Positions 1-64,000 of a DNA stretch of 64,000 nt are shown here, piece by piece. This DNA comes from Lichenihabitans psoromatis (lineage in GTDB: Bacteria > Pseudomonadota > Alphaproteobacteria > Rhizobiales > Beijerinckiaceae): assembly GCF_004323635.1 (NCBI RefSeq), contig NZ_CP036515.1, forward strand, positions 3,473,501 to 3,537,500. Direction: 5' to 3'. Within the stretch, counting starts at the first letter, position 1. Each line of letters opens with the position of its first letter. The notes beneath the pieces were generated by a model. It was given only the letters and a program-made list of their open reading frames with translations, was not told the DNA's origin and searched no databases. A program made the position numbers and the translations under genes.

Positions 1-2
1 TG

Positions 3-755
3 CGCCGCGAATGGAACGACAAGACCAAAAAGATCTTCAGCGAGATCCGCGTCGACGATGTGCGGGAGGCGCTGCAATTGTTCCAACGCGCCTCGGCCGC
101 GGGCGGATATCGGATCTGCATTATCGACAGCGCCGACGATCTCAACCGGTCGAGCGCCAATGCGCTGCTCAAGGTCATCGAGGAGCCGCCGGCGCGGTCG
201 CTGTTCCTCATCGTGGCGCATCAGCCGACCCAGGTGATGCCGACCATCCTGTCGCGCTGCCGCAAGATGATTCTGACCGGATTGTCGCCCGACGATGTTC
301 ACGGTGCCGTCCTCGCGACGGGGCAGGTGGGAGACGCACCTGCGGCCGATCTCGATGCCGTCATTGGCCGAAGCCATGGTTCGGTGAGCCAGACGATCCG
401 GATGCTCAGCGGCGCGCGCCTGGGGCTCGATCGCGACCTGCGCCAGGAACTCGATCGTCTGCCCGAGGTGGATTGGCGCGCGCTGCACCGGCTTGCCGAC
501 CGGCTCGCGGCCGCCGAGGCCGCGGAGCCGAGCGGCATAATGCTCGAGACGGTGCTGGATTGGCTCGACACCCGCGTTCGAACCCATGCGATGGCGGCGA
601 CACCGGCGCGCCGCCTTGCGCCGCTGGCGGAGGTATGGGAGAAAGTCCGTGCTGCGGCGCGGGAGGCCGAGGCCTTGAATTTGGATAAGAGACCTTTGCT
701 CCTGTCCATCTTCGCCGATCTCGCGCAAGCGACCCGGATGGCTGGGCTATCCTGA
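3..755 (+). CDS. holB: DNA polymerase III delta' subunit, 5' end cut by window
   Basis: C-terminal part of the clamp-loader delta' subunit, which helps load the beta sliding clamp at the replication fork. The frame is open from the first bases of the window, so the N-terminal AAA+ portion with the Walker A motif and zinc site lies outside. What remains begins in the middle of the ATPase fold: the stretch IIDSADDLN is the Walker B-like strand, followed by ANALLKVIEEPP and a sensor-like SRCRK, all typical of DnaX/HolB proteins, and then the helical collar domain. The stop is 13 bases before the metG ATG, the usual holB-metG-tatD arrangement of alphaproteobacteria, so the genes are probably cotranscribed. 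The identification is firm from these motifs plus context. Confidence 0.9.
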   Translation, partial: RREWNDKTKKIFSEIRVDDVREALQLFQRASAAGGYRICIIDSADDLNRSSANALLKVIEEPPARSLFLIVAHQPTQVMPTILSRCRKMILTGLSPDDVHGAVLATGQVGDAPAADLDAVIGRSHGSVSQTIRMLSGARLGLDRDLRQELDRLPEVDWRALHRLADRLAAAEAAEPSGIMLETVLDWLDTRVRTHAMAATPARRLAPLAEVWEKVRAAAREAEALNLDKRPLLLSIFADLAQATRMAGLS

Positions 756-768
756 AAAACGGTTGAAC

Positions 769-2343
769 ATGGCTGCTCGTCCGAGCTTTTACATCACCAC
801 TGCTATTCCTTACGCCAATGGTGCACCGCACATCGGCCATGCTTACGAGCGGATCGCGGCCGACGTCATCGCGCGCAGCAAGCGGCTCGACGGTTATGAC
901 GTGCTGTTCCTGACCGGCATGGACGAGCATGGCCAGAAGATGCAGCAGACGGCGGCCCGTCTCGACTTGACGCCGCAAGCCTTAGCGGATCGCACCGCTC
1001 GGCAGTTCGAAAGCGTCGCGACTCTTCTCAATGCGCGGGCCGACGATATTGTGCGCACCACCGAGGATCGTCATCGCATCGCTGCGCAGGAGATCTGGCG
1101 GCGGATGCAAGAGAAGGGCGACATCTACCAATCCACCTACGCGGGCTGGTATTCGATCCGAGACGAAGCCTATTACGACGAAGGCGACCTCGTGCTCGGG
1201 CCAGAGGGCAAGAAACTCGCGCCGACCGGAACGCCAGTCGAATGGGTCGAGGAGGCAAGCTATTTCTTCCGCCTCTCTAGTTATGGCGACCGGCTGCTGA
1301 CGCTATACGACAAGCAGCCCAATTTTATCGTGCCAGATAAATATCGCAATGAAGTTGTCAGCTTCGTCCGGCGGGGCCTCACCGATTTGTCGATCAGCCG
1401 CACGACCTTTGATTGGGGTGTGCCGGTTCCCGGTGATCCGGCGCATGTCATGTATGTGTGGGTCGATGCGTTGACCAACTATCTGACCGGGACGGGTTTT
1501 CCGGATGCTTCTGCCGAGCGCGCCCGGTTTTGGCCGGCGCAGGCGCATGTGATCGGCAAGGACATCACACGCTTTCATGCCGTCTTCTGGCCGGCGTTTT
1601 TGATGTCGGCCGACCTGCCGGTGCCGCGACAGATCGTGGTGCACGGGTTCCTGTTCAACCGCGGCGAAAAAATGTCGAAATCGACCGGCAACGTGGTCGA
1701 TCCGGTGACGCTGATCGACACCTATGGGGTCGATCCGATCCGGTATTTCTTCCTCCGCGAGGTGCCGTTCGGTCAGGACGGTAATTACTCGCATGAGGCG
1801 ATCGTCAATCGCATCAATGCGGATCTTGCCAACGATCTCGGCAATCTGGCGCAACGGTCGCTGTCCATGATCGGCAAGAACTGCGAGGGCGTGGTGCCGC
1901 GTCACGTGCTGCTCAGCGAGGCCGATCAGGCTTTGCTGGATGCCGCCTATGGCCTGCCCGGCACGGTAAGGGCGGCGTTGCGCGACTTTGCCTTGCATCA
2001 GATGCTGGCCGACATCTGGCAGGTGGTCGCAGAAGCCAATCGTTACTTTGCATCCGAGGAGCCTTGGATCAAGCGCAAGAGCGATCCCGAGCGGATGGCG
2101 ACTGTCCTCTACGTCACCGCGGAAGTGCTGCGGGTCATCGCGCTCCTGGTGCAGCCCTTCATGCCGGCCTCGATGGAGCGATTGCTCGATCTGCTCGGAG
2201 TCGCGCCCAGCGCCCGCAATTTCTCGGACGCGACGGTCGAGCACCAATTGCAGAGTGGAACGCCGCTGCCGTCTCCCGTCGCGATCTTCCCGCGCTATGT
2301 CGAACCGGAGGCGGCGCCTCCCGGCAGCGCGACGGCGGCCTGA
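769..2343 (+). CDS. metG: Methionyl-tRNA synthetase
   Basis: Class I aminoacyl-tRNA synthetase that charges tRNA-Met in the cytoplasm. The HIGH signature (HIGH, residues 21-24) and the KMSKS loop (residues 301-305) are both intact. At about 524 residues, without a C-terminal tRNA-binding EMAP-like extension, it belongs to the short MetG2-type form common in alphaproteobacteria. I chose the ATG at 769; a TTG in frame at 763 would add two residues, and no strong ribosome binding site separates the choices. The stop codon overlaps the ATG of the next gene (TGATG), which implies translational coupling with tatD. Confidence 0.96.
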   Translation: MAARPSFYITTAIPYANGAPHIGHAYERIAADVIARSKRLDGYDVLFLTGMDEHGQKMQQTAARLDLTPQALADRTARQFESVATLLNARADDIVRTTEDRHRIAAQEIWRRMQEKGDIYQSTYAGWYSIRDEAYYDEGDLVLGPEGKKLAPTGTPVEWVEEASYFFRLSSYGDRLLTLYDKQPNFIVPDKYRNEVVSFVRRGLTDLSISRTTFDWGVPVPGDPAHVMYVWVDALTNYLTGTGFPDASAERARFWPAQAHVIGKDITRFHAVFWPAFLMSADLPVPRQIVVHGFLFNRGEKMSKSTGNVVDPVTLIDTYGVDPIRYFFLREVPFGQDGNYSHEAIVNRINADLANDLGNLAQRSLSMIGKNCEGVVPRHVLLSEADQALLDAAYGLPGTVRAALRDFALHQMLADIWQVVAEANRYFASEEPWIKRKSDPERMATVLYVTAEVLRVIALLVQPFMPASMERLLDLLGVAPSARNFSDATVEHQLQSGTPLPSPVAIFPRYVEPEAAPPGSATAA

Positions 2344-3140
2344 TGTTGATCGATAGCCATTGCCACCTGGATTTTCCCGATTTCGAGGTAGAACGGGACG
2401 CTATTGTGGCGCGCGCGCGCGCCGCGGGCGTCGAGCGCTTGATCACCATTTCGACGCGCGTCGAGCGGTTCGATGCGATCCGGTCGATCGCCGAGCGCTA
2501 CGACGATGTGTTCTGCACGGTCGGGACTCATCCGAACCAGGCCAACGAGGAGCCTGACGTTGCTGTCACGCGGCTGATCGATCTATCGCGCCATCCGAAA
2601 TGCGTTGCGATTGGCGAAGCTGGGCTGGATTACCATTACGACGATGTCCCGCGCGACATCGCCGAACGCGTGTTTCGCACCCATATCGCGGCTGCACGCG
2701 AGACGGGTTTGCCGTTGGTGATCCATTCGCGCGAGGCCGACGACGACATGGCCATGATCCTGCGCGACGAGATGGGGCAGGGCCGCTTCACGGCGGTGCT
2801 GCATTGCTTCACCTCCTCCCGCGCCCTGGCCCAGACCGGCCTGGACCTCGGCCTTTATGTGTCGTTTTCGGGGGTCTTGACCTTCAAGGGATCACAGGAT
2901 TTGCGCGACATCGCGCGCGATGTGCCGGTCGACCGAATGTTGGTCGAAACCGACGCGCCGTTCCTCAGTCCTGTTCCGCATCGCGGCAAGCGCAATGAAC
3001 CCGCCTATGTGGTTCGCACAGCCGCCGTGCTGGCCGAGCTGAAGGGCCTTGAGCTTGACGCCTTTGGCGCGGCAACCAACGCCAACGTGCTGCGCCTTTT
3101 TTCCAAGATGCCGCCGCTGCCTGCGCGGGCGGCCGCGTGA
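2343..3140 (+). CDS. tatD: TatD family metal-dependent DNase
   Basis: Amidohydrolase-fold nuclease of the TatD/YcfH family (265 residues, normal length). Metal ligands are visible in order: DSHCHLDFP at the N-terminus, GEAGLDYHY, VIHSREAD, LHCFT and ETDAPFLSP. The family has 3'-5' exonuclease activity in DNA repair and is a standard housekeeping gene behind metG. The frame is open far upstream inside metG, but the ATG at 2343, overlapping the metG stop, gives the canonical N-terminus MLIDSHCHLD. It overlaps the following GTG start by four bases. This host copy is distinct from the TatD-like qatD in the island at 35299-36051. Confidence 0.95.
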   Translation: MLIDSHCHLDFPDFEVERDAIVARARAAGVERLITISTRVERFDAIRSIAERYDDVFCTVGTHPNQANEEPDVAVTRLIDLSRHPKCVAIGEAGLDYHYDDVPRDIAERVFRTHIAAARETGLPLVIHSREADDDMAMILRDEMGQGRFTAVLHCFTSSRALAQTGLDLGLYVSFSGVLTFKGSQDLRDIARDVPVDRMLVETDAPFLSPVPHRGKRNEPAYVVRTAAVLAELKGLELDAFGAATNANVLRLFSKMPPLPARAAA

Positions 3141-3949
3141 GCGTCACGGTGACGATCCTTGGCTGTGGGTCGTCGGGCGGCGTGCCGCGCGTCGGCCAGG
3201 GTTGGGGTGCCTGTGATCCGAACGAGCCGCGCAACCGGCGCCAACGCTGCTCGATCCTGATCGAACGGACTAATGCGGCTGGACTCAAGACCAGCGTGCT
3301 GGTCGACACCTCGCCGGATTTGCGCGAGCAATTGTTGCGAGCCGGTGTCGAGCGCCTGGACGGGATCGTCCTGACGCACCCACACGCCGATCATACCCAC
3401 GGCATCGACGACGTGCGCGCGCTGGTGCTGCATATGCGACGCCGCATCGCTATTCACATGGATGAAGCGACAGCCGCCATCGTTCGGCAGAGCTTCGGCT
3501 ATATTTTCGAGACGCCGGCCGGGAGCCTTTATCCGCCGCTACTGGACGAGACCCGGATCGAGGCTGGCGTGGCCTTCTCGATCGACGGTCCAGGCGGCCG
3601 CATCGAGATCATGCCGTTTCGGCTCGAACATGGTGAGATCGATGCGCTCGGGTTGCGGGTCGGCGATACGGCCTATACGCCCGACGTCAATGCCATCCCG
3701 GACGAGAGCGTCACGCATCTCGTGGCGCTCGATCTCTGGATCATCGATGCCTTGCGCTACACGAGCCACCCCAGCCATTTCTCACTCCGTGAGGCGTTGG
3801 ACTGGATCGCGCGGATGCAGCCGACGCGCGCCATCCTGACCAACCTGCATAACGACCTCGACTACCGGACGTTGATCGGCGAAGTGCCGGACCATGTCGA
3901 GCCGGCCTATGATGGCATGACAGTGGGAACGATGCTCCGAGCCGTCTGA
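3137..3949 (+). CDS. MBL-fold metallo-hydrolase, PhnP-like
   Basis: 270-residue metallo-beta-lactamase-fold hydrolase. The metal-binding HxHxDH motif is present as HPHADHTHG, and the N-terminus has the glycine-rich LGCGSSGGVPR turn typical of the PhnP/phosphoribosyl cyclic phosphodiesterase branch. Family members hydrolyse phosphodiesters or similar esters; the actual substrate cannot be read from the sequence. The start is a GTG overlapping the tatD stop by four bases (GTGA), so it is the last gene of the holB-metG-tatD run. This trailing position is common in alphaproteobacteria. Confidence 0.9.
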   Translation: MSVTVTILGCGSSGGVPRVGQGWGACDPNEPRNRRQRCSILIERTNAAGLKTSVLVDTSPDLREQLLRAGVERLDGIVLTHPHADHTHGIDDVRALVLHMRRRIAIHMDEATAAIVRQSFGYIFETPAGSLYPPLLDETRIEAGVAFSIDGPGGRIEIMPFRLEHGEIDALGLRVGDTAYTPDVNAIPDESVTHLVALDLWIIDALRYTSHPSHFSLREALDWIARMQPTRAILTNLHNDLDYRTLIGEVPDHVEPAYDGMTVGTMLRAV

Positions 3950-4032
3950 TCGAGATGTCGGTTAGGTTCCATAATATACCTTATGCGAATCCGCTTTGTG
4001 ATTGCACCACCCTGCTGATGGCATCGCCGTCG

Positions 4033-4821
4033 CTAGGAAGGATTGAAGCCTCGGACTGCTGGGCTCTGGGTCGATGTGAGCAGCAGATCATCGATGCTTC
4101 GCGGTTTCGCCTCACTGGGCCGACTGTTCGGGCTCCTCGCCACGGCAACGATCGACATCGGAGGCGCGATGGTCATCGGCGGCGCGACAGCCAACCGCGT
4201 TGCCCTGTGGACCGGAGCGTCGAGCGTCGGTGCGTCGCCACCGACGTGTGATGTCGCCTTGAATGGGTCCGCGACCCGGGCCGGGTCGGCATTCATAGCC
4301 AGCAGCGCCGTCGGCTGCTGGAAACCGGCATAGCCGCTCGGCGCACCCCGTTCCGGCGCTCGCTTCTCGTAGAAAGCATTGCCGCCCGCCACCGCGACAT
4401 AGTGCATGTTCGTATAAGGGAACGTCAGGCCCGCTGTATGGAAGAACATGGCGCTCCCGACTTGCGGGTGCCGCTGGCCCGCCAGAACCGCATCCGCGAC
4501 CTGCGCGATCCGGTCCCGTTCACGAGGCGACATCGGCTTGCTGAGCACGCCCTCTGCATATTGGTTGCGCTGGCCGACCACCCCACAGACCGTCTTGGGA
4601 TAGCCAGGAGCCGCGACGCGGTTCATCACGGTCGTGCCAACCGCCAGCATGCCATCAGGGCTGGATCGATTGGATTCGAAATACATCGCCCGGGTCAAAC
4701 ATTCTCGGTCGCTGAGTTGCAAACCACCCATGGGAGACAAGCCGCAACCGCCGAGCGAAACGGCAATTCCAATCAGCGACAAAATGGCTCGATGGCGGAT
4801 GGCACGCCCTCCCGGCGACAC
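4033..4821 (-). CDS. Cell wall hydrolase, SleB/Hydrolase_2 type lipoprotein
   Basis: 262-residue exported lipoprotein. The N-terminus is a positively charged signal followed by a hydrophobic stretch and the lipobox LGGC, so the mature protein should be anchored through this cysteine. The central region (ARAMYFES-like RAMYFESNRSSPDGM, then VMNRV, and MFFHTAG) matches the SleB-type cell wall hydrolase family, which cleaves peptidoglycan glycan strands. The C-terminal third is low in complexity and unlike the catalytic part. It is transcribed away from the cold-shock gene and convergent with the operon ending at 3949. A housekeeping role in envelope remodelling is inferred. Confidence 0.85.
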   Translation of the reverse strand: MSPGGRAIRHRAILSLIGIAVSLGGCGLSPMGGLQLSDRECLTRAMYFESNRSSPDGMLAVGTTVMNRVAAPGYPKTVCGVVGQRNQYAEGVLSKPMSPRERDRIAQVADAVLAGQRHPQVGSAMFFHTAGLTFPYTNMHYVAVAGGNAFYEKRAPERGAPSGYAGFQQPTALLAMNADPARVADPFKATSHVGGDAPTLDAPVHRATRLAVAPPMTIAPPMSIVAVARSPNSRPSEAKPRSIDDLLLTSTQSPAVRGFNPS

Positions 4822-5144
4822 GACGGATCCTATGGATCAGAAGCGAAACTGGTTAAAGCTGAGTTGCATCGCGGATTTGGATCGACCGAAAACGTGGCTG
4901 TCAGGCCTGCTCGCGACACCGCACCCTTGGTCGAAATGTGGCCGATCTAAGCGAAACCGACTTGCATTGGCCTGCGGTTATGTCAAGAAGGCAAACGGCC
5001 ATTTCTTTATTCTAGACCCCGGCTGGGACGCAGCTTGGGCGGGCGGGTGTGGCCGGGCCGGCTGGTCTTCGACACGTGAGCATGTGGTGCTGTGGCGATT
5101 AGAGTGGGCGAACAGATACTAAACGGCAGACACGAGCAGGTAAG
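4822..5144. other. Divergent intergenic region before cold-shock gene
   Basis: 323 bases without a credible gene, between the minus-strand cell wall hydrolase and the plus-strand cold-shock gene. It should carry both promoters and a 5' leader for the cold-shock mRNA, since cold-shock genes often have long leaders. I see no clear -35/-10 pair and no strong inverted repeat. Confidence 0.5.
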
Positions 5145-5822
5145 ATGAGCAAAGGCAGAGATTTTCGGGGTCCTAAGAAGCGTGGTTTCGACGACGATGG
5201 ACCCTCCCCCTATGATACGCGCACGACCCGCCCAGCTCGGAGCTTTGGCGGCGGCGGCTTCGGCGGCGCACCTGCTGGCGGTGGCGGCTTTGGCGGCGAA
5301 ATGTCGTCCCCGGCACCGACGGGTCCTGTTGTCGATGCGGTCGTCAAGTGGTTCAAGTCCGACAAGGGCTTTGGCTTTGTTGAACTGTCGAACGGCGCCG
5401 GCGACGCCTTCCTGCATATCGGTGCTCTCCAGTCCGCTGGTTTCGAGACGGTCCCGCCCGGCGCGAAGCTGAAGGTCCATGTCGGCAATGGCGCCAAGGG
5501 CGCACAGGTGACCCGGGTCATCGAAGTCGATACGGCTGGCGCTCAGGAGCGTGCACCGCAACGGTCGTTCGACGCCCCGCGCGCGCCTCGTCGTGCTCCG
5601 GATCCGTCGACCGCGATCGAAGTGTCCGGCAAGGTCAAGTGGTTCGACGACACCAAGGGCTTCGGCTTCGTGTCGAGCAACGACGGTGGCAAGGATGTGT
5701 TCGTGCACATCTCGATCCTCGGTCCGGCCGGTCTGTCGCATCTCGCCGAGGGCCAGCCGGTCAACATGCGCGTCGTCGATACCCCAAAGGGTCGCGAAGC
5801 ACTTTCGATCTCGGTCGACTAA
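5145..5822 (+). CDS. Two-domain cold-shock protein
   Basis: 225-residue RNA/DNA-binding protein with two CspA-type cold-shock domains. Domain 1 starts near VVKWFKSDKGFGFVE (about residue 67) and domain 2 near KVKWFDDTKGFGFV (about residue 163). Both have the RNP-1 like KGFGF and an RNP-2 like motif (DAFLHI, DVFVHI). The first 60 residues are glycine/proline rich and basic (MSKGRDFRGPKKRG), probably disordered and nucleic-acid binding. Double-domain Csp proteins with a variable N-terminus are characteristic of alphaproteobacteria and act as RNA chaperones in cold or stationary phase. A 10-bp perfect hairpin follows the stop. Confidence 0.93.
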   Translation: MSKGRDFRGPKKRGFDDDGPSPYDTRTTRPARSFGGGGFGGAPAGGGGFGGEMSSPAPTGPVVDAVVKWFKSDKGFGFVELSNGAGDAFLHIGALQSAGFETVPPGAKLKVHVGNGAKGAQVTRVIEVDTAGAQERAPQRSFDAPRAPRRAPDPSTAIEVSGKVKWFDDTKGFGFVSSNDGGKDVFVHISILGPAGLSHLAEGQPVNMRVVDTPKGREALSISVD

Positions 5823-5837
5823 ATCGCCGATTTGTCC

Positions 5838-5861
5838 GCATGCTGGCCCTCGCCAGCATGC
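5838..5861 (+). terminator. Hairpin after the cold-shock gene
   Basis: Perfect 10-bp inverted repeat GCATGCTGGC / GCCAGCATGC with a four-base loop CCTC, 16 bases after the csp stop. There is no T-run behind it, so it may be a weak or Rho-assisted terminator, or a 3'-end stabilising stem rather than a full intrinsic terminator. Confidence 0.6.
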
Positions 5862-5973
5862 CTCAGCACCTGCTCGCAATCGTGCTTTGGCCTCGAGAGT
5901 TCTGCCTCTGTTGGTCGGAGCGCGCAAACCGGCGCATGCTCCGCTGTCTGCTTTCGTCAACGAACGAGCCATC

Positions 5974-6813
5974 ATGAGCCCTTCGCGGGACATCTCTCGC
6001 CTGCTCGACATCATGGCAGCGCTCAGAACACCCGGCACGGGTTGCCCATGGGATCTCGTACAGGATTTCGCTTCGATCGCGCCCTACACGATCGAAGAAG
6101 CGTTTGAGGTCGTCGACGCGATCGAGCGCGATGATCGACAGGACCTTCGCGACGAACTCGGAGACTTGCTGCTTCAGGTGGTGTTTCACGCGAGGATCGC
6201 GGAAGAAGAAGGCTCGTTCGATTTCGGCGGCGTCGTCGAGGCCATCACCACCAAGCTGATCCAACGCCATCCGCATGTCTTCGGAAACGTCGAGAAGCTG
6301 ACCCCCGCTGAGGTGAAGACCCTCTGGGCCGACATCAAAGCTCGCGAGAAAGCCGACCGGATTGACAAGCGCCCTGCTCCCGAGGCGCCGGCAGCGCTTC
6401 TGGACGACATTCCTAAAAACTTTCCTCCGCTCCTCCGCGCCCTGAAACTTCAAGCAAAGGCCTCGACCGTCGGGTTCGACTGGAACGATACGGGCGCCGT
6501 CATCGCAAAGATCGCCGAGGAGCTGGACGAGGTGCGGGTCGCACTGACCTCATCCGGCACAGCGGCGCAACAGGACGAGATCGGCGACCTTCTCTTTGCG
6601 GTCGTCAATCTCGCTCGGCATGCTGGGATCGATGCCGATACGGCCTTGCGCGGCACCAACGCTAAATTCGAACGGCGGTTCGGTTACATCGAACGGACGC
6701 TCGGCTCCCAGGGGTCATCTCTCGCTGATGCGAGCCTCGATGAGATGGAAGCCCTCTGGGGCGACGCGAAGGCGATCGAACGCACGCCCTCACCCTGCGT
6801 AAAGCGGGTCTAA
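5974..6813 (+). CDS. mazG: Nucleoside triphosphate pyrophosphohydrolase
   Basis: 279-residue MazG: hydrolyses NTPs and dNTPs to the monophosphate and pyrophosphate, cleaning the nucleotide pool. Two MazG domains are recognisable. The first carries GCPWD and the metal-binding acidic helices EEAFEVVDAIE and DELGDLLLQVVFH. The second, after about residue 155, carries EELDEVRVAL and EIGDLLFAVVNLARH. The open frame runs far upstream into the csp 3' region, but the ATG at 5974 gives the canonical start (MSPSRDISRLLDIM). The stop overlaps that of hflX on the other strand, so the two genes are convergent with no spacer. Confidence 0.94.
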   Translation: MSPSRDISRLLDIMAALRTPGTGCPWDLVQDFASIAPYTIEEAFEVVDAIERDDRQDLRDELGDLLLQVVFHARIAEEEGSFDFGGVVEAITTKLIQRHPHVFGNVEKLTPAEVKTLWADIKAREKADRIDKRPAPEAPAALLDDIPKNFPPLLRALKLQAKASTVGFDWNDTGAVIAKIAEELDEVRVALTSSGTAAQQDEIGDLLFAVVNLARHAGIDADTALRGTNAKFERRFGYIERTLGSQGSSLADASLDEMEALWGDAKAIERTPSPCVKRV

Positions 6814-8171
6814 GCGGGCGACCGCTCCGGGATTGGCGACCAGCCCGCTGCTTGCGTTGTCTCGATCGGCTCGACGGCGAGGCTCGGCACCACATCGGTG
6901 AAGCGGCTATGCAGTTGTTCCGCCCGCTCGGCCTGGATCCGAACCGTCAGCCGGATCGTCCCATCCTCATCATCCTCGCGGCCTATGGTCTCGGCATGCT
7001 CGTAAAGCCAGTTAAGGCCCTTCCCGTCCGCTGGCTCTAACGTCACGACATAGGTGTGGCGACCCGTCGCAAGGCGGGCCTCGACAGCCTCCAGCAAACC
7101 CTGCGTCCCGTCTCCGGTCAAAGCCGATATAACGATCGGGCGAAGCTCGATGGGACGATGCGCCGCGTTGTCGAGCAGACCCTCACGCCGTTCAGCGTCA
7201 AGAAGATCGACTTTGTTCCAGACCTCGATGAGGCGGTGATGGTCTTCGGCGTCGACGCCAAGATCATGGAGAATCGAGACGACGTCGGCGCTCTGCGCGT
7301 CGGTGTCTTCATGCGAGATGTCACGGACGTGGAGGATGACGTCGGCCGAAATCACCTCTTCGAGAGTGGCGCGGAACGACGACACCAACATGGTGGGCAG
7401 GTCGGAAATGAACCCCACCGTGTCGGACAGGACGGCCTTGCCGCGATGCGGCAGCTTGAGCAGGCGGAGCGTCGGATCGAGCGTCGCAAACAGCATGTCG
7501 TCCGCCATGACGTCGGCCTCGGTCAGCCGATTGAACAGCGTCGATTTGCCGGCATTGGTGTAGCCAACCAGCGCCACGACGGGATAGGGCACATCCGAGC
7601 GGCTCTTGCGGTTGAGCGACCGGGTCCGCTTGACCTTGTCGAGATCCTGCTCGATGCGCGCCATGCGCTCCTCGATCATGCGCCGGTCGGTCTCGATCTG
7701 CGTTTCGCCCGGTCCGCCGAGAAACCCGAAGCCGCCGCGTTGGCGCTCCAGATGAGTCCAGGACCGCACAAGACGCGACTTTTGATAAGCGAGATGCGCG
7801 AGTTCGACCTGCAGAGATCCTTCTCGTGTTCTTGCACGACGTCCAAAGATTTCGAGGATCAATCCGGTCCGGTCGATGATCTGTGCGCCAAACTCCTTCT
7901 CGAGATTGCGCTGTTGCACCGGCGACAGGGCGCAATCCATGATCACAAGGTTTGCTTCTTCGTCTACAACGAGTTCCGCGATCTCCTCGACCTTGCCTTT
8001 GCCGAGATAGGTCGCAGGCCGGATCTCGGGCAGATTGACGATCAGCGCGCCCGCGATATCGAGATCGATCGCTCCGGCGAGGCCGACGGCCTCAGCCAAG
8101 CGTGCCTCGGGAAGACGAGATGACCCTGCAGCGCCATTGCGGCGCTTCTGGCTGAGATAGGGGCCGACCAC
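6810..8171 (-). CDS. hflX: Ribosome-associated GTPase HflX
   Basis: GTPase of the HflX family, which binds the 50S subunit and splits stalled ribosomes. Visible features are the N-terminal HflX domain with YLGKGKVEE, the family hallmark GGPGETQIETDRR, the P-loop GYTNAGKST at residues 203-211 and a DTVGFI switch II. The given start is a GTG. The frame remains open for 37 codons upstream to a TGA with no ATG, GTG or TTG in between, and those residues (ERATASATRAL) look like genuine HflX N-terminus. The true start may therefore be a rarer codon such as CTG. It lies downstream of hfq, as in many proteobacteria. Confidence 0.93.
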   Translation of the reverse strand: MVGPYLSQKRRNGAAGSSRLPEARLAEAVGLAGAIDLDIAGALIVNLPEIRPATYLGKGKVEEIAELVVDEEANLVIMDCALSPVQQRNLEKEFGAQIIDRTGLILEIFGRRARTREGSLQVELAHLAYQKSRLVRSWTHLERQRGGFGFLGGPGETQIETDRRMIEERMARIEQDLDKVKRTRSLNRKSRSDVPYPVVALVGYTNAGKSTLFNRLTEADVMADDMLFATLDPTLRLLKLPHRGKAVLSDTVGFISDLPTMLVSSFRATLEEVISADVILHVRDISHEDTDAQSADVVSILHDLGVDAEDHHRLIEVWNKVDLLDAERREGLLDNAAHRPIELRPIVISALTGDGTQGLLEAVEARLATGRHTYVVTLEPADGKGLNWLYEHAETIGREDDEDGTIRLTVRIQAERAEQLHSRFTDVVPSLAVEPIETTQAAGWSPIPERSPA

Positions 8172-8294
8172 GAGGGCCCGGGTGGCTGATGCCGTTGCTC
8201 GCTCGGCATCGGCAAAATGCGAAAGACCTGTTTCGATCAGCGGATGGTTTGACAGATTGAGTGACCTACTTCACGGCTCAGGACGACAATCCAA

Positions 8295-8546
8295 TCAGGA
8301 TGGGACCGTTTCGTCCGGCGTTTCGAACATCTGGATCGGATGACCCGGCATGATCGTTGATATGGCGTGCTTGTAGACAAGTTGCGAGTGGCCGTCGCGG
8401 CGAAGCAACACGCAAAAATTATCGAACCAAGTCACCACGCCCTGAAGCTTGACGCCGTTCACAAGAAAGATGGTCAAAGGTACTTTGTGTTTGCGCACGT
8501 AATTGAGAAACGTGTCTTGTAAGTTTTGAGCGCGTTCGGCCGCCAT
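8295..8546 (-). CDS. hfq: RNA chaperone Hfq
   Basis: 83-residue Sm-like protein that forms a hexameric ring and pairs small RNAs with mRNAs. The Sm1 region ([19 protein letters not shown]) and the Sm2 signature YKHAIST are intact; the proximal-face FL and KH residues that bind U-rich RNA are present. Length is normal for the alphaproteobacterial form. It sits between ntrX and hflX. A role together with NtrYX/NtrBC in nitrogen control is known in related bacteria (Hfq is also called NrfA there) but is not demonstrated here. Confidence 0.97.
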
Positions 8547-8721
8547 GTTCCATTCCGTTCTTGGCGCCGCCTCTTGTTATCACGATTGCGCGATGCTGCT
8601 GTCGCAGGCATCGGGGCGGGGCACCTCGATTCGCATTAGATGCAGAGACGCGCCAAGCCGCAAGGAAAACTTGCGCCTTCAGCCGTCGCCGGACCTTGCC
8701 TCGCGGTCGCGGGTCGCGCAA

Positions 8722-10089
8722 TCAGTCGATGCCGAGCGACTTCAATTTGCGATGCAGTGCGGAGCGTTCCATCCCGATGAACTCGGCCGTTCTAGAAATA
8801 TTGCCGCCGAACCGGCTGATCTGCGCCACCAGATATTCGCGCTCGAACACTTCACGGGCTTCGCGCAGCGGCAGGCTCATCAGCTTCTCGCCCCCTGCCC
8901 CATTCGGGGTCGCCGGCACCAAGGTCCCGATTTCAGCCGGCAACATGTCGGCCGAGACCTCCGCCTCGAGATCGCCACCGGCCAGGATCATCAGCCGCTC
9001 GACATTATTGCGGAGCTGGCGAATGTTGCCGGGCCAATCATGCGACTGGAGCACCGCCATGGCGTCGGCCCCGATCTTCCGGCGCGGCAACCCACCCGTC
9101 GATGAGACCTGGTCCATGAAGAATTCGATCAGTTCGGGAATGTCCTCGCGGCGCTCGGACAGGGACGGAACCCGCATCGGCACGACGGAAAGGCGGTGAA
9201 AGAGGTCCTCCCGGAACGTGCCTTCGGCGATCCCCACCGAAAGATCCCGGCTGGTCGACGAGATGATGCGAACGTCGACATGCACGCGCGTCGATCCGCC
9301 GACGCGCTGGAAGTTTTGATCGACCAGCACCCGCAGGATCTTGCCCTGCGTCTCACGCGGCATGTCGGCGACCTCGTCGAGATAGAGCGTGCCGCCATGG
9401 GCCTCTTCCAGCGCACCGACCTGACGATTGCGACCATCGCCGCCCTCGGTCCCGAAGAGCGCCACTTCCATCATGTCGGGCGTGATCGTCGCCGCATTGA
9501 TGACCACGAAGGGTGCGGTCGCACGGGCCGAGACGTCGTGCAGCATGCGAGCGGTCAGTTCCTTGCCCGAGCCCGGCGCGCCGGAGATCAGGATGCGAGA
9601 ATTCGCGGGTCCGATCTTCTCGATCGCCTGCCGCAATTGATTGGTCGTGGTCGACTTGCCGACGATCCGGTTCGGCGTGAAGGCGCGAATCTTGAGGTCG
9701 GTGACCTCGCGTTTGAGGCGCGATGTCTCAAGCGCGCGGTCGGCTACGAGCACCAAGCGATCGGCCTTGAACGGCTTTTCAATAAAGTCGTAGGCCCCAA
9801 TCTTGATGGCCGACACTGCCGTTTCGATGTTGCCGTGACCCGAGATCATCACGACCGGTAAGCTTGGATGCTGCTCCTTGATGATTTCGAGCAGTTGCAA
9901 ACCATCGAGGCGCGAGCCTTGCAGCCAGATGTCGAGGAACACGAGGTGGGGTCGCCGCGCACCGATGAGAGACAGCGCCTCGTCGGAGTTCCGCGCCGTT
10001 CTGGTCCCGTGACCCTCGTCGGACAAGATGCCCGAAACAATGTCCCGAATGTCGGCTTCGTCGTCTACGACCAGGATGTCTGTGGCCAT
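8722..10089 (-). CDS. ntrX: Response regulator NtrX
   Basis: 455-residue response regulator partner of NtrY. Order: receiver domain (VVDDEADIRD, phospho-acceptor in FLDIWLQ, conserved lysine in FIEKPF), AAA+ sigma-54-activator-like ATPase (Walker A GAPGSGKE, Walker B TLYLDEVADMP), and a C-terminal Fis-type helix-turn-helix (ISRTAEFIGMERSALHRKL). The GAFTGA loop that contacts sigma-54 is missing: the position reads FGTEGGDGRNRQVGALEE. I therefore infer that it does not activate sigma-54 in the classical way. I took the ATG at 10089, giving MATDILVVDDE; the open frame extends into ntrY. It follows ntrY after seven bases, so the two form an operon. Confidence 0.95.
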   Translation of the reverse strand: MATDILVVDDEADIRDIVSGILSDEGHGTRTARNSDEALSLIGARRPHLVFLDIWLQGSRLDGLQLLEIIKEQHPSLPVVMISGHGNIETAVSAIKIGAYDFIEKPFKADRLVLVADRALETSRLKREVTDLKIRAFTPNRIVGKSTTTNQLRQAIEKIGPANSRILISGAPGSGKELTARMLHDVSARATAPFVVINAATITPDMMEVALFGTEGGDGRNRQVGALEEAHGGTLYLDEVADMPRETQGKILRVLVDQNFQRVGGSTRVHVDVRIISSTSRDLSVGIAEGTFREDLFHRLSVVPMRVPSLSERREDIPELIEFFMDQVSSTGGLPRRKIGADAMAVLQSHDWPGNIRQLRNNVERLMILAGGDLEAEVSADMLPAEIGTLVPATPNGAGGEKLMSLPLREAREVFEREYLVAQISRFGGNISRTAEFIGMERSALHRKLKSLGID

Positions 10090-10096
10090 GTGATCC

Positions 10097-12358
10097 TCAA
10101 GCTTGTTCGGAAAATGAATCGGCTCGGGCCGTCTCGGGTAGGCCGAGAGACCGGAGAACCGGGAAAAAGAGACGAACGCGGGCGCCCTTGACGGATTGCC
10201 CGTCCGATGCGGCATCGAGCAATTCGATGCCGCCGCCATGATCCTCGAGGATCTTGGCCACGATCGCGAGACCGAGCCCGGTGCCATCCGCGCGAGTCGT
10301 CATGTAAGGCTCGAGCAAACGTTGCCGGTTTTCTGCCGGAAAGCCCTTCCCGTTGTCGACGATATCGATCGATGCCATGCCGTCGTGATCGACACTCAAG
10401 CTGACGTCGATCTGGCCCGGTCCCCGCTCGTCTTCCGGGACGGCGGCGATGCCCTCGGTGGCGTTTTTGGTGATGTTTGTCAGCGCCTGCGTGATGAGAC
10501 GACGGTCGAACTTGGCGATGACGGGATCGGCCGGAAGGTGATCCACGAACGTGACATCCGGATGCCCTTCACGCATCAGGAACAGGACCTGCTCGATGCA
10601 GGGCCGGACGTCGTCCTCCTCGAGCAAGGGTTTTGGCATGCGGGCGAAGGACGAGAACTCGTCGACCATGCGCTTGATGTCATCGACTTGTCGGACGATC
10701 GTATCGATACATTGATCGAACACGTCACGTCCCTCGACGATGACGCGCCCGTAGCGCCGCTTCAGGCGCTCTGCCGAGAGTTGGATCGGGGTCAACGGAT
10801 TTTTGATTTCGTGGGCGATCCGTCGGGCCACATCGGCCCAAGCGGAGGTCCGCTGCGCCGAGATCAGGTCGGTGATGTCGTCGAGCGTCACCACATGATT
10901 GTAATCACCCGCGGCCGATACGTCGTTCGTCACCCGCACATTCACGGTCCGCTCGCGATTGAGGGTCGTGAGCGTGATCTGCGATTGATGCAGGCGCTGC
11001 CGCCCTGCCCTCGCTTCCATCAGCACGGGACCGAGTTCCGGCACCAGCGATTCGATCGTAGCACCGACAAGTGGCTCCCTCGCCCCCGGAATCGACAGAA
11101 GCTTCTGCGCCGAGGCGTTGACGACTGTAATCTGCCCTTGGTTGCCGACCCCGATGACGGCCGCCGGAACACCCGACAGCACCGCTTCGGTAAAGATCCG
11201 ACGCTCGTCGTTCATTCGGTTGGCAACGATCAACTTATTCTGCTGGACCCGAAGCTCCGACGTCATTTTGTTAAACGTCTCGCCGAGCCGGCCCAAATCC
11301 CCTTCCGAGCGGCGGACCGGAACCTGGACGTAAAGATTGCCCGACGACACCTGATCCGTGGCGCGAATTAATCGACGGATCGGGGTCACGAGTTGGTTGG
11401 CGAACGACAGGCCGAGCCAGATCGACGACAACATCATGATAGTGGCCAACAGGCTATACATCGTGATGAACGCCACCTGGATGCTGCGGCGATGGCGATC
11501 GAAGATGTCGTAAAGACCAATGATATCGGTCGCTTGGCGCGAAAATTCGATTGAGAACGGATCAACCGGACGAGCCAGATACAGGAACGTATCGTCGAAC
11601 GACGGCAGCGACCGGAGCGCCACAAAGGTCTTTCCCGAGTCGAGCACGAAGCAGACCGGGTCGCGCTTGCGGGCATCCTCGAAATCCGCCGCTTCCGGCT
11701 TCGCGATCTGAGCTGGTTTGCCCGTATCGACCTTCTCGACGACGGAGCCGTCGCTCTTCATCATGACGGCCGTGGTAAATCCCAGAAAATGCACCCGAGA
11801 CGCGAAATAATTCTGGAAGAACGCGCGCTCGTTATAGCCGACCTTGGCCCGGTCGAGATCGGAGGCCGTCAGGTCAGCTTCGCGCAGCAATGAATTGCAT
11901 TGCGTCTCGCGGTACAATCGCGCCGCATCGGCGGTATGCGAGATGAAACCGCGAACATCCTGCATGAAGGCGGGATACAGGCCCCGTTCGAGCGTCACGG
12001 ACCCGACCACCGCCATGATGATGGCGGGCACGGCGGCCGTGATGCAAAACAGACCGACGATATAGAGGTGCAGCCGAGCGCCGGCCATGCGGGCTCGCCA
12101 TGCGATCACGAGCCGAACCGCTTCGGCGATGACGAGGCCGAGCAGAACGAGCACGATCGCGCCATTCACGAGGAACACATCCACCACGACCGCATCGGTC
12201 GGCAGGATGGGGGTATAGCCGGTGAAGACCACGAAGGTCGCGAGCGCCGAAATTAGACCGAGCGTCACCACGATCGGGCCGAGTCTTAGTGCGATACGCC
12301 GCCGGCGTGGCCGTCGGGTCGATGTCCCCTCTGGTGTGCTCGCAGTTTGGTCCACCAA
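10097..12358 (-). CDS. ntrY: Sensor histidine kinase NtrY
   Basis: 753-residue membrane sensor kinase. Three N-terminal membrane segments (about residues 23-120) are followed by a large periplasmic region, a fourth segment near residues 300-325, a HAMP domain (ANQLVTPIRRLIRATD), a PAS domain, the HisKA box [19 protein letters not shown] with the phosphorylated histidine, and an HATPase domain (N box NITKNATEG, G boxes DNGKGFP and GTGLGLAI). NtrY with NtrX controls nitrogen metabolism, respiration or envelope functions, depending on species. It begins 186 bases from the ntrC stop, a spacer that could hold its own promoter. Confidence 0.95.
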   Translation of the reverse strand: MVDQTASTPEGTSTRRPRRRRIALRLGPIVVTLGLISALATFVVFTGYTPILPTDAVVVDVFLVNGAIVLVLLGLVIAEAVRLVIAWRARMAGARLHLYIVGLFCITAAVPAIIMAVVGSVTLERGLYPAFMQDVRGFISHTADAARLYRETQCNSLLREADLTASDLDRAKVGYNERAFFQNYFASRVHFLGFTTAVMMKSDGSVVEKVDTGKPAQIAKPEAADFEDARKRDPVCFVLDSGKTFVALRSLPSFDDTFLYLARPVDPFSIEFSRQATDIIGLYDIFDRHRRSIQVAFITMYSLLATIMMLSSIWLGLSFANQLVTPIRRLIRATDQVSSGNLYVQVPVRRSEGDLGRLGETFNKMTSELRVQQNKLIVANRMNDERRIFTEAVLSGVPAAVIGVGNQGQITVVNASAQKLLSIPGAREPLVGATIESLVPELGPVLMEARAGRQRLHQSQITLTTLNRERTVNVRVTNDVSAAGDYNHVVTLDDITDLISAQRTSAWADVARRIAHEIKNPLTPIQLSAERLKRRYGRVIVEGRDVFDQCIDTIVRQVDDIKRMVDEFSSFARMPKPLLEEDDVRPCIEQVLFLMREGHPDVTFVDHLPADPVIAKFDRRLITQALTNITKNATEGIAAVPEDERGPGQIDVSLSVDHDGMASIDIVDNGKGFPAENRQRLLEPYMTTRADGTGLGLAIVAKILEDHGGGIELLDAASDGQSVKGARVRLFFPVLRSLGLPETARADSFSEQA

Positions 12359-12544
12359 TCAAGAGCCTTCCGGATCAACAGTCCTGCCGCAAACACCATC
12401 GGGTCTCGAGTATCCGAGTCTGCGACTCGGACAGGCTACGCCGATATGCGTTGTATTTATACGACAGTGTTGCCGAACTGCGACGATTTGAGGGCAGCGG
12501 CCAAGCTTCGCGGCCGCCGCGCCTTTTTCATGGCGTCCCGCTTG

Positions 12545-14035
12545 TTACCGCGGCATCCGCATCAAACGAATATCGAGCTCCCGAACCTTCTTTCGCAGCG
12601 TGTTACGATTGAGGCCGAGAAGTTCGGCGGCCTTGATCTGATTGCCGCGCGTCGCCGCAAGCGCGGCCGAGATAAGCGGCACCTCCAGTTCACGCAGAAT
12701 GCGGTGATAGAGGCCCGGTGGTGGTAGGTTGTCGCCATGTTGGCGGAACACGCCGGACAGATGCCGCTCGACAGAGCCCATCAGGCCGCCGTCGTCGGAG
12801 CTGGCGTTGGCCACCATGGAGGTTGCGGCCGTCTGCACGGCCTGCGCGCTTTCCATGCCAAAGCTGCTCAGCGGCGCCTGCCCCGCAAGTTCGGCGTCGA
12901 CGAGGTCACCGCCGATCACCTCTTGCGGGTATAGCGCCGCGAGACGCCGCACGAGATTCTCGAGCTCACGGATATTGCCGGGCCAACGATACCGTTTCAG
13001 CCGCTCCTGTGCGTCTGTATCGAGATGTTTCAGCGGCAGACCCTCGGAGGCTGCCAGGGTGAAGAAGTGACGGGCAAGGTCGGGGATGTCTTCTGCCCGT
13101 TCGCGCAGCGGCGGCAGGCGCAGCGGCACCACGTTGAGGCGGAAGAACAGATCCTCGCGGAAGAGACCCTGCTGGATCGAGATGCGGAGGTCCTTGTTGG
13201 TGGCCGCCACGATGCGAACGTTCGTCTTGATCGGGGTGCGACCACCCACGGTCGTATATTCGGCCTGCTGCAACACCCGCAGCAATCTCGTCTGCGCCTC
13301 CATCGGCATGTCGCCGATCTCGTCGAGGAACAAGGTACCGCCCTCGGCCTGTTCGAACCGTCCGGCCGAGCGGGTGTTGGCGCCCGTGAAGGCCCCCTTC
13401 TCGTGACCGAACAGCTCGCTCTCGATCAGGTCGCGCGGGATAGCCGCCATGTTGATGGCGACGAACGGCCCAGCTTTGCGCTTGCCGTAGTCGTGCAGCG
13501 CACGCGCCACGAGTTCCTTGCCGGTGCCCGACTCGCCCGTGATCATCACGGTCAGGTCGGTCTGCATCAGCCGCGCCAGCGAGCGATAAATCTCCTGCAT
13601 GGCGGGCGAGCGACCCACCAAAGGCATGTTTTCGAGATCATCATTATCCTTCGGCAGCGCTCGCTTGCCCGGTTCGCTGAGCGCACGGCCGACGATCGCG
13701 ACCAATTCCTTCAGATCGAAAGGTTTTGGGAGATAGTCATAGGCGCCCCGTTCGGAGGCCTTGATGGCGGTCATGAACGTGTTCTGCGCGCTCATCACGA
13801 TGATGGGCAGGTCCGGCCGCAGCTTCTTGATCCGGGGCAGGAGTTCGAACGCGTTCTCGTCGGGCATCACCACGTCGGTGATGACGAGATCGCCCTCGCC
13901 GGCTTGCACCCAGCGCCAGAGTGAGCCGGCCGTGCCGGTCGTCCGCACGTCGTAACCAGCACGCGCCAAGGCTTGGCTCAGAACCGTGCGGATCGCCGTA
14001 TCGTCGTCGGCAACGAGGATATGGCCATTCGTCAT
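12545..14035 (-). CDS. ntrC: Nitrogen regulator NtrC (NR I)
   Basis: 496-residue sigma-54 activator. Receiver domain (VADDDTAIR, phospho-site ITDVVMPDE, lysine in YLPKPF), AAA+ domain with Walker A GESGTGKE, an intact GAFTGA loop after ESELFGHEK, Walker [12 protein letters not shown], and a Fis-like DNA-binding domain at the C-terminus ([15 protein letters not shown]). The intact loop contrasts with its paralogue NtrX in this window. When phosphorylated by NtrB under nitrogen limitation it activates sigma-54 promoters such as glnA or nif-type genes. The ATG at 14035 gives [12 protein letters not shown]; it follows ntrB after 28 bases. Confidence 0.96.
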
Positions 14036-14063
14036 TACAAACCCCTTCGGATCAAAAGCGGCG

Positions 14064-15221
14064 TCAGACTTGAGACCCGCGCCCGTCCCGTGCCGCATAC
14101 ATCGGCATAAGAATGCGAAACGCCGTCCGTCTTGGATGCGATTCGCATTCGACGATGCCACCATGGTCGCCGACAATCTTGGCCACCAGTGCAAGACCAA
14201 GGCCAGTTCCCGAGACTTTCGTGGTCACGAACGGGTCGAACAGCACGGCTGCGATCTCCGGCGGAATGCCGGGACCATTGTCGCGCACGCAAAATTCGAG
14301 CGGCAAGCTGACGGGGTGCGACGAGCCGGCGGTCTTGAGCCGGACCCCTGGTCGGAACGCGGTCGTGAGCTCAATCTCGCCATCGATCGCGTCGCCCAGC
14401 GACTCTGCCGCGTTTTTTACGAGATTGAGAAACACCTGAACCAGCTGGTCGCGGTTGCCGAGCACATGCGGCAAGGATGGGTCATAGCTCTCCTGAAAGC
14501 GAATGTGGCGGGCGAAACCCGCCTGCGCCACGCGCTTCACGTGGTCGAGCACGGCGTGAATGTTGACGCTCTCGCGTTCTGTCGGCCGCATATCCGAAAA
14601 GGCTTCCATCCGGTCGACCAGCTTCACGATCCGGTCCGTCTCGTCGCAGATCAAGCGCGTCAGAGCCCGATCCTCGTCGCCGACTGCGGTTTCGAGCAAT
14701 TGCGCCGCTCCCCGTATGCCCGAAAGCGGGTTCTTGATTTCATGAGCCAGCATCGCCGCAAGCGCAGAAACTGAGCGGGCTGCCCCTCGATGGGTAAGTT
14801 GCCTGTCCATTTTATCGGCAATTGTGCGTTCTTGAAGCAGAATCACGACACCATCGCGAGCTTCCGGCATGGGTGCCACGTGAATGTCGACAATTCTGTC
14901 CGGCCCGAGACGCGGATTACCGAGGTCGACCCGGTATTCTTTCACGGCTGAGCCGCGGTCGAGAACCTGCTCGATCAACGCCAGGAGGGGCGACCCGAAC
15001 GGCACGAGGTCGGCGAGTTTGTGCCGGGTCATCATGGCGCGTCCCATCTCGAAGAAGGACTCGGCGGCCGAGTTGACGTCCACCACGGTTCCATCGGCGC
15101 GGATCGCGAGGACCGGATGGGGCAAACCGTTGAGCACCTGAATCGCATTGGCGGCGAGGCTGAGGTCAGAGCGCGCCGCCGTCTCGGATCCGTCCGTCCA
15201 GGGTGTCGTGTGCGCGGTCAT
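14064..15221 (-). CDS. ntrB: Nitrogen sensor kinase/phosphatase NtrB (NR II)
   Basis: 385-residue cytosolic histidine kinase that phosphorylates or dephosphorylates NtrC according to the PII signal. It has an N-terminal PAS domain (residues about 25-130), the H-box [17 protein letters not shown], and HATPase motifs [16 protein letters not shown] and GTGLGLALV. There is no transmembrane segment. It overlaps the dusB stop by four bases, so it is translationally coupled to it. dusB-ntrB-ntrC is the classical nifR3-ntrB-ntrC operon of alphaproteobacteria. Confidence 0.96.
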
Positions 15222-16294
15222 GCGGCATGGTCCATCGTGGTGGTTGTCTCGTCGGATCGAAAAAGCGCTGACAGAAGCGCGGGGACCTCATCCGGATCAG
15301 TCGTGGTCACCAGACTGTCACGGAGATGAGCGGGTGCGCCCCCCGCATGCAGCGCATAAGCCGAGAGGTGCTTGCGGGCGTGCCGCAAGCCCTTGTCGCG
15401 TCCGAACATCTCGATAATCGACTCGAAATGCTCACAAGCCGCCTCGAGGCGTGCTGCGCCGCTCGGCTGCGGCACCGGACGACCGGTCCTCAGAAAGCCC
15501 GCGATCTGTCCGACCAGCCAGGGGCGACCGACCGCGGCCCGTCCGAGCATGACGGCATCGGCGCCCGACTGCGCCAGCATCTGCACGGCATCGGCGGCCG
15601 AATGGCAGTCGCCGTTGACCACGACCGGGATCGTCACGGCTTCTTTGACGGCCCGAATGGCCGCCCAATCAGCTGTTCCGTTATAGAATTGGTTGCGGGT
15701 CCGGCCATGCACCGTGACCAACCGGACCCCGAGTGACTCGGCCCGTCGGGCAAGCTCGGGCGCATTGAGGCTGTCGGCATCCCAGCCGAGCCGCATCTTG
15801 ACCGTGACCGGAATCGTGACCGCGCGAACGGTTGCGTCGATGAGACGGCAAGCCTGATCGAGATCACGCATCAAGGCCGAGCCCGAGTAACCGCCCGTCA
15901 CCTTCTTGGCCGGACATCCCATATTGATGTCGATGACGGCGGCGCCGAAGCCCGCAGCGAGGCGAGCCGCTTCAGCCATCGGTGCCGGCTCGCGCCCCGC
16001 GATCTGGACCACATGGATCGCGACGCCCCGGCCCTCGGCGCGGTTCAGCGTTTCGGCCTGCCCTGTCGTGAAGCTGGCGGCCGCCACCATTTCGCTCACG
16101 GTCAGTGGCGCACCAAACCGGCAAGCGATCCGACGCATGCCGACATCGGTGATCCCCGCCATGGGAGCCAAGATCGCACGCCCCGGCACGGCTACGGATC
16201 CGATCATGAGACCGGCCTGCGGGACTGCAGAGCGCTGGGACTTATGTCCTGCGTCATTGCCTGTCTCGTCCGATCGCATCGCTTCGCGCATCAA
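15218..16294 (-). CDS. dusB: tRNA-dihydrouridine synthase DusB (NifR3)
   Basis: FMN-dependent enzyme that reduces specific uridines in tRNA D-loops. The TIM-barrel motifs are visible: [14 protein letters not shown] near the N-terminus, the catalytic cysteine in NMGCPAKKV, and [11 protein letters not shown]. It is 358 residues if the ATG at 16294 is used; an internal ATG giving [16 protein letters not shown] would remove about 29 residues that look unlike the core, so the exact start is uncertain. It is the first gene of the dusB-ntrBC operon and is divergent from ispDF. Confidence 0.94.
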
Positions 16295-16517
16295 GCACCT
16301 TTCTTTCGGGGGCGGTTCCGGGTAGATCGCTCACGCGATACGGTGGTCGTTGCCCAGCGTGCCTAATTTATCATCAGCATGGTCTAAAGCCTGCAGATTA
16401 GTCAGTTGCTGCGGCGCGGCAACTCCCTTGATAGCGCATCTGCCCGGCCACTTGGCGACAGTTTGACGCCGCGCGGGCGTGAGTTGGTCGAAATCGTATT
16501 CGGAGTGTGTTTGCACG

Positions 16518-17720
16518 ATGCCTGCCTCGTCCCATGTTCTTGTCGTCGCTGCAGGCCGGGGGTCGCGCGCCGGCGCTGGATTGCCCAAGCAATTCAGGAC
16601 GCTCGCGGGTCAGTCGCTGATTGCGCGGACGCTTCATGCGCTTTTGTCGGCTCATCCGGACCTTCGTGTCACGCCGGTGATCCATCCTGACGACACCGAT
16701 TTGTTCAGCGAAGCGGCCAGGTTGCTCGATGCGACGATGCGCGAGCGGCTGCACGCTCCCGTTTTCGGTGGCGCGAGCCGGCAGGACAGCGTTCGCCTTG
16801 GGCTTGAGGCACTGGCACTGCATGACGTCGCGCCAGACATCGTGCTGATCCACGATGGGGCCCGTCCCTTCGTCTCGCCGGAGCTCGTGCTGCGGGCGAT
16901 TGCGGCCGCGGATCGACACCAAGCGGCAGTTCCCGGCTGCGCCGTCACCGACACGATCAAGCAGATCGGCTCGGACGGGGCGGTGCTCGGCACACTGGAT
17001 CGCCAGCAGTTGCGAGCCGTGCAGACGCCGCAAGCCTTTGCGTTTCCGCTGATCCTCGCGGCTCATCGTCAAGCCGCCCAAGCGGGGCGCAACGACCTGA
17101 CCGATGACGGGGCCGTGGCTGAATATGCCGGCCATTCAGTTTACGTGTTTGAAGGCGATGTCATCAACGTGAAGATCACGACCCCCATGGATTTCATGTC
17201 TGCCGAAGCCCGCCTGCTCGCCACCCTGCCGGACATCCGCGTCGGCCAGGGCTACGACGTCCACTCCTTCACCGACGGCGACCATGTGTGGCTTGGCGGC
17301 GTTCGTATCCCGCATGATCGCAAGCTGACCGGCCATTCCGACGCCGATGTCGTGCTGCACGCCTTAACCGATGCGGTCCTCGGTGCGATCGGCGACGGCG
17401 ATATCGGCGTACACTTCCCGCCCAGCGACGAGAAATGGCGTGGCGCGCGGTCCGCTCTCTTCTTGAAGGATGCGATCGAGCGCGTCGGCAAGCGGGGCGG
17501 CGTCGTGGCGCATCTCGACGTCACGATCGTATGCGAAGCGCCGAAAATCGGCCCGCATCGCGAGGCCATGCGGGCCGCGATCGCCGAGATCGCCGGGATT
17601 GGCATCGACCGGGTCGGCATCAAGGCCACCACATCGGAACTCATGGGGTTCGTTGGCCGTCGCGAAGGCATGGCGGCTTGGGCTCTTGCGACGGTTCGTC
17701 TGCCGCTCGGGCCAACCTGA
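16518..17720 (+). CDS. ispDF: Bifunctional IspD/IspF isoprenoid enzyme
   Basis: 400-residue fusion of two non-mevalonate (MEP) pathway enzymes. The N-terminal half is IspD, 2-C-methyl-D-erythritol 4-phosphate cytidylyltransferase, with the glycine/basic loop [18 protein letters not shown] and the later HDGARPF. The C-terminal half is IspF, 2-C-methyl-D-erythritol 2,4-cyclodiphosphate synthase, with its metal-binding motif GYDVHSF and [14 protein letters not shown]. The fused form is typical of alpha- and epsilonproteobacteria. I chose the ATG at 16518 ([15 protein letters not shown]); the longer frame from 16479 would add 13 residues without family likeness. The next gene follows after 13 bases. 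Confidence 0.96.
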
Positions 17721-17733
17721 TACGGAGGCGTCG

Positions 17734-18252
17734 ATGTTCCAGCCCGCCCTGCTGCGCCGTGCCGAACTTCTCTTGGATGCATGTCGGGTCAGGTCGCTGA
17801 TGATCGCTACGGCGGAGTCATGCACAGGCGGCCTCGTCGCGGCCTTGTTGACCGAGATCGCTGGATCCTCCGCCGTGGTCGATCGCGGCTTTGTGACCTA
17901 TTCGAACGACGCCAAGCGCCAGATGCTCGGCGTCCCGGATGATGTGTTGGCCCATGACGGCGCCGTCTCCGAGGCCACCGCCCGAGCCATGGCGGCCGGA
18001 GCGATCACCCGCTCGAACGCCGACATGGCGGTCAGCATCACGGGTATTGCCGGGCCGGGCGGCGGCAGCGAAGCCAAGCCCGTGGGGCTGGTGCATTTTG
18101 CCTGTCAGGTGCGGGTTGGCGCTGGTCGGGCGGGCGCGAGCAACCATATCGAGCGCCGTTTCGGGCCTCTGACCCGCGATGCTATTCGACTGGCGTCGGT
18201 CGAGCAGGCCTTGGCGCTGCTGGAAGCCGCCATCGCGGCCACGCCGGCCTGA
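17734..18252 (+). CDS. CinA C-terminal domain protein (NMN deamidase type)
   Basis: 172-residue protein made only of the CinA C-terminal domain. The family motif [10 protein letters not shown] and the later TGIAGPGGG are intact. In characterised members this domain deamidates nicotinamide mononucleotide (PncC activity) in NAD salvage. The ATG at 17734 has a good ribosome site (CGGAGG at 17723-17728) and lies 13 bases after ispDF, so it is likely cotranscribed with it. The open frame continues upstream inside ispDF but that part is not coding here. Confidence 0.92.
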
Positions 18253-18288
18253 CGCGTCCGAGCGCCAACCGGCGGAAGGTTTTCACCG

Positions 18289-18777
18289 TTAAGGCGCCAC
18301 CACACGCGTGCCAGCGTGCGGGTACACGCGGTTGGCACGCTCCTCGAACGCCTCGGCGAAGCGCCTGAATGCCGCTTCGAAGACAGAGCCCATGAGCATG
18401 CCGAACATCCGGCTTTTGAACTCGTAGTCGATGAAGAACTCGACGGTCGATTCGGGCCCTTTTGACCCCGATGGCAAATCGACGAAACGCCACCGATTTT
18501 CCATGCGCTTGAACGGCCCGTCGACATATTCGACGAGAATCTGCATCTGCGGCCGATCCATCGTGACCCGGCTCGTGAAGGTCTCGCGGATGGCCTTGTA
18601 GCCGATCCGCATGTCGGCGAGCAGTTGCTCGCGACCATCGTCGAGCGTCGTCCGGCGTCGAATGTCCAGGCTCTGACAAAGCGGCAGGAACAACGGATAA
18701 TGCTCCACATCGGCAACGAGATCGAACATGTCGCTTGCGGTATGTCGAACGCGACGGCTGGTGCGGAATGTTGGCAT
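18289..18777 (-). CDS. RatA/COQ10-like START-domain protein
   Basis: 162-residue SRPBCC/START-fold protein of the COQ10/RatA group. Typical elements are VRHTASDMFDLVADVEHYPLFLP at the N-terminus and EFKSRMFGMLM in the second half. The mitochondrial homologue Coq10 binds ubiquinone; the E. coli homologue RatA was described as binding 50S subunits. In alphaproteobacteria the ubiquinone-related role is the more likely one (inference). It converges with the CinA-domain gene with a 36-base spacer. I do not call it a toxin since no partner antitoxin is visible. Confidence 0.85.
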   Translation of the reverse strand: MPTFRTSRRVRHTASDMFDLVADVEHYPLFLPLCQSLDIRRRTTLDDGREQLLADMRIGYKAIRETFTSRVTMDRPQMQILVEYVDGPFKRMENRWRFVDLPSGSKGPESTVEFFIDYEFKSRMFGMLMGSVFEAAFRRFAEAFEERANRVYPHAGTRVVAP

Positions 18778-19029
18778 GTGTCTCGATCGGCCTGAGTGAA
18801 CCGGATGAGGGACCGATCCTCGTGAATCGTCTCCTCCGTCATGCGTGACATTTAGGGGCTTCGGCCGGCTTTCGCCATCGGTTCAAATCGCCACCCGGCT
18901 TTGCGCCGCAAGCAGGTCTCCACTCCCCCCACCTGCGACACCTCAGCTTTCGTTAACCATGTCGGCTTACAACAATGACTAAGAATCACGAGCCGCAACA
19001 ATTGTTGTGGCCTTGCCCGGTTAACTTCC

Positions 19030-19590
19030 ATGCGGCGAACCCTCACGGCAATCGGTCTGGCCTTAACCGTTCTGACAAGCGGATGCGCCGGGCAGAACTA
19101 TCCCACGGATCTCTTCCGTGCCCAGGCCAATGCCCCGTATCAACTCGGGAGCGGCGATCGGCTTCGGATCATCGTGTTCGGGCAGGATGCACTGTCGAAT
19201 TCCTATTCGGTGTCGGGCGCCGGGGCGGTGTCGCTCCCGCTTGCCGGGGATGTGCGCGTCGGCGGCCTCACGACGACGCAGGCCGAACGCCTGATCGAGA
19301 CACGGCTGCGTGCCGGCTTCCTGCGCGAACCGCATGTGTCGGTCGAGGTCGAGGCCTTTCGGCCCTTCTTCATTCTTGGCGAGGTCACGCTGCCTGGCCA
19401 ATACCCCTTCGTGAACGGCATGACGGCCCAAAAAGCGATCGCCATTGCGGGCGGTTATACGCCGCGCGGCTTCCAAGGGTCTGTCGATGTGACCCGCAGC
19501 GTCAATGGTGCGCCGGTGACCGGAACGGTTCCGTTAACGTTCCCAATACGTCCAGGCGACACGCTGACCGTCGAGGAAAGGTTCTTTTAG
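19030..19590 (+). CDS. Polysaccharide export lipoprotein, Wza-like
   Basis: 186-residue outer-membrane type lipoprotein for export of a surface polysaccharide. It has a short signal peptide with the lipobox LTSGC, then a polysaccharide-export (Poly_export) domain (YQLGSGDRLRIIVFGQD) and a SLBB-like segment (FFILGEVTLPGQYPFVNG). It is about half the length of E. coli Wza and lacks the C-terminal amphipathic helix that forms the outer-membrane pore. This short form is common in Rhizobiales (ExoF-like or partial Wza types). It opens the polysaccharide gene block that runs to 25042. Confidence 0.88.
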   Translation: MRRTLTAIGLALTVLTSGCAGQNYPTDLFRAQANAPYQLGSGDRLRIIVFGQDALSNSYSVSGAGAVSLPLAGDVRVGGLTTTQAERLIETRLRAGFLREPHVSVEVEAFRPFFILGEVTLPGQYPFVNGMTAQKAIAIAGGYTPRGFQGSVDVTRSVNGAPVTGTVPLTFPIRPGDTLTVEERFF

Positions 19591-19617
19591 GAAACCGGTC
19601 CATAAAGCCTTGCGAGA

Positions 19618-19638
19618 GCGAGGCCATGGCGGCCTCGC
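19618..19638 (+). repeat. Perfect 8-bp hairpin between export gene and glycosyltransferase
   Basis: GCGAGGCC / GGCCTCGC with a five-base loop, 28 bases after the export lipoprotein stop. There is no T-run, so it is more likely an mRNA-processing or stability stem than a strong terminator; the polysaccharide genes could still be cotranscribed through it. Confidence 0.45.
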
Positions 19639-19698
19639 CTGCAGTTCTGTTCCGGACGATATCGCTCGCGCGATCTCGCCCCGGAATGCGAGGCCGGT

Positions 19699-20919
19699 AT
19701 GCGGGACGCGTCACGCCACCAAGATGACAGTCTCAAGATCCTTCATGTCTTGCGTGCGCCTCTCGGCGGTCTGTTCAGGCATGTCCTCGATCTGACGCGC
19801 GAGCAGGTCGCCCGTGGACATCATGTCGGGCTCGTTGCGGATGCGAGCACCGGCGGCGCAATGGCCGACCGGGTGCTTGCCGATCTGGAGCCTCACCTCG
19901 CGCTCGGCGTCACGCGTTTCGCCATGCGGCGTAACCCGCATCTGACGGATGTGTCGGCTCTGTTCAAGATCGCGGCGCTGACTCGTAAGCTCCGCCCGGA
20001 CGTGCTGCATGGGCATGGATCGAAAGGCGCGACCTTTGCGCGACTTCCGGCGATCCTGCCCTGGGCCGATGCTCATGTAGTGCGGGTCTACACGCCTCAT
20101 GGCGGAAGCCTCAATTACGCGCCAGGCACGATGTTGCACCGCCTTTACATGCGGATGGAGCGGATCATGGCGCAGTCGTCCGACCTGATCCTCTTCGAGA
20201 GCGCCTATATCGAGGGCCGGTATGGCCGATCCGTCGGTCGACCTCGTTGTTTGTCCCGCGTCGCCTTGAACGGGATCTCCGAGGCCGAGTTTCTGCCGAT
20301 CGTGCCGGCGGCGGATGCGGCAGAGTTTCTCTATGTCGGTGAACTGCGCGAAGCGAAAGGGATCGACACGCTTCTGGACGCGATCGCCGCAGCCAGCATC
20401 GTGACGGGTCGCCGGTTACGAGCTGTTCTGGTCGGGTCCGGTCCCGACCGAGATAAGCTGCAGGCCCGGGCCGCGTCCCTCGGTCTTCAGCAGGATATCG
20501 TCTTTGCGGGGCCGATGCCGGCGCGGCAAGCGTTCGAGCTCGGTCGCGTGCTCGTCGTGCCGTCGCGCGCCGAGTCCCTCCCCTACGTCATTCTCGAGGC
20601 AGCCGGGGCCCAATTGCCGATCATCGCCACCAATGTCGGTGGCATCCCCGAGATCTTCGGACCCTATCGGGATCGATTGATCGCTCCGAACGATGTTGCG
20701 GGCTTGTGCGACAAAATGATCGAGCAACTCAGCCTATCGCTCGATGAGGAGCGAGGGGCCGCGGTTCAACTTGCCGATCATGTTCACCTGGAATTCGGAA
20801 TGGCCCGCATGGTCGATGGCGTTATGACCGCGTATCTTGATGCAATGGCCGAAAAAGCAATGCACTCGACCGGGGGAGAGCGATCGTCGTCTCTGCGGCC
20901 CGGTGGCTTTGGCCTGTAG
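19699..20919 (+). CDS. Glycosyltransferase family 4 (GT-B)
   Basis: 406-residue GT-B fold glycosyltransferase. The N-terminal acceptor domain begins KILHVLRAPLGGLFRHV, with a second glycine-rich turn. The C-terminal nucleotide-sugar domain contains FLYVGELREAKGIDTLLDA and the GT4 E-x7-E-like motif SRAESLPYVILEAAG. The HGHGSKG stretch is a common element of the polysaccharide GT4 group. It is soluble and probably adds a sugar to a lipid-linked intermediate made by the next gene's product. The exact start is uncertain; the first 12 residues look variable. Confidence 0.9.
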   Translation: MRDASRHQDDSLKILHVLRAPLGGLFRHVLDLTREQVARGHHVGLVADASTGGAMADRVLADLEPHLALGVTRFAMRRNPHLTDVSALFKIAALTRKLRPDVLHGHGSKGATFARLPAILPWADAHVVRVYTPHGGSLNYAPGTMLHRLYMRMERIMAQSSDLILFESAYIEGRYGRSVGRPRCLSRVALNGISEAEFLPIVPAADAAEFLYVGELREAKGIDTLLDAIAAASIVTGRRLRAVLVGSGPDRDKLQARAASLGLQQDIVFAGPMPARQAFELGRVLVVPSRAESLPYVILEAAGAQLPIIATNVGGIPEIFGPYRDRLIAPNDVAGLCDKMIEQLSLSLDEERGAAVQLADHVHLEFGMARMVDGVMTAYLDAMAEKAMHSTGGERSSSLRPGGFGL

Positions 20920-20931
20920 GAGCTCGTTTCC

Positions 20932-22491
20932 ATGACATCGCCTCCCGGCGGCTTCACGCCGGACGACATTCGCCGCAGCAAAGCGCTCGATCCCATGGGT
21001 CAGGCCGCGCGCCCCTCGACCCGCCCTCCCTCGCCCCGGCTCGTGGCCCTCGCCGAAGCGATGGGTGGCCCGCAATCTCGTCCGCCCTATTCGCCGGTCG
21101 TTTTGGCGGGTGTCGTTCGGATGGTCGAGTTTGCGTTGCTGTGCGCCGTCGGGTTTCTGATCCACGAGGTCTATGTCGCGCCGCTATCTGACAGCAGCGT
21201 CGCTTACGTGGCCATGATCCTGATCGTGGGCGCGCTCAGCATCATCGGGTTTCAAGCCGTTCACGCCAATTCGGTCACGGCGTTCCGCGCGCCTGTGACG
21301 TTCGGGTTGCGTGTTGCTGCCGTCTGGACATTCGTCTTTCTCGTCGCCCTGGCCGCGATCTTCTTTCTCAAGCTCGAGGGCACGTTCTCACGCGTGTGGC
21401 TGCTCAGCTGGTATGGCATCGGCCTGGCGGCTCTCCTGCTCGAGCGCGGGGCCATATCGATGGTGATGCGCCACATGAGCCGGATCGGCCGTCTCGATCG
21501 CCGCACCGTGATTGTGGGAGGCGGCGCCCCCGCCGAGTCGTTGCTGACAGCCTTTGGCGACCAATCGGAGACCGACGTCCGCATCATTGGAGTTTTCGAC
21601 GACCGCGACGACGATCGCTCGCCAGACGTGGTGGCGGGCTATCCGAAGCTTGGCAACATTGACGATCTTGTGGAATTCGCCCGCCACACGCGGCTCGATC
21701 TCGTCATCTTCACTCTGCCGATCACGGCGGAGCAGCGCCTTTTGCAAATGTTACGAAAACTATGGGTGTTGCCGATCGACATTCGGCTCGCGGCTCATAT
21801 CAACAAGCTTCGGTTCCGCCCGCGGTCTTACTCCTACATCGGATCTGTTCCGGTTCTCGATGTGTTCGACAAGCCGATCGCCGATTGGGACGTCGTCTCG
21901 AAATGGGTCTTCGACCGGCTCGTTGGCGCCTTGGCGCTGCTGGTTCTCTCACCCGTTCTCCTGGTCATCGCCATCGCGGTGAAACTCGACTCGAAGGGTC
22001 CGGTCCTGTTCAAGCAGAAGCGCCATGGCTTCAACAACGAGATCATCGAGGTCTTCAAGTTCCGCTCGATGTATGTCGACCAATTGGACTATGTGGTCAG
22101 CAAACAGGTAACGCGAGGCGATCCGCGCGTCACACGGGTCGGTCGCTTCATCCGCCGCACATCGCTCGACGAGTTGCCGCAGCTGTTCAACGTCGTGTTT
22201 TGGGGCAATCTCTCGCTGGTGGGGCCGCGGCCGCATGTTGTTCACGCGACCGCCGCCGACCGGGCCTATGATGAAGTCGTCGATGGGTATTTCGCCCGTC
22301 ATCGGGTTCGACCCGGCATTACGGGCTGGGCGCAAGTCAACGGGTGGCGCGGCGAAACCGATACCTCCGACAAGATCCAGCGCCGCGTCGAGCATGATCT
22401 CGCCTATATCGAGAACTGGTCGATCTTCTTCGATCTTTACATCCTGCTGATCACGCCGGTCGCTCTCGTCAAGGCCGAGAATGCATATTGA
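20932..22491 (+). CDS. Undecaprenyl-phosphate sugar-phosphate transferase, WcaJ-like
   Basis: 519-residue polyisoprenyl-phosphate hexose-1-phosphate transferase that starts repeat-unit synthesis on undecaprenyl phosphate. Four N-terminal membrane helices (about residues 55-170) precede a Rossmann-like domain (VGGGAPAESLL) and the catalytic bacterial sugar transferase domain. This carries FDRLVGALALLVLSP, the KFRSMYVD motif, SLDELPQLFNV and VGPRPH. Size and order match the WcaJ/ExoY-like PHPT family. It follows the glycosyltransferase after 12 bases, and its end overlaps the next gene by 11 bases. Confidence 0.94.
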   Translation: MTSPPGGFTPDDIRRSKALDPMGQAARPSTRPPSPRLVALAEAMGGPQSRPPYSPVVLAGVVRMVEFALLCAVGFLIHEVYVAPLSDSSVAYVAMILIVGALSIIGFQAVHANSVTAFRAPVTFGLRVAAVWTFVFLVALAAIFFLKLEGTFSRVWLLSWYGIGLAALLLERGAISMVMRHMSRIGRLDRRTVIVGGGAPAESLLTAFGDQSETDVRIIGVFDDRDDDRSPDVVAGYPKLGNIDDLVEFARHTRLDLVIFTLPITAEQRLLQMLRKLWVLPIDIRLAAHINKLRFRPRSYSYIGSVPVLDVFDKPIADWDVVSKWVFDRLVGALALLVLSPVLLVIAIAVKLDSKGPVLFKQKRHGFNNEIIEVFKFRSMYVDQLDYVVSKQVTRGDPRVTRVGRFIRRTSLDELPQLFNVVFWGNLSLVGPRPHVVHATAADRAYDEVVDGYFARHRVRPGITGWAQVNGWRGETDTSDKIQRRVEHDLAYIENWSIFFDLYILLITPVALVKAENAY

Positions 22492-23803
22492 CCGTGCAGT
22501 GGCGGCGGCGAGCGCCGGGTCGGCTCAGGCTGCCCCCATCGCGGTGCGGCTGCCGCCGTTGCGGTTTAATTATAATGTCCTGATTAAACTGAGCTTCTTT
22601 CTTTTCGTCGTGTGCGGCGCCATCGCTCTCGTCGAACCATCGCCCTACGATTTCGCCTCGTTCCTCACGATCGGGCTCTGGTTCCTCGGCGGCTTCAGGG
22701 TCCATCGCTTCATCCTTGCGTTCCTGGCCCTGATCTTCGTCTATAACTTCGGCGGCTTCGTCGCTCTGCTTCCGTATCTGAACGAGCCCGACCCGACCCT
22801 CTTTATGTTGCAATCGCTTTATCTTGCGATCACGGCCGTGTTTTTCGCGCTTTTTTTTGCCGAGAATACACTGGCGCGGGCCGAGCTTTGCCTGAAAGCC
22901 TATGCGTTCAGCACGGTGGTTGCGGCTGCTTGCGGAATTCTCGGCTATTTCAACATCGGCGGGACGGAGGATCTGTTCTCTAAATACGGTCGCGCCTCCG
23001 GAACGTTTAAGGACCCCAACGTCCTCGGCTCCTACCTCATCATGGGTGCGCTGTACTTCATTCAGAGCCTCATTCTCCGCCGCACCCGGCACCTCCTTCT
23101 CACGCTTTCGGCCTTGTTCATCGTGGTGGCCGGCATCTTCCTGTCGTTCTCACGTGGGTCGTGGGGCGCTTTCATTGTCGCGGCCCTGATGACGATGGTG
23201 TTTGCGTTCCACTCCAACCGCGACGCGAGGGTGCGCCGACGCATTGTGGTGATGGCGGCTGTGGCGGTCGGCGTCGCCTTGATCGGCATCGTACTGCTGC
23301 TCTCGATCGACAGCACCCGCGAGTTCTTTCTCCAGCGCGCCAGCGTCACACAGGAATATGATGAAGGAGAAACGGGGCGCTTCGGCAACCAACTGCGCTC
23401 ACTTCCGATGCTGCTCGACCGGCTGAATGGCTTCGGGCCGCTTCGGTTTCGGCTGATCTTCGACCTCGATCCGCATAATTCCTACATCAACTCCTTCGCG
23501 TCCTACGGATGGCTTGGCGGGTCGGCGTTCTTGCTGATGGTCGGGCTCACGATCTTCATCGGTTTTCGCTTGGCGCTCGCGCGCTCGCCCTACGCCCGGA
23601 TCGCGCATGTCTACTGGCCCGCGCTTTTCGTCTTTCTCATGCAGGGGTTTCAGATCGATATCGACCACTGGCGGCATGTCTATCTGATGCTCGGCGCCGT
23701 CTGGGGTATCGAGACCGCTCGCATCCGCTGGCTCGAACGACCCGCTTGGGTCGAACGCCCGGTCGGCTTGCGCCAGTCGTCAGGCCGCCTGCCCTCGCGG
23801 TGA
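22481..23803 (+). CDS. O-antigen ligase/polymerase family membrane protein
   Basis: 440-residue polytopic membrane protein with about ten to twelve hydrophobic segments. It has the Wzy_C/O-antigen ligase-type signature in the large loop (DPHNSYINSFASYGWLGG). Such proteins polymerise or ligate undecaprenyl-linked oligosaccharides in the inner membrane. Given its place behind a WcaJ-like initiator and the lack of lipid A genes nearby, Wzy-type polymerisation of an exopolysaccharide is the better guess. The ATG overlaps the preceding gene by 11 bases, and its end overlaps the convergent glycosyltransferase by 24 bases. Confidence 0.87.
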   Translation: MHIDRAVAAASAGSAQAAPIAVRLPPLRFNYNVLIKLSFFLFVVCGAIALVEPSPYDFASFLTIGLWFLGGFRVHRFILAFLALIFVYNFGGFVALLPYLNEPDPTLFMLQSLYLAITAVFFALFFAENTLARAELCLKAYAFSTVVAAACGILGYFNIGGTEDLFSKYGRASGTFKDPNVLGSYLIMGALYFIQSLILRRTRHLLLTLSALFIVVAGIFLSFSRGSWGAFIVAALMTMVFAFHSNRDARVRRRIVVMAAVAVGVALIGIVLLLSIDSTREFFLQRASVTQEYDEGETGRFGNQLRSLPMLLDRLNGFGPLRFRLIFDLDPHNSYINSFASYGWLGGSAFLLMVGLTIFIGFRLALARSPYARIAHVYWPALFVFLMQGFQIDIDHWRHVYLMLGAVWGIETARIRWLERPAWVERPVGLRQSSGRLPSR

Positions 23804-25042
23804 AGCCGGAGCGAGGCGCGCGCGGTAGACCGAGGTGATGGCCGCGATGTGGCGTTGCAGTGTGGGCGGGTTCGACCAGTAGAGCTCATAGGCACGCTGT
23901 GATAGCCGTTCGACCAGCGCATCGTTCGCCATCTCGCGCAACGCACGGGCGAGATCGGCGGCGTCACCGCTCTTGAACCAGAGCCCCGCGACACCGTCTT
24001 CGATCTCTTCCCGCCCAGCGCAACCGTCCGATACGATGACCGGGGTGCCGAGCGATTTTGCCTCAAGAACCGTGAGGGGCTGGCCTTCGTACCAGAGCGA
24101 CGGGAACACCAAGGCGCGCGCCTCCCGCATCAACTGCCTGACCTCGTCCGGGCCTTTCCAGCCGAGAAGCCGCGCCTCCGGAAAGCGCGCCGCGAGTTCC
24201 GAGGCCGCCGGTCCGTCGCCAACGAAGAGTGGGACGATGCCCGCAAGACGGGCGGCCTCGGCAAAGAGAAATGGCCCCTTCTCAGGCGAGAGACGGCCGA
24301 TGAACATCATGTCGGCGCCCGGCCTCGGCGGCTTCTGGCCCAGATCGAGCGCATCGATAGGGTTTGAAATTTCGTGCACCGGAATGTCGGTGGGCAGGCG
24401 ATGGCCGATGACGTCGAGCTGGAATTTCGAGATGCAGATATAGTCGGAAAAAACGGTCGGGAGATGGGCAATCCGCTCCATCACGACTTGCCGAGCCGCG
24501 CGCCAAAGCTTCCGCCCATAGGTGCGCGAGTCGCAGTGCGTGCTCCAGCACGCCAGCGACAGAGGATCGAGCGGACAGGCGTGATGCTTCTGATAATTAT
24601 AGAAGCCACCATTCGGGCACAGGATGAAATATTCATGCATCGTATAGATCGCGGGTAAACCCGACCGCGCGATGGGGACCGCGATGGATGGTGAAAGCGC
24701 TTTCGCCCAACCATGGACGTGCACAACGGTGCGACCGGCTGGACAGGTGGCGAGAAGCTCCCCCAGCCGCTTTGCAGCCACGCCGTTCCAGATGCCCTGA
24801 ACAGCGGCTGCCGCCTTGGACGTATGGCCGATCAGGTCCGCTTGGCCGAGACAAATCACCTCGACGCCCGCTGCGCTGAGAGCGGGCGCGATCGGGCCGA
24901 CAGCCGCAAAGATGATCGGTCGATGGCCCGCTTGCTTGAGCCCGATGGCACTGTCGAACGCGACTTTAGCCTGACCGCCGGTAACGGAGGCCCAATCGAG
25001 AACGATGATGACCGTCATCGGATCGGCGATGTGCTTGTCCAT
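23780..25042 (-). CDS. Glycosyltransferase family 4
   Basis: 420-residue GT-B glycosyltransferase read against the other polysaccharide genes. The N-terminal domain has VTGGQAKVAFDSAIGLKQAG and the acceptor-side TMHEYFILCPNGG, typical of GT4 enzymes with an HEYF motif. The donor domain has MFIGRLSPEKGP and PSLWYEGQPLTVLEAKSLG. Opposite orientation suggests separate regulation. A possible internal start at the second Met (MTVIIVLDWASV) cannot be excluded. Confidence 0.9.
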   Translation of the reverse strand: MDKHIADPMTVIIVLDWASVTGGQAKVAFDSAIGLKQAGHRPIIFAAVGPIAPALSAAGVEVICLGQADLIGHTSKAAAAVQGIWNGVAAKRLGELLATCPAGRTVVHVHGWAKALSPSIAVPIARSGLPAIYTMHEYFILCPNGGFYNYQKHHACPLDPLSLACWSTHCDSRTYGRKLWRAARQVVMERIAHLPTVFSDYICISKFQLDVIGHRLPTDIPVHEISNPIDALDLGQKPPRPGADMMFIGRLSPEKGPFLFAEAARLAGIVPLFVGDGPAASELAARFPEARLLGWKGPDEVRQLMREARALVFPSLWYEGQPLTVLEAKSLGTPVIVSDGCAGREEIEDGVAGLWFKSGDAADLARALREMANDALVERLSQRAYELYWSNPPTLQRHIAAITSVYRARLAPASPRGQAA

Positions 25043-25245
25043 CGCTCACGTTTATCACAGCGGGCTTAATGTGCGGTTGCGGAAGGCCGATCGATCGCCG
25101 CCGTCACGGTCGGGTCGGGGCCACGTCTCGGGCGAGCCGCCAAGGTTACTGCCCATCAACCGGCCATTGAACTCTGAAACTCTTTGATAAGAGCCGCGTA
25201 ACTTAAGCTGTCTCCCTTGAGGAGGCTGACCTTGTGGAGGTAAAC

Positions 25246-25809
25246 ATGTTTTCGAACAGGAACAGCCAGTTCGTCGCCGGTATCGTGCTCGCTCTTGGCG
25301 TCGCCGCTGCTCCGGCCGCTTACGCTGCCGTCAAGATGGTCGGTGGTGCACCGATGTATCCGACCAAGAACATCGTCGAAAATGCCGTCAATTCCAAGGA
25401 TCACACGACGCTTGTCGCAGCCGTCAAGGCAGCCGGTCTCGTCGATACGCTGTCGGGCCCCGGCCCGTTCACGGTTTTCGCGCCGACCAACCGCGCCTTC
25501 GCCAAGCTGCCCAAGGGCACTGTCGAGAGCCTCGTTCAGCCTGAGAACAAGGACAAGCTGACCGCGATCCTGACCTATCATGTCGTTCCCGGCACCCTGA
25601 CGGCCGCTGAATTGAAGCAGCAGGTCAAGGCTGGTGGCGGCAAGGCCGAGCTGAAGACTGTGAATGGCGACACGCTCACCGTAACGGCGCATGGCAAGGG
25701 TCTCGATGTGACCGATGCCAAGGGTGACGTCGCGCGCATCACCATTCCGGATGTCATGCAGTCGAACGGCGTCATTCACGTCATCGACACGGTCATGATC
25801 CCGGGCTGA
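25246..25809 (+). CDS. Secreted fasciclin-domain protein
   Basis: 187-residue exported protein with a clean Sec signal peptide (hydrophobic stretch ending AAYAAV) and a single fasciclin/FAS1 domain. The domain carries the H1 box-like TVFAPTNRAFAKLP and the H2 box-like ILTYHVVPG, and ends NGVIHVIDTVMIPG. FAS1 domains mediate adhesion or carbohydrate contact on the cell surface or in the periplasm. The ATG at 25246 has a TGGAGG ribosome site and gives the signal peptide; the upstream GTG at 25234 is less likely. Its TGA overlaps the next ATG by one base. It lies upstream of a SigK/RskA-like pair, which may control it. Confidence 0.93.
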   Translation: MFSNRNSQFVAGIVLALGVAAAPAAYAAVKMVGGAPMYPTKNIVENAVNSKDHTTLVAAVKAAGLVDTLSGPGPFTVFAPTNRAFAKLPKGTVESLVQPENKDKLTAILTYHVVPGTLTAAELKQQVKAGGGKAELKTVNGDTLTVTAHGKGLDVTDAKGDVARITIPDVMQSNGVIHVIDTVMIPG

Positions 25810-26255
25810 TGCCTGAAACAAATCGAAAAACGACAGAGGCGCCGCGACCTGCGCGGCGTCAGACTAGCGGGTCCGTTTCGTCAATCGCGACGGGCCTGCA
25901 GGGCTTGGCGGGATTGCTCGGCGCCGGGGGAGTTGCTGTTGCGGCAGCGGCGGCTCATCGAGGCGGAGGAGACATTACGGCGATTGCCGCCAATATGATG
26001 TTGATCCATGCGGCGGCCATCTTTGCGATCCTGGCATCGACGCAGCATTCGACGTCACGGGCGGTGCTGCTCGGCGTCATCGCCATGCTGATCGGGGCGG
26101 TGTTGTTTTCCGGAGAACTGGCGCTCGCCGGCTTGACCGGCGAACGGCCGTGGCCCACGGCTGCTCCCATCGGCGGAAGTCTGTTGATTGCAGGGTGGCT
26201 GGTTGTCGGTCTGGCCATGGTGTACCGCGCCGTGATGGGAGCGGCGAAGCCCTGA
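25809..26255 (+). CDS. DUF423 family membrane protein
   Basis: 148-residue inner-membrane protein with four hydrophobic segments and the DUF423 pattern: an early GLLGAGGVAVAAAAAH, a central GAVLFSGELALAG and a late PIGGSLLIAGWL. The function of the family is unknown. The first 35 residues are polar and basic. It is translationally coupled to the fasciclin gene (TGATG overlap). Confidence 0.8.
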   Translation: MPETNRKTTEAPRPARRQTSGSVSSIATGLQGLAGLLGAGGVAVAAAAAHRGGGDITAIAANMMLIHAAAIFAILASTQHSTSRAVLLGVIAMLIGAVLFSGELALAGLTGERPWPTAAPIGGSLLIAGWLVVGLAMVYRAVMGAAKP

Positions 26256-26379
26256 TCGCGCTGCGCCGACCCAATTTCGGAACGAGTGCTCCTGCCTTGG
26301 TGAACACGGCGAAGTCGCATAGAACCAGCTAAGCGTACCAGGGCGGGTGGCCTTTGGACGTCAGCTGGTGGGGCAGGAA

Positions 26380-26931
26380 ATGCTTGGTTCGTCCCGTGAA
26401 CTCGCTGTGGTGCTGCAACGGGTGGCCCAACGCGATCAGGCGGCCTTTGAGGTTTTGTACAACGCGACGAACCGTAAACTTTATGGGATCGTTTTGCGTA
26501 TTTTGGTCAGCAGGAGCTTGGCGGACGAAATTCTTCAGGAGGTCTATGTGAAAATCTGGCAGAAGGCCGTCGATTTCGACCCTGGGAAAGCGTCCCCGAT
26601 CACATGGATGGCCGTCATCGCACGCAATCGGGCGCTCGATGAGGTTCGCCGTCCGTCTCACTCGGCCATGCAGGACGACATCAGCGAGGGGCTCGAAATC
26701 CCTGCCGAGGTGGATCATCCCCTCGACAGTATGGAGCGAAGCGACAGCTTCAAGGCCCTGCTGGTATGCCTACAAACGCTCGATCCGGAGCGTCGTGAAA
26801 TCCTGCTTCTGGCTTACTATCGCGGTTTGAGTCGCGACGCTCTCGCGCGGCGGTTCAACCACCCGACCGCCACAATCAAGACATGGCTGCACAGAAGCCT
26901 GGCCCAGTTGAAGAACTGTCTCGCATCATGA
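26380..26931 (+). CDS. ECF sigma factor, SigK-like
   Basis: 183-residue extracytoplasmic-function sigma factor. Region 2 is DQAAFEVLYNATNRKLYGIVLRI and ADEILQEVYVKIWQ; region 4 is LDPERREILLLAYYRGLSRDALA with the helix-turn-helix HPTATIKTWLHRSLAQLK. Spacing and residues match the group whose partners are RskA-type anti-sigma factors (SigK/RskA). I chose the ATG at 26380 with GGGGCAGG just upstream; a GTG at 26347 would add 11 residues. The stop overlaps the anti-sigma start by four bases. Confidence 0.9.
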   Translation: MLGSSRELAVVLQRVAQRDQAAFEVLYNATNRKLYGIVLRILVSRSLADEILQEVYVKIWQKAVDFDPGKASPITWMAVIARNRALDEVRRPSHSAMQDDISEGLEIPAEVDHPLDSMERSDSFKALLVCLQTLDPERREILLLAYYRGLSRDALARRFNHPTATIKTWLHRSLAQLKNCLAS

Positions 26932-27656
26932 CGACTCCCGAAACCACCGATCATCCCGACATGCTGGCTGGAGAATATGTTCTCGGAACGCTCGATCATG
27001 CCGAGCGGACGCAAGCGTCGCTTCGCCGTGTGAGTGACCCCGTTTTCGATGGTGCTGTTACGGCTTGGGAACATCGTCTGGCCCCGCTTGATGAGGCAAC
27101 GCCCGAAGTGGAGCCGCCGACCGAGTTGTGGTCGTCGATCTTGGCGCGAATCATGGGTTTGAGTGCCGCTGGAATCGGTGCTGCCGGGAACGTGGTTCAA
27201 CTCAGCCGACAACTTCAGCGTTGGAAACAAGTCGCTGCCGCGTCGATGGCGCTCGCGGCCGCCTTGGCGCTTTGGGTTGCGGTCTCGCCCTTCATGGCGA
27301 CGCGTGGTGTAAACGAGCCTCTGGTGGCCGTCTTGCAGAAGACGAACGACGCTCCGGCTTTCGTGATGCGGGCCGATCTTCGGGACAATGCTCTCTCGAT
27401 CAATCCTGTCGCTGCGACCCCGATCCAAGGCAAGTCCTACGAATTATGGATCATCGATGCCGATCTCGGTGCGCCGAAGTCACTAGGGATCCTTGGTGAG
27501 GATCACGTCTCGCAAACCAAACTCCCCAATGTGCCGCGCGCCGTCTTGGAACGAGCCACATATGCCGTCACGGTCGAGCCGCCCGGCGGATCCGTGAATG
27601 GCGTCCCATCAGGTGCCCCGGTTTTCTTCGGACATCTGCTGCGAACCGGGCCGTGA
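26928..27656 (+). CDS. RskA-type anti-sigma factor
   Basis: 242-residue single-pass membrane protein. The cytoplasmic N-terminal part (MLAGEYVLGTLDHAERTQ) is a typical short anti-sigma domain. One membrane helix lies near residues 105-125 (ASMALAAALALWVAV). The periplasmic C-terminal domain matches the RskA family (YELWIIDADLGAPKSLG, TVEPPGG, GAPVFFG). It should hold the SigK-like factor inactive at the membrane until a signal releases it by proteolysis or a conformational change. The ATGA overlap with the sigma gene supports a two-gene regulatory operon. Confidence 0.9.
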   Translation: MTTPETTDHPDMLAGEYVLGTLDHAERTQASLRRVSDPVFDGAVTAWEHRLAPLDEATPEVEPPTELWSSILARIMGLSAAGIGAAGNVVQLSRQLQRWKQVAAASMALAAALALWVAVSPFMATRGVNEPLVAVLQKTNDAPAFVMRADLRDNALSINPVAATPIQGKSYELWIIDADLGAPKSLGILGEDHVSQTKLPNVPRAVLERATYAVTVEPPGGSVNGVPSGAPVFFGHLLRTGP

Positions 27657-27849
27657 AACTTGATTTCTAGCGCCGGCGGTCCGATATCTAATGTAACGGT
27701 TTTAAACATGTGGCCCAAGTTGCATTCTGCAGCCCGTCAAAGCGCCGTCACGGTCGCGATGCCATCATCGTTTGGACGATCATAGTAGGTTAACGCTAGT
27801 CTCGACAGGATAGCGTCCTGATCGAGTGGCTCGGCGAGGGGAGTTTAAC

Positions 27850-28506
27850 ATGGGTGTGAACGAAGCCGAACAAGGTCAAGGCTCGGCCGCATCCACGACG
27901 GAGTCGTCCGAGGCAGAGCAAACGACGCTCCGTCCCGCCGAACCGAAACCGACACATGCTCTCAAAGACGACATGCTTCGGACCATTCCTAGCCTGCGGG
28001 CCTTTGCGTTCTCGCTTTGCGGAAATGCCGACCGTGCCGATGATCTGGTTCAAGAGACCTTGATGAAGGCCTGGATCAATCAGAATTCATTCACGCCGGG
28101 CACGAGCATGTCGGCTTGGCTGTTTACGATCCTGCGGAACGTCTTCTACTCGGAATATCGGAAGCGGCGTCGAGAGGTCGAGGATGCTGAGGGCACTATG
28201 GCGGCTCGCCTCGTGTCGGTGCCCGAGCAGAACGGGCATATGGACCTGCAGGATCTCCGCACCGCGCTGCAGAAACTGCCGGCCGAACAGCGGGAGGCTC
28301 TCATCCTCGTTGGCGGATCTGGTTTTGCTTACGAAGAAGCGGCGCAGATCTGCGGATGTGCTCTCGGGACGCTGAAGAGCCGCGTCAACCGGGCGCGAAC
28401 CGCCATCGCGGCCCTTATGGCTTTGGAAACAACCAGCGACGTCGGCAAGCCGGAGTGGAACGCCATGGGCGAGCTCGGCAGTGTCATGATGTGGGAACGA
28501 AACTAA
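27850..28506 (+). CDS. EcfG-type general stress sigma factor
   Basis: 218-residue ECF sigma factor of the alphaproteobacterial general stress class. Region 2 (LRAFAFSLCGNADRADDLVQETLMKAW) and region 4 (LPAEQREALILVGGSGFAYEEAAQICGCALGTLKSRVNRAR) are very close to EcfG/SigT. About 45 extra N-terminal residues are acidic and low in complexity. EcfG is normally controlled by NepR and PhyR encoded next door; neither is visible here, so this is likely a paralogue acting at a distance from the main locus. The ATG at 27850 follows a GAGGGGAG ribosome site. Confidence 0.9.
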   Translation: MGVNEAEQGQGSAASTTESSEAEQTTLRPAEPKPTHALKDDMLRTIPSLRAFAFSLCGNADRADDLVQETLMKAWINQNSFTPGTSMSAWLFTILRNVFYSEYRKRRREVEDAEGTMAARLVSVPEQNGHMDLQDLRTALQKLPAEQREALILVGGSGFAYEEAAQICGCALGTLKSRVNRARTAIAALMALETTSDVGKPEWNAMGELGSVMMWERN

Positions 28507-28794
28507 GTCCCACCCGGCCATAGTTTCTCTGCGGCTGAGGCTAGTGGAACGCCGCGGAGATGTCGCGCGGCTGCTTCGCGTTGAGCTGAAAACGTAGCCG
28601 ATGATCTGACGCGGTCTGGTGATGATGGCATCGTCGTGGCGTCGCTGTACTCTGCATCAGCCCCGATAACGACTGTCCGAGGCCTCGCCTACAGACATCC
28701 GGCTCAGTCCCCGCTTTGCCATAACGAATAGTGTCTTGTCGCTGAGAAGCGCCGCGGTGCTTTGTCGAAGGATGTCGGGGTCTATTTAATAGAA

Positions 28795-28820
28795 AAGCCC
28801 GGCGCTTTCGCGCCGGGCTT
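28795..28820 (-). terminator. Porin gene terminator
   Basis: Perfect 10-bp stem AAGCCCGGCG / CGCCGGGCTT with a six-base loop. It is followed on the minus strand by TTTTCT and, on the plus strand, by CTTTTG, so it can end transcription of the porin and possibly also of the sigma-factor side. Confidence 0.85.
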
Positions 28821-28845
28821 CTTTTGTTGGACGAAACGAGTCGAC

Positions 28846-30330
28846 TTAGAAGTCGCGCTCGACGCGGAGGCGAGCCTCGAAGGCATCGGGGTTCTTCTTG
28901 ACGCCGACCGGCAGAGCGGTCGCGACCTGGCCGAGTTCGTGAGCCAAGGTCTGGTCGATGCGCATGTAGATCACTTCCACGCCGAAGTTCAGGTCGTGAA
29001 CCGGGGTGAAGATGAACTGGTTGCCGACGCGGAATTCCGATGCGTCGCCGATACCGCCACGGGTCCAGTCGATGTTCTTGACGATGTTGCCGTAGCCGAT
29101 CGTCTCGTACGAACCGAACAGAACGTCGTGGAACTGGGGCGTGAAGTAGTGGTGCAAGGCGCCCATGACGTGGAAGCCCGAACCCTTCTGGAGGGTGTAG
29201 CCGCCAGTGCCGTTGCCGATCGCGACAGCGTCACGGTCGATATGCTGGAAGCCGCCGAGCGCGAGCGAGTTGAAGCCGGCGTTCAGGTAGTTCGAGGAGT
29301 CCTGGTAGAGGTAAGCGCCTTCCTGGTAGCCGCCTTCGATCCACAGATCGTCGCCAGCAGCCAGCATCGGCAGCTTGATCTGCACGCCGCCCTGAACCGC
29401 GAAGCCTTCCGTGGTCGAGTTGGCGAACTGGTTGGCGATCGCCACGTTGCCGAGCGGACCCGCAACCGTGTTCACGTCATGGTAGGCAGCCGAGATCTGA
29501 GCCGCACCCCAGGCCTGATCGACGCGCAGGACACCGACGACATCCGGGATCGTCTCGCCAGCGTAGACGGCGTTCGCGCCAGCCAGACCGTTGAGGCCGG
29601 CAGCCGGGTTGATGGCGCCGGTGCCGAACGCGATGTTGCCGATGTTCTGGCTGAGGTTACGACCGTTGCGGTCTTCGACCGAGATCGTTGCCGAGAAGCC
29701 GCCACCGAAGGTCGCGGTGTAAGCGAAGACGTTGTTGCTTTCGTCGGAGTTGGCAATGCCTTCGAAGTTGTAGTTGTCGGCGTAGAAGTCGAAGAACGAC
29801 TGAACGCGACCGGCCGTGAACCCAGCGAACTGGATGAAGCCCTTGTCGAGATAGGCGTTGTTGCCGCCCTGGTTGGCGAAGGAGTTCTGACCACCAGCGA
29901 CACCGCCGCCCGAGTAGTTGCCCTGCAGACGATCGATCTGGAAGCGGACGTAGGTGCGCAGCGTGCCATAGGCGGTCTGCGTGCGAGCGTCGGCGTCGAT
30001 ACGACCGCGAGCGAAGAAGCCGCTTGCGTCACGGCTACGGCCCGGGATGAACGTGCCGGTGGCGCGCGGAGCCGCAACCGTGCTGACGCCCGGGCTCGGG
30101 AAGAAGGCCGAGTTGTTCTGGATGTAAGCATATTCGGCGCGGATGATGCCGCCGACCTTCAAGCAGGTGTCGGTGCCCGGGATGTAGAAGTAGCCAGCGC
30201 CGGTCCAGTCGCAAACGCGAACGTATTCGACCGGGGCAGCCTTCCGAAACGGCAAATCAGCAGCCTGCGCGCCAGCAATAGCGGCCATTCCGGCCACCGA
30301 ACCAAGAAGAAGACTCTTAACGAGCTTCAT
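28846..30330 (-). CDS. Rhizobiales-type outer-membrane porin
   Basis: 494-residue beta-barrel porin. The signal peptide ends AGAQAADL; the mature start has the conserved cysteine pair CDWTGAG and TDTCLKVGG seen in Rhizobiales porins (Omp2a/b, RopA type). The chain then alternates short amphipathic strands with loops and ends in an aromatic residue, F, as required by the outer-membrane assembly machinery. GGAGG lies seven bases before the ATG and a strong terminator follows, which fits an abundant single-gene message. Codon use is strongly biased, giving long artificial frames on the opposite strand. Confidence 0.94.
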   Translation of the reverse strand: MKLVKSLLLGSVAGMAAIAGAQAADLPFRKAAPVEYVRVCDWTGAGYFYIPGTDTCLKVGGIIRAEYAYIQNNSAFFPSPGVSTVAAPRATGTFIPGRSRDASGFFARGRIDADARTQTAYGTLRTYVRFQIDRLQGNYSGGGVAGGQNSFANQGGNNAYLDKGFIQFAGFTAGRVQSFFDFYADNYNFEGIANSDESNNVFAYTATFGGGFSATISVEDRNGRNLSQNIGNIAFGTGAINPAAGLNGLAGANAVYAGETIPDVVGVLRVDQAWGAAQISAAYHDVNTVAGPLGNVAIANQFANSTTEGFAVQGGVQIKLPMLAAGDDLWIEGGYQEGAYLYQDSSNYLNAGFNSLALGGFQHIDRDAVAIGNGTGGYTLQKGSGFHVMGALHHYFTPQFHDVLFGSYETIGYGNIVKNIDWTRGGIGDASEFRVGNQFIFTPVHDLNFGVEVIYMRIDQTLAHELGQVATALPVGVKKNPDAFEARLRVERDF

Positions 30331-30963
30331 AGTACAACCTCCAGTTTGAAAGACCCAACGAGATTAGACTTGCTCTTGTTCGAAGCAGATTGAGACCGGA
30401 CCGTCTTCATTCCAACTTTATCGAACCGTTGCTACTCTAACCTCCTTATCAACCCGGACTTGCCCTTACAAAACCCGGCGTCTTGGCCGATGGCATCTTT
30501 GCAAGAATTCCGTTCCGATCTGAGCGTGGGGTAAACCCCGTTCGCAAAATCAACATACGCGGCGACCCCTCGGCGACAAACGCCAGAATGGTCCCAACGC
30601 CCTTCAGTGGGGGGTTTCAGTTCGGATTGTGACATTCGAGCAACGAATTTTCGACCCAATGTTGCCTTGTTGCCGCGTGTCGGCAAAAAAGCATGCCACA
30701 TATGCGATTGGCAGCATCTGTCGCTTTCACGACCGTAGGCCGATTGCGGCATTCGCTCTCACTTGTGCTGATTCATGGCTCTGATCGCCAACGTTTGACG
30801 ATGACTCGGTGCCGCATCTCACATCTGGTGTCCGGAGTCGGATGACGTCCCCTTCCCGATCTCCCAGCCTCTTCGGCGCCCTGATCCGGGCATCGAACGC
30901 TTGCCATGCCGGGCCTCTTCGGGCATAGGTCTGGACGTTGCTGGTCCACGGACTGCGGCGAGC
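30331..30963. other. Long leader/promoter region upstream of the porin
   Basis: 633 bases between the porin start and tRNA-Ser without a credible gene. It must hold the porin promoter on the minus strand and the tRNA promoter on the plus strand. A 106-codon minus-strand frame at 30432-30752 has no family likeness. No clear repeat or small-RNA terminator is seen. Confidence 0.5.
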
Positions 30964-31057
30964 GGAGATGTGGCCGAGAGGCTGAAGGCGGCGGTTTGCT
31001 AAACCGTTATAGGGTTGTAAAGCCCTATCGAGGGTTCGAATCCCTCCGTCTCCGCCA
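30964..31057 (+). tRNA. tRNA-Ser(GCT)
   Basis: Class II tRNA with acceptor stem GGAGATG / CGTCTCC (one G-T pair), a long variable arm, T-loop GGTTCGAATCC, encoded CCA, and anticodon loop TTGCTAA with anticodon GCT reading AGC/AGT serine codons. It lies in host DNA left of the island. Confidence 0.95.
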
Positions 31058-31170
31058 ATTGTTGCCTATTCCCCCCATCTCGCTTTCTTGCCTTCTCGCG
31101 CTGTCTCGAAGCATCGGGACGACGAAGAGGGCGTGCGAATTCCGCAGAACGATGGGGTGGAACGGTCTGA

Positions 31171-33411
31171 TTAGATCCGCGGACCGCGATAGGCCAATTT
31201 CGGCCGGATCTGCGCTGCGCGCGATGCGCCCTGCTGATGCTGATGCTGCTGGTTCCAAAGGCTCGAATAGATCTCGCAGCGGCCGAGCAGTTCCTCGTGC
31301 GTGCCGATGTCGTGAACCGTGCCCTGATCAAGAACCATGATGGCGTCACAGCGCACCAGGGACGATAGGCGATGCGAGATCACCAACATGGTTCGCCCGT
31401 TTGCGATCGATTCGATGTTGGCGTTCACGATCGCCTCGCTTTCGGCATCGAGTGCACTCGTCGCTTCATCGAGAATCAGCAATTTCGGATCGGTGATGAG
31501 CGCACGAGCAATCGCGAGTCGCTGGCGTTGCCCGCCAGACAGATTCGGCGACCCCTCGAAAATATAAGTCTCGTAGCCGCGAGGCAGCTTGTCGATGAAC
31601 TCCTGCGCGCCGCCGAGGCGGGCCGCCGCCACCATCTCGTCATAGGTCGCGTTCGGTTTCGCGATTGTGATGTTCTCTTTGATGGTCCCGGTGAACAGGT
31701 AATTATCCTGCAGGACCACACCGAGGCTGCTCCGCAGGTGATCGATGTCATAGTCTCGGATATCGAGGCCATCGATCTTGATCGACCCCCGGTAATCGGA
31801 ATGCAGCCTCTGCAAAAGGCGCGTGATGGTCGTCTTCCCCGAGCCGCTGCGCCCCATGACGCCGAGCGTCGTGCCTTGCGCGATATTAAACGTCACATCG
31901 TTGAGGGCTCGTCGCGTCGAGCCTTTGTAGCTGAACTGCACTTTCGAGAATTCGAGGTGCCCCTGTAACGGCGTTTTGACGCCGTGGCCGGAACGCCCCT
32001 CCTCCGCCGGTTGATTGACCACGTTGGAGACAACCTGGATGGCGATCCGCGCATCGTCCAACTGGCTGACCAATTTGGCGGCTTGGATCAGCGGCGTCGC
32101 CACGCGCTGACTGAGCAGCAGGAACGCCAACAGACCGCCGACCGAGATCGGATCGTCGTTGGCGGTCGCCAGATAAACGCCATACGCGAAGGTGCCGCTC
32201 ACCATCAGCTTTTCCAGCGGCGCGACGACGGTCTGAACCATATTCGACGTGCGGCCTTCGGCGATGCGGGCCATGGCGGCGCGTCTGTTCAACCCGTCCC
32301 AAAGCTTGCGCTGCCGCGCGTCGAGCGCGAGTGACTTGACGGTCCTTATGCCCTGCAAGGTCTGGATCATGAAGGATGAACGGGCGCTTTCGGCCGCCAC
32401 GACGACCGACAGTCGCCGCCGCATCAACGGCATCATCAAGACGATCCAGGTGAAGATCGCCACACAGCAGATCAGCACGATCGCGGTCAGGATCGGGCTA
32501 AAGAAGGCCATGACGGGGAGGAAGACCAGCAGGATCCCGAGATCGAGAACGCTTCCGAACATCTGCCCGGTCAAGAACAGGCGGATCTTGTTGCTCTCGT
32601 TGAGCTTAAACGCGATGAGACCGATCGGATTGCGCTCGAAAAAGTCGATCGGCAGGCTCAGCACTTTATCGAAAATATAGGTCGAGAGCTTGATGTCGAT
32701 TCGTGTCGTCAGATGAAGAACGAGGTAGCGGCGGATCGCTGCGAAGACGACATCGAAGGCGGTCAGCACCGCCATGCCCAGACAAATGACGATGAAAGTG
32801 CTGATGCTATGGGATTGAAATACCCGGTCCGACATCAGGCGAAAGAAGATGACCGGTGTGAGCGCCAGCAAGCTCAGGATTGCGGCGCAGATCACCACGT
32901 CGCGCACGATCCGGCGCTCACGGAAAACCAGGCTAGCGACGAGCTGAGCACTGAACGGCTTGGTCTCGTCCGAAATCGCATAGCTGCGGCTGAACAAGAC
33001 AACCTCGCCGCTCCACGCCTCCTCCAAGCGATGGCGGTCCACCACGAGCTCGAGTTCGCCCGGAGACATCGGATCCCGGAGCTTGGCCCAGGACAGCTTC
33101 GGGTTTTCGCCGACGTCGACAAGCAGCATTGCATTGCCGTTCTTCAGCTTCACCACCGCCGGAAACGTCTTGGCGATCTTGGTGAGGCCGTCCCAGTCGA
33201 GTGTCACGGCCTTGCCGCGTAGACCTGAGGCTTGCGCGAGAGTGACGAGCTGATTCGATGTCGCTTCATCGCTCGACGGCCCGAAATCCCTGACCAATCG
33301 GTCGAGCGTGACGGTCAGGCCGTGATGCCGGGCCACCAGACTCAGGCATCGCAAAGCGCTATGTGCAGGCCCTTCGTCAGCGCTGGCTGATGGCTGGCTT
33401 GTGTCGTCCAT
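31171..33411 (-). CDS. ABC transporter with C39-like domain, type I secretion type
   Basis: 746-residue export ABC half-transporter, with membrane and ATPase parts in one chain. The N-terminal 120 residues resemble a C39 peptidase domain, but the catalytic cysteine is replaced (the region reads SALRCLSLVARHHG, with Ser at the expected Cys). It is thus a C39-like domain as in HlyB, for docking rather than cleavage. Six membrane helices (about residues 165-440) precede the ATPase with Walker A GRSGSGKT, signature LSGGQRQR and Walker B LLILDEATSALD. No membrane-fusion partner or secreted substrate is encoded beside it, so it is an orphan. It lies just outside the island. Confidence 0.9.
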   Translation of the reverse strand: MDDTSQPSASADEGPAHSALRCLSLVARHHGLTVTLDRLVRDFGPSSDEATSNQLVTLAQASGLRGKAVTLDWDGLTKIAKTFPAVVKLKNGNAMLLVDVGENPKLSWAKLRDPMSPGELELVVDRHRLEEAWSGEVVLFSRSYAISDETKPFSAQLVASLVFRERRIVRDVVICAAILSLLALTPVIFFRLMSDRVFQSHSISTFIVICLGMAVLTAFDVVFAAIRRYLVLHLTTRIDIKLSTYIFDKVLSLPIDFFERNPIGLIAFKLNESNKIRLFLTGQMFGSVLDLGILLVFLPVMAFFSPILTAIVLICCVAIFTWIVLMMPLMRRRLSVVVAAESARSSFMIQTLQGIRTVKSLALDARQRKLWDGLNRRAAMARIAEGRTSNMVQTVVAPLEKLMVSGTFAYGVYLATANDDPISVGGLLAFLLLSQRVATPLIQAAKLVSQLDDARIAIQVVSNVVNQPAEEGRSGHGVKTPLQGHLEFSKVQFSYKGSTRRALNDVTFNIAQGTTLGVMGRSGSGKTTITRLLQRLHSDYRGSIKIDGLDIRDYDIDHLRSSLGVVLQDNYLFTGTIKENITIAKPNATYDEMVAAARLGGAQEFIDKLPRGYETYIFEGSPNLSGGQRQRLAIARALITDPKLLILDEATSALDAESEAIVNANIESIANGRTMLVISHRLSSLVRCDAIMVLDQGTVHDIGTHEELLGRCEIYSSLWNQQHQHQQGASRAAQIRPKLAYRGPRI

Positions 33412-33517
33412 CGATCGGAATTCCTGTCACGGCTGTCAGCTTTCTATAGCACAAGGTGATTGCTTGGTCGCCTTCCGTAACGAGAAGCTACCTCGTCGAG
33501 AATACGAATGGGCCTCA

Positions 33518-33533
33518 ATCACTCCCACTCGAT
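33518..33533 (+). repeat. Left attachment-site copy of the guaA island
   Basis: ATCACTCCCACTCGAT, identical over 16 bases to 62045-62060 at the 3' end of guaA and in the same orientation. On the minus strand it reads the last four guaA codons and stop. It marks the left junction between host DNA and the island. Confidence 0.88.
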
Positions 33534-33593
33534 GGTCAACTGGTTTGAGTCCGCGTTGTAAATATTGGGTTTTCTGCTCATGCTCCGAACCGA

Positions 33594-33612
33594 TACCAAC
33601 CGCGATACCACC
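33594..33612 (+). promoter_or_regulatory. Candidate integrase arm sites, left end
   Basis: TACCAAC at 33594-33600 and TACCACC at 33606-33612, 12 bases apart, 61 bases inside the left att copy. The same 12-base-spaced pair occurs near the right end at 61911 and 61923, which suggests arm-type binding sites for the island integrase. Confidence 0.55.
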
Positions 33613-33718
33613 AGGTTCGCGGACCGCCACTGGCCCGCTTCCTCCTAAAGGCAACTGGTGACGACGATCGGGATGGCACCGAGGCTCAGCGCTTAGCCGC
33701 ATAGATTTTGATGTCGGG

Positions 33719-35209
33719 TTACCCGATCACGGTATGCGTCGCACGCTCCCTCACCGCCCGGGCGACGTCGGCATCCTCGACAGCCTCAACCTTTGCGACG
33801 GATTCATCAATGTAGTCCTGCGGAAGGCCGTGCTCCCGTCCGCCAGCCAAGACATGTTCCTTATACCAAATGTAGGGCTTGAGGCTTTCGTCGATTGCTT
33901 CACTCGAGGCGATATACGTCAGGACCTTTCGCCTACGCCCCTTATCATTGACGACCGTCACCATCGTGGCGTCATAACCCTTGCCGGCTCCCTCAGCGGC
34001 GTCGAGCTTTCGGCGCTCTGCGGGATCAAAACTGAATAGAACACCGATGACGGCTCTCTCATCGTCATCGGTCGCGAACGCATTGCACTTACCCGACCCG
34101 TCTTTGCTTCGCTTGTGAAAGCGCAGCTCATGGCCTGACAGTGTGGCAACTCCCAACGGCTTGGCGCTCGGCATACGTTCACGCAGCCGCGCAGTCGCCA
34201 TGTTCGACCCGTAGGCGAAATACTCAGCCGGCTCCGGCGCACCCGTCTCGACGTCTTGCAAGGCTTCGACTGCCGGATCGCCGGGCTTGCGGATGGCGCG
34301 CAGGGGCACGGTCATGATGCTGTGGTCATGCGTCTCCTCGCCCTCCCGGGTTATGAGTGGCCGGCCATTCTCGGAATCGAGGATCGGAACCGGCCTACCG
34401 GCCCATCCACAGGCCGTGCATCTCGGTCGTTCCCAGAGAAGGCCCGGCGCCGCGGTGTTTTCACCCTGTTCGGGCGCCAGATCGGGCGAGCCGCAATCGG
34501 GACAGGCCTCCGGCACACCACGCAGCTCACGAAGGATCAGGGATGTGGCCATGCCGATCGCATGCTGAATCAACGTATGCGCCATGTCGGCGTCGAGCCA
34601 TGTGGCCGACTTCGCATGTGTCAGCCAGTTGGAGAATGTCCAGGCGCTATCGAGCGCGCCCTTCAAGGCGCCGCGCCGTTCCCGATTGCTATTGCCGGGC
34701 ACCACGGCGTTACAGATGATTTCCGACCACTCGCGGAAATTGGCGCGCTGCGGTGGTGTCTCCGTCCAGACTGCCGCGTCCTGGGCCACGCCGATCAATT
34801 CGAGCAAGGTCTCACGGCAACGAACCCCGACGGCCTGATAGTCCGCGAGATTGTGGGCCTGGGCAACCGCGTCGCCGGCCTCTTCCATTTTCTCAAACAC
34901 CGGCCCGAACGGGAGAAGCCGCATGTCGTCCCGTTGCTGCTGCTCCGTGCGCGGGATGCGCAGGATCAGGCCGATGTGGAACGTGAGCGCCAGGTCCATG
35001 TTCGGAAACTGCTGCTGGGAGTAGAGGTTGGTGCCACCAGTGATGACCCACCATCGGTCCTTATTGGTGTGAATGTCCCACACGTCATGACGGGTGTTCA
35101 ACACCGCTTCGGAGTACACCTTTTGCAGAAAGGTTACCTCTAGGTCGGGCGCTTGCCATTCAAAATATTCTCGAATGGACTCCATTTCCTCTTCGCTGGC
35201 CTTCAGCAT
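33719..35209 (-). CDS. Gamma-glutamylcyclotransferase-like domain protein with zinc ribbon
   Basis: 496-residue protein of unknown function with three parts. The N-terminal about 240 residues are mostly helical, with no family I recognise (KVYSEAVLNTRHDVWDIH, SNWLTHAKSATW). Next comes a zinc-ribbon-like pair CPDCGSPD and CTACGW near residues 230-275. The C-terminal domain has the AIG2/GGCT-like start EYFAYGSNM and a CNAFATDDDE segment. GGCT-like folds act on gamma-glutamyl bonds or gamma-glutamylamines. The ATG at 35209 follows a strong GGAGG; the longer frame from 35269 is less likely. It is 89 bases behind qatD on the same strand and could be a fifth member of that operon. Confidence 0.75.
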   Translation of the reverse strand: MLKASEEEMESIREYFEWQAPDLEVTFLQKVYSEAVLNTRHDVWDIHTNKDRWWVITGGTNLYSQQQFPNMDLALTFHIGLILRIPRTEQQQRDDMRLLPFGPVFEKMEEAGDAVAQAHNLADYQAVGVRCRETLLELIGVAQDAAVWTETPPQRANFREWSEIICNAVVPGNSNRERRGALKGALDSAWTFSNWLTHAKSATWLDADMAHTLIQHAIGMATSLILRELRGVPEACPDCGSPDLAPEQGENTAAPGLLWERPRCTACGWAGRPVPILDSENGRPLITREGEETHDHSIMTVPLRAIRKPGDPAVEALQDVETGAPEPAEYFAYGSNMATARLRERMPSAKPLGVATLSGHELRFHKRSKDGSGKCNAFATDDDERAVIGVLFSFDPAERRKLDAAEGAGKGYDATMVTVVNDKGRRRKVLTYIASSEAIDESLKPYIWYKEHVLAGGREHGLPQDYIDESVAKVEAVEDADVARAVRERATHTVIG

Positions 35210-35298
35210 CTCGCCTCCACTTTGAGGCTGCGCCCATCGGGCGACACACCAGCCCACAGCGACGCCCACCTAAAACATTAGATTTACCGTCCGAGCGC

Positions 35299-36051
35299 CT
35301 ATCCTTGCTCCGCAAGTAGGCTTTTTAGATTCCGGGTGACCGTGGCAGCGATATCTGCCGGCGAGGTACCGTGCAGCCGTGCCAAGCCTTGCACAGCGAC
35401 CCAAACATCGCTCGGCACCGCGGGACGGGCATCGATCCGTGTAAACGGTCCGTCTGTTTCCGTCAGAACGCGGTCCAGCGGGAGCGCCTTGGTGATCGCG
35501 GCGCGCTTTTCGTTCACAAGCATCTCAGCGTTCACCGAAAAATAGCAGCCGAGATCGACCGCTCTCTTGGCCTCCGCCGCGGTACCGGTGAACCAATGAA
35601 GCACGACGCGACCGTGAGGCGGCGGCATGTGTTGCTCGATCATATCAAGCACGGCCTTCGTCGCTCGGACGCTGTGCGTCGTGACGATCTTGTTGCCCGC
35701 CGCCGCGCAGAGCGTCAGCACGCGAGCAAAAACCTCCTTCTGTGTCTCGAACGATTTGTAGAATCGCGGGCCGGCGTCGAGCCCGACCTCGCCTACATAG
35801 CGGGTTCGCGGCAGCAATTCCTCCCATAACCCGATCTCATGGGCGCGGTCGGCGACCAGTTGAGGGTGCAGACCGAGAGCCGCTCGAACATGACGGGTGG
35901 CGGACGCCAGTTCGTGGTTCCGCGGCCAAGCCTTGGGCGTGGTGGTTACGGTAAGAGTGAACACGCCATCGCGCTCGCAACGCTCCACCGCGGCCGCGTG
36001 GTCGGGGTAGAGATCGAGGTGGCAATGAAAATCGACGAGACCCGATCGCAT
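35299..36051 (-). CDS. qatD: QatD, TatD-like nuclease of the Qat defence system
   Basis: 250-residue TatD-fold hydrolase. Metal ligands are visible: VDFHCHLDLYP (His9, His11), VGEVGLDAG, THSVRA, LHWFTG and TETDGPFTRID. It is clearly diverged from the housekeeping TatD at 2343-3140 (for example GLDAGPRF instead of GLDYHYD). It follows qatC after eight bases. In the Qat anti-phage system QatD is the nuclease-like component and its active site is expected to be needed for defence; the DNA substrate is not evident from sequence. Confidence 0.92.
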   Translation of the reverse strand: MRSGLVDFHCHLDLYPDHAAAVERCERDGVFTLTVTTTPKAWPRNHELASATRHVRAALGLHPQLVADRAHEIGLWEELLPRTRYVGEVGLDAGPRFYKSFETQKEVFARVLTLCAAAGNKIVTTHSVRATKAVLDMIEQHMPPPHGRVVLHWFTGTAAEAKRAVDLGCYFSVNAEMLVNEKRAAITKALPLDRVLTETDGPFTRIDARPAVPSDVWVAVQGLARLHGTSPADIAATVTRNLKSLLAEQG

Positions 36052-36059
36052 GGGGCCTC

Positions 36060-37409
36060 TTACGACGGTGCGGCGCGAACGCCAGTCAGCAAGCGCCCAA
36101 CCTCCTCCAATCCGCGGCGATAGACATCGGCCAGATCATCGTGGCGGGAGGGATCATCAAAGAGCGGCCCCGGCTTGTGGATGAGGACCTTGGCGAGTTC
36201 CGGGCGCTTCGATAGCCGCGCGATCGCGATCTGGAAGGATCGGACCTGCTGACCTTCGGCCTGCTTGGTGTCCAATGTAGCAGCCTTCAGGTCGGGTACG
36301 CCGTAAACTGTCGAGTCCTTGCCTCGCAGAGAGGCCCGCCGAATGAGACACGGCAGGCAGTACCCGCAGTGCCCCTGGGGCTTCTTGGTCCAGCGCCCCT
36401 TCGTCGGTGACGAACATGATAGCGACAGCGGGGCGAGCTGCTTCAAGAGGGCCGGATTGGCGCATTGGGCGACCATCTCCCCCTTAGTCTTGTCCCAATA
36501 GGGATTCTCGACCTTCCCCGCGACGCCGAGCGCCTGGAGTAAATCGTTCCACCGGGCCATGTAGAAAGGATGCGTCGTCCGCGTGCTGAGCGCGCCGAGC
36601 CGGAGTCTATCAAGCGGCACATTGAGCGCGATTAAGCCGTTTTCCGGAACCTTGAGCACGAAGTCGCGGCCGAGCGCGGTGCCGGCAGCGACGCCCAGGG
36701 AGAAGAATAGGAACGAGCGGCCGCGCGTGGTGTCCTCCGATCCGACATCCTCGACCAGTCCGCTGTCGAAGCTCATCCACACGCGCAATCGATCGAAGGC
36801 GGATGATTTGTAAGCAGCTTTCAAACCGTCGAAGCACTGCTCCTGCGACTTGCTCACCAGCCCTTCGCCGGCATGGCTGACAAGGAGCGGCGTTTCGCCG
36901 GCATTCAGGCTGTCGATCGCGCCGATCAAACTGTCCAAACCACCGGAGAACAGGCTCACGCCACCGAACGGGGTGGGAATGAGGGTGGGCGCGGCAGGAG
37001 AGACCAGCTTCGCATAACCCTTAGTCCGTTTGCGGAAGCCTACATCCCACCTGTCGCCGGTCAGGAAATTCAAGGCGCGGAGCAAGATGGGTGCGGCGGC
37101 CGTCCATCGCGCCGGATCGCTCACGGGGATGACCAGCCGAATCTCGCGCGTCCAGGCGTCCTGCGATTCGGTCGAGCGAGAGATGCGGGTATCCGCAGCA
37201 TGAACGTGGGCAGCGACCACCAGTATGTCTGCGCCGATCTCGCTCGGTGTCAGATGCAAAGCTTTAAGGTCGGCCAAGGCATGGGCGATCCCATGATCGA
37301 GGCGCTTGCCCGCCACCAACTGCAAGGTCGATGCGACCTCGTCGCGCGCCTTGGGGACGCGGGTCTTATCGTCCGGCCCGAAACGGCCGATGATGACATG
37401 GCGCCTCAT
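36060..37409 (-). CDS. qatC: QatC, QueC-like 7-deazaguanine synthase-type ATPase
   Basis: 449-residue protein with a QueC-like PP-loop ATPase domain: SGGLDS at residues 155-160 and a four-cysteine zinc site Cys332/348/351/354 in SCSSP and HCGYCLPC, as in QueC. True QueC is about half this size; the first about 145 residues are an extension typical of the defence form. QueC makes 7-cyano-7-deazaguanine; in Qat the relevant chemistry is probably on a protein or nucleic acid partner rather than in queuosine synthesis (inference). It overlaps qatB by four bases. Confidence 0.93.
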   Translation of the reverse strand: MRRHVIIGRFGPDDKTRVPKARDEVASTLQLVAGKRLDHGIAHALADLKALHLTPSEIGADILVVAAHVHAADTRISRSTESQDAWTREIRLVIPVSDPARWTAAAPILLRALNFLTGDRWDVGFRKRTKGYAKLVSPAAPTLIPTPFGGVSLFSGGLDSLIGAIDSLNAGETPLLVSHAGEGLVSKSQEQCFDGLKAAYKSSAFDRLRVWMSFDSGLVEDVGSEDTTRGRSFLFFSLGVAAGTALGRDFVLKVPENGLIALNVPLDRLRLGALSTRTTHPFYMARWNDLLQALGVAGKVENPYWDKTKGEMVAQCANPALLKQLAPLSLSCSSPTKGRWTKKPQGHCGYCLPCLIRRASLRGKDSTVYGVPDLKAATLDTKQAEGQQVRSFQIAIARLSKRPELAKVLIHKPGPLFDDPSRHDDLADVYRRGLEEVGRLLTGVRAAPS

Positions 37410-38290
37410 TTCGCTGCCTCCCCATCGCCCATCGTCTGCAATACCTCGAAGGCGGATTGATAGACGTTGGTCACGAAGCTCATCACCGCATCAGGGGTTA
37501 GCGACTGGATGTTGACACCCGCGGCGTTGATCGCGTCGCTGACCCCACGCTGGATGAAATCACGCAGTTGCGCCTGAACCCTCTCGGCCGCGCGCGGGTC
37601 GGCAGGTAAAGTCACGACCTTAGTGCCGATGTCGTTGCAGATGCGCGCTTCGATCGCGTGTGTCGCATATAGTTCGAAGACGGTTTGGATTTGACCAGGT
37701 GTCAGCGCGTCGATGTCGGTAATGCCGGCGCCGGCGAGATCGGCGATAGTCTCGACGAAGGCGTCTCGCGCGATCCCCTCGTCGATCGACCCCCCTTCGG
37801 GGCAGATGTAATCGGCGAGCCCCGCGAATACCTCCTCAATCGGCCGCCCGGCGAGGCTTTCGAGGTTGAGCGTTCGCAGCGCCTCTCGAACGCCATTCGC
37901 GCTGGCGTCGTTGAGGAATCGGACAAGCCCGGCGCCCGCACCCCGCGATGAACCCATCCGTTGCGCAGCCTGGCGCGAACCGCCCGCCGATTTGGACACA
38001 TATTGCGAGACAGCACGGCCGAGGCTCCGACGGTCGCTTCCGCCCGAACTTGCGAAGCGCGTGAAATTGTTTCTGGCCGATGTGAAGCGATCCGACGCTC
38101 CTGCTGGCGCGGTCGGCCGGGGTGCCGGCGCGGGAGGAACCGCAGGCGGCGATCCATCAGGCGGCGTGGATTGTGTTCCGTCGCCATCGCCCGCGCCCGC
38201 GCCGGCCCCGCCGTCGCCATCACCCTGCAACCAACTCGGGATGAGCGGCGTGCCGCCGCCTGCACCTCCATATGCGTTCGAGGTGCCCAT
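37406..38290 (-). CDS. qatB: QatB, accessory protein of the Qat defence system
   Basis: 294-residue protein with the characteristic QatB start MGTSNAYGG, a proline/glycine/acid-rich linker (about residues 15-65), then an all-helical domain. No catalytic motif is visible. The true start is the ATG at 38290, which shares its A with the qatA stop; the frame is open further upstream inside qatA but there it is only a shadow. The conserved Met-Gly start would expose an N-terminal glycine after methionine removal, possibly the place where QatC acts (inference from QueC-like enzymes reported to modify N-terminal glycines). Confidence 0.9.
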   Translation of the reverse strand: MGTSNAYGGAGGGTPLIPSWLQGDGDGGAGAGAGDGDGTQSTPPDGSPPAVPPAPAPRPTAPAGASDRFTSARNNFTRFASSGGSDRRSLGRAVSQYVSKSAGGSRQAAQRMGSSRGAGAGLVRFLNDASANGVREALRTLNLESLAGRPIEEVFAGLADYICPEGGSIDEGIARDAFVETIADLAGAGITDIDALTPGQIQTVFELYATHAIEARICNDIGTKVVTLPADPRAAERVQAQLRDFIQRGVSDAINAAGVNIQSLTPDAVMSFVTNVYQSAFEVLQTMGDGEAAK

Positions 38291-40248
38291 CAGCGACCAC
38301 CCTTCCGCGTGCGAAGAGCGGCGCTCGCCGTCGGCTTCAAGAAGGCCGAACCGGCGGTGGACCACCTTTGGAGTAGCTTCTCGAAGCGCGCGACGGCGTC
38401 GGAATCCTTGATGATCCCCTCCCAACCCGACGCTGGCCACGGCCCGCATCGATCGGCCGGCAAGGCTTCGAGCAGGTCGAGGAGGTTGGCCTGCAGCGTC
38501 GGATGCGCGCGAACCAGCACGGCGAGTCCATCGACGCCCGGCGGCACGGTATCGAAGGCGTCCCCGCCCATAACACGGCCCCGCAGCTCCTCGAAGACCT
38601 GCGCGGCTTCGGCCGGAACGAGCTGCTTGAGTTCACCCTCGAACGCCTGGACAGCGAGCTTCGGGCCGAGCAGCTTTTCGACTACCGCGGCGAGTCGTCC
38701 GAGGACGGAGGCCGCTCCGAAATAGTCCTTCCGATCCTTAGTCACGAACAGATAGGGGCGCAGATCGACTTCAGCCAAGGCCGGTGACAGCCGCGCCCAG
38801 GCCCGTATCGCGTCGGCCGCCTTCCACTCCGTCAGGATGGCGCTGTCATTGGAGCCCGGCACGGCGGTCGGCTTGGCGTCATCCATAGAACTGACCTTCG
38901 ACCCGGCTCGCTTCGCCTTGGAAGCTGGCTTCTCCTCCGATGCGGCGGCTTCGAGCGCCGCCAAATCTACGCAGCGGCCGTCCGGGTCGCGGGCGGCGGC
39001 GCTAGCGATCTGGTCGAACAATCTTGAGAGGAACCGTTCCGCCAGCATCAGCTTCGCCAGGACGGGCAGCTTCACCTCATCTCCGAAACCGCGTGCGAGC
39101 GCGGTCTGATGGCGTAGCAGCAGGGTGTTCAGGAAGCGTTTGATCTGCCGCGGATTGCCCTGAGTCCCGCTGGCCAAGATCGGACCAATCTGGTCGCTCA
39201 AGGTGAGCGCGTTCTGGACTTGGCCGGCCTTGTCGCCCAAGGCGGTCTTGACCGTCTGCGCGTCGAGCCCGGCGGTCTTCCAAGGCCGTTTGAGCAATTC
39301 ACGCGCGACGGTGATGAGCGCCGAGTAAGCAGGATCGTCCTCGCCCAGCTCGGCGCCGATGAGCAACAGGGTGACGTAGATGCGGGTTTCGGTCTCGCCC
39401 AAAGCCGGGATCCGGAATGGGATCTGGATCAGCTTTTCGAGATAGTTGCGCGCATAGTCGCGCGGGCCGGTCGTGTCCGGCAGCTCCGGGAAATGCTTCC
39501 GCACGGAATATTCGATCATCGCTTCATCGGCCGCGACGATGAACGCGGTGCGGGCGGTGAAGACGAACAGCCGGACGGCTTCGAGCGTTTCGATCGCGGT
39601 GTCCGGCAGGCAGCGGTCGAGATCGTCGATGAGGACGATCAGTTGTTTGATGCCCGCCTGCTTGAGCAGGTCGTCAAAAGCCTTTCGGAACGCCTCGATC
39701 TCTTCCGGTACATTTTTCGACTCTCCCGGTTTCAGCAGGCCCTGCACACCGTCGATAGCTTTGTCGTAGTTCTCCTTCGTGGCGAGTTTCGAGGGATCGG
39801 AGAAGATGCCCTTCAGCGTACCGACCACCGCGCCTACCTGGTCAGCTGTGGGGATGCCTGTGAACGCGGTAAACGCGAGACCGCCCCCGTGTCGCGCGAT
39901 CTTTAGCCAGTCGATTCGCCGGAAGATGTCTTTGACGGCTATGCCCGCCTTGGTGAGCAACGGCCGTTTTTCGATAAGGCCAGTGACGATGCCCTCGATC
40001 AGCGCGATCTTGGCGTCTTCGAATCCTTGAAAGCGCCATCCGTTGAATTTGATGCAGAGCACGTCCTCATCAGAACTAAGGCCGTTCTCAATCATCTCCA
40101 AGATGCTGGATTTGCCCGCGCCCCAGTCGCCGTGAACGCCGATCGTCACGGCGCGCTCGGGCTTTTCGCGCAGCAGCTCGATGATGGTTTTGGCGATCGC
40201 CTCATTGTTGAGGAGATCGACCTTTGTCTCATTGTCAGTGAGAATCAT
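38290..40248 (-). CDS. qatA: QatA, KAP-family P-loop ATPase of the Qat defence system
   Basis: 652-residue KAP NTPase and first gene of the qat operon. Walker A GDWGAGKSS (residues 40-48) and Walker B LIVLIDDLDR (about 203-212) are intact; the KAP-type insertion between them has weakly hydrophobic segments (GGLAFTAFTG). The C-terminal half, after a lysine-rich linker near residue 440, is helical and without known motifs. Gene order qatA-B-C-D with TGATG and four-base overlaps is exactly that of described Qat systems. A good ribosome site (GGAGG / GGGGCAGG) precedes the ATG. Confidence 0.93.
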   Translation of the reverse strand: MILTDNETKVDLLNNEAIAKTIIELLREKPERAVTIGVHGDWGAGKSSILEMIENGLSSDEDVLCIKFNGWRFQGFEDAKIALIEGIVTGLIEKRPLLTKAGIAVKDIFRRIDWLKIARHGGGLAFTAFTGIPTADQVGAVVGTLKGIFSDPSKLATKENYDKAIDGVQGLLKPGESKNVPEEIEAFRKAFDDLLKQAGIKQLIVLIDDLDRCLPDTAIETLEAVRLFVFTARTAFIVAADEAMIEYSVRKHFPELPDTTGPRDYARNYLEKLIQIPFRIPALGETETRIYVTLLLIGAELGEDDPAYSALITVARELLKRPWKTAGLDAQTVKTALGDKAGQVQNALTLSDQIGPILASGTQGNPRQIKRFLNTLLLRHQTALARGFGDEVKLPVLAKLMLAERFLSRLFDQIASAAARDPDGRCVDLAALEAAASEEKPASKAKRAGSKVSSMDDAKPTAVPGSNDSAILTEWKAADAIRAWARLSPALAEVDLRPYLFVTKDRKDYFGAASVLGRLAAVVEKLLGPKLAVQAFEGELKQLVPAEAAQVFEELRGRVMGGDAFDTVPPGVDGLAVLVRAHPTLQANLLDLLEALPADRCGPWPASGWEGIIKDSDAVARFEKLLQRWSTAGSAFLKPTASAALRTRKGGR

Positions 40249-40569
40249 CCTGCCCCGACTCCTCCCTGCGACTCGCGGCTGTTATTTCACCAGAGCTACG
40301 TGCAACACTGGCGCAACCACCGGAAATTCGCCATAAGTTCTTGTTAATCTTTCGTGATCTCCACCCCACGAAGCGTCTTTGAATATTGCCGTAACTGATC
40401 CAAAGGGCGGGCACTTGCGGCCGATTATTTAGTACTTGAGATCTCCGCTGTGGCATTACCTGGAAACATGCCGCGACGCGATCTTCGCCACCTGTCGTCT
40501 CGGGTCCGGAACAAAGACGTTGCCAACGTAATTGCCGCACTACGGCCACATGTGGCGCTGAACGCAAGC
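40249..40569. other. Intergenic region between the PHP-ATPase gene and qatA
   Basis: 321 bases with no gene I can support. It separates two minus-strand defence operons and should carry the qat promoter; the base composition is visibly more AT-rich around 40340-40440 than in the flanking genes, as expected for a promoter region. No terminator hairpin with a T-run is evident. Confidence 0.5.
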
Positions 40570-43548
40570 TCATCGCTCGAGCCTCACTCGCAGTCTTCGG
40601 GCCCGCTCGCGGAAAGCGGCCTCGCCGCCCTCCAAGATGTCACACACCGCCTTGCGGATTTCCGCGCTCTCAAGACCGCCCGACACATAGGTGATCGGCG
40701 GAAGGCCGCCCGAAGGATGCGGGCCCGCCGATGCGACGATGATCTGGTCAGCATCTGTGTTGATGACGAGGTTGGCGTTGTGCGTGACCATGATCACCTG
40801 GCGCTTCGCCTTGGCCGCGATGAACAGCGCCACCAGTTCGTCGAATACCGACTTGGGATCGAGATTCTCTTCGGGTTGATCGATGATCAACGGGCGATCA
40901 TCTGAATCATCCAGAGCAAGATAGAGCAGCAGCAGCACGATGCCCCGCGTGCCGGGCGAAAGCTTTCGGATGTCGACTCCATCATAGGAGATTTCATATC
41001 GGACGCTGATGTGCCCGGTCCCGAAGAGCCAATGCGCGAACTGCTTCGACCACGCCCGAAATTCCACCTGCTGCGTCGGCGCATATGGCGCATGGGACAG
41101 CAGTTCCCTTAGATAGCGCCCCATGAACGCCGTCATCGCCGCTTGAACCTGAGCCGCCGTGCCGGTCTCCCATGCCGATTTAAGTGCGTCTGTGGCGGCC
41201 GTAATCAGGGAGCCGCGGCCGTAGAAGGGACCGGCCTTGCGTCTGTCGAGGAGATCTTCCTCCGCGATCGAACCCCAGGCTTGGACGTCTGCGATTCGGC
41301 GAACCGAGAAGCTGAGCTTGTTAAGCGTGCCCGACGACGACGCGAGCCGTGCCAACAGCGGCGCGTAGAGGCCGGCAAGCGCGTTCTGCTCATTGATTAT
41401 CGCCTCGAAGACCCGGCCGTAGGCCTCATCCCGCTCAGCCTGAAGATCCTTCCGACGCGCGGCGGCGCCTTGCGCATCGGTCAGCCGGGTCTCGAGGGTC
41501 TGAAGCGCGGAATTCTCCTGCGCGATGCGGTTGGTCAGCGCCGTATATTGATCGCGAACCAGCTTGTCGGCGCTGAACAGCGCTTCGAGGCGGGTCATTT
41601 CCGCCACGATCGGCGCGAGCGCTAGCACCGCGAGGTCTGCACCGTCGGCAATCAGCGCGACGTTCGGATCGCCGGGCGGCGGCGGAACGCCGTTGAGCTT
41701 GCGCGCCTCGCCATCGGACCATGCGATGTAGGCCGTCAGGCTCTTATCGACGTCTCCCTTGTAGATCAGTAGGAAATCGTCCCACTGCTGGGCACTCATG
41801 CCGCTATTGCCATGTCGCGCCTGGGCCTGACGGAGCATCTCCGGTGCGCCGGTGGCGCGCGTGCTCCGAACTTCGCCCTGGAGGGCAACGAAGGTCCGGC
41901 GCTGGTTTCCGTAGGCCTGGATCTTGTTCCGAAGGCTCTGAGCCGCCTCGCTGAGTTGGGTGTGGCGAGCCACCTGCGCTTCCGTCCCCTTGACGACCAG
42001 CTTGGCGCGATCGGCAGTGTAGTCCGCAATCAGCTTCTTCTTTTGTGCCACCTGCGTAGTCAGCGGGGCGACCAGGCTTTCCTTTTCGAACTCCGACGCG
42101 ATGCGATCAGATATGTCCGAGATCGCCTCGGCTTCACGCTCGCGCGCCTGCTGGAATTGTGCGGTCTGCTGCTCTCGGAGCTCCGCAAAATCGATCGCCC
42201 ATTCGCGATCGTCTTGCGAATGCGACTCGAAGATCACCCGCTCGATCTCATCGACGAGACCGTCCGAAACGCCCTTCGCCGAGCAAAGCTCTTCGACGAA
42301 CTGCTGAGATAGATAGCGGGCACGCGGGAACGACATGTGGCCGTTGGCGTCGCGTCCGTCGAGTGATCGCGTAACCGTCGCACCGCCGCCCCAAGTGAGC
42401 GTCGCTTTTGCGTTGCCGATCAGCCCGCGCGCCCGGGCTAGGAATGATGGGCTGATGTTCTCGTCGGCTTCCCAGCCGGAAGGCGAGATTGCGTCGCAGC
42501 CCGCTGCGATCATGTCGGCCAGGGCCGTCTTGCCCGAGCCACGCGCGCCGATGATGGCGACGAGACCATGATTGAGGGGGACGTCGGGCGTGGTGGCCCA
42601 ATCCGCATTGCCGATCTGGACGTGCGAGATGACCTGCGACGGCATGGCCGAACGCGGCGGCTGCTCACCGACATAGGCGCGACCGTCGGGATCGATGCAC
42701 GCTTGCCGTAGCGCATCGAATTCGAGGCCGCCCTTGATCCACGAGAAGCGATTTCCGAATGGCGATGCCACGTCGTCGAGCCTGTGCGCGTCGCTTCCGT
42801 GCAGACAGGGCTTCAGCCCGCCATAACGCACGCGGATCTCGTCGGGCCCGAGGTCTTTCTGACCCAACCAGAACTCACGCTGCGCCGGACTGCCCGCGAA
42901 GATCACATGCGCAAAGCCCTCGATCTCGCGCCGGATAGTTTGGTCGGCAGCTTCGCGAACGCCCGACGTTCCGTCTGTGGCGCCGCCGGCGACCGCAATC
43001 AAGATGTTCTTCTTCGCCCAGGCGCTCTCCGAAAACACCTCGCGCAGCCTCTGGAAATTCACCTTGAACTGGTTTGCGCCGTAGGCGAGCGCGGCGCGAT
43101 CGTCGATGATGTCCGGATCGGCCTTCTTACCGAGGCGGATCAGGTCGGCACGGGTGCAGTCGAACCGATCCTGCATGACGTTGAACTGCAAGCGCGACAG
43201 CAGGCGCTGCAGCTCCTCAACATGGTTCGGGTCTTCAGGGCTCACGAAGAGGTGGAGATTGACGAAGCCGCCCTTGGCCGTCGCCACATCCAGCCGCAGC
43301 TCGACATTCGGGAAGACCAGCGCGGCTCTGGGCAAGCGGCCCAGCGCCTTGTGGCGGAGCACTTCCTCGTAGGTGTCCGTCACATAATAGTCGGTCACCG
43401 CGATCCCCTCGATCACCGGCGTCGCCTTCTCAAGAGCGGCCAAATAATCGTGCCACGCCGTCGGGCCGCTGAACTGATTGTTCATGGCGGTGCCGGGCGC
43501 GTGAATGTGCGGCTCCCATCGCCGCCACTCGGAACCCCTGTTTAACAT
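40570..43548 (-). CDS. PHP-domain/SMC-like ATPase, TrlF-like
   Basis: 992-residue fusion. The N-terminal PHP-type metallo-hydrolase domain has HIH (residues 14-16), Asp53, Glu83, His99 and GSDAH (251-255). An ABC/SMC-like ATPase follows, with Walker A GARGSGKT (334-341), a long central coiled-coil-like region rich in Glu, Gln and Arg (about 455-760), the signature-like LSPGTRG, Walker B LIIDQPEENLD and a switch histidine in VTHNAN. The combination matches the TrlF family of AAA-like ATPases, found mostly in mobile islands and thought to be defensive. It overlaps the upstream nuclease-like gene by seven bases. PHP domains are phosphoesterases, so it may cut nucleic acid itself. Confidence 0.85.
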   Translation of the reverse strand: MLNRGSEWRRWEPHIHAPGTAMNNQFSGPTAWHDYLAALEKATPVIEGIAVTDYYVTDTYEEVLRHKALGRLPRAALVFPNVELRLDVATAKGGFVNLHLFVSPEDPNHVEELQRLLSRLQFNVMQDRFDCTRADLIRLGKKADPDIIDDRAALAYGANQFKVNFQRLREVFSESAWAKKNILIAVAGGATDGTSGVREAADQTIRREIEGFAHVIFAGSPAQREFWLGQKDLGPDEIRVRYGGLKPCLHGSDAHRLDDVASPFGNRFSWIKGGLEFDALRQACIDPDGRAYVGEQPPRSAMPSQVISHVQIGNADWATTPDVPLNHGLVAIIGARGSGKTALADMIAAGCDAISPSGWEADENISPSFLARARGLIGNAKATLTWGGGATVTRSLDGRDANGHMSFPRARYLSQQFVEELCSAKGVSDGLVDEIERVIFESHSQDDREWAIDFAELREQQTAQFQQAREREAEAISDISDRIASEFEKESLVAPLTTQVAQKKKLIADYTADRAKLVVKGTEAQVARHTQLSEAAQSLRNKIQAYGNQRRTFVALQGEVRSTRATGAPEMLRQAQARHGNSGMSAQQWDDFLLIYKGDVDKSLTAYIAWSDGEARKLNGVPPPPGDPNVALIADGADLAVLALAPIVAEMTRLEALFSADKLVRDQYTALTNRIAQENSALQTLETRLTDAQGAAARRKDLQAERDEAYGRVFEAIINEQNALAGLYAPLLARLASSSGTLNKLSFSVRRIADVQAWGSIAEEDLLDRRKAGPFYGRGSLITAATDALKSAWETGTAAQVQAAMTAFMGRYLRELLSHAPYAPTQQVEFRAWSKQFAHWLFGTGHISVRYEISYDGVDIRKLSPGTRGIVLLLLYLALDDSDDRPLIIDQPEENLDPKSVFDELVALFIAAKAKRQVIMVTHNANLVINTDADQIIVASAGPHPSGGLPPITYVSGGLESAEIRKAVCDILEGGEAAFRERARRLRVRLER

Positions 43549-44204
43549 TTCCCCGCTGCCCCTCGCTTCTTATCGTGGGTTTGTCCCCCAGGTTCGGCGC
43601 CGTCCAGCCCAGGCGCGACATCAACGACCTCTCCACGGCTGCCAACCAGGGCAATCGCAATCCCTGCCAGGGCGCAGCGCGGGGCAAGGCGCTCGGCAAG
43701 CCGGACCGTGGCGTCGGTCTTCGGGACGACAGCGACCTGCCGGCCCGGCGATGGCGTCGCCATCAGCATGCCGACCGTCTCGCACAGCCCTTTGTAGAGC
43801 CGCGATACCTGGCCCGAATGCCGCGTGTTGATGATGCCACCCTTGCACTCGGCCGAGATGACCTGGCCACCAGCCTCCGCCACGACATCCCCAAGGCCCG
43901 ATTTGGGATTGATCGTGATCGTCTGACCATCCGCGTTTCGATAGACGCCGCCATACGAAGTGGTCCCAAGCGTCGACACCATCGAGAAGCCGCGGCGCGA
44001 CAGCCAACCGGCGAAGTCGAACTGCTTTCCGTGCTCGCCGTCGGGATGCACGCGGACATCACGCGCGCCCTCTGTGCGCAGCAGATGCATGGCATAGGCA
44101 ACCATCACCGCGCCCTCGTAGAGGTGGTGCTCATGTTCGCCGTCCGCCTTTCCAACGCGGTTCGGCGGCGGCGCAAGCGCCGTCACAAGGTCGTCAAAGT
44201 CCAC
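43542..44204 (-). CDS. PD-(D/E)XK-like nuclease partner of the PHP-ATPase
   Basis: 220-residue protein that I identify only by motif. The segment GLGDVVAEAGGQVISAECKGG has Asp106, Glu119 and Lys121 with the D-(12)-E-x-K spacing of restriction-endonuclease-fold enzymes, followed by a helix that could complete the active site (HSGQVSRLYKGLCE). An N-terminal helical part is rich in histidine and glutamate (DGEHEHHLYEG). It is the first gene of a two-gene operon with the PHP-ATPase (seven-base overlap), so ATPase and nuclease are likely made in fixed ratio. The family name is unknown to me. Confidence 0.7.
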   Translation of the reverse strand: MDFDDLVTALAPPPNRVGKADGEHEHHLYEGAVMVAYAMHLLRTEGARDVRVHPDGEHGKQFDFAGWLSRRGFSMVSTLGTTSYGGVYRNADGQTITINPKSGLGDVVAEAGGQVISAECKGGIINTRHSGQVSRLYKGLCETVGMLMATPSPGRQVAVVPKTDATVRLAERLAPRCALAGIAIALVGSRGEVVDVAPGLDGAEPGGQTHDKKRGAAGKC

Positions 44205-44300
44205 GTTGGCCTCCCCGTCGCGACGACGCGCGAGCCGTCGTCATCGCCATTGACAGTCCCTTATAACCGGCCATATTTGCCCGGTAAAGGAGGCCCAGTC

Positions 44301-44855
44301 ATGATTGCCTATAATCCAGATAAGTTTGGGTCGCTCTATAAGACCGACCTGGGCCAGCGCCTCTGGGGGTTTCTGACCGAAGAGCCGAATATCGCGCGGC
44401 TGGAAACGGCCTCGCAGCTCGGCAAGCCGGCCGTTGAAGGGATTGAAGAGCACCTTCTGGACGCGTTTCGCGAGGACGTGCTGGCCGACCGCGTCAAGCA
44501 GATGGTCGGCCATATGGTTCGCCAGATTTTAGAACAGCGCGATTGGGTCCTCGACCAGACCGATGTGAAGGTCCAGTCCGTGCCATTCAGCAAGGCGGCC
44601 CGCTACCGGCGGGCCGACTGGATTACATTTCACGCGTTTCGCAATACCAGCGACCCGCGCGACGTCGTCATCACAGATCGCCGCCAGAACGCGCCGCTGC
44701 CCGCCGACGCCCGTTGGACCTACTACGCGACCTTCGCGAGCCCGTTGAAGGCGTCAGTGGCGTTTGGCGTGCGTGACATTCGGCAGCTTCGTCAGCATGT
44801 GCATGCGCACGGCTATCAGCGCATGCGCATCGAGCGGATCTTGCGACGTGCCTAA
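44301..44855 (+). CDS. Hypothetical protein, first gene of four-gene defence-like operon
   Basis: 184-residue protein without a family I recognise. It is soluble; the N-terminal half is helical (DLGQRLWGFLTEEP, KQMVGHMVRQILEQRDW) and the C-terminal half is beta-rich, with many aromatic and basic residues (RYRRADWITFHAFRN, RWTYYATFA). The ATG at 44301 follows AAAGGAGG; the frame is open far upstream but that is a shadow of the opposite gene. It starts a run of four plus-strand genes spaced by 14 bases or less, and is divergent from the nuclease/PHP-ATPase operon with 96 bases between, where both promoters must lie. Confidence 0.7.
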   Translation: MIAYNPDKFGSLYKTDLGQRLWGFLTEEPNIARLETASQLGKPAVEGIEEHLLDAFREDVLADRVKQMVGHMVRQILEQRDWVLDQTDVKVQSVPFSKAARYRRADWITFHAFRNTSDPRDVVITDRRQNAPLPADARWTYYATFASPLKASVAFGVRDIRQLRQHVHAHGYQRMRIERILRRA

Positions 44856-45463
44856 TGCCGATGCCCGATCACCCGCACATCGCGCTCAGCGACCGCGAAG
44901 AGCCCGTGCTGCTCGCCTGGCCGACGCAAGGCAATGCTGGCGGCTTCATTCAGTTCGAGAAGGCGGCGGACTGGCGCGCCTTCGTTGAGAGCCTCGGCAT
45001 CGATCCGCGTATCCCCGAGATCGTGCGCGCCAAGTTTGCCCGTGCGCAGACGCTCTATCTGCTGGGCTGGGCGGATTTCAGCGTCATCAAGGCTGGCGAG
45101 CTCGCCGCCCTGATCGCACTGGAGCTGGCGCTGATGGATCGCTATGGCGGCCGCCTCTCGAAGAACAAGCGAAGCTTCGCGGCGTTCCTGAAACACATGG
45201 TCGAGGTCGACGGTCTCACCGACGCGCAGATTCCCATGGTCGTGCGCTGTGGAGGAACGGCATTAGGTCAGTTGACCGGCGACACACGTCCGACCCTTGC
45301 CGAGCGTCGAAACGCTCTGGCCCACGGCGATCCGTTCGATGGACTGCCAACGGGCGGTCTCCTTGAACTGGCCCGCGACCTCATCAATTTCGCCTACCGC
45401 CACTACATCGCGGAGGCCGCGGGCCTCGGCCTACATCCAACCACGACAGGACGAGCCCAATGA
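44855..45463 (+). CDS. HEPN-like protein (202 residues)
   Basis: Mostly helical protein with the HEPN ribonuclease-type motif R-x4-H in RRNALAHGDPF near residue 153, in the usual place late in the helical bundle. HEPN proteins with this motif are RNA-cutting effectors of abortive-infection and toxin systems, although the motif alone does not prove activity. The first 70 residues resemble no family known to me. The start overlaps the previous stop (TAATG), and the end overlaps the next gene by four bases. Confidence 0.68.
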   Translation: MPMPDHPHIALSDREEPVLLAWPTQGNAGGFIQFEKAADWRAFVESLGIDPRIPEIVRAKFARAQTLYLLGWADFSVIKAGELAALIALELALMDRYGGRLSKNKRSFAAFLKHMVEVDGLTDAQIPMVVRCGGTALGQLTGDTRPTLAERRNALAHGDPFDGLPTGGLLELARDLINFAYRHYIAEAAGLGLHPTTTGRAQ

Positions 45464-46776
45464 CGGCGAGTACGTCGCTCATTGCCGCCATGAGCGCGGT
45501 CTGGCGACTTCCCCGGCCGGGCCCGGACAACCTTCTGGCCTCACCGCCCTTCGTCGCGCTGAGCGAGCTGTGCCTCGCGGAGTACGGCGGTGGCAAACCG
45601 GTATTCGCTTTGAGCACTGCCCTCCGCTCACTGGGGCTGCCGTGTCATCTCCCTGCCAACAAGGCACCATTGAGCCTCGATCCCGAAAGCGCCGCGAATG
45701 CGCTAGACGACGCATATCGGCGCAGGACGACGCTGCGCCGCCATCTATGCCCGCTCGACCTGGCGGACGAGATGCCTATGTTGAGCTTCGGCAATGCCCG
45801 CGTCGCGGACTTCACCGCGGATGATCTGGCGCGGCTGTTCAACGCCCCGCGCCTCGCCCGCAACTTTCACAATGAGTCGCTCGATCCTAAGCGCTTGGCG
45901 CAGTTCCGATGGCTGGTTGTGGAGGAAGAAATCGCGCTCGACCCGCGCCCTGAAGCACGCGCCGCCCCGTTCATGTACATGACACTCGATCGGGATTTCG
46001 GCGAGATCGATCCCCATCTCGGTCGCTTTCCGCCGGCGGTCGAACGAGCGCTGTTCTTTCTCCTGCTGGCGCCATGGGAACGGTGGTCCACGATGCAGGA
46101 GGTCGACTGGCGAGGCTTTCGCTTGCCTTGGATTTACACGGCCGACGACGACCTCTTCATTCGCCCGTCTCCACCCCCGAGCGCGGATAGCCTCACCCTT
46201 GAGCCATGGATCGTCCAGGATCAGTGGGGAGACGACATCGAACTCGAACGTCCGACCGTCTTACGACTCGATGACGACGCGGCGTCGGGTCTGGCGCTCT
46301 TCACCGATGATGCTTGGAAAGAGCTCGAGGGGGCACGGGCAACGGACCTGTTCGAGACGCCTATCGCGCATTTTCTTGTCCGGGCCTTCCTCGCCGATGG
46401 CATGGACGAGGTCATGGCGCACATGACGGCCATCGAAGCTGCCGTCGGCCTCGAGATGGACCACAAGAAATGGCTTCGGCCGAAACCTGACCCGCACAAG
46501 GCGGTTTCGTCAGCCACGGATCGCGTTGCGGCACGCGTCGCGGCTGTCTTGAACGACGCCACAAGCGTGCAGGCCTACAAGGAACTCTTCGACCTGCGCA
46601 GCGCCTTCGTTCACGGCCGCACTGGGCTCCAGAAGATGTCGACCAAGCAGCGCGTCATGGCGCGCAGCCTGGCGCGCGGAGTAGCCCGCGGCCTGGTCGA
46701 CCTGGCGCTCAAGGGGCTGCGGCCGCGTGCAGACGTACTGAGCGACCTCCTCACGCGAGGCGCACCCTACTTGTAG
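45460..46776 (+). CDS. Protein with C-terminal Apea-like HEPN domain
   Basis: 438-residue protein. The C-terminal about 150 residues are helical, with LFDLRSAFVHGRTG, the R-x4-H motif in the form typical of Apea-type HEPN domains. The N-terminal 280 residues are of unknown fold, acidic and rich in aromatic residues (YMTLDRDFGEIDPHLG, WERWSTMQEVDW), and could be the sensing part. Two adjacent HEPN genes with overlapping ends suggest a complex or an effector/inhibitor pair. Confidence 0.7.
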   Translation: MTASTSLIAAMSAVWRLPRPGPDNLLASPPFVALSELCLAEYGGGKPVFALSTALRSLGLPCHLPANKAPLSLDPESAANALDDAYRRRTTLRRHLCPLDLADEMPMLSFGNARVADFTADDLARLFNAPRLARNFHNESLDPKRLAQFRWLVVEEEIALDPRPEARAAPFMYMTLDRDFGEIDPHLGRFPPAVERALFFLLLAPWERWSTMQEVDWRGFRLPWIYTADDDLFIRPSPPPSADSLTLEPWIVQDQWGDDIELERPTVLRLDDDAASGLALFTDDAWKELEGARATDLFETPIAHFLVRAFLADGMDEVMAHMTAIEAAVGLEMDHKKWLRPKPDPHKAVSSATDRVAARVAAVLNDATSVQAYKELFDLRSAFVHGRTGLQKMSTKQRVMARSLARGVARGLVDLALKGLRPRADVLSDLLTRGAPYL

Positions 46777-46790
46777 GCCCTCAGGGCAGA

Positions 46791-48200
46791 ATGGTCCGAC
46801 CGCGAATGGCTGCCGAAACAGAGTCTCTCCTGATCAAGCCCATCAGCGTGCGGCAGTTCGAGCTGTACGCCCTGTCGCTCGACCGTGGCCCGAACTTCGA
46901 CCCCGCAAGCATTTGCGCCGCATATCAAGTCGGCCGCGGCGGTGCCTGTGGCGGGATTCTCCTCGACCAGGAGACCGGGACCTTCAGCACGGTCGCTTTG
47001 CGACGCCGGGTCGATCATTGTTGGACCGGCGTCGCAAAAAGCGGTCCGTTCCCGGCGCCCGAACAGGCCCTCGACGCGCTCAGCATCGGCATGCGCGGCG
47101 GTGATCCGCCTGAACCGCTCGCACCTGGGGTCCGCCGAAGGCCTTTGTTGATCGAGGTCGGGCCGCGTGGAAGCTCCCCGGAGTTTGACTTGCTCATCAA
47201 GTCCATGAGTCATCTGCCGGCGCTGATGGCGGTGGGAGAGTGCTATCTCGCCCTGCCGCGGCCAGATCGGAACTTCATCCCCGATTTGCAGACCAACAAC
47301 TTCGCGTCGCGGCTCTTCGAGCTTTACCTGCTGGCCTGCTTTCGTGAGCAAGGCCTGCAGGTCCGCCAAGATCACGTCTCGCCCGATTTTCAAATCGAGA
47401 AGGACGGCATGACATGTTGGGTGGAAGCGGTGACCGCGAACTCCGAAACCCCGCGCGCTGGCGGCATCGGAGATTGGGTTCATGCGCCTACGGATCGAAC
47501 GGAGCGGCTCACCGGCGCCCCGGCTGAACGCTTCGCCAAAACGCTGCGAGGAAAGTTGCAGCGGGAATATCACGACCTGTCGCACGTGCAGGGGCATCCG
47601 TTTGCCATCGCCATCGCGGATTTTCACAGCTCCGGCTCCATGGTGTGGAGCCGGGAGGCACTGCCGACCTATCTCTACGGTGTTCGCGCCGATGTCGAAG
47701 ATGACGGCACGAAGCGACGCGCGGTCGGGACGGCGATATTTAATCTCACGGGCAAGAACGCGATCCCGGCCGGACTGTTTCGAGACCCGGACTTCGCGCA
47801 TTTGTCCGCCGTTCTCTTCAGCAACGCCGGCACCTTGGCAAAATTCAACCGTATGGGCTTTTTGGCCGGATGGCGTCCGCCCGGCCTGTCGATGATCCGT
47901 CGGGGCATCTTGTTCGATCGGACGCCGGGCGCGTTGGAACCGATCGACTTCGAGCTAGAAGTGGGAAGCCAAGAGTACGACGCACTATGGCCATGGGGCG
48001 AAGCCTGGTGCCAGGAACTCGAGGTCTTTCACAACCCGCTCGCCTCCCATCCCATTCCGTTCGACCTGATCCCTGGCGCGACGCATTGGTTCGAGCGCGG
48101 CGGCGAAGTGGAATGCAGCACGATTTGGGCGAACTCGGTGATTTCATCGGTCACCCAGCTTCGAGCGCCAAAAGGCTATTATCCCGCGGCAGAAGCATAG
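46791..48200 (+). CDS. Nuclease-like protein, last gene of HEPN operon
   Basis: 469-residue protein. The middle carries a restriction-endonuclease-like pattern: Glu177 in RLFELYLLACFRE, Asp199 in SPDFQIE and Glu212 in WVEAVTAN. The expected lysine of the E-x-K motif is not conserved (the position reads Val-Glu-Ala-Val), so it may be a degenerate or variant nuclease. The N-terminal 160 residues and the tryptophan-rich C-terminus are unknown. It begins 14 bases behind the HEPN gene and converges with the caspase operon. Confidence 0.62.
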   Translation: MVRPRMAAETESLLIKPISVRQFELYALSLDRGPNFDPASICAAYQVGRGGACGGILLDQETGTFSTVALRRRVDHCWTGVAKSGPFPAPEQALDALSIGMRGGDPPEPLAPGVRRRPLLIEVGPRGSSPEFDLLIKSMSHLPALMAVGECYLALPRPDRNFIPDLQTNNFASRLFELYLLACFREQGLQVRQDHVSPDFQIEKDGMTCWVEAVTANSETPRAGGIGDWVHAPTDRTERLTGAPAERFAKTLRGKLQREYHDLSHVQGHPFAIAIADFHSSGSMVWSREALPTYLYGVRADVEDDGTKRRAVGTAIFNLTGKNAIPAGLFRDPDFAHLSAVLFSNAGTLAKFNRMGFLAGWRPPGLSMIRRGILFDRTPGALEPIDFELEVGSQEYDALWPWGEAWCQELEVFHNPLASHPIPFDLIPGATHWFERGGEVECSTIWANSVISSVTQLRAPKGYYPAAEA

Positions 48201-48253
48201 GCGCGCGAGAAACGCTGCGAAGCGAAGCGTTGGGGCGCAAACTCCGTCGTTGC

Positions 48254-48901
48254 CTAAGCTTGTTCGCCCTTTCGCGTGATGAATCTAAATTCTGTTTGCC
48301 CAGCTTTGGCCGCCAATTCGAACCATTTCTCACGGTAGTCCGGCAGCTCTGCTCGACTTACAGCAATAGTGGAGAGCGCCGAACAATAGGCGATCCCGGC
48401 ATGGACTGTTTCGCCGACATAATTGAGAAAGCGCGTCAGATCAGCTGGGTAAGCAAGGTCGGTGTCACTCTCGAAAACCTTGTGTCGCTCGCCATCGACG
48501 AAGGTGTTAATCGCGGTTTCCAGAACCGCGTAGCTCAAAAACGCATCCGCCCCTGCGTCTTGCATGGCGAGCACCGCGTTCAGCTCAGGACGCCATTCGA
48601 TCGCTTTCCGGCAAAGCGCCGGATTAACGTGGCCGACGGCAATGTTTCGCATGTACTTCGCGAATTCGAACCCCCGCCGATGTGTTGAGATGATCTCATT
48701 TAGCTCCGGTTGATCCTTGTAGAGTCCGCGGCTTATCCCCTCCAGGTCGGCGACATTCGCGCACGAAACGAGCAATTGCTTTAATAGGACCAAACGGATG
48801 GCGTGATCTTCCGGCCCGGCTTCCAGCGCCTTATCCGCAGCAACGAGATCGCCATGTGCGAGCCGCGCCGAAATCGCAATCTGGATGAAGTCCAAATCCA
48901 T
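48254..48901 (-). CDS. HEPN-like helical protein downstream of caspase gene
   Basis: 215-residue all-helical protein without a recognised family. KYMRNIAVGHVNP near residue 85 has an R-x5-H motif of the sort seen in HEPN-fold abortive-infection proteins. The start is the ATG at 48901, 32 bases after the caspase stop, so it is the third gene of the minus-strand operon. It could be a substrate, partner or inhibitor of the caspase; nothing in the sequence decides this. Confidence 0.6.
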   Translation of the reverse strand: MDLDFIQIAISARLAHGDLVAADKALEAGPEDHAIRLVLLKQLLVSCANVADLEGISRGLYKDQPELNEIISTHRRGFEFAKYMRNIAVGHVNPALCRKAIEWRPELNAVLAMQDAGADAFLSYAVLETAINTFVDGERHKVFESDTDLAYPADLTRFLNYVGETVHAGIAYCSALSTIAVSRAELPDYREKWFELAAKAGQTEFRFITRKGEQA

Positions 48902-48933
48902 TCGTCTGCTCGCTCTCTTGATCGGCGACTACA

Positions 48934-50520
48934 CTATTCGTCATCGTCGCGGTTGACCCGCCCTGTTGCAGGCCCAGCCAGCATCGGGCTGGATCGACCG
49001 ACGCCCAATTGGAACCGCCGCGCCGCATCGACAAGGTCGAGGGCACTCTTGCGTCCGAAGGCAATTTCCAGACGCCGCTTTTTCAGGTCGAAGGTGAAGC
49101 TCGCGCCGTCCCGACTGTAAGTCACGCGCTGATCGCGATCATCGTCGTCCACATCGCCACCGGACGATTCACCGATATCCTCCAGCCGATCAACCAGCGC
49201 ATCGAAGGAGTCCTCCATGCTGTCGAACTGCACCACCAGCCGCTGGAACTCGTCCGAGAAAAGTTCGTCGAGCGCCTCGCGATGCGCCGCCCAGCCTTGC
49301 CGAAGCTCGAGCCGTCGCGTGATGTAATACTCGCTCGGGTCCTCCGGATTCTGACCTGTCTCGACGATATAGCGGAAAGCAGGCGCATCGAGCGTGTCGG
49401 CCTCCTTCCTGAGATCCTTGCGCTTGAGGCCGAGGACATCGCGCGCATTTTGGTAGAGGGTTTGCAACTCCTCCGCGACCGTGTTGGCAAGCAGTCGATT
49501 GCACCAGCCGTCGGCCGACTCCGACAGCCGATCGGGCACCTTGTGATATCCGCGGCTGAAGCCGTCGAGGCTCCGGATTGCCCCTGTCTCGGTTCCCTCC
49601 AGATACTCGCTGTTGTTCTTCAGCCGGATGCCTGCAAGCGCCGCGTCCGCAGGTATGGCGGGCGGTTGCGCCACATAGTGGATCCGAAAGCTGTTCGATG
49701 CGGACAAGATGGCCTGGGGCGTCTGAGTCGCCCGCATCGACATCTCTCGGGTGATGTAGCGCGGCACTTCCTGGCGCAGATAGTTCTGCAAGCTTTCGCC
49801 GGTCAGCCAACGATCGCGTGCGAGCGCGTCGGGTGCGCGACCTTCAAGCGCTTCCAGCAGAAAGTGCGTCCAGATGCCGTGACCCAGCGCGTTTGACGGG
49901 TAGGACTTTTCCCCCGGCGAGCATGACAGGAAGGCGCCAAGATACCAGCCGCTATCGAGAAATTCTTCGACCTCGTCAGGGTCAAGGTTCCCGATCACGT
50001 CCCGCGACTGCACGACGTCGCGGAAGGGCTCGGCGCACGCGTCGATGAAGATCAGCGCCTGCTCACACGCGCTCTGGGACAAGGGCTCCAGCAGCGCATC
50101 GCGCATCGAGAGCGTCGTATCGGCGATGTTGAGGCGATTGGTATCGTAAGTGCTGAGGCGGTTCCCACCCGCGCCATGGAAGCCGTGCCCTGCGTAGTAA
50201 AAGACGAAGAGGTCATCGGCCGAGAGGTTGCGGATCGTGTAGCCCAGATAGTCCTGAACGGCGGCCAGGCTGGCGTCGGCGTCGGTCATCAGCTCAATCT
50301 CGACATTGTCCGCCGGCAGACCCTTGAAGATCTCCTGCACCGCCTCACTCACCGCGTCGGCATCCGCATGCGCGAACGCCACCGACGGCAGCGCGTCGCC
50401 GCTCTTCGGCTTGCGATAATTCTCAAGCCCAACGATCACGGCCACGACCCGCGTGAAGCGCGGTGCTGTGGGATCCTCGTCAACTGGCCGGGTCGGCGCC
50501 GGCACGGGTTTGCGCGCCAT
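48934..50520 (-). CDS. Caspase-like (peptidase C14) protein
   Basis: 528-residue protein with an N-terminal caspase fold. The catalytic histidine is in YYAGHGFHG (His112) and the catalytic cysteine in FIDACAEP (Cys162), both in the correct order, so it is predicted to be an active protease. Residues about 270-528 are a helical, highly acidic region (SSGGDVDDDDRDQR) of unknown role. The ATG at 50520 has GAGGAGA upstream; a GTG directly before it is the alternative. Bacterial caspase-like proteases serve as death effectors in several anti-phage systems. It lies 12 bases behind an AAA/DUF4143 ATPase gene. Confidence 0.85.
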   Translation of the reverse strand: MARKPVPAPTRPVDEDPTAPRFTRVVAVIVGLENYRKPKSGDALPSVAFAHADADAVSEAVQEIFKGLPADNVEIELMTDADASLAAVQDYLGYTIRNLSADDLFVFYYAGHGFHGAGGNRLSTYDTNRLNIADTTLSMRDALLEPLSQSACEQALIFIDACAEPFRDVVQSRDVIGNLDPDEVEEFLDSGWYLGAFLSCSPGEKSYPSNALGHGIWTHFLLEALEGRAPDALARDRWLTGESLQNYLRQEVPRYITREMSMRATQTPQAILSASNSFRIHYVAQPPAIPADAALAGIRLKNNSEYLEGTETGAIRSLDGFSRGYHKVPDRLSESADGWCNRLLANTVAEELQTLYQNARDVLGLKRKDLRKEADTLDAPAFRYIVETGQNPEDPSEYYITRRLELRQGWAAHREALDELFSDEFQRLVVQFDSMEDSFDALVDRLEDIGESSGGDVDDDDRDQRVTYSRDGASFTFDLKKRRLEIAFGRKSALDLVDAARRFQLGVGRSSPMLAGPATGRVNRDDDE

Positions 50521-50532
50521 CACGCGTTCTCC

Positions 50533-51810
50533 TCAAGATATTCGCGTTCCACGCGACGCCCCCTTGCCCGTCTGGTTCGTGGGTGCCTCTCCATCCCAGA
50601 GGCTCGACAATGGCGCCGCTGCCAGCCTGTCGCCGAACGGCACGACGTCCGTGCTGTCGTAAAGGACGACGCCGAAGGCAAAGCGGTCTCCGCAGGCCTC
50701 GGCCAAGGCCCGCAGGCCGCCGAAATCACTGGCTTTGACCGTGGCGCTCGCCTTGACCTCGATGCCTGCGATCATCCCGTCATCGCGCTCCAGCACGATG
50801 TCCACCTCGCGCTTATCGCGGTCGCGGAAATGGTGCGGCGTCAGCCGCAGGTCCGAAGCCGTCATCAGCTTCAGCACTTCCGAGAACACGAAGCTCTCCA
50901 GCAGCGCGCCGAACGTGCCGCGATCAGCCTTCACCCGGTCGAAGGTCAGCCCGCGCACGCTCGCCAGCAGACCGGAATCGAGGAAATGCAGCTTAGGTGT
51001 CTTGACGATGCGCTTCAGCGCGTTCGTGAACCACGGCTGCAACGTGGCGATCAGGAACACCTGTTCGAGGAGCGCGACGTAACGCTGCCCCGTCTTGTGG
51101 GTCACGTTGATACCGGCGCCGAACTGCGAATAATTGACCAACTGGCCGGAGTGCTCGGCCAGCAGCCGCACGAATTTCGGAAGCTCGGTCAGCTTCTCCA
51201 CATCGGCGATGTCTCGCAGATCGCGGGTCAGAATCGAGGTGAGGTAAGATCGCAACCAGTCCTGCCGCCGGCGCTCGCTGTCACGACTGATCGCTTCGGG
51301 GAAACCGCCGAGCAGGGCGAGTTGGACGAGATCATCGCCAATAATCGCGCCGTGTTGGCTCTGGAGTTTTCCGTCGAAGAGGCGCTCGAGAAACGAAGGG
51401 TGCCGACCTTCGATTTCGGCCTTGGCAAGCGGCAGCATCTGGATGGTCTCCATCCGGCCAGCCAAGCTGTCTGCGATCCGCGGAAGGGTCAGCACATTTG
51501 CCGAGCCGGTCAGCAGAAATCGGCCTGGGCGATAGTCCTCGTCGACCGTCTTTTTGATCGCCAGCAGCAGGTCCGGCGCGCGCTGGATTTCGTCGATGAT
51601 GGCCCGGTCCAGGCCCCGGATAAAACCGGCCGGATCGGACTGGGCGGCCTCGAGCACGGTCTGATCGTCGAGCGTGATATAAGTTCGGCCGGTCTCCCCC
51701 ATCTTTCGGACGAGCGTGGTCTTCCCGGCCCTGCGCGGTCCCACGATCAGGACGACAGGCGTATCTGAAAGGGCTTCTTCCGCCCGCCGCTCCACAAACC
51801 GTTCGAACAT
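50533..51810 (-). CDS. AAA_14/DUF4143 family ATPase
   Basis: 425-residue P-loop ATPase with an N-terminal AAA domain (Walker A GPRRAGKTT, Walker B AIIDEIQRAPD) and a C-terminal DUF4143 domain with a restriction-endonuclease-like core (DKREVDIVLERDDG and IAGIEVKAS, that is Asp then E-x-K). The family is widespread in accessory DNA, with unknown roles, some probably in DNA restriction or maintenance. I chose the ATG at 51810, which follows GGAGAAGG; the ATG at 51855 would add 15 residues. It is the first gene of the caspase operon and may act as its sensor (inference). Confidence 0.85.
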   Translation of the reverse strand: MFERFVERRAEEALSDTPVVLIVGPRRAGKTTLVRKMGETGRTYITLDDQTVLEAAQSDPAGFIRGLDRAIIDEIQRAPDLLLAIKKTVDEDYRPGRFLLTGSANVLTLPRIADSLAGRMETIQMLPLAKAEIEGRHPSFLERLFDGKLQSQHGAIIGDDLVQLALLGGFPEAISRDSERRRQDWLRSYLTSILTRDLRDIADVEKLTELPKFVRLLAEHSGQLVNYSQFGAGINVTHKTGQRYVALLEQVFLIATLQPWFTNALKRIVKTPKLHFLDSGLLASVRGLTFDRVKADRGTFGALLESFVFSEVLKLMTASDLRLTPHHFRDRDKREVDIVLERDDGMIAGIEVKASATVKASDFGGLRALAEACGDRFAFGVVLYDSTDVVPFGDRLAAAPLSSLWDGEAPTNQTGKGASRGTRIS

Positions 51811-51983
51811 GCCTTCTCCGAATCCCGGACAATCGGGACTATGGGTATCGGCCAATTGGGAGTCAACGGTCCGCTAATTGGGAGTTTGTGGGCCGCTATT
51901 TGGAGAGCCAAGAGGGGAATGCCTTCCCCCTGGTCGCCGCCGCTGTCACCGACGCACCCCCTTCTGCGGGGAGTCCCCGCAAC

Positions 51984-52060
51984 GCCCCTTTGAGAGTGAG
52001 AGGGCGGAGGGCTTCGCTGTGACGGGTTGAGGGCTGGAGGAGAGGCCTCCGGCGCCCGTC
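51984..52060 (+). ncRNA. Structured 5' leader A, before the DUF932 gene
   Basis: A 77-base segment shared with 53352-53429. It starts GCCCCTTTGAG and contains AGAGGGCGG, a TTCG-type small hairpin, and a long terminal hairpin with outer stem GACGGG (52021-52026) / CCCGTC (52055-52060) and inner stem GCTGGAGG (52033-52040) / CCTCCGGC (52046-52053). GGAG follows two bases after the stem and is nine bases before the ATG. Base pairs differ from leader B but pairing is kept, which is good evidence for a functional RNA. I cannot give it a family name. Confidence 0.75.
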
Positions 52061-52075
52061 ATGGAGTTTGGTCTC

Positions 52076-53269
52076 ATGAATATGCAAGTCCTCGACGCGC
52101 GCCGCGATAACGACGGCGGCTACTCGGTGGATGTGAGCCGCGGTGAGCGTATCGGCCGCGTATCGTCGGAATGGTTCTCGCGCCCCGCCGACGAGCGCTA
52201 TCTATCGTTATCCGACCTGGCTCAAACGGTCCGCGACCGCGCCGATCGGAGCCGAACACGCGTGGTGGAAAGCGCCCTTATCCACGTCGAGGCGAACCGC
52301 GACGACCCGGAGCGGTTGGCTCTGATCCTGCCAGGCACGGACACGCCTGTTGCGCCGACACACTGGTCTTTCGGCCAGCTCGCCAGCCTGGTCGGTGCGC
52401 CGGCAGCCTACCTGCGGCAGCTTCCGGCCGCGCTCGCCGGCATCAACCTACAATATGGCCTGACCTCCAATCGCGCCGAGCAGATCAAGACGCTCGAAAC
52501 CGACACCGGGCGGGTCGAGCTGCGCGCCGTCACCGGCCCGGATTATGGCCGCATCTTCGATCACGAGCTGGTCGAGGCCGTACAGCGCATCGCAGGCAAC
52601 GGCACCGGCGATACCCGCTGGAAGGTCCCGGGCGTGCTCGACTGGTCGACCGGGATCTACAATCCCCGCGTCGACATCAGCAAGGATACGACCACGCTCT
52701 ACGCCTCGGATCGTGACGTCTTCCTGTTCCTGGTCGATGACCTGAACCCGATCGAAGCCGGGCGCCTGCCGGACGGCTCGCCCGATTTGTACTTCCGCGG
52801 ATTCTATTGCTGGAATTCGGAGGTCGGCGCCAAAACGCTCGGCATGGCGAGCTTCTATCTTCGCGCCGTCTGCCAAAATCGAAACCTCTGGGGCGTGGAG
52901 GATTTCGAGGAGATCACCATCCGCCACTCGAAATATGCCGCAAATCGGTTCGCGCATGAAGCAGCCCCGGCGCTGCTGAACTTCGCCAACTCCTCGCCCA
53001 TGCCGTTCGTCAACGGCATCAAGGCGGCCCGTGAGCGGATCGTCGCAAAGACCGATGAGGATCGCACCGACTTCCTGCGTCGTCGCGGCTTCTCGAAGGC
53101 GGAATCCGGGAAGATCATCGACGCAGTGCTGGGCGAGGAAGGCCGCCCGCCCGAGTCCATCTTCGATTTCGTACAGGGCATCACCGCCGTCGCCCGCGAT
53201 AAGCCGCATCAGGACGCCCGCCTCGACCTCGAAGCCAAGGCGAAAAAGCTGCTCGACCGAGTCGCCTGA
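52076..53269 (+). CDS. DUF932 family protein
   Basis: 397-residue protein of the DUF932 (phage/plasmid-like) family. The typical middle part is visible (LPGTDTPVAPTHWSFGQLA, PDYGRIFDHELVEAVQ, FRGFYCWNSEVGAKTLGMASFYLRAVCQNRNLWG). The function is unknown; such genes travel with ParB-like and antirestriction genes in plasmids and islands. The ATG at 52076 is supported because GGAG-N9-ATG lines up exactly with the leader and start of the ParB gene; the ATG at 52061 lies inside that alignment as part of the ribosome site. Confidence 0.88.
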   Translation: MNMQVLDARRDNDGGYSVDVSRGERIGRVSSEWFSRPADERYLSLSDLAQTVRDRADRSRTRVVESALIHVEANRDDPERLALILPGTDTPVAPTHWSFGQLASLVGAPAAYLRQLPAALAGINLQYGLTSNRAEQIKTLETDTGRVELRAVTGPDYGRIFDHELVEAVQRIAGNGTGDTRWKVPGVLDWSTGIYNPRVDISKDTTTLYASDRDVFLFLVDDLNPIEAGRLPDGSPDLYFRGFYCWNSEVGAKTLGMASFYLRAVCQNRNLWGVEDFEEITIRHSKYAANRFAHEAAPALLNFANSSPMPFVNGIKAARERIVAKTDEDRTDFLRRRGFSKAESGKIIDAVLGEEGRPPESIFDFVQGITAVARDKPHQDARLDLEAKAKKLLDRVA

Positions 53270-53277
53270 CATCAGTG

Positions 53278-53311
53278 AAGCCGGAGACGCGTTTTTACGT
53301 GTCTCCGGCTT
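53278..53311 (+). terminator. Long hairpin after the DUF932 gene
   Basis: A 14-bp stem with one G-T pair (AAGCCGGAGACGCG / CGTGTCTCCGGCTT) and the loop TTTTTA, eight bases behind the DUF932 stop. Only TTGC follows the second arm, so termination may be partial, letting some transcripts enter leader B. Confidence 0.7.
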
Positions 53312-53351
53312 TGCGCTTCCGTGTCCTTCCGGCCCTCCGATCCGAAACGCT

Positions 53352-53429
53352 GCCCCCTTTAGAGGAAGAGGGCGGCGCTTCGCTTCGTGACGGGTTGGAG
53401 GTCGAGAGAGAGTCTTTCGGCCGCCCGTC
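53352..53429 (+). ncRNA. Structured 5' leader B, before the ParB gene
   Basis: Second copy of the leader at 51984-52060: GCCCCCTTTAGAGG, AGAGGGCGG, CTTCG, then the terminal hairpin with outer stem GACGGG (53389-53394) / CCCGTC (53424-53429). The inner 10-bp stem 53400-53409 / 53413-53422 uses other bases than copy A, with a C-G pair changed to G-C and a G-C changed to C-G. GGAG-N9-ATG follows, as in copy A. Confidence 0.75.
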
Positions 53430-53444
53430 GCGGAGTATCATCCC

Positions 53445-55061
53445 ATGGCGACTACAGTTCAGAAGATCACACTCTCGCCTTCGCGCGACATTCCCTTCAA
53501 CAAGCTCTTGCTCAGCCAATCGAACGTCCGGCGCGTGAAAGCCGGCGTCTCGATAGAGGAGTTGGCTGAAGACATCGTCCGCCGCGGCCTATTACAAGGC
53601 CTCAGTGTCCGGGCCGTCAACGATCAGGCCGGTGTCGAGACCGGCATGTTCGAGATCCCCGCCGGCGGCCGGCGCTACCGGGCGCTTGAGCTGCTGGTGA
53701 AGCAGAAGCGCCTCGCCAAGACCGCGCCGGTGCCCTGCATCGTTCGCGACAGCGGCATCGCGGAGGAGGATTCGCTCGCTGAAAACGTCCAACGGGCGCC
53801 GCTGCATCCGCTCGACCAGTTCCGAGCCTTTCTGGCGCTGCGCGAGAAGGGCCAGTCCGAGGAGGAGATCGCCGCCGCGTTCTTCGTCTCCGTGAATGTG
53901 GTGAAGCAGCGCCTGAAGCTGGCGTCGGTCTCGCCGGCACTGCACGATGTCTATGCCGAGGACGGCATGACGCTCGATCAAATGATGGCCTTCACCGTAT
54001 CGGGTGACCATGAGCGTCAGGAGCAGGTGTTCGAACGCCTGAAGGCTTCCCACGACAAGCAGCCCTATGTCATCCGCCGCATGCTGACCGAAGGCGCGGT
54101 CCGTGCCTCCGACAAGCGGGCACAGTTCATCGGGGTGGACGCCTATGTGGCAGCGGGCGGCACAGTGCTGCGCGACCTGTTCCAGGGCGATGATGGTGGA
54201 TGGCTGCAGGACGTCGCGCTCATCGATCAGATGGTGGGCGACAAGCTGAAGGCGGACACCGAGACGATCGCCGCCGAAGGCTGGAAGTGGATCGAGGTCG
54301 CGCCCAACTTCGCCTACGGCCATGCCTTCGGTCTGCGTCAGCTCCGCGGCGAGACCGTCGCGCTCACGCCCGAGGAGGACGCAACCCGCGAGGCGCTCCA
54401 GGCCGAGTTGGACCGGCTCTCCGACGAATATCAGGACGCCGATGAACTTCCAGACGAGGTGGACGAGCGCCTGTCGGAGCTTGAAACAGCGATCGAGGGC
54501 TTCGAGAGTGGCCCCGTGGTGTTCGACGCCGCCGAGGTCGCCCGCGCCGGCGCCTTCGTAAGCATCGGCGCCGAGGGAAAGCTTCGCGTCGAACGCGGCT
54601 ACGTCCGGCCCGAGGACGAGTTGGCGGCTGAACAGGAGTCCGGGCTGCCCGCGGATGACGACCACGAGCGCGCCGTGCTCGCCAACTACGAGGGCGTCGA
54701 GCCTGCCGTGACGGCCGAGCCGGAAGCCGAGACGGAGGAGGACGAAGGTCTTTCGCCCATCTCCGACCGACTGATGACCGAGCTGACCTCGCACCGGACG
54801 CTGGGCCTGCGACATGCGCTCGGCGAGCGGCCGGACATCGCCTTCCTCGCGGCCCTGCACGTCGTGACGCTCAAGACCTTCTACCACTATGGCTCGGATA
54901 GCTGCATGGAACTGGACCTGAAAAGCGTCAGCTTCAGCGCCCAAGCGCCGGGGCTGAACGACAGTGATCGTCCCCCCTTGAAGTGGTCCATCCCGATGTA
55001 TGGCTTTCGAGCCTGGAGGATGGATCGATGGGAAGACGACCGAAGCCTGAAGAGATCGTGA
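53445..55061 (+). pseudogene. ParB/RepB/Spo0J family protein, 3' end replaced by IS element
   Basis: ParB-family DNA-binding protein of the plasmid/island type. It has the N-terminal ParB nuclease-like domain (LSQSNVRR, GGRRYRALELL, LAENVQRAPLHPLDQ), then a helix-turn-helix (EEIAAAFFVSVNVVKQRLKL), then an acidic linker. The native frame ends at 54964, where the IS element begins; the last 32 codons (from about SDRPPLKW) are IS sequence. Members of this family usually continue for roughly 150 more residues, so the C-terminal domain is lost and does not reappear on the other side of the IS. Whether the shortened protein still works is unknown. It is preceded by RNA leader B. Confidence 0.85.
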
Positions 55062-55303
55062 GCAAGCTGCGTCAGGTCGACGTGTTGGTCTCACAGGGGA
55101 AGACCGTTGCGGACTCGGTTCGCTCGATCGGGGTGACCGAGGTCACCTACTACCGGTGGCGGAAGGAGTTCGGCGGCTTGAAGCTTGACCAGGTCAAGCG
55201 CCTGAAGGAGCTGGAGACGGAGAACATGCGGCTTCGCAAGGCGATCGCCGACCTCACGCTCGACAAGCTGATTCTGAAGGAGGCGGCCTCGGGAAACTTC
55301 TGA
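55028..55303 (+). CDS. IS3-family transposase OrfA
   Basis: 91-residue N-terminal transposase protein with a helix-turn-helix (KTVADSVRSIGVTEVTYYRWRKE) and a leucine-rich C-terminal helix (LKELETENMRLRKAIADL). The ATG at 55028 is preceded by GGAGGATGG. Its last codons contain GGGAAAC (55291-55297), a classic -1 slippery heptamer in the right phase, so ribosomes can shift into orfB. Confidence 0.92.
   Translation: MGRRPKPEEIVSKLRQVDVLVSQGKTVADSVRSIGVTEVTYYRWRKEFGGLKLDQVKRLKELETENMRLRKAIADLTLDKLILKEAASGNF
55291..55297 (+). promoter_or_regulatory. Programmed -1 frameshift site of the IS element
   Basis: GGGAAAC in orfA phase G-GGA-AAC, six bases before the orfA stop. A -1 shift leads straight into GKLLSPARRRVC and the orfB frame, with no stop between. 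Confidence 0.75.
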
Positions 55304-55335
55304 GCCCCGCGCGCCGGCGCGTCTGCATCGAGCAT

Positions 55336-56208
55336 GTGCGACAGCATTTGCCTGTCTCCGAGCGCCGCGTCTGTGCGGCGCTCGGTCAGCACCGCTCGAC
55401 GCAGCGCAAGGCGCCGCGGGGCTTTGACGACGAAGAGGCGTTGACGGGCGACATCATCGAGCTGGCGCGGCAGTACGGCCGCTACGGCTATCGCAAGATC
55501 GCGGCGTTGCTGCGCGATGCCGGGTGGCTGGTAAACGACAAGCGGGTCGAGCGCATCTGGCGATGCGAAGGGCTGAAGGTGCCGGCCAAGCAGCCGAAGA
55601 AGGGACGTCTCTGGCTCAACGACGGCTCCTGCATTCGCCTCCGGCCCGAGCACCGCGATCACGTCTGGTCGTACGACTTTGTCGAGGATCGCACGCATGA
55701 CGGCCGCAAGTTCAGGACCCTCAATGTCGTCGACGAGTTCACCCGGGAGTGCCTGGCCATCCGGGTCGCGCGCAAGCTCAACTCGACCGACGTCATTGAC
55801 GTTCTGTCCGACCTGTTCATCCTGCGCGGCGTGCCTGGTCACATCCGTTCGGACAACGGCCCCGAGTTCATCGCCCAGGCTGTGCAAGACTGGATCACGG
55901 CGGTTGGAGCAAAGACCGCCTATATTGCCCCAGGCAGCCCGTGGGAGAACGGCTACGTCGAGTCGTTCAACGCTCGCTTCCGAGACGAGCTGCTCGACGG
56001 AGAGATCTTCTACTCGCTCAAGGAAGCTCAGGTCATCATCGAAAGCTGGAGAAGGCATTACAATACTGTGCGCCCGCACGGATCAATCGGCTACAAGCCC
56101 CCGGCGCCGGAGGTCTTCGTGCCCGCCTTCGCCGCATGGCCGGCTGCGAAACCCCGACCATCTCCGCCGGCCATGCTCAGGGTGGCGCCCAGGCCGACCA
56201 TGAACTAA
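55336..56208 (+). CDS. IS3-family transposase OrfB (DDE integrase core)
   Basis: 290 residues if counted from the GTG at 55336; as a frameshift product it would continue from OrfA at 55294. An HTH_21-like start (RYGYRKIAALLRDAGW) precedes the rve catalytic domain, with the three acidic residues visible in WSYDFVEDR, IRSDNGPEF and SPWENGYVESFNARFRDELL. The DDE core is intact, so the element may be active. The GTG is weak without a ribosome site, supporting synthesis by frameshifting. Confidence 0.92.
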   Translation: MRQHLPVSERRVCAALGQHRSTQRKAPRGFDDEEALTGDIIELARQYGRYGYRKIAALLRDAGWLVNDKRVERIWRCEGLKVPAKQPKKGRLWLNDGSCIRLRPEHRDHVWSYDFVEDRTHDGRKFRTLNVVDEFTRECLAIRVARKLNSTDVIDVLSDLFILRGVPGHIRSDNGPEFIAQAVQDWITAVGAKTAYIAPGSPWENGYVESFNARFRDELLDGEIFYSLKEAQVIIESWRRHYNTVRPHGSIGYKPPAPEVFVPAFAAWPAAKPRPSPPAMLRVAPRPTMN

Positions 56209-56211
56209 CAA

Positions 56212-56574
56212 TCAACCCGGACCACCCGATGGGGGCCGATCAGTGGCACGAAGGTTCCCGGTCGATAGAGACGTATGAACGCCAATTGCAAGTCTGCCGC
56301 TTTCACCTCGCGAGCTAGTTCGAAGGCGCACTCTAATTGTCTCTACTTCTTCAACGATGCGCCGGGCGACTTCGATAAATTCCACGCCCTCAACAGTCGG
56401 ATGAGTGCCTCCATTGGTGCGCTCAAAAAGCACGGCACCGAGTTCATTTTCAAGGCTGCGAAGGCACCGGCTGAGCGTAGATTGCCTTACATTTAACGCC
56501 TCCGCGGCCCTACGAAGACTCTTATAGTGGGACGCCGTCACCGCCCATCGAAAGTCTCGAAGTTCTAGGGTCAA
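56212..56574 (-). pseudogene. LysR-type regulator, N-terminal fragment
   Basis: 120-codon remnant of a LysR-family regulator. The helix-turn-helix (KSLRRAAEALNVRQSTLSRCLRSLENELGA, written in parts here) and linker helix are complete, ending at about SLSTGNLRAT. The frame then runs into the IS right end (DRPPSGGPG) and stops. The effector-binding domain, about 200 residues, is missing from the window, so the protein cannot respond to an inducer. The last ten codons are IS sequence. Confidence 0.85.
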
Positions 56575-56713
56575 GTCGGACCACTCGATCTGCGCTGATT
56601 GCTCACCGGAAGCAGACGCGCCAACTTCCCACTCAGTCCGCCACGGGACGACGGCAGCTTCCTGTGAAGATTGCTTAGCTCAATCCAAAACCTTTCGCCC
56701 GATGCCATCGCCA

Positions 56714-57391
56714 TCATGCTGCGGCAACCCAGCCACGAAACGTAAAGCCGGCGTAGAACAGTGCAACTTCAGAAAACCCTGCCTCGCGGAGGGTCGCTTC
56801 GTCTTCACTGACGGACAAAATGGGTAGGCGCGATGCCATCGCGGAAGCCGACACAGATGCCGCTGCAAAATCGACGCGGGATTCGCCGGCAAACGCTATG
56901 GACATCGACAACCAGCGGCGAAGCTTGCCACCTTCCGGGCAACTGTGGTGCGCCACGACGAGTGGTGCACCCGGCTTCAGACGTCGGCGGATTTCCCGCA
57001 GCGCGCACAGCCGTTCGTCTCGCCCGAGAAAGTGCAGCGTGAGCAGACAGGTTGCGCCATCGTATGGTCCCGGCGGTGCGGTGTCGATATAGCCGTGATG
57101 CAGTTCCACACGCTGTTGCAGAGGCCCGAGGACGCGGCGTCCTAAATTGAGCATCTCGAGCGAGGGATCGACGCCCACGAAGCGCCATCCCTGCTGCGCC
57201 TCGGCAAGCGCTTTGAGTTCTAGGCCGCCGCCTGCGCCGACCACCAGAATATTCGCCGCCTCCGACGCGTGCTCCGCGAGCAGAAGCATCGTCATCCGGT
57301 GGAGATCTGCAAAGCCCGGTACTTTCCGCGGTGTGGCTTCCGCATAGCCGGCGACCGCGGCCGGATCAGTGAAGGGCTGCATCACGTCCAT
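56714..57391 (-). CDS. Class I SAM-dependent methyltransferase
   Basis: 225-residue methyltransferase with the SAM-binding motif I ILVVGAGGGLELKAL, an acidic motif II (FVGVDPS) and the post-motif GYIDTAPPGPYDGATCLLTLHFL. The substrate is unknown; it is a small-molecule type fold. It starts three bases after the oxidoreductase stop and is the last gene of the gst-rrf2-oxidoreductase-methyltransferase operon. Confidence 0.88.
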   Translation of the reverse strand: MDVMQPFTDPAAVAGYAEATPRKVPGFADLHRMTMLLLAEHASEAANILVVGAGGGLELKALAEAQQGWRFVGVDPSLEMLNLGRRVLGPLQQRVELHHGYIDTAPPGPYDGATCLLTLHFLGRDERLCALREIRRRLKPGAPLVVAHHSCPEGGKLRRWLSMSIAFAGESRVDFAAASVSASAMASRLPILSVSEDEATLREAGFSEVALFYAGFTFRGWVAAA

Positions 57392-57394
57392 GGC

Positions 57395-58288
57395 TCAACC
57401 GAACACTAGCGCGCGGTGAGCGGACGTACCCGCCGTCACACCGTCGGCGACGGCCCAACTGATGCTGTGTGGCGCCCGAGCGATGTCCCCTGCGGCATAA
57501 AGACCGGGAATGCATGTCATCTTGTCGGCATCAGTGCGGATCAAAGGGCCAAGCGGACCATCTTCGATCTCGACGCCAAGCTGGTGGGCGAGCGGGCTCG
57601 CCAGGCGCGACTGAGGCGAAATGTAAAGCGCATCGATCGCGCTTCTACGGCCATCGTCCAACTCGATGGCGGAGAGCGCGAGACCGTCGCCGACTAGTCG
57701 TCTTACGCGGGACGGCTCGACCTTCACGCCACGGGCAGCGAGCTTCAGCGCGTCGGCTTCATCGAGCACGGCACCATCGAGATACAGTGTTGTGGGCCCC
57801 CATTCGGCGACCAAGTACGCTTGGTGGACGGACATGAGCGCGTGGTAAAGTACACCGAGCTCGCGGTCGCTGAACTCGATTCCATGACAATAGGGGCAGT
57901 GGAGCACCGTCTTGCCCCAGCGTTCTTGAAGGCCGGCGATGTTCGGCAGTTCGTCGCGGAGTCCGAAGGCGAGAATGAGCTTTGAGCTCTCAATCGATTC
58001 GCCGCTTGCCATAAGAACTGAGAACCTGTCGTCGTGGACTTGCGCCTCGCTAGCCTCTGCACCCAACATCTGAACGGTCGTATAGGCCAGAAGCTGCTCG
58101 CGGGCCGCTGCCAGGATCTGGTGCGGGTCCTCCCCGTCCTGCCCCAAAAAGCCGTGGGAAGCAGAAGCGAAACGATTCCGCGGCCGGCCGGTGTCAATGA
58201 CGCATACCTTCCGGCGAGCCCGCGCGAGATAGGTCGCAGCAGCCAGTCCGGCGAAGCCGCCACCGACGACGATGGCGTCATGCTTCAT
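57395..58288 (-). CDS. Thioredoxin reductase-like NAD(P)/FAD oxidoreductase
   Basis: 297-residue two-dinucleotide-binding flavoprotein. The FAD site is [16 protein letters not shown], the redox-active pair is CPYC (in HCPYCHGIE), and the C-terminal FAD motif is [12 protein letters not shown]. The middle NAD(P) site is diverged ([15 protein letters not shown] lacks the classic GxGxxA), so coenzyme use is uncertain. The start at 58288 overlaps the end of the Rrf2 gene by 11 bases; the longer open frame begins inside it. A redox or detoxification role fits the GST and Rrf2 neighbours. Confidence 0.9.
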
Positions 58289-58742
58289 GTGCCGTCTCCT
58301 TGGCGACGTTGCCGCCTCGTTTTGCGAGGCGGGCATGGGCGTCGGCGCTCAGTTGCGCCAGCGTGACTTCGCCGAAGCGGGTCAGCAGAAGCGCCTCGGC
58401 ATCATCGAACGCCTGCCCGAGCGCAGCATTGACAGCCTGCTCGACGATGCAACCGGGCGCTTCGGTCCGATTACTCATTGCCAGGATCTCCGGCTCTCCC
58501 AGCCCCTCGTAGATGTCGCGCAGTGTGACCTGCTCTAAGTCGCAAGCCATGGTCCAGCCGCCGCCGTGCCCTTTCTCGGAACGAACAAAACCCTTCTCGC
58601 GCAGGCCTGCCATGATCCGGCGGAGCACGACCGGATTGGTATCCATTGCACGCGCGAGAGATTCCGAGGTTTGCGGCTCGGGCCGCTCCGCCATGTGCAG
58701 CAGGACGTGCAGCACGCCCGACAATCGACTATCCCGTCTCAT
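58278..58742 (-). CDS. Rrf2 family transcriptional regulator
   Basis: 154-residue Rrf2-type winged-helix regulator: [41 protein letters not shown] written in parts, and the wing GHGGGW. Only two cysteines ([13 protein letters not shown]) are present instead of the three clustered ones that hold an iron-sulphur cluster in NsrR/IscR, so it more likely senses thiols or other ligands. The ATG at 58742 overlaps the GST gene by four bases. The perfect palindrome at 59570-59594 upstream of the operon is its probable operator. Confidence 0.9.
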
Positions 58743-59431
58743 GATCTGATCCTGATCCCCGTCTGCGCCATCAAGCCGAGCGCGATTGCATGTTGTTCGG
58801 GGGGGTAATCGGGCGGCGGTACACTGGGTCGCAGCGAGAAGCGCGCATACCAATCGGAGAGCCGAGGACAATCGGAAGGGATCGGCACACCGTAGAAGCC
58901 GAGGGTGAAATGCAGGGACGCCATCGCCACGCAATCGGCGGTCGTCACGGTATTTCCGGCGATGAACTCCGCGTCGCCGATCATCCGCTCGGCAAGCCTC
59001 AGCCTCTGGAAGTAGCGTTCGGCGCCGATCTCGGCCGCCTCCTGGCTTTCGCGATCGGCACCACGGTTGAGACGGCTCCCGTGCCGTGCCCAGATGCCGA
59101 AGAACGTGAGCGCTTCGTCAAGGACGGTGGTGACTTCGCGCGTGCGAGCTCGGTCCTTGGGCGTCTTGCCGCGCATATTTGGGCCGCCGCGCGTGTCCTC
59201 GAGATATTCAAGGATCGCCAACGACTGTCCGACGACTGTCCCGTCGTCGTCGACGATGATCGGAAGCGATCCGTTTGGCGAGAGGCCTTTGATGACTGAT
59301 GGCGGCCAGTTCGTCCTGCCGCGTGGTGGCTCCAGACGGACCAGTTCGACATCGCTGAGGCCTTTCTCCGCGAGGTAGATGGTCACCCGCTGCGGATAGG
59401 GGCCGAAGGCAAAGTTGTAGAGTTTCGGCAC
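58739..59431 (-). CDS. Glutathione S-transferase family protein
   Basis: 230-residue GST with an N-terminal thioredoxin-like domain ([23 protein letters not shown], the cis-proline [12 protein letters not shown] and [13 protein letters not shown] with the glutathione-binding Ser) and an all-helical C-terminal domain ([16 protein letters not shown]). It conjugates or reduces electrophiles with glutathione; the substrate is unknown. It is the first gene of a four-gene operon with Rrf2 control. Confidence 0.92.
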
Positions 59432-59569
59432 ATCAATCCTCAGTTACTGCGCTTGTGCGCGCGACCAGATTCCCACCTGTCGCGCGGACAAGCGCGTCCG
59501 AGGCCTTAGGATGGGATCGCTTGGCGCGCGGGGGGAAATTCACCCTTTCACACAATCTGCCGCCTCGTA

Positions 59570-59594
59570 TCATGCAACATCATATGTTGCATGA
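59570..59594. promoter_or_regulatory. Perfect palindrome upstream of the gst-rrf2 operon
   Basis: Eleven-base arms, T-CATGCAACAT / ATGTTGCATG-A, with a three-base centre CAT. On the minus strand it overlaps the -10 part of a candidate promoter (TTGACT 15-20 bases upstream, then TATGAT, 19-base spacing). A dimeric regulator bound here, most simply the Rrf2 protein, would block transcription. Confidence 0.65.
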
Positions 59595-59754
59595 CATGTT
59601 AAAAGTCAATGCTCCGGGGCGTGAGCCGGTCAATTTTTCAGCGGACATCTAGCGACGGATGAAGGAACCGCAGTGAGGATGCTGCTCGGAATCTTGAGTG
59701 AGATAACTGTGGCGAAGTGTTCGCCGCGGTGGAATAGAGTCGCGATGGGAGAGA

Positions 59755-59830
59755 TGGCGCACCCGACAGGATTCGAACCTGTGCCTACGGCTTCGGAGGG
59801 TGGCGCTCTATCCAGCTGAGCTACGGGCGC
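59755..59830 (-). tRNA. tRNA-Arg(CCG)
   Basis: 76-base tRNA on the minus strand: acceptor GCGCCCG / CGGGTGC, D-loop AGCTCAGCTGGATAGAG, anticodon CCG in loop CTCCGAA, T-loop GGTTCGAATCC, encoded CCA. It is inside the island limits; no second partial copy of its 3' end is seen in the window. Confidence 0.93.
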
Positions 59831-60243
59831 ATCGCCTGTCCGGCCCTCGCGCCGACAGCTTCGTGGAACTCTGCGGGAACTCGGCAAAACCAGCCAACAC
59901 CAGCATCAGGCGAGCCACATGCCCGGTTACAGGTCCGCGCGGTCGGCGATGCGCGATTAGACGAAGAGTCTCGAACGCGATCCACAGCTTGAACCCATAT
60001 TCGAAAGCCGCAAGCAAGACCTCGGCATCGAGATCGCCTCGAGCAGCAGTCTAGTTCCAGAACTCGCCTTCAGCCAAGCCATCGCCCTCAGCATAGTCCG
60101 GGTCTCGGACTGTAGACCCGCCTATTTTTAGCCTCCTCCACGCCAGACAACTACGATCACTAAATATCTATTGCACAACGACAAATCGTCGCTCTGTCTA
60201 GTCTCCGCAATGTCAAGAGCATCCAGCAGGAGGCAGCACGACC
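59831..60243. other. Intergenic region between tRNA-Arg and alpA
   Basis: 413 bases without a supported gene. A minus-strand frame at about 59808-60054 (LLAAFEYGFKLWIAFETLRL) has no ATG and overlaps the tRNA; it may be a gene remnant. The right part, from 60130, is AT-rich with short repeats such as ACGACAAATCGTCG and should hold the alpA promoter; AGGAGG at 60229-60234 is its ribosome site. Confidence 0.5.
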
Positions 60244-60474
60244 ATGCTCGTACCAGACCGTATCGTCCGACTAAAAACCGTCCTCGCCCGCACCGGCCTC
60301 AGCCGCTCCACCATCTACCGCAAGATCGCTGAGGGCACGTTCCCAGCCCAGCTAAGAATCAGCATGAACGGCGCCGGTTGGCACGAATCCGATATCGATT
60401 GTTGGGTCGCCAATCCCACCGGCTGGCGGCCACCAGAGGTGATGACGGAGATGATGCGCGCGAGGAGCGCGTAG
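60244..60474 (+). CDS. AlpA family DNA-binding regulator
   Basis: 76-residue helix-turn-helix protein: RIVRLKTVLARTGLSRSTIYRKIAEGTFP, written in parts, is the MerR-like excisionase/AlpA fold, followed by the tryptophan-containing WHESDIDCWVAN. AlpA proteins activate integrase genes and excision of P4-like elements. It converges with the integrase gene, with one base between the stops. A good ribosome site (AGGAGG) precedes the ATG. Confidence 0.92.
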   Translation: MLVPDRIVRLKTVLARTGLSRSTIYRKIAEGTFPAQLRISMNGAGWHESDIDCWVANPTGWRPPEVMTEMMRARSA

Positions 60475-60475
60475 T

Positions 60476-61825
60476 TCAGAGATCGTCGTCAAGCCCGTCG
60501 TCATGAACCTCGGCTGCGCGCTGCTTCGCGTCGGCGATCAGCTCCTTAGCAGACTCGCCCTTCACCCAGGCATCAAGCATGTCGGCCCAACACTGAAGCA
60601 TGATTTTCCGTTCGGCCAGGTAGCGGTTCACGTTGTAGACAGCCGCGATCCGGTTCCGAGGCGAGTGAGCCATGCTCATCTCGATCCAGCGATCATCGAA
60701 CTTGGCGCGGTTCAGGCCTGTCGAAAACGTGCGGCGCAGGTCGTGAACGCCGAGGCTTTGAAAGTCCGGGTCGTCCTCGCGGATACGCTCCACAGCCGTA
60801 TCGATCACCCGATTGAGCGTGGCGTTGCTTATTGGCGTATCGCCGTCGTACCGGCCAGGATGGAGGTATCGGCTGACGCCGAACATGGTGCGAAAGGCCG
60901 TCAGAATGTCGAGCGCTTGATCGCTGAGCGGGACGAAATGCGCCTTGCCAGCCTTCATACGCTCGGCCGGGATCGTCCAGCGCGCGGCGGCGAAGTCGAT
61001 TTCCTTCCAAGTGGCGTCGATGAACTCCGATTTGCGAACGCCGGTCAGCAGGACAAACTTCACCGCTGAGCGTAGCGTAGGCGCCGCCGCCACGTGATCC
61101 AACGCCGTCAGGAACGCGCGAACTTCGGATGGCGACAGGGCGCGCTCGCGCGGCTCGAACGTCGCGATGGCACTGGTGCGGATCGACTCGGCTGGATTGC
61201 TGACATCCAGCCCGCATCCCTGCGCGTGGCGGAAGACCAGCAACACGACCTCGCGGACATGCACGGCCACGGCCGGCCCGCGTTTCTCCTTGACCTCATC
61301 GCACAGACGTTTGATCCGCTGCGGCGTCACCTCCGCCAGCTTGAGCTTCGACAAGTCACCTGCGATGGCGCGCTCATAGACGGAGCGGCGCATCGCCAGC
61401 GTGCTGTCGGCCAGTCTTTCTGCCCCCGACTTAGGATCGGCCTTGTGCTTGAAATACGCTTCCGCCCAACCGCCAAAGGTGACCGCCTCGGCTGACGCGG
61501 TGCGCTTCTCCACCTTAGCTTTCGACGGCGACTCGCCTCGCTCGACCTGTCGCCTGGCGCGCGCCAGCAGCGTCCTCGCCTCCGCAAGCGAAACATCCAT
61601 CCCGTATTCCAGTGCCTCGGGCGCTCGTGTCAGCGTGCGAGCCGCCTCGGCGCTATACCGGCCGATGGTCAAGACCTCCTGTCGCCCGTTCACCCGGTAC
61701 TGATATCGGAACGAAATGACCCCGGTCGGCGTGACGGCCGCGTGCATCCCATCGCGGTCCGTCACCTTGTAGAGCTTGGCCCTCGGTTTGAGATTTTTCA
61801 GTTCTTTATCAGTAAGATCGCCCAT
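60476..61825 (-). CDS. int: Tyrosine-type integrase, P4-like (DUF4102)
   Basis: 449-residue site-specific recombinase. An N-terminal arm-binding domain (FRYQYRVNGRQEVLTIGRYS) of DUF4102 type is followed by a SAM-like core-binding domain and the catalytic domain, with Arg264 (LTGVRKSE), His361/Arg364 (HDLRR), His387 (SMAHSPRN) and the nucleophile Tyr397 (AAVYNVNRY). All catalytic residues are intact. I chose the ATG at 61825 (MGDLTDKELKNLKPRA), where the arm domain begins; 61864 would add 13 residues. It lies 220 bases from the right att copy, the usual place for an integrase acting at guaA. Confidence 0.94.
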   Translation of the reverse strand: MGDLTDKELKNLKPRAKLYKVTDRDGMHAAVTPTGVISFRYQYRVNGRQEVLTIGRYSAEAARTLTRAPEALEYGMDVSLAEARTLLARARRQVERGESPSKAKVEKRTASAEAVTFGGWAEAYFKHKADPKSGAERLADSTLAMRRSVYERAIAGDLSKLKLAEVTPQRIKRLCDEVKEKRGPAVAVHVREVVLLVFRHAQGCGLDVSNPAESIRTSAIATFEPRERALSPSEVRAFLTALDHVAAAPTLRSAVKFVLLTGVRKSEFIDATWKEIDFAAARWTIPAERMKAGKAHFVPLSDQALDILTAFRTMFGVSRYLHPGRYDGDTPISNATLNRVIDTAVERIREDDPDFQSLGVHDLRRTFSTGLNRAKFDDRWIEMSMAHSPRNRIAAVYNVNRYLAERKIMLQCWADMLDAWVKGESAKELIADAKQRAAEVHDDGLDDDL

Positions 61826-61855
61826 AAACCTGCATCCGGTCAGGGGGCGAACGGA

Positions 61856-61929
61856 TACCAACAAAGGGGGTGTTGGTAGCGAAGGCCCGTTTCTTGACCA
61901 TCCTGCGCCATACCAACGTCGCTACCAAC
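61856..61929 (+). promoter_or_regulatory. TACCAAC repeats upstream of integrase (arm sites/operator)
   Basis: Four copies of a 7-base word: TACCAAC at 61856, GTTGGTA (inverted) at 61872-61878, TACCAAC at 61911 and 61923. The first two form a perfect palindrome TACCAACA-N7-TGTTGGTA right before the integrase gene; the last two are direct repeats 12 bases apart, like the pair inside the left end. Confidence 0.65.
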
Positions 61930-62045
61930 AAAGTCGCCGGGTTGGGGTGACATGCAGTGATACGGGGTGGGATAAATAATCCTTGTTAGTCAAAGAGATC
62001 GCGCGATTTTTGGCACGGCGCAGGACGGTCTGACACGACCTTAGA

Positions 62046-63665
<1,620 letters not shown>

Positions 63666-63931
63666 CGTGTCGCGTCCTCATAGATCGGCGCGCTGTAGCG
63701 GCCTCTCGGGCCGCGACGCAAAATGCCGGGATCGTTTCATCGTGCCGGGCAGGCCCGACCGCGAGCCTCGATCCTCTAGCGGGTTTAGCCCCGCGCGCAA
63801 AGCGGCGTTGGATCACACCCTCCGCAGCGAACGCCCGCAGGAGGGTAAACGGATTTATACCCGGATCCGACCCATGGATTTAGCGAGGCGACAAGTTACG
63901 ACCCTTACATCAGCGGCTCAGGAGACCCAGA

Positions 63932-64000
63932 ATGAGTGCTTGGCTGATGAAGCCCGATCAAATACCTGCCCGTTTCGGGCTCGGCATCGAGCCCGATCCT
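63932..64000 (+). CDS. Start of an unidentified gene, cut by window end
   Basis: An ATG after CAGGAGACCC opens a frame (MSAWLMKPDQIPARFGLG...) that reaches the window end after 23 codons. Nothing in these residues identifies a family. It is divergent from guaA, with 266 bases between that must hold both promoters. Confidence 0.4.
   Translation, partial: MSAWLMKPDQIPARFGLGIEPDP

Follow-up and report, generated by a model that had tools for sequence, protein, structure and literature searches.

In the window, the whole 64,000-nucleotide stretch of DNA analysed here, one promoter-like block precedes four nearly contiguous genes, p1 to p4, and the genes around p1 and p3 are swapped between genomes. 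On balance we favour, with some reserve, a modular defence operon in which the promoter and the p1 head are kept and the effectors are exchanged; p3 would be the probable RNase effector, p2 its partner and p4 an independent nuclease. What appears to be new here is that the same promoter-like block stands before p1 with differing cargo behind it.

The four-gene cluster and its island

The four genes at 44301–48200 are real, lie on one strand and are nearly gapless. As the original prediction had noted, p1 and p2 meet in TAATG and p2 and p3 share a four-base overlap, ATGA. Because each gene has relatives elsewhere and third codon positions hold most substitutions in all four, these are not chance open reading frames. 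The gap before p4, previously put at 14 bases, becomes 29 bases if p4 starts at 46806 rather than 46791. The later start is probable because the first ATG of p4 in one closely related locus (L003, open frame from 11347) is followed one codon on by TGA, and two relatives also start at that later point. The unit extends beyond these genes, as the block and a divergent gene, p5, accompany p1. The features are as follows:

33518–62060, no strand: genomic island of ~ 28.5 kb, with a 16-bp direct repeat at both bounds, one copy being the guaA end
40570–43548, minus strand: TrlF-like/Ppl-like ATPase gene behind p5; its start codon overlaps the p5 end
43542–44204, minus strand: p5, divergent gene, PD-(D/E)xK-like by motifs
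44250–44293, plus strand: promoter-like block upstream of p1, from an alignment of 17 distinct intergenic stretches
44301–44855, plus strand: p1 (gene 1), head gene, 184 aa, without known family
44855–45463, plus strand: p2 (gene 2), 202 aa, HEPN-like R-x4-H (R152...H157)
45460–46776, plus strand: p3 (gene 3), 438 aa, C-terminal R-x4-H (R380...H385), probable RNase effector
46806–48200, plus strand (probable start): p4 (gene 4), PD-T7-1 family, nuclease-like

The cluster sits on a mobile island whose insertion site is the guaA 3′ end. The bounds are an exact 16-bp direct repeat (33518–33533 and 62045–62060), and Pfam assigned both guaA (62049–63665) and a tyrosine integrase (60479–61864). As the repeat alone was not significant in a genome-wide search (E 0.385 among 22 matches), we call the island from the position of the repeat at the guaA end beside the integrase and not from repeat statistics. 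QatABCD adjoins the cluster, in agreement with the earlier placement in a defence island, and the neighbourhoods of relatives contain a Gabija-like GajA, AbiE-like genes and Lit-like genes. The ATPase gene matched PADLOC Ppl (1e-29), and in Agrobacterium rubi p5 is adjoined by homologues named TrlF family AAA-like ATPase. We found no Rfam RNA in 43000–49000 and no near-identical DNA in the plasmid collection; a search of viral contigs, covering exact-pattern candidates, gave no relatives of p1, p2 or p3 and no exact block matches.

R-x4-H motifs in p2 and p3

The R-x4-H motifs described for two neighbouring genes in overlapping frames are present, as RRNALAH in p2 and RSAFVH in p3. In p3, R380, H385 and G386 are strictly invariant (124/124 non-redundant sequences, down to 32% identity), and just 70 of 438 positions reach at least 97% conservation; sequences at least 90% identical were left out of the non-redundant motif sets. 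This invariance of R-x4-H across 124 relatives makes a HEPN RNase the likely identity of p3. Among 65 p2 sequences, R152 is invariant and H157 is conserved in at least 97%; the His is Tyr in 4 of the 10 loci read (L006–L009), which share one arrangement. The presence of the motif makes the same assignment plausible for p2.

Neither protein gave a HEPN match in Pfam, PADLOC or NCBIfam. For p2, 20 members yielded no Pfam or PADLOC family at E ≤ 10. For p3, a Pfam HEPN family was matched by 0/22 members and by none of five distant relatives, and the sole PADLOC match was weak and not significant (CARF_HEPN, E 0.04). The earlier description of p3 as Apea-like had no support from Pfam: on that basis we rejected membership in the ApeA family, since 0/22 aligned p3 members matched PF18739 at E ≤ 1, and the three sub-threshold PF18739 matches in 12 genomes or records did not include p3. 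Some source databases label p3 homologues 'Apea-like HEPN'. Neither the p2 nor the p3 profile found a relative among PDB sequences.

Profile–profile comparison (hhalign) of p2, p3 and c15, a HEPN-like p3 partner found in other loci, with three HEPN families plus an individual HEPN sequence gave no significant match (best probability 2.9%). HEPN_RiboL-PSP was the top score for all three among 15 profiles each, none of them significant, and a control query, p1 against an unrelated profile, reached 23.7, above the 19.1 of p2 against its best HEPN family. These sets excluded matches with < 85% query coverage and translations interrupted by stops. c15 carries G-N-A-C-R-H-G in 15/15 sequences, which is not R-x4-H at the usual spacing.

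p4 and p5 have nuclease-like motifs

Gene 4 had been read as a variant nuclease in an unrecognised operon. Its E/D/E pattern is indeed there, with E177, D199 and E212 (numbered from the 46791 start) invariant in 10 sequences, and the site is a variant one because the usual Lys is replaced (E-A-V-T). The gene itself, however, belongs to a known defence family: p4 gave a full-length PADLOC match to PD-T7-1 (E 1.7e-83, residues 16–457 on profile positions 2–446 of 452). It had no relatives among PDB sequences. In p5, E30, D63 and E119-C-K121 are invariant in 17 sequences; no Pfam family scored above cut-off, and the motifs suggest a nuclease fold.

Gene order and exchange of partners

Among 66 p3 loci of the genome collection, the order p1-p2-p3-p4 is intact in two, L002 and L003. 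Their proteins are 95–97% identical to those in the window, so the two may represent one recently spread element. A plasmid of A. rubi carries p1-p2-p3 with a p4 fragment only. The original prediction proposed an unrecognised four-gene system and had named beforehand a gene order not conserved in other genomes as the result that would count against it; with intact order confined to two close copies, the idea of one conserved system is largely refuted. The part that holds is the p2–p3 pairing, which recurs. Matching by eye among the best 120 of 735 and of 693 matches, we found 14 p2/p3 pairs whose contigs agree in length; in one of them, from Labrys okinawensis, the locus tags are consecutive.

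The gene directly upstream of p3 varied across 70 loci: a TIR gene in 23, c15 in 15, p5 in five, p2 in four and p1 in one. Thus p3 lies directly behind a listed partner in 48/70 loci; the remaining 22 have another gene or none there, and some of these are contig ends. As the loci were picked via p3, these context counts are biased. Unbiased contexts are few because p2 and p1 are rare among class genomes: p2 occurred in 1/385, its own genome, and p1 in 3/385 and 7/367 genomes, near full length in two and two (own genome included). A further arrangement places p1, c17 and p4 in one operon. With partners swapped between loci, we rejected a fixed four-gene system.

A promoter-like block accompanies p1

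The block has TTGACA (44250–44255) and CATATT (44272–44277) at 16-bp spacing, followed by a ribosome-binding-like site, TAAAGGAGG, at 44285–44293. Scored as its 24-base core (44261–44284) with at most four mismatches, it was found in 25/25 loci with a near-complete p1 from residue 1, 39–40 bases upstream of p1; seven of these (L044–L048, L062 and L064) share one set of identities and spacings and do not count as independent. In the same 25 loci the gene after p1 is the nuclease-like c17 in 16, p2 in five, p3 in one and another gene in three, and p5 is divergent in 23. The genome of the window has a single block site at three or fewer mismatches. Between L033 and the window, p1 differs at 86/184 third positions and the block at 0/24. 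The p1 coding sequence right behind the block is also conserved (77–97% identity), which places the exchange points behind p1 and not at the block.

We did not find the block ahead of p1 relatives that are remote or incomplete (11 entries, 10–14 mismatches of 24), and L066, a broken locus with a p1 match over residues 6–179, is without it. By eye, an inverted repeat, ACCGG-N10-CCGGT, spans the −10-like site, and one arm is broken in L026, L029, L042 and L063; an operator function for the block is on these grounds a guess. The N-terminal (about 1–104) and C-terminal (about 112–184) parts of p1 are also found separately. Four weak matches of p1 to PDB sequences (best E 0.087) were taken as noise.

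Interpretation and alternatives

In the modular operon that we favour, a fixed head (the block and p1, usually opposite p5) would drive interchangeable defence genes, and the cargo of this island would be the p2–p3 pair and p4. As a HEPN RNase, p3 would halt growth or destroy RNA once infection is sensed. Until triggered by phage, p3 may be kept inactive, or have its active site completed, by p2, its translationally coupled, HEPN-like partner. p4 would be a separate PD-T7-1-type nuclease, and p1 a small protein that regulates the promoter from which it is expressed. More tentatively, p1 and the block might form a shared control unit or sensor-regulator, with the p5 nuclease, that turns on the interchangeable effectors docked behind it, among them a split p2–p3 HEPN RNase with a two-chain active site; we regard this as possible and would not expect it. 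If many defence cargos are indeed served by one promoter and one head protein, bacteria would have a simple means of exchanging immune weapons yet retaining control over these, and the block with p1 would be a searchable tag for unrecognised defence genes. The p3 family, with its HEPN-like, c15 and TIR partners, would allow one to ask directly whether a single RNase effector takes its input from different partners.

A plain toxin–antitoxin pair, with p2 as antitoxin, p3 as RNase toxin and defence as a secondary role, seems unlikely. It would account for a small gene ahead of a larger one with a four-base overlap, and an invariant p3 motif beside a replaceable p2 His is expected if only p3 is catalytic; yet the upstream partner of p3 is exchanged for unrelated proteins such as TIR, and p2 has its own conserved R-x4-H and also adjoins other genes. 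We give less credence still to one integrated system in which p1 senses, p2–p3 cut RNA, p4 cuts DNA and all are needed. Most partnered p3 loci have TIR or c15 and no p2, L142 has p1-p2 without p3, L073 has p2 with no p3 in the surrounding 12.6 kb, L004 has p1-p3 without p2 or p4, and relatives in plasmid records number 102 for p4 versus seven for p2. These observations stand against the intact order in the window, L002 and L003, the overlapping frames, the A. rubi arrangement, which suggests an older four-gene state, and the sharing of an operon by p1 and p4 also in p1-c17-p4.

That the block is mainly a recombination anchor for cargo exchange and not an operator is improbable to a slightly greater degree. 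It hardly changes where the genes that follow p1 vary, and the parts sit on integrative islands and plasmids, but its layout is that of a promoter and ribosome-binding site at a fixed 39–40 bases from the p1 start, and the exchange points lie behind p1. Least credible of all is that the genes serve some purpose other than defence, as ordinary cargo of the island. In its favour, no relative of p1, p2 or p3 with a tested function turned up here, but p4 belongs to PD-T7-1 and known defence families recur beside relatives.

Comparison with known systems

In type II toxin–antitoxin systems two small genes are coupled; p2 and p3 do overlap by four bases, but p3, at 438 aa, is paired with other genes elsewhere. 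PD-T7-1 acts as a single gene. The likeness of p4 to it extends over 445/452 profile positions, whereas p4 is the last operon gene after p1–p3 and stands behind p1-c17 in other loci. The reference for the family is Vassallo et al (2022; PMC9519451), and a review table lists it under PD(D/E)XK nuclease (PMC10952713). Like ApeA-type HEPN defence proteins, whose N-terminal part is described as mostly beta (PMC3710099), p3 combines a larger N-terminal part with a C-terminal R-x4-H; unlike them, it has no PF18739 match, and a partner gene precedes it in 48/70 loci. c15 weakly resembles the DRT-associated HEPN (PADLOC RTasHEPN, E 1.5e-4), but no reverse transcriptase was identified beside c15, which has G-N-A-C-R-H-G instead of a normally spaced R-x4-H. 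Whole defence genes are also exchanged on integrative elements in the modular hotspots of genomic islands, for example in Pseudomonas (PMC12629846); the locus reported here differs in that the cargo changes behind a fixed head gene that seems to be retained together with its promoter block.

A promoter-like block and head gene with exchanged cargo

The cluster comprises one promoter-like block, one head gene and near-contiguous genes of exchanged cargo, with TAATG and ATGA junctions:

43542–44204, −, p5, divergent gene
44250–44293, promoter-like block (24-base core, 44261–44284)
44301–44855, +, p1, open frame (head gene)
44855–45463, +, p2, open frame
45460–46776, +, p3, open frame
46806 (most likely start)–48200, +, p4, open frame

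The four open frames of the original prediction stood after small corrections, including a moved p4 start, placed most likely at 46806 because in L003, a close copy in Gluconacetobacter diazotrophicus, a stop codon closely follows the first ATG. In comparisons with relatives, substitutions were biased to third codon positions. Differences from L003 at positions 1/2/3 were 5/3/28 (p1), 6/4/16 (p2), 16/6/50 (p3) and 12/6/55 (p4); those from an Agrobacterium rubi plasmid were 15/6/72 (p1), 24/22/98 (p2) and 74/46/220 (p3).

We counted loci in which the p1 alignment began at residue 1 and reached residue 178 or beyond (n = 25). All 25 had the core TTATAACCGGCCATATTTGCCCGG (at most 4 mismatches) 39–40 bases upstream of the p1 start, and TTGACA and AAAGGA were also kept across the 17 distinct aligned stretches. 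Of the 25 loci, seven (L044–L048, L062, L064) appear to be duplicates of a single element. At locus L033 the core was identical to that of the window while p1 differed at 86 of 184 third positions, which argues that the block is under constraint. The L. psoromatis genome held a single site at up to 3 mismatches; the block was absent upstream of 11 distant or partial p1 relatives and of a further p1 match at L066, a broken locus. Behind p1 lay c17, a nuclease-like gene (16 of 25), p2 (5), p3 (1) or another gene (3). Gene p5 was divergent from p1 in 23 of the 25, with 87–100 bases between starts where both were measured; by motif only (E30, D63 and E119-C-K121, invariant in 17 sequences), it appears PD-(D/E)xK-like.

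No known family matched p1, whose N- and C-terminal parts were also found apart. Distant relatives of the N-terminal part adjoin PP2C phosphatase genes on plasmids (L071:1-6327, L132, L133), with TerD/TerY-type genes also alongside in L071.

Gene order in other genomes

A four-gene order conserved across genomes was not borne out: among 66 loci from a genome scan with p3, it was complete only in L003 and L002 (Rhodopseudomonas rhenobacensis), at 95–97% protein identity to the window genes. The A. rubi plasmid carried p1-p2-p3 with the same overlaps and then a p4 fragment, L004 had p1-p3 only, and in L142 p1-p2 lay ahead of a 908-aa gene whose AAA and Cap4-nuclease matches were weak and fell below cut-offs. 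The gene abutting p3 upstream at 70 p3 loci was TIR (23), the HEPN-like partner c15 (15), p5 (5), p2 (4), p1 (1) or other/none (22), and 11 of the 15 loci with c15 had p2 ahead of it. The TIR arrangement typically had Lit-like, p4, c17 and p1 genes on one strand and p5, TIR, p3, AbiE-like, GajA-like and presumably UvrD-like genes on the other.

On an Agrobacterium Ti plasmid (L069:4865-7314) a p3 relative lies directly behind a TIR-domain gene. One 20-kb defence region recurs with identical identities and spacings in Afipia, Bradyrhizobium, Bradyrhizobiaceae and Sphingorhabdus records (L044–L048, L064), reflecting either very recent spread or contamination.

The surrounding island

A 16-bp direct repeat (33518–33533 and 62045–62060) flanks an island of ~28.5 kb inserted at the guaA 3′ end, which forms the right copy. 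Besides p1–p5, it holds:

QatA–D
TrlF/Ppl-like gene
215-aa gene without Pfam match
48934–50523, caspase-domain gene (Peptidase_C14, E 3.6e-8)
DUF4143 ATPase gene (PADLOC candidate PDC-S01)
ParB_N-domain gene
60479–61864, tyrosine integrase gene, adjoining the end of guaA (62049–63665)

The caspase-domain gene sits between the 215-aa and DUF4143 genes and looks inserted, since L002 and L003 have these two side by side. A tRNA with a four-base anticodon, called by ARAGORN at 59755–59830, is probably a false positive.

Candidate roles and known systems

The R-x4-H motifs read as HEPN in p2 and p3 were conserved. Across 124 non-redundant p3 sequences, with identities as low as 32%, R380, H385 and G386 never varied; in p2, R152 was invariant and H157 at least 97% conserved (n = 65). 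Of 10 loci with the c15 arrangement, four (L006–L009, ordered HNH-p2-c15-p3) replace the p2 histidine with tyrosine. However, p3 had no family match, no profile search assigned either protein to HEPN, and profile–profile scores against HEPN families were not significant, so the HEPN reading rests on the motif.

HEPN domains are typically dimeric RNases, as described in PMC13092281. We suggest that p1 may control the block, that p3 could be an RNase effector held in check or completed by p2, and that p4 would act as an independent nuclease. Among other explanations of p2 and p3, a toxin–antitoxin pair is the strongest. Our literature search found no description of a p1-headed cassette or p2–p3 pair; being limited and open-access only, it is not proof of absence.

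The predicted E/D/E pattern of p4 was confirmed (E177, D199 and E212, invariant in 10 sequences), but p4 does not belong to an unrecognised set: it matches the PD-T7-1 family over its full length. A defence role for this family is described by Vassallo et al (PMC9519451), and a review table places PD-T7-1 under PD(D/E)XK (PMC10952713).
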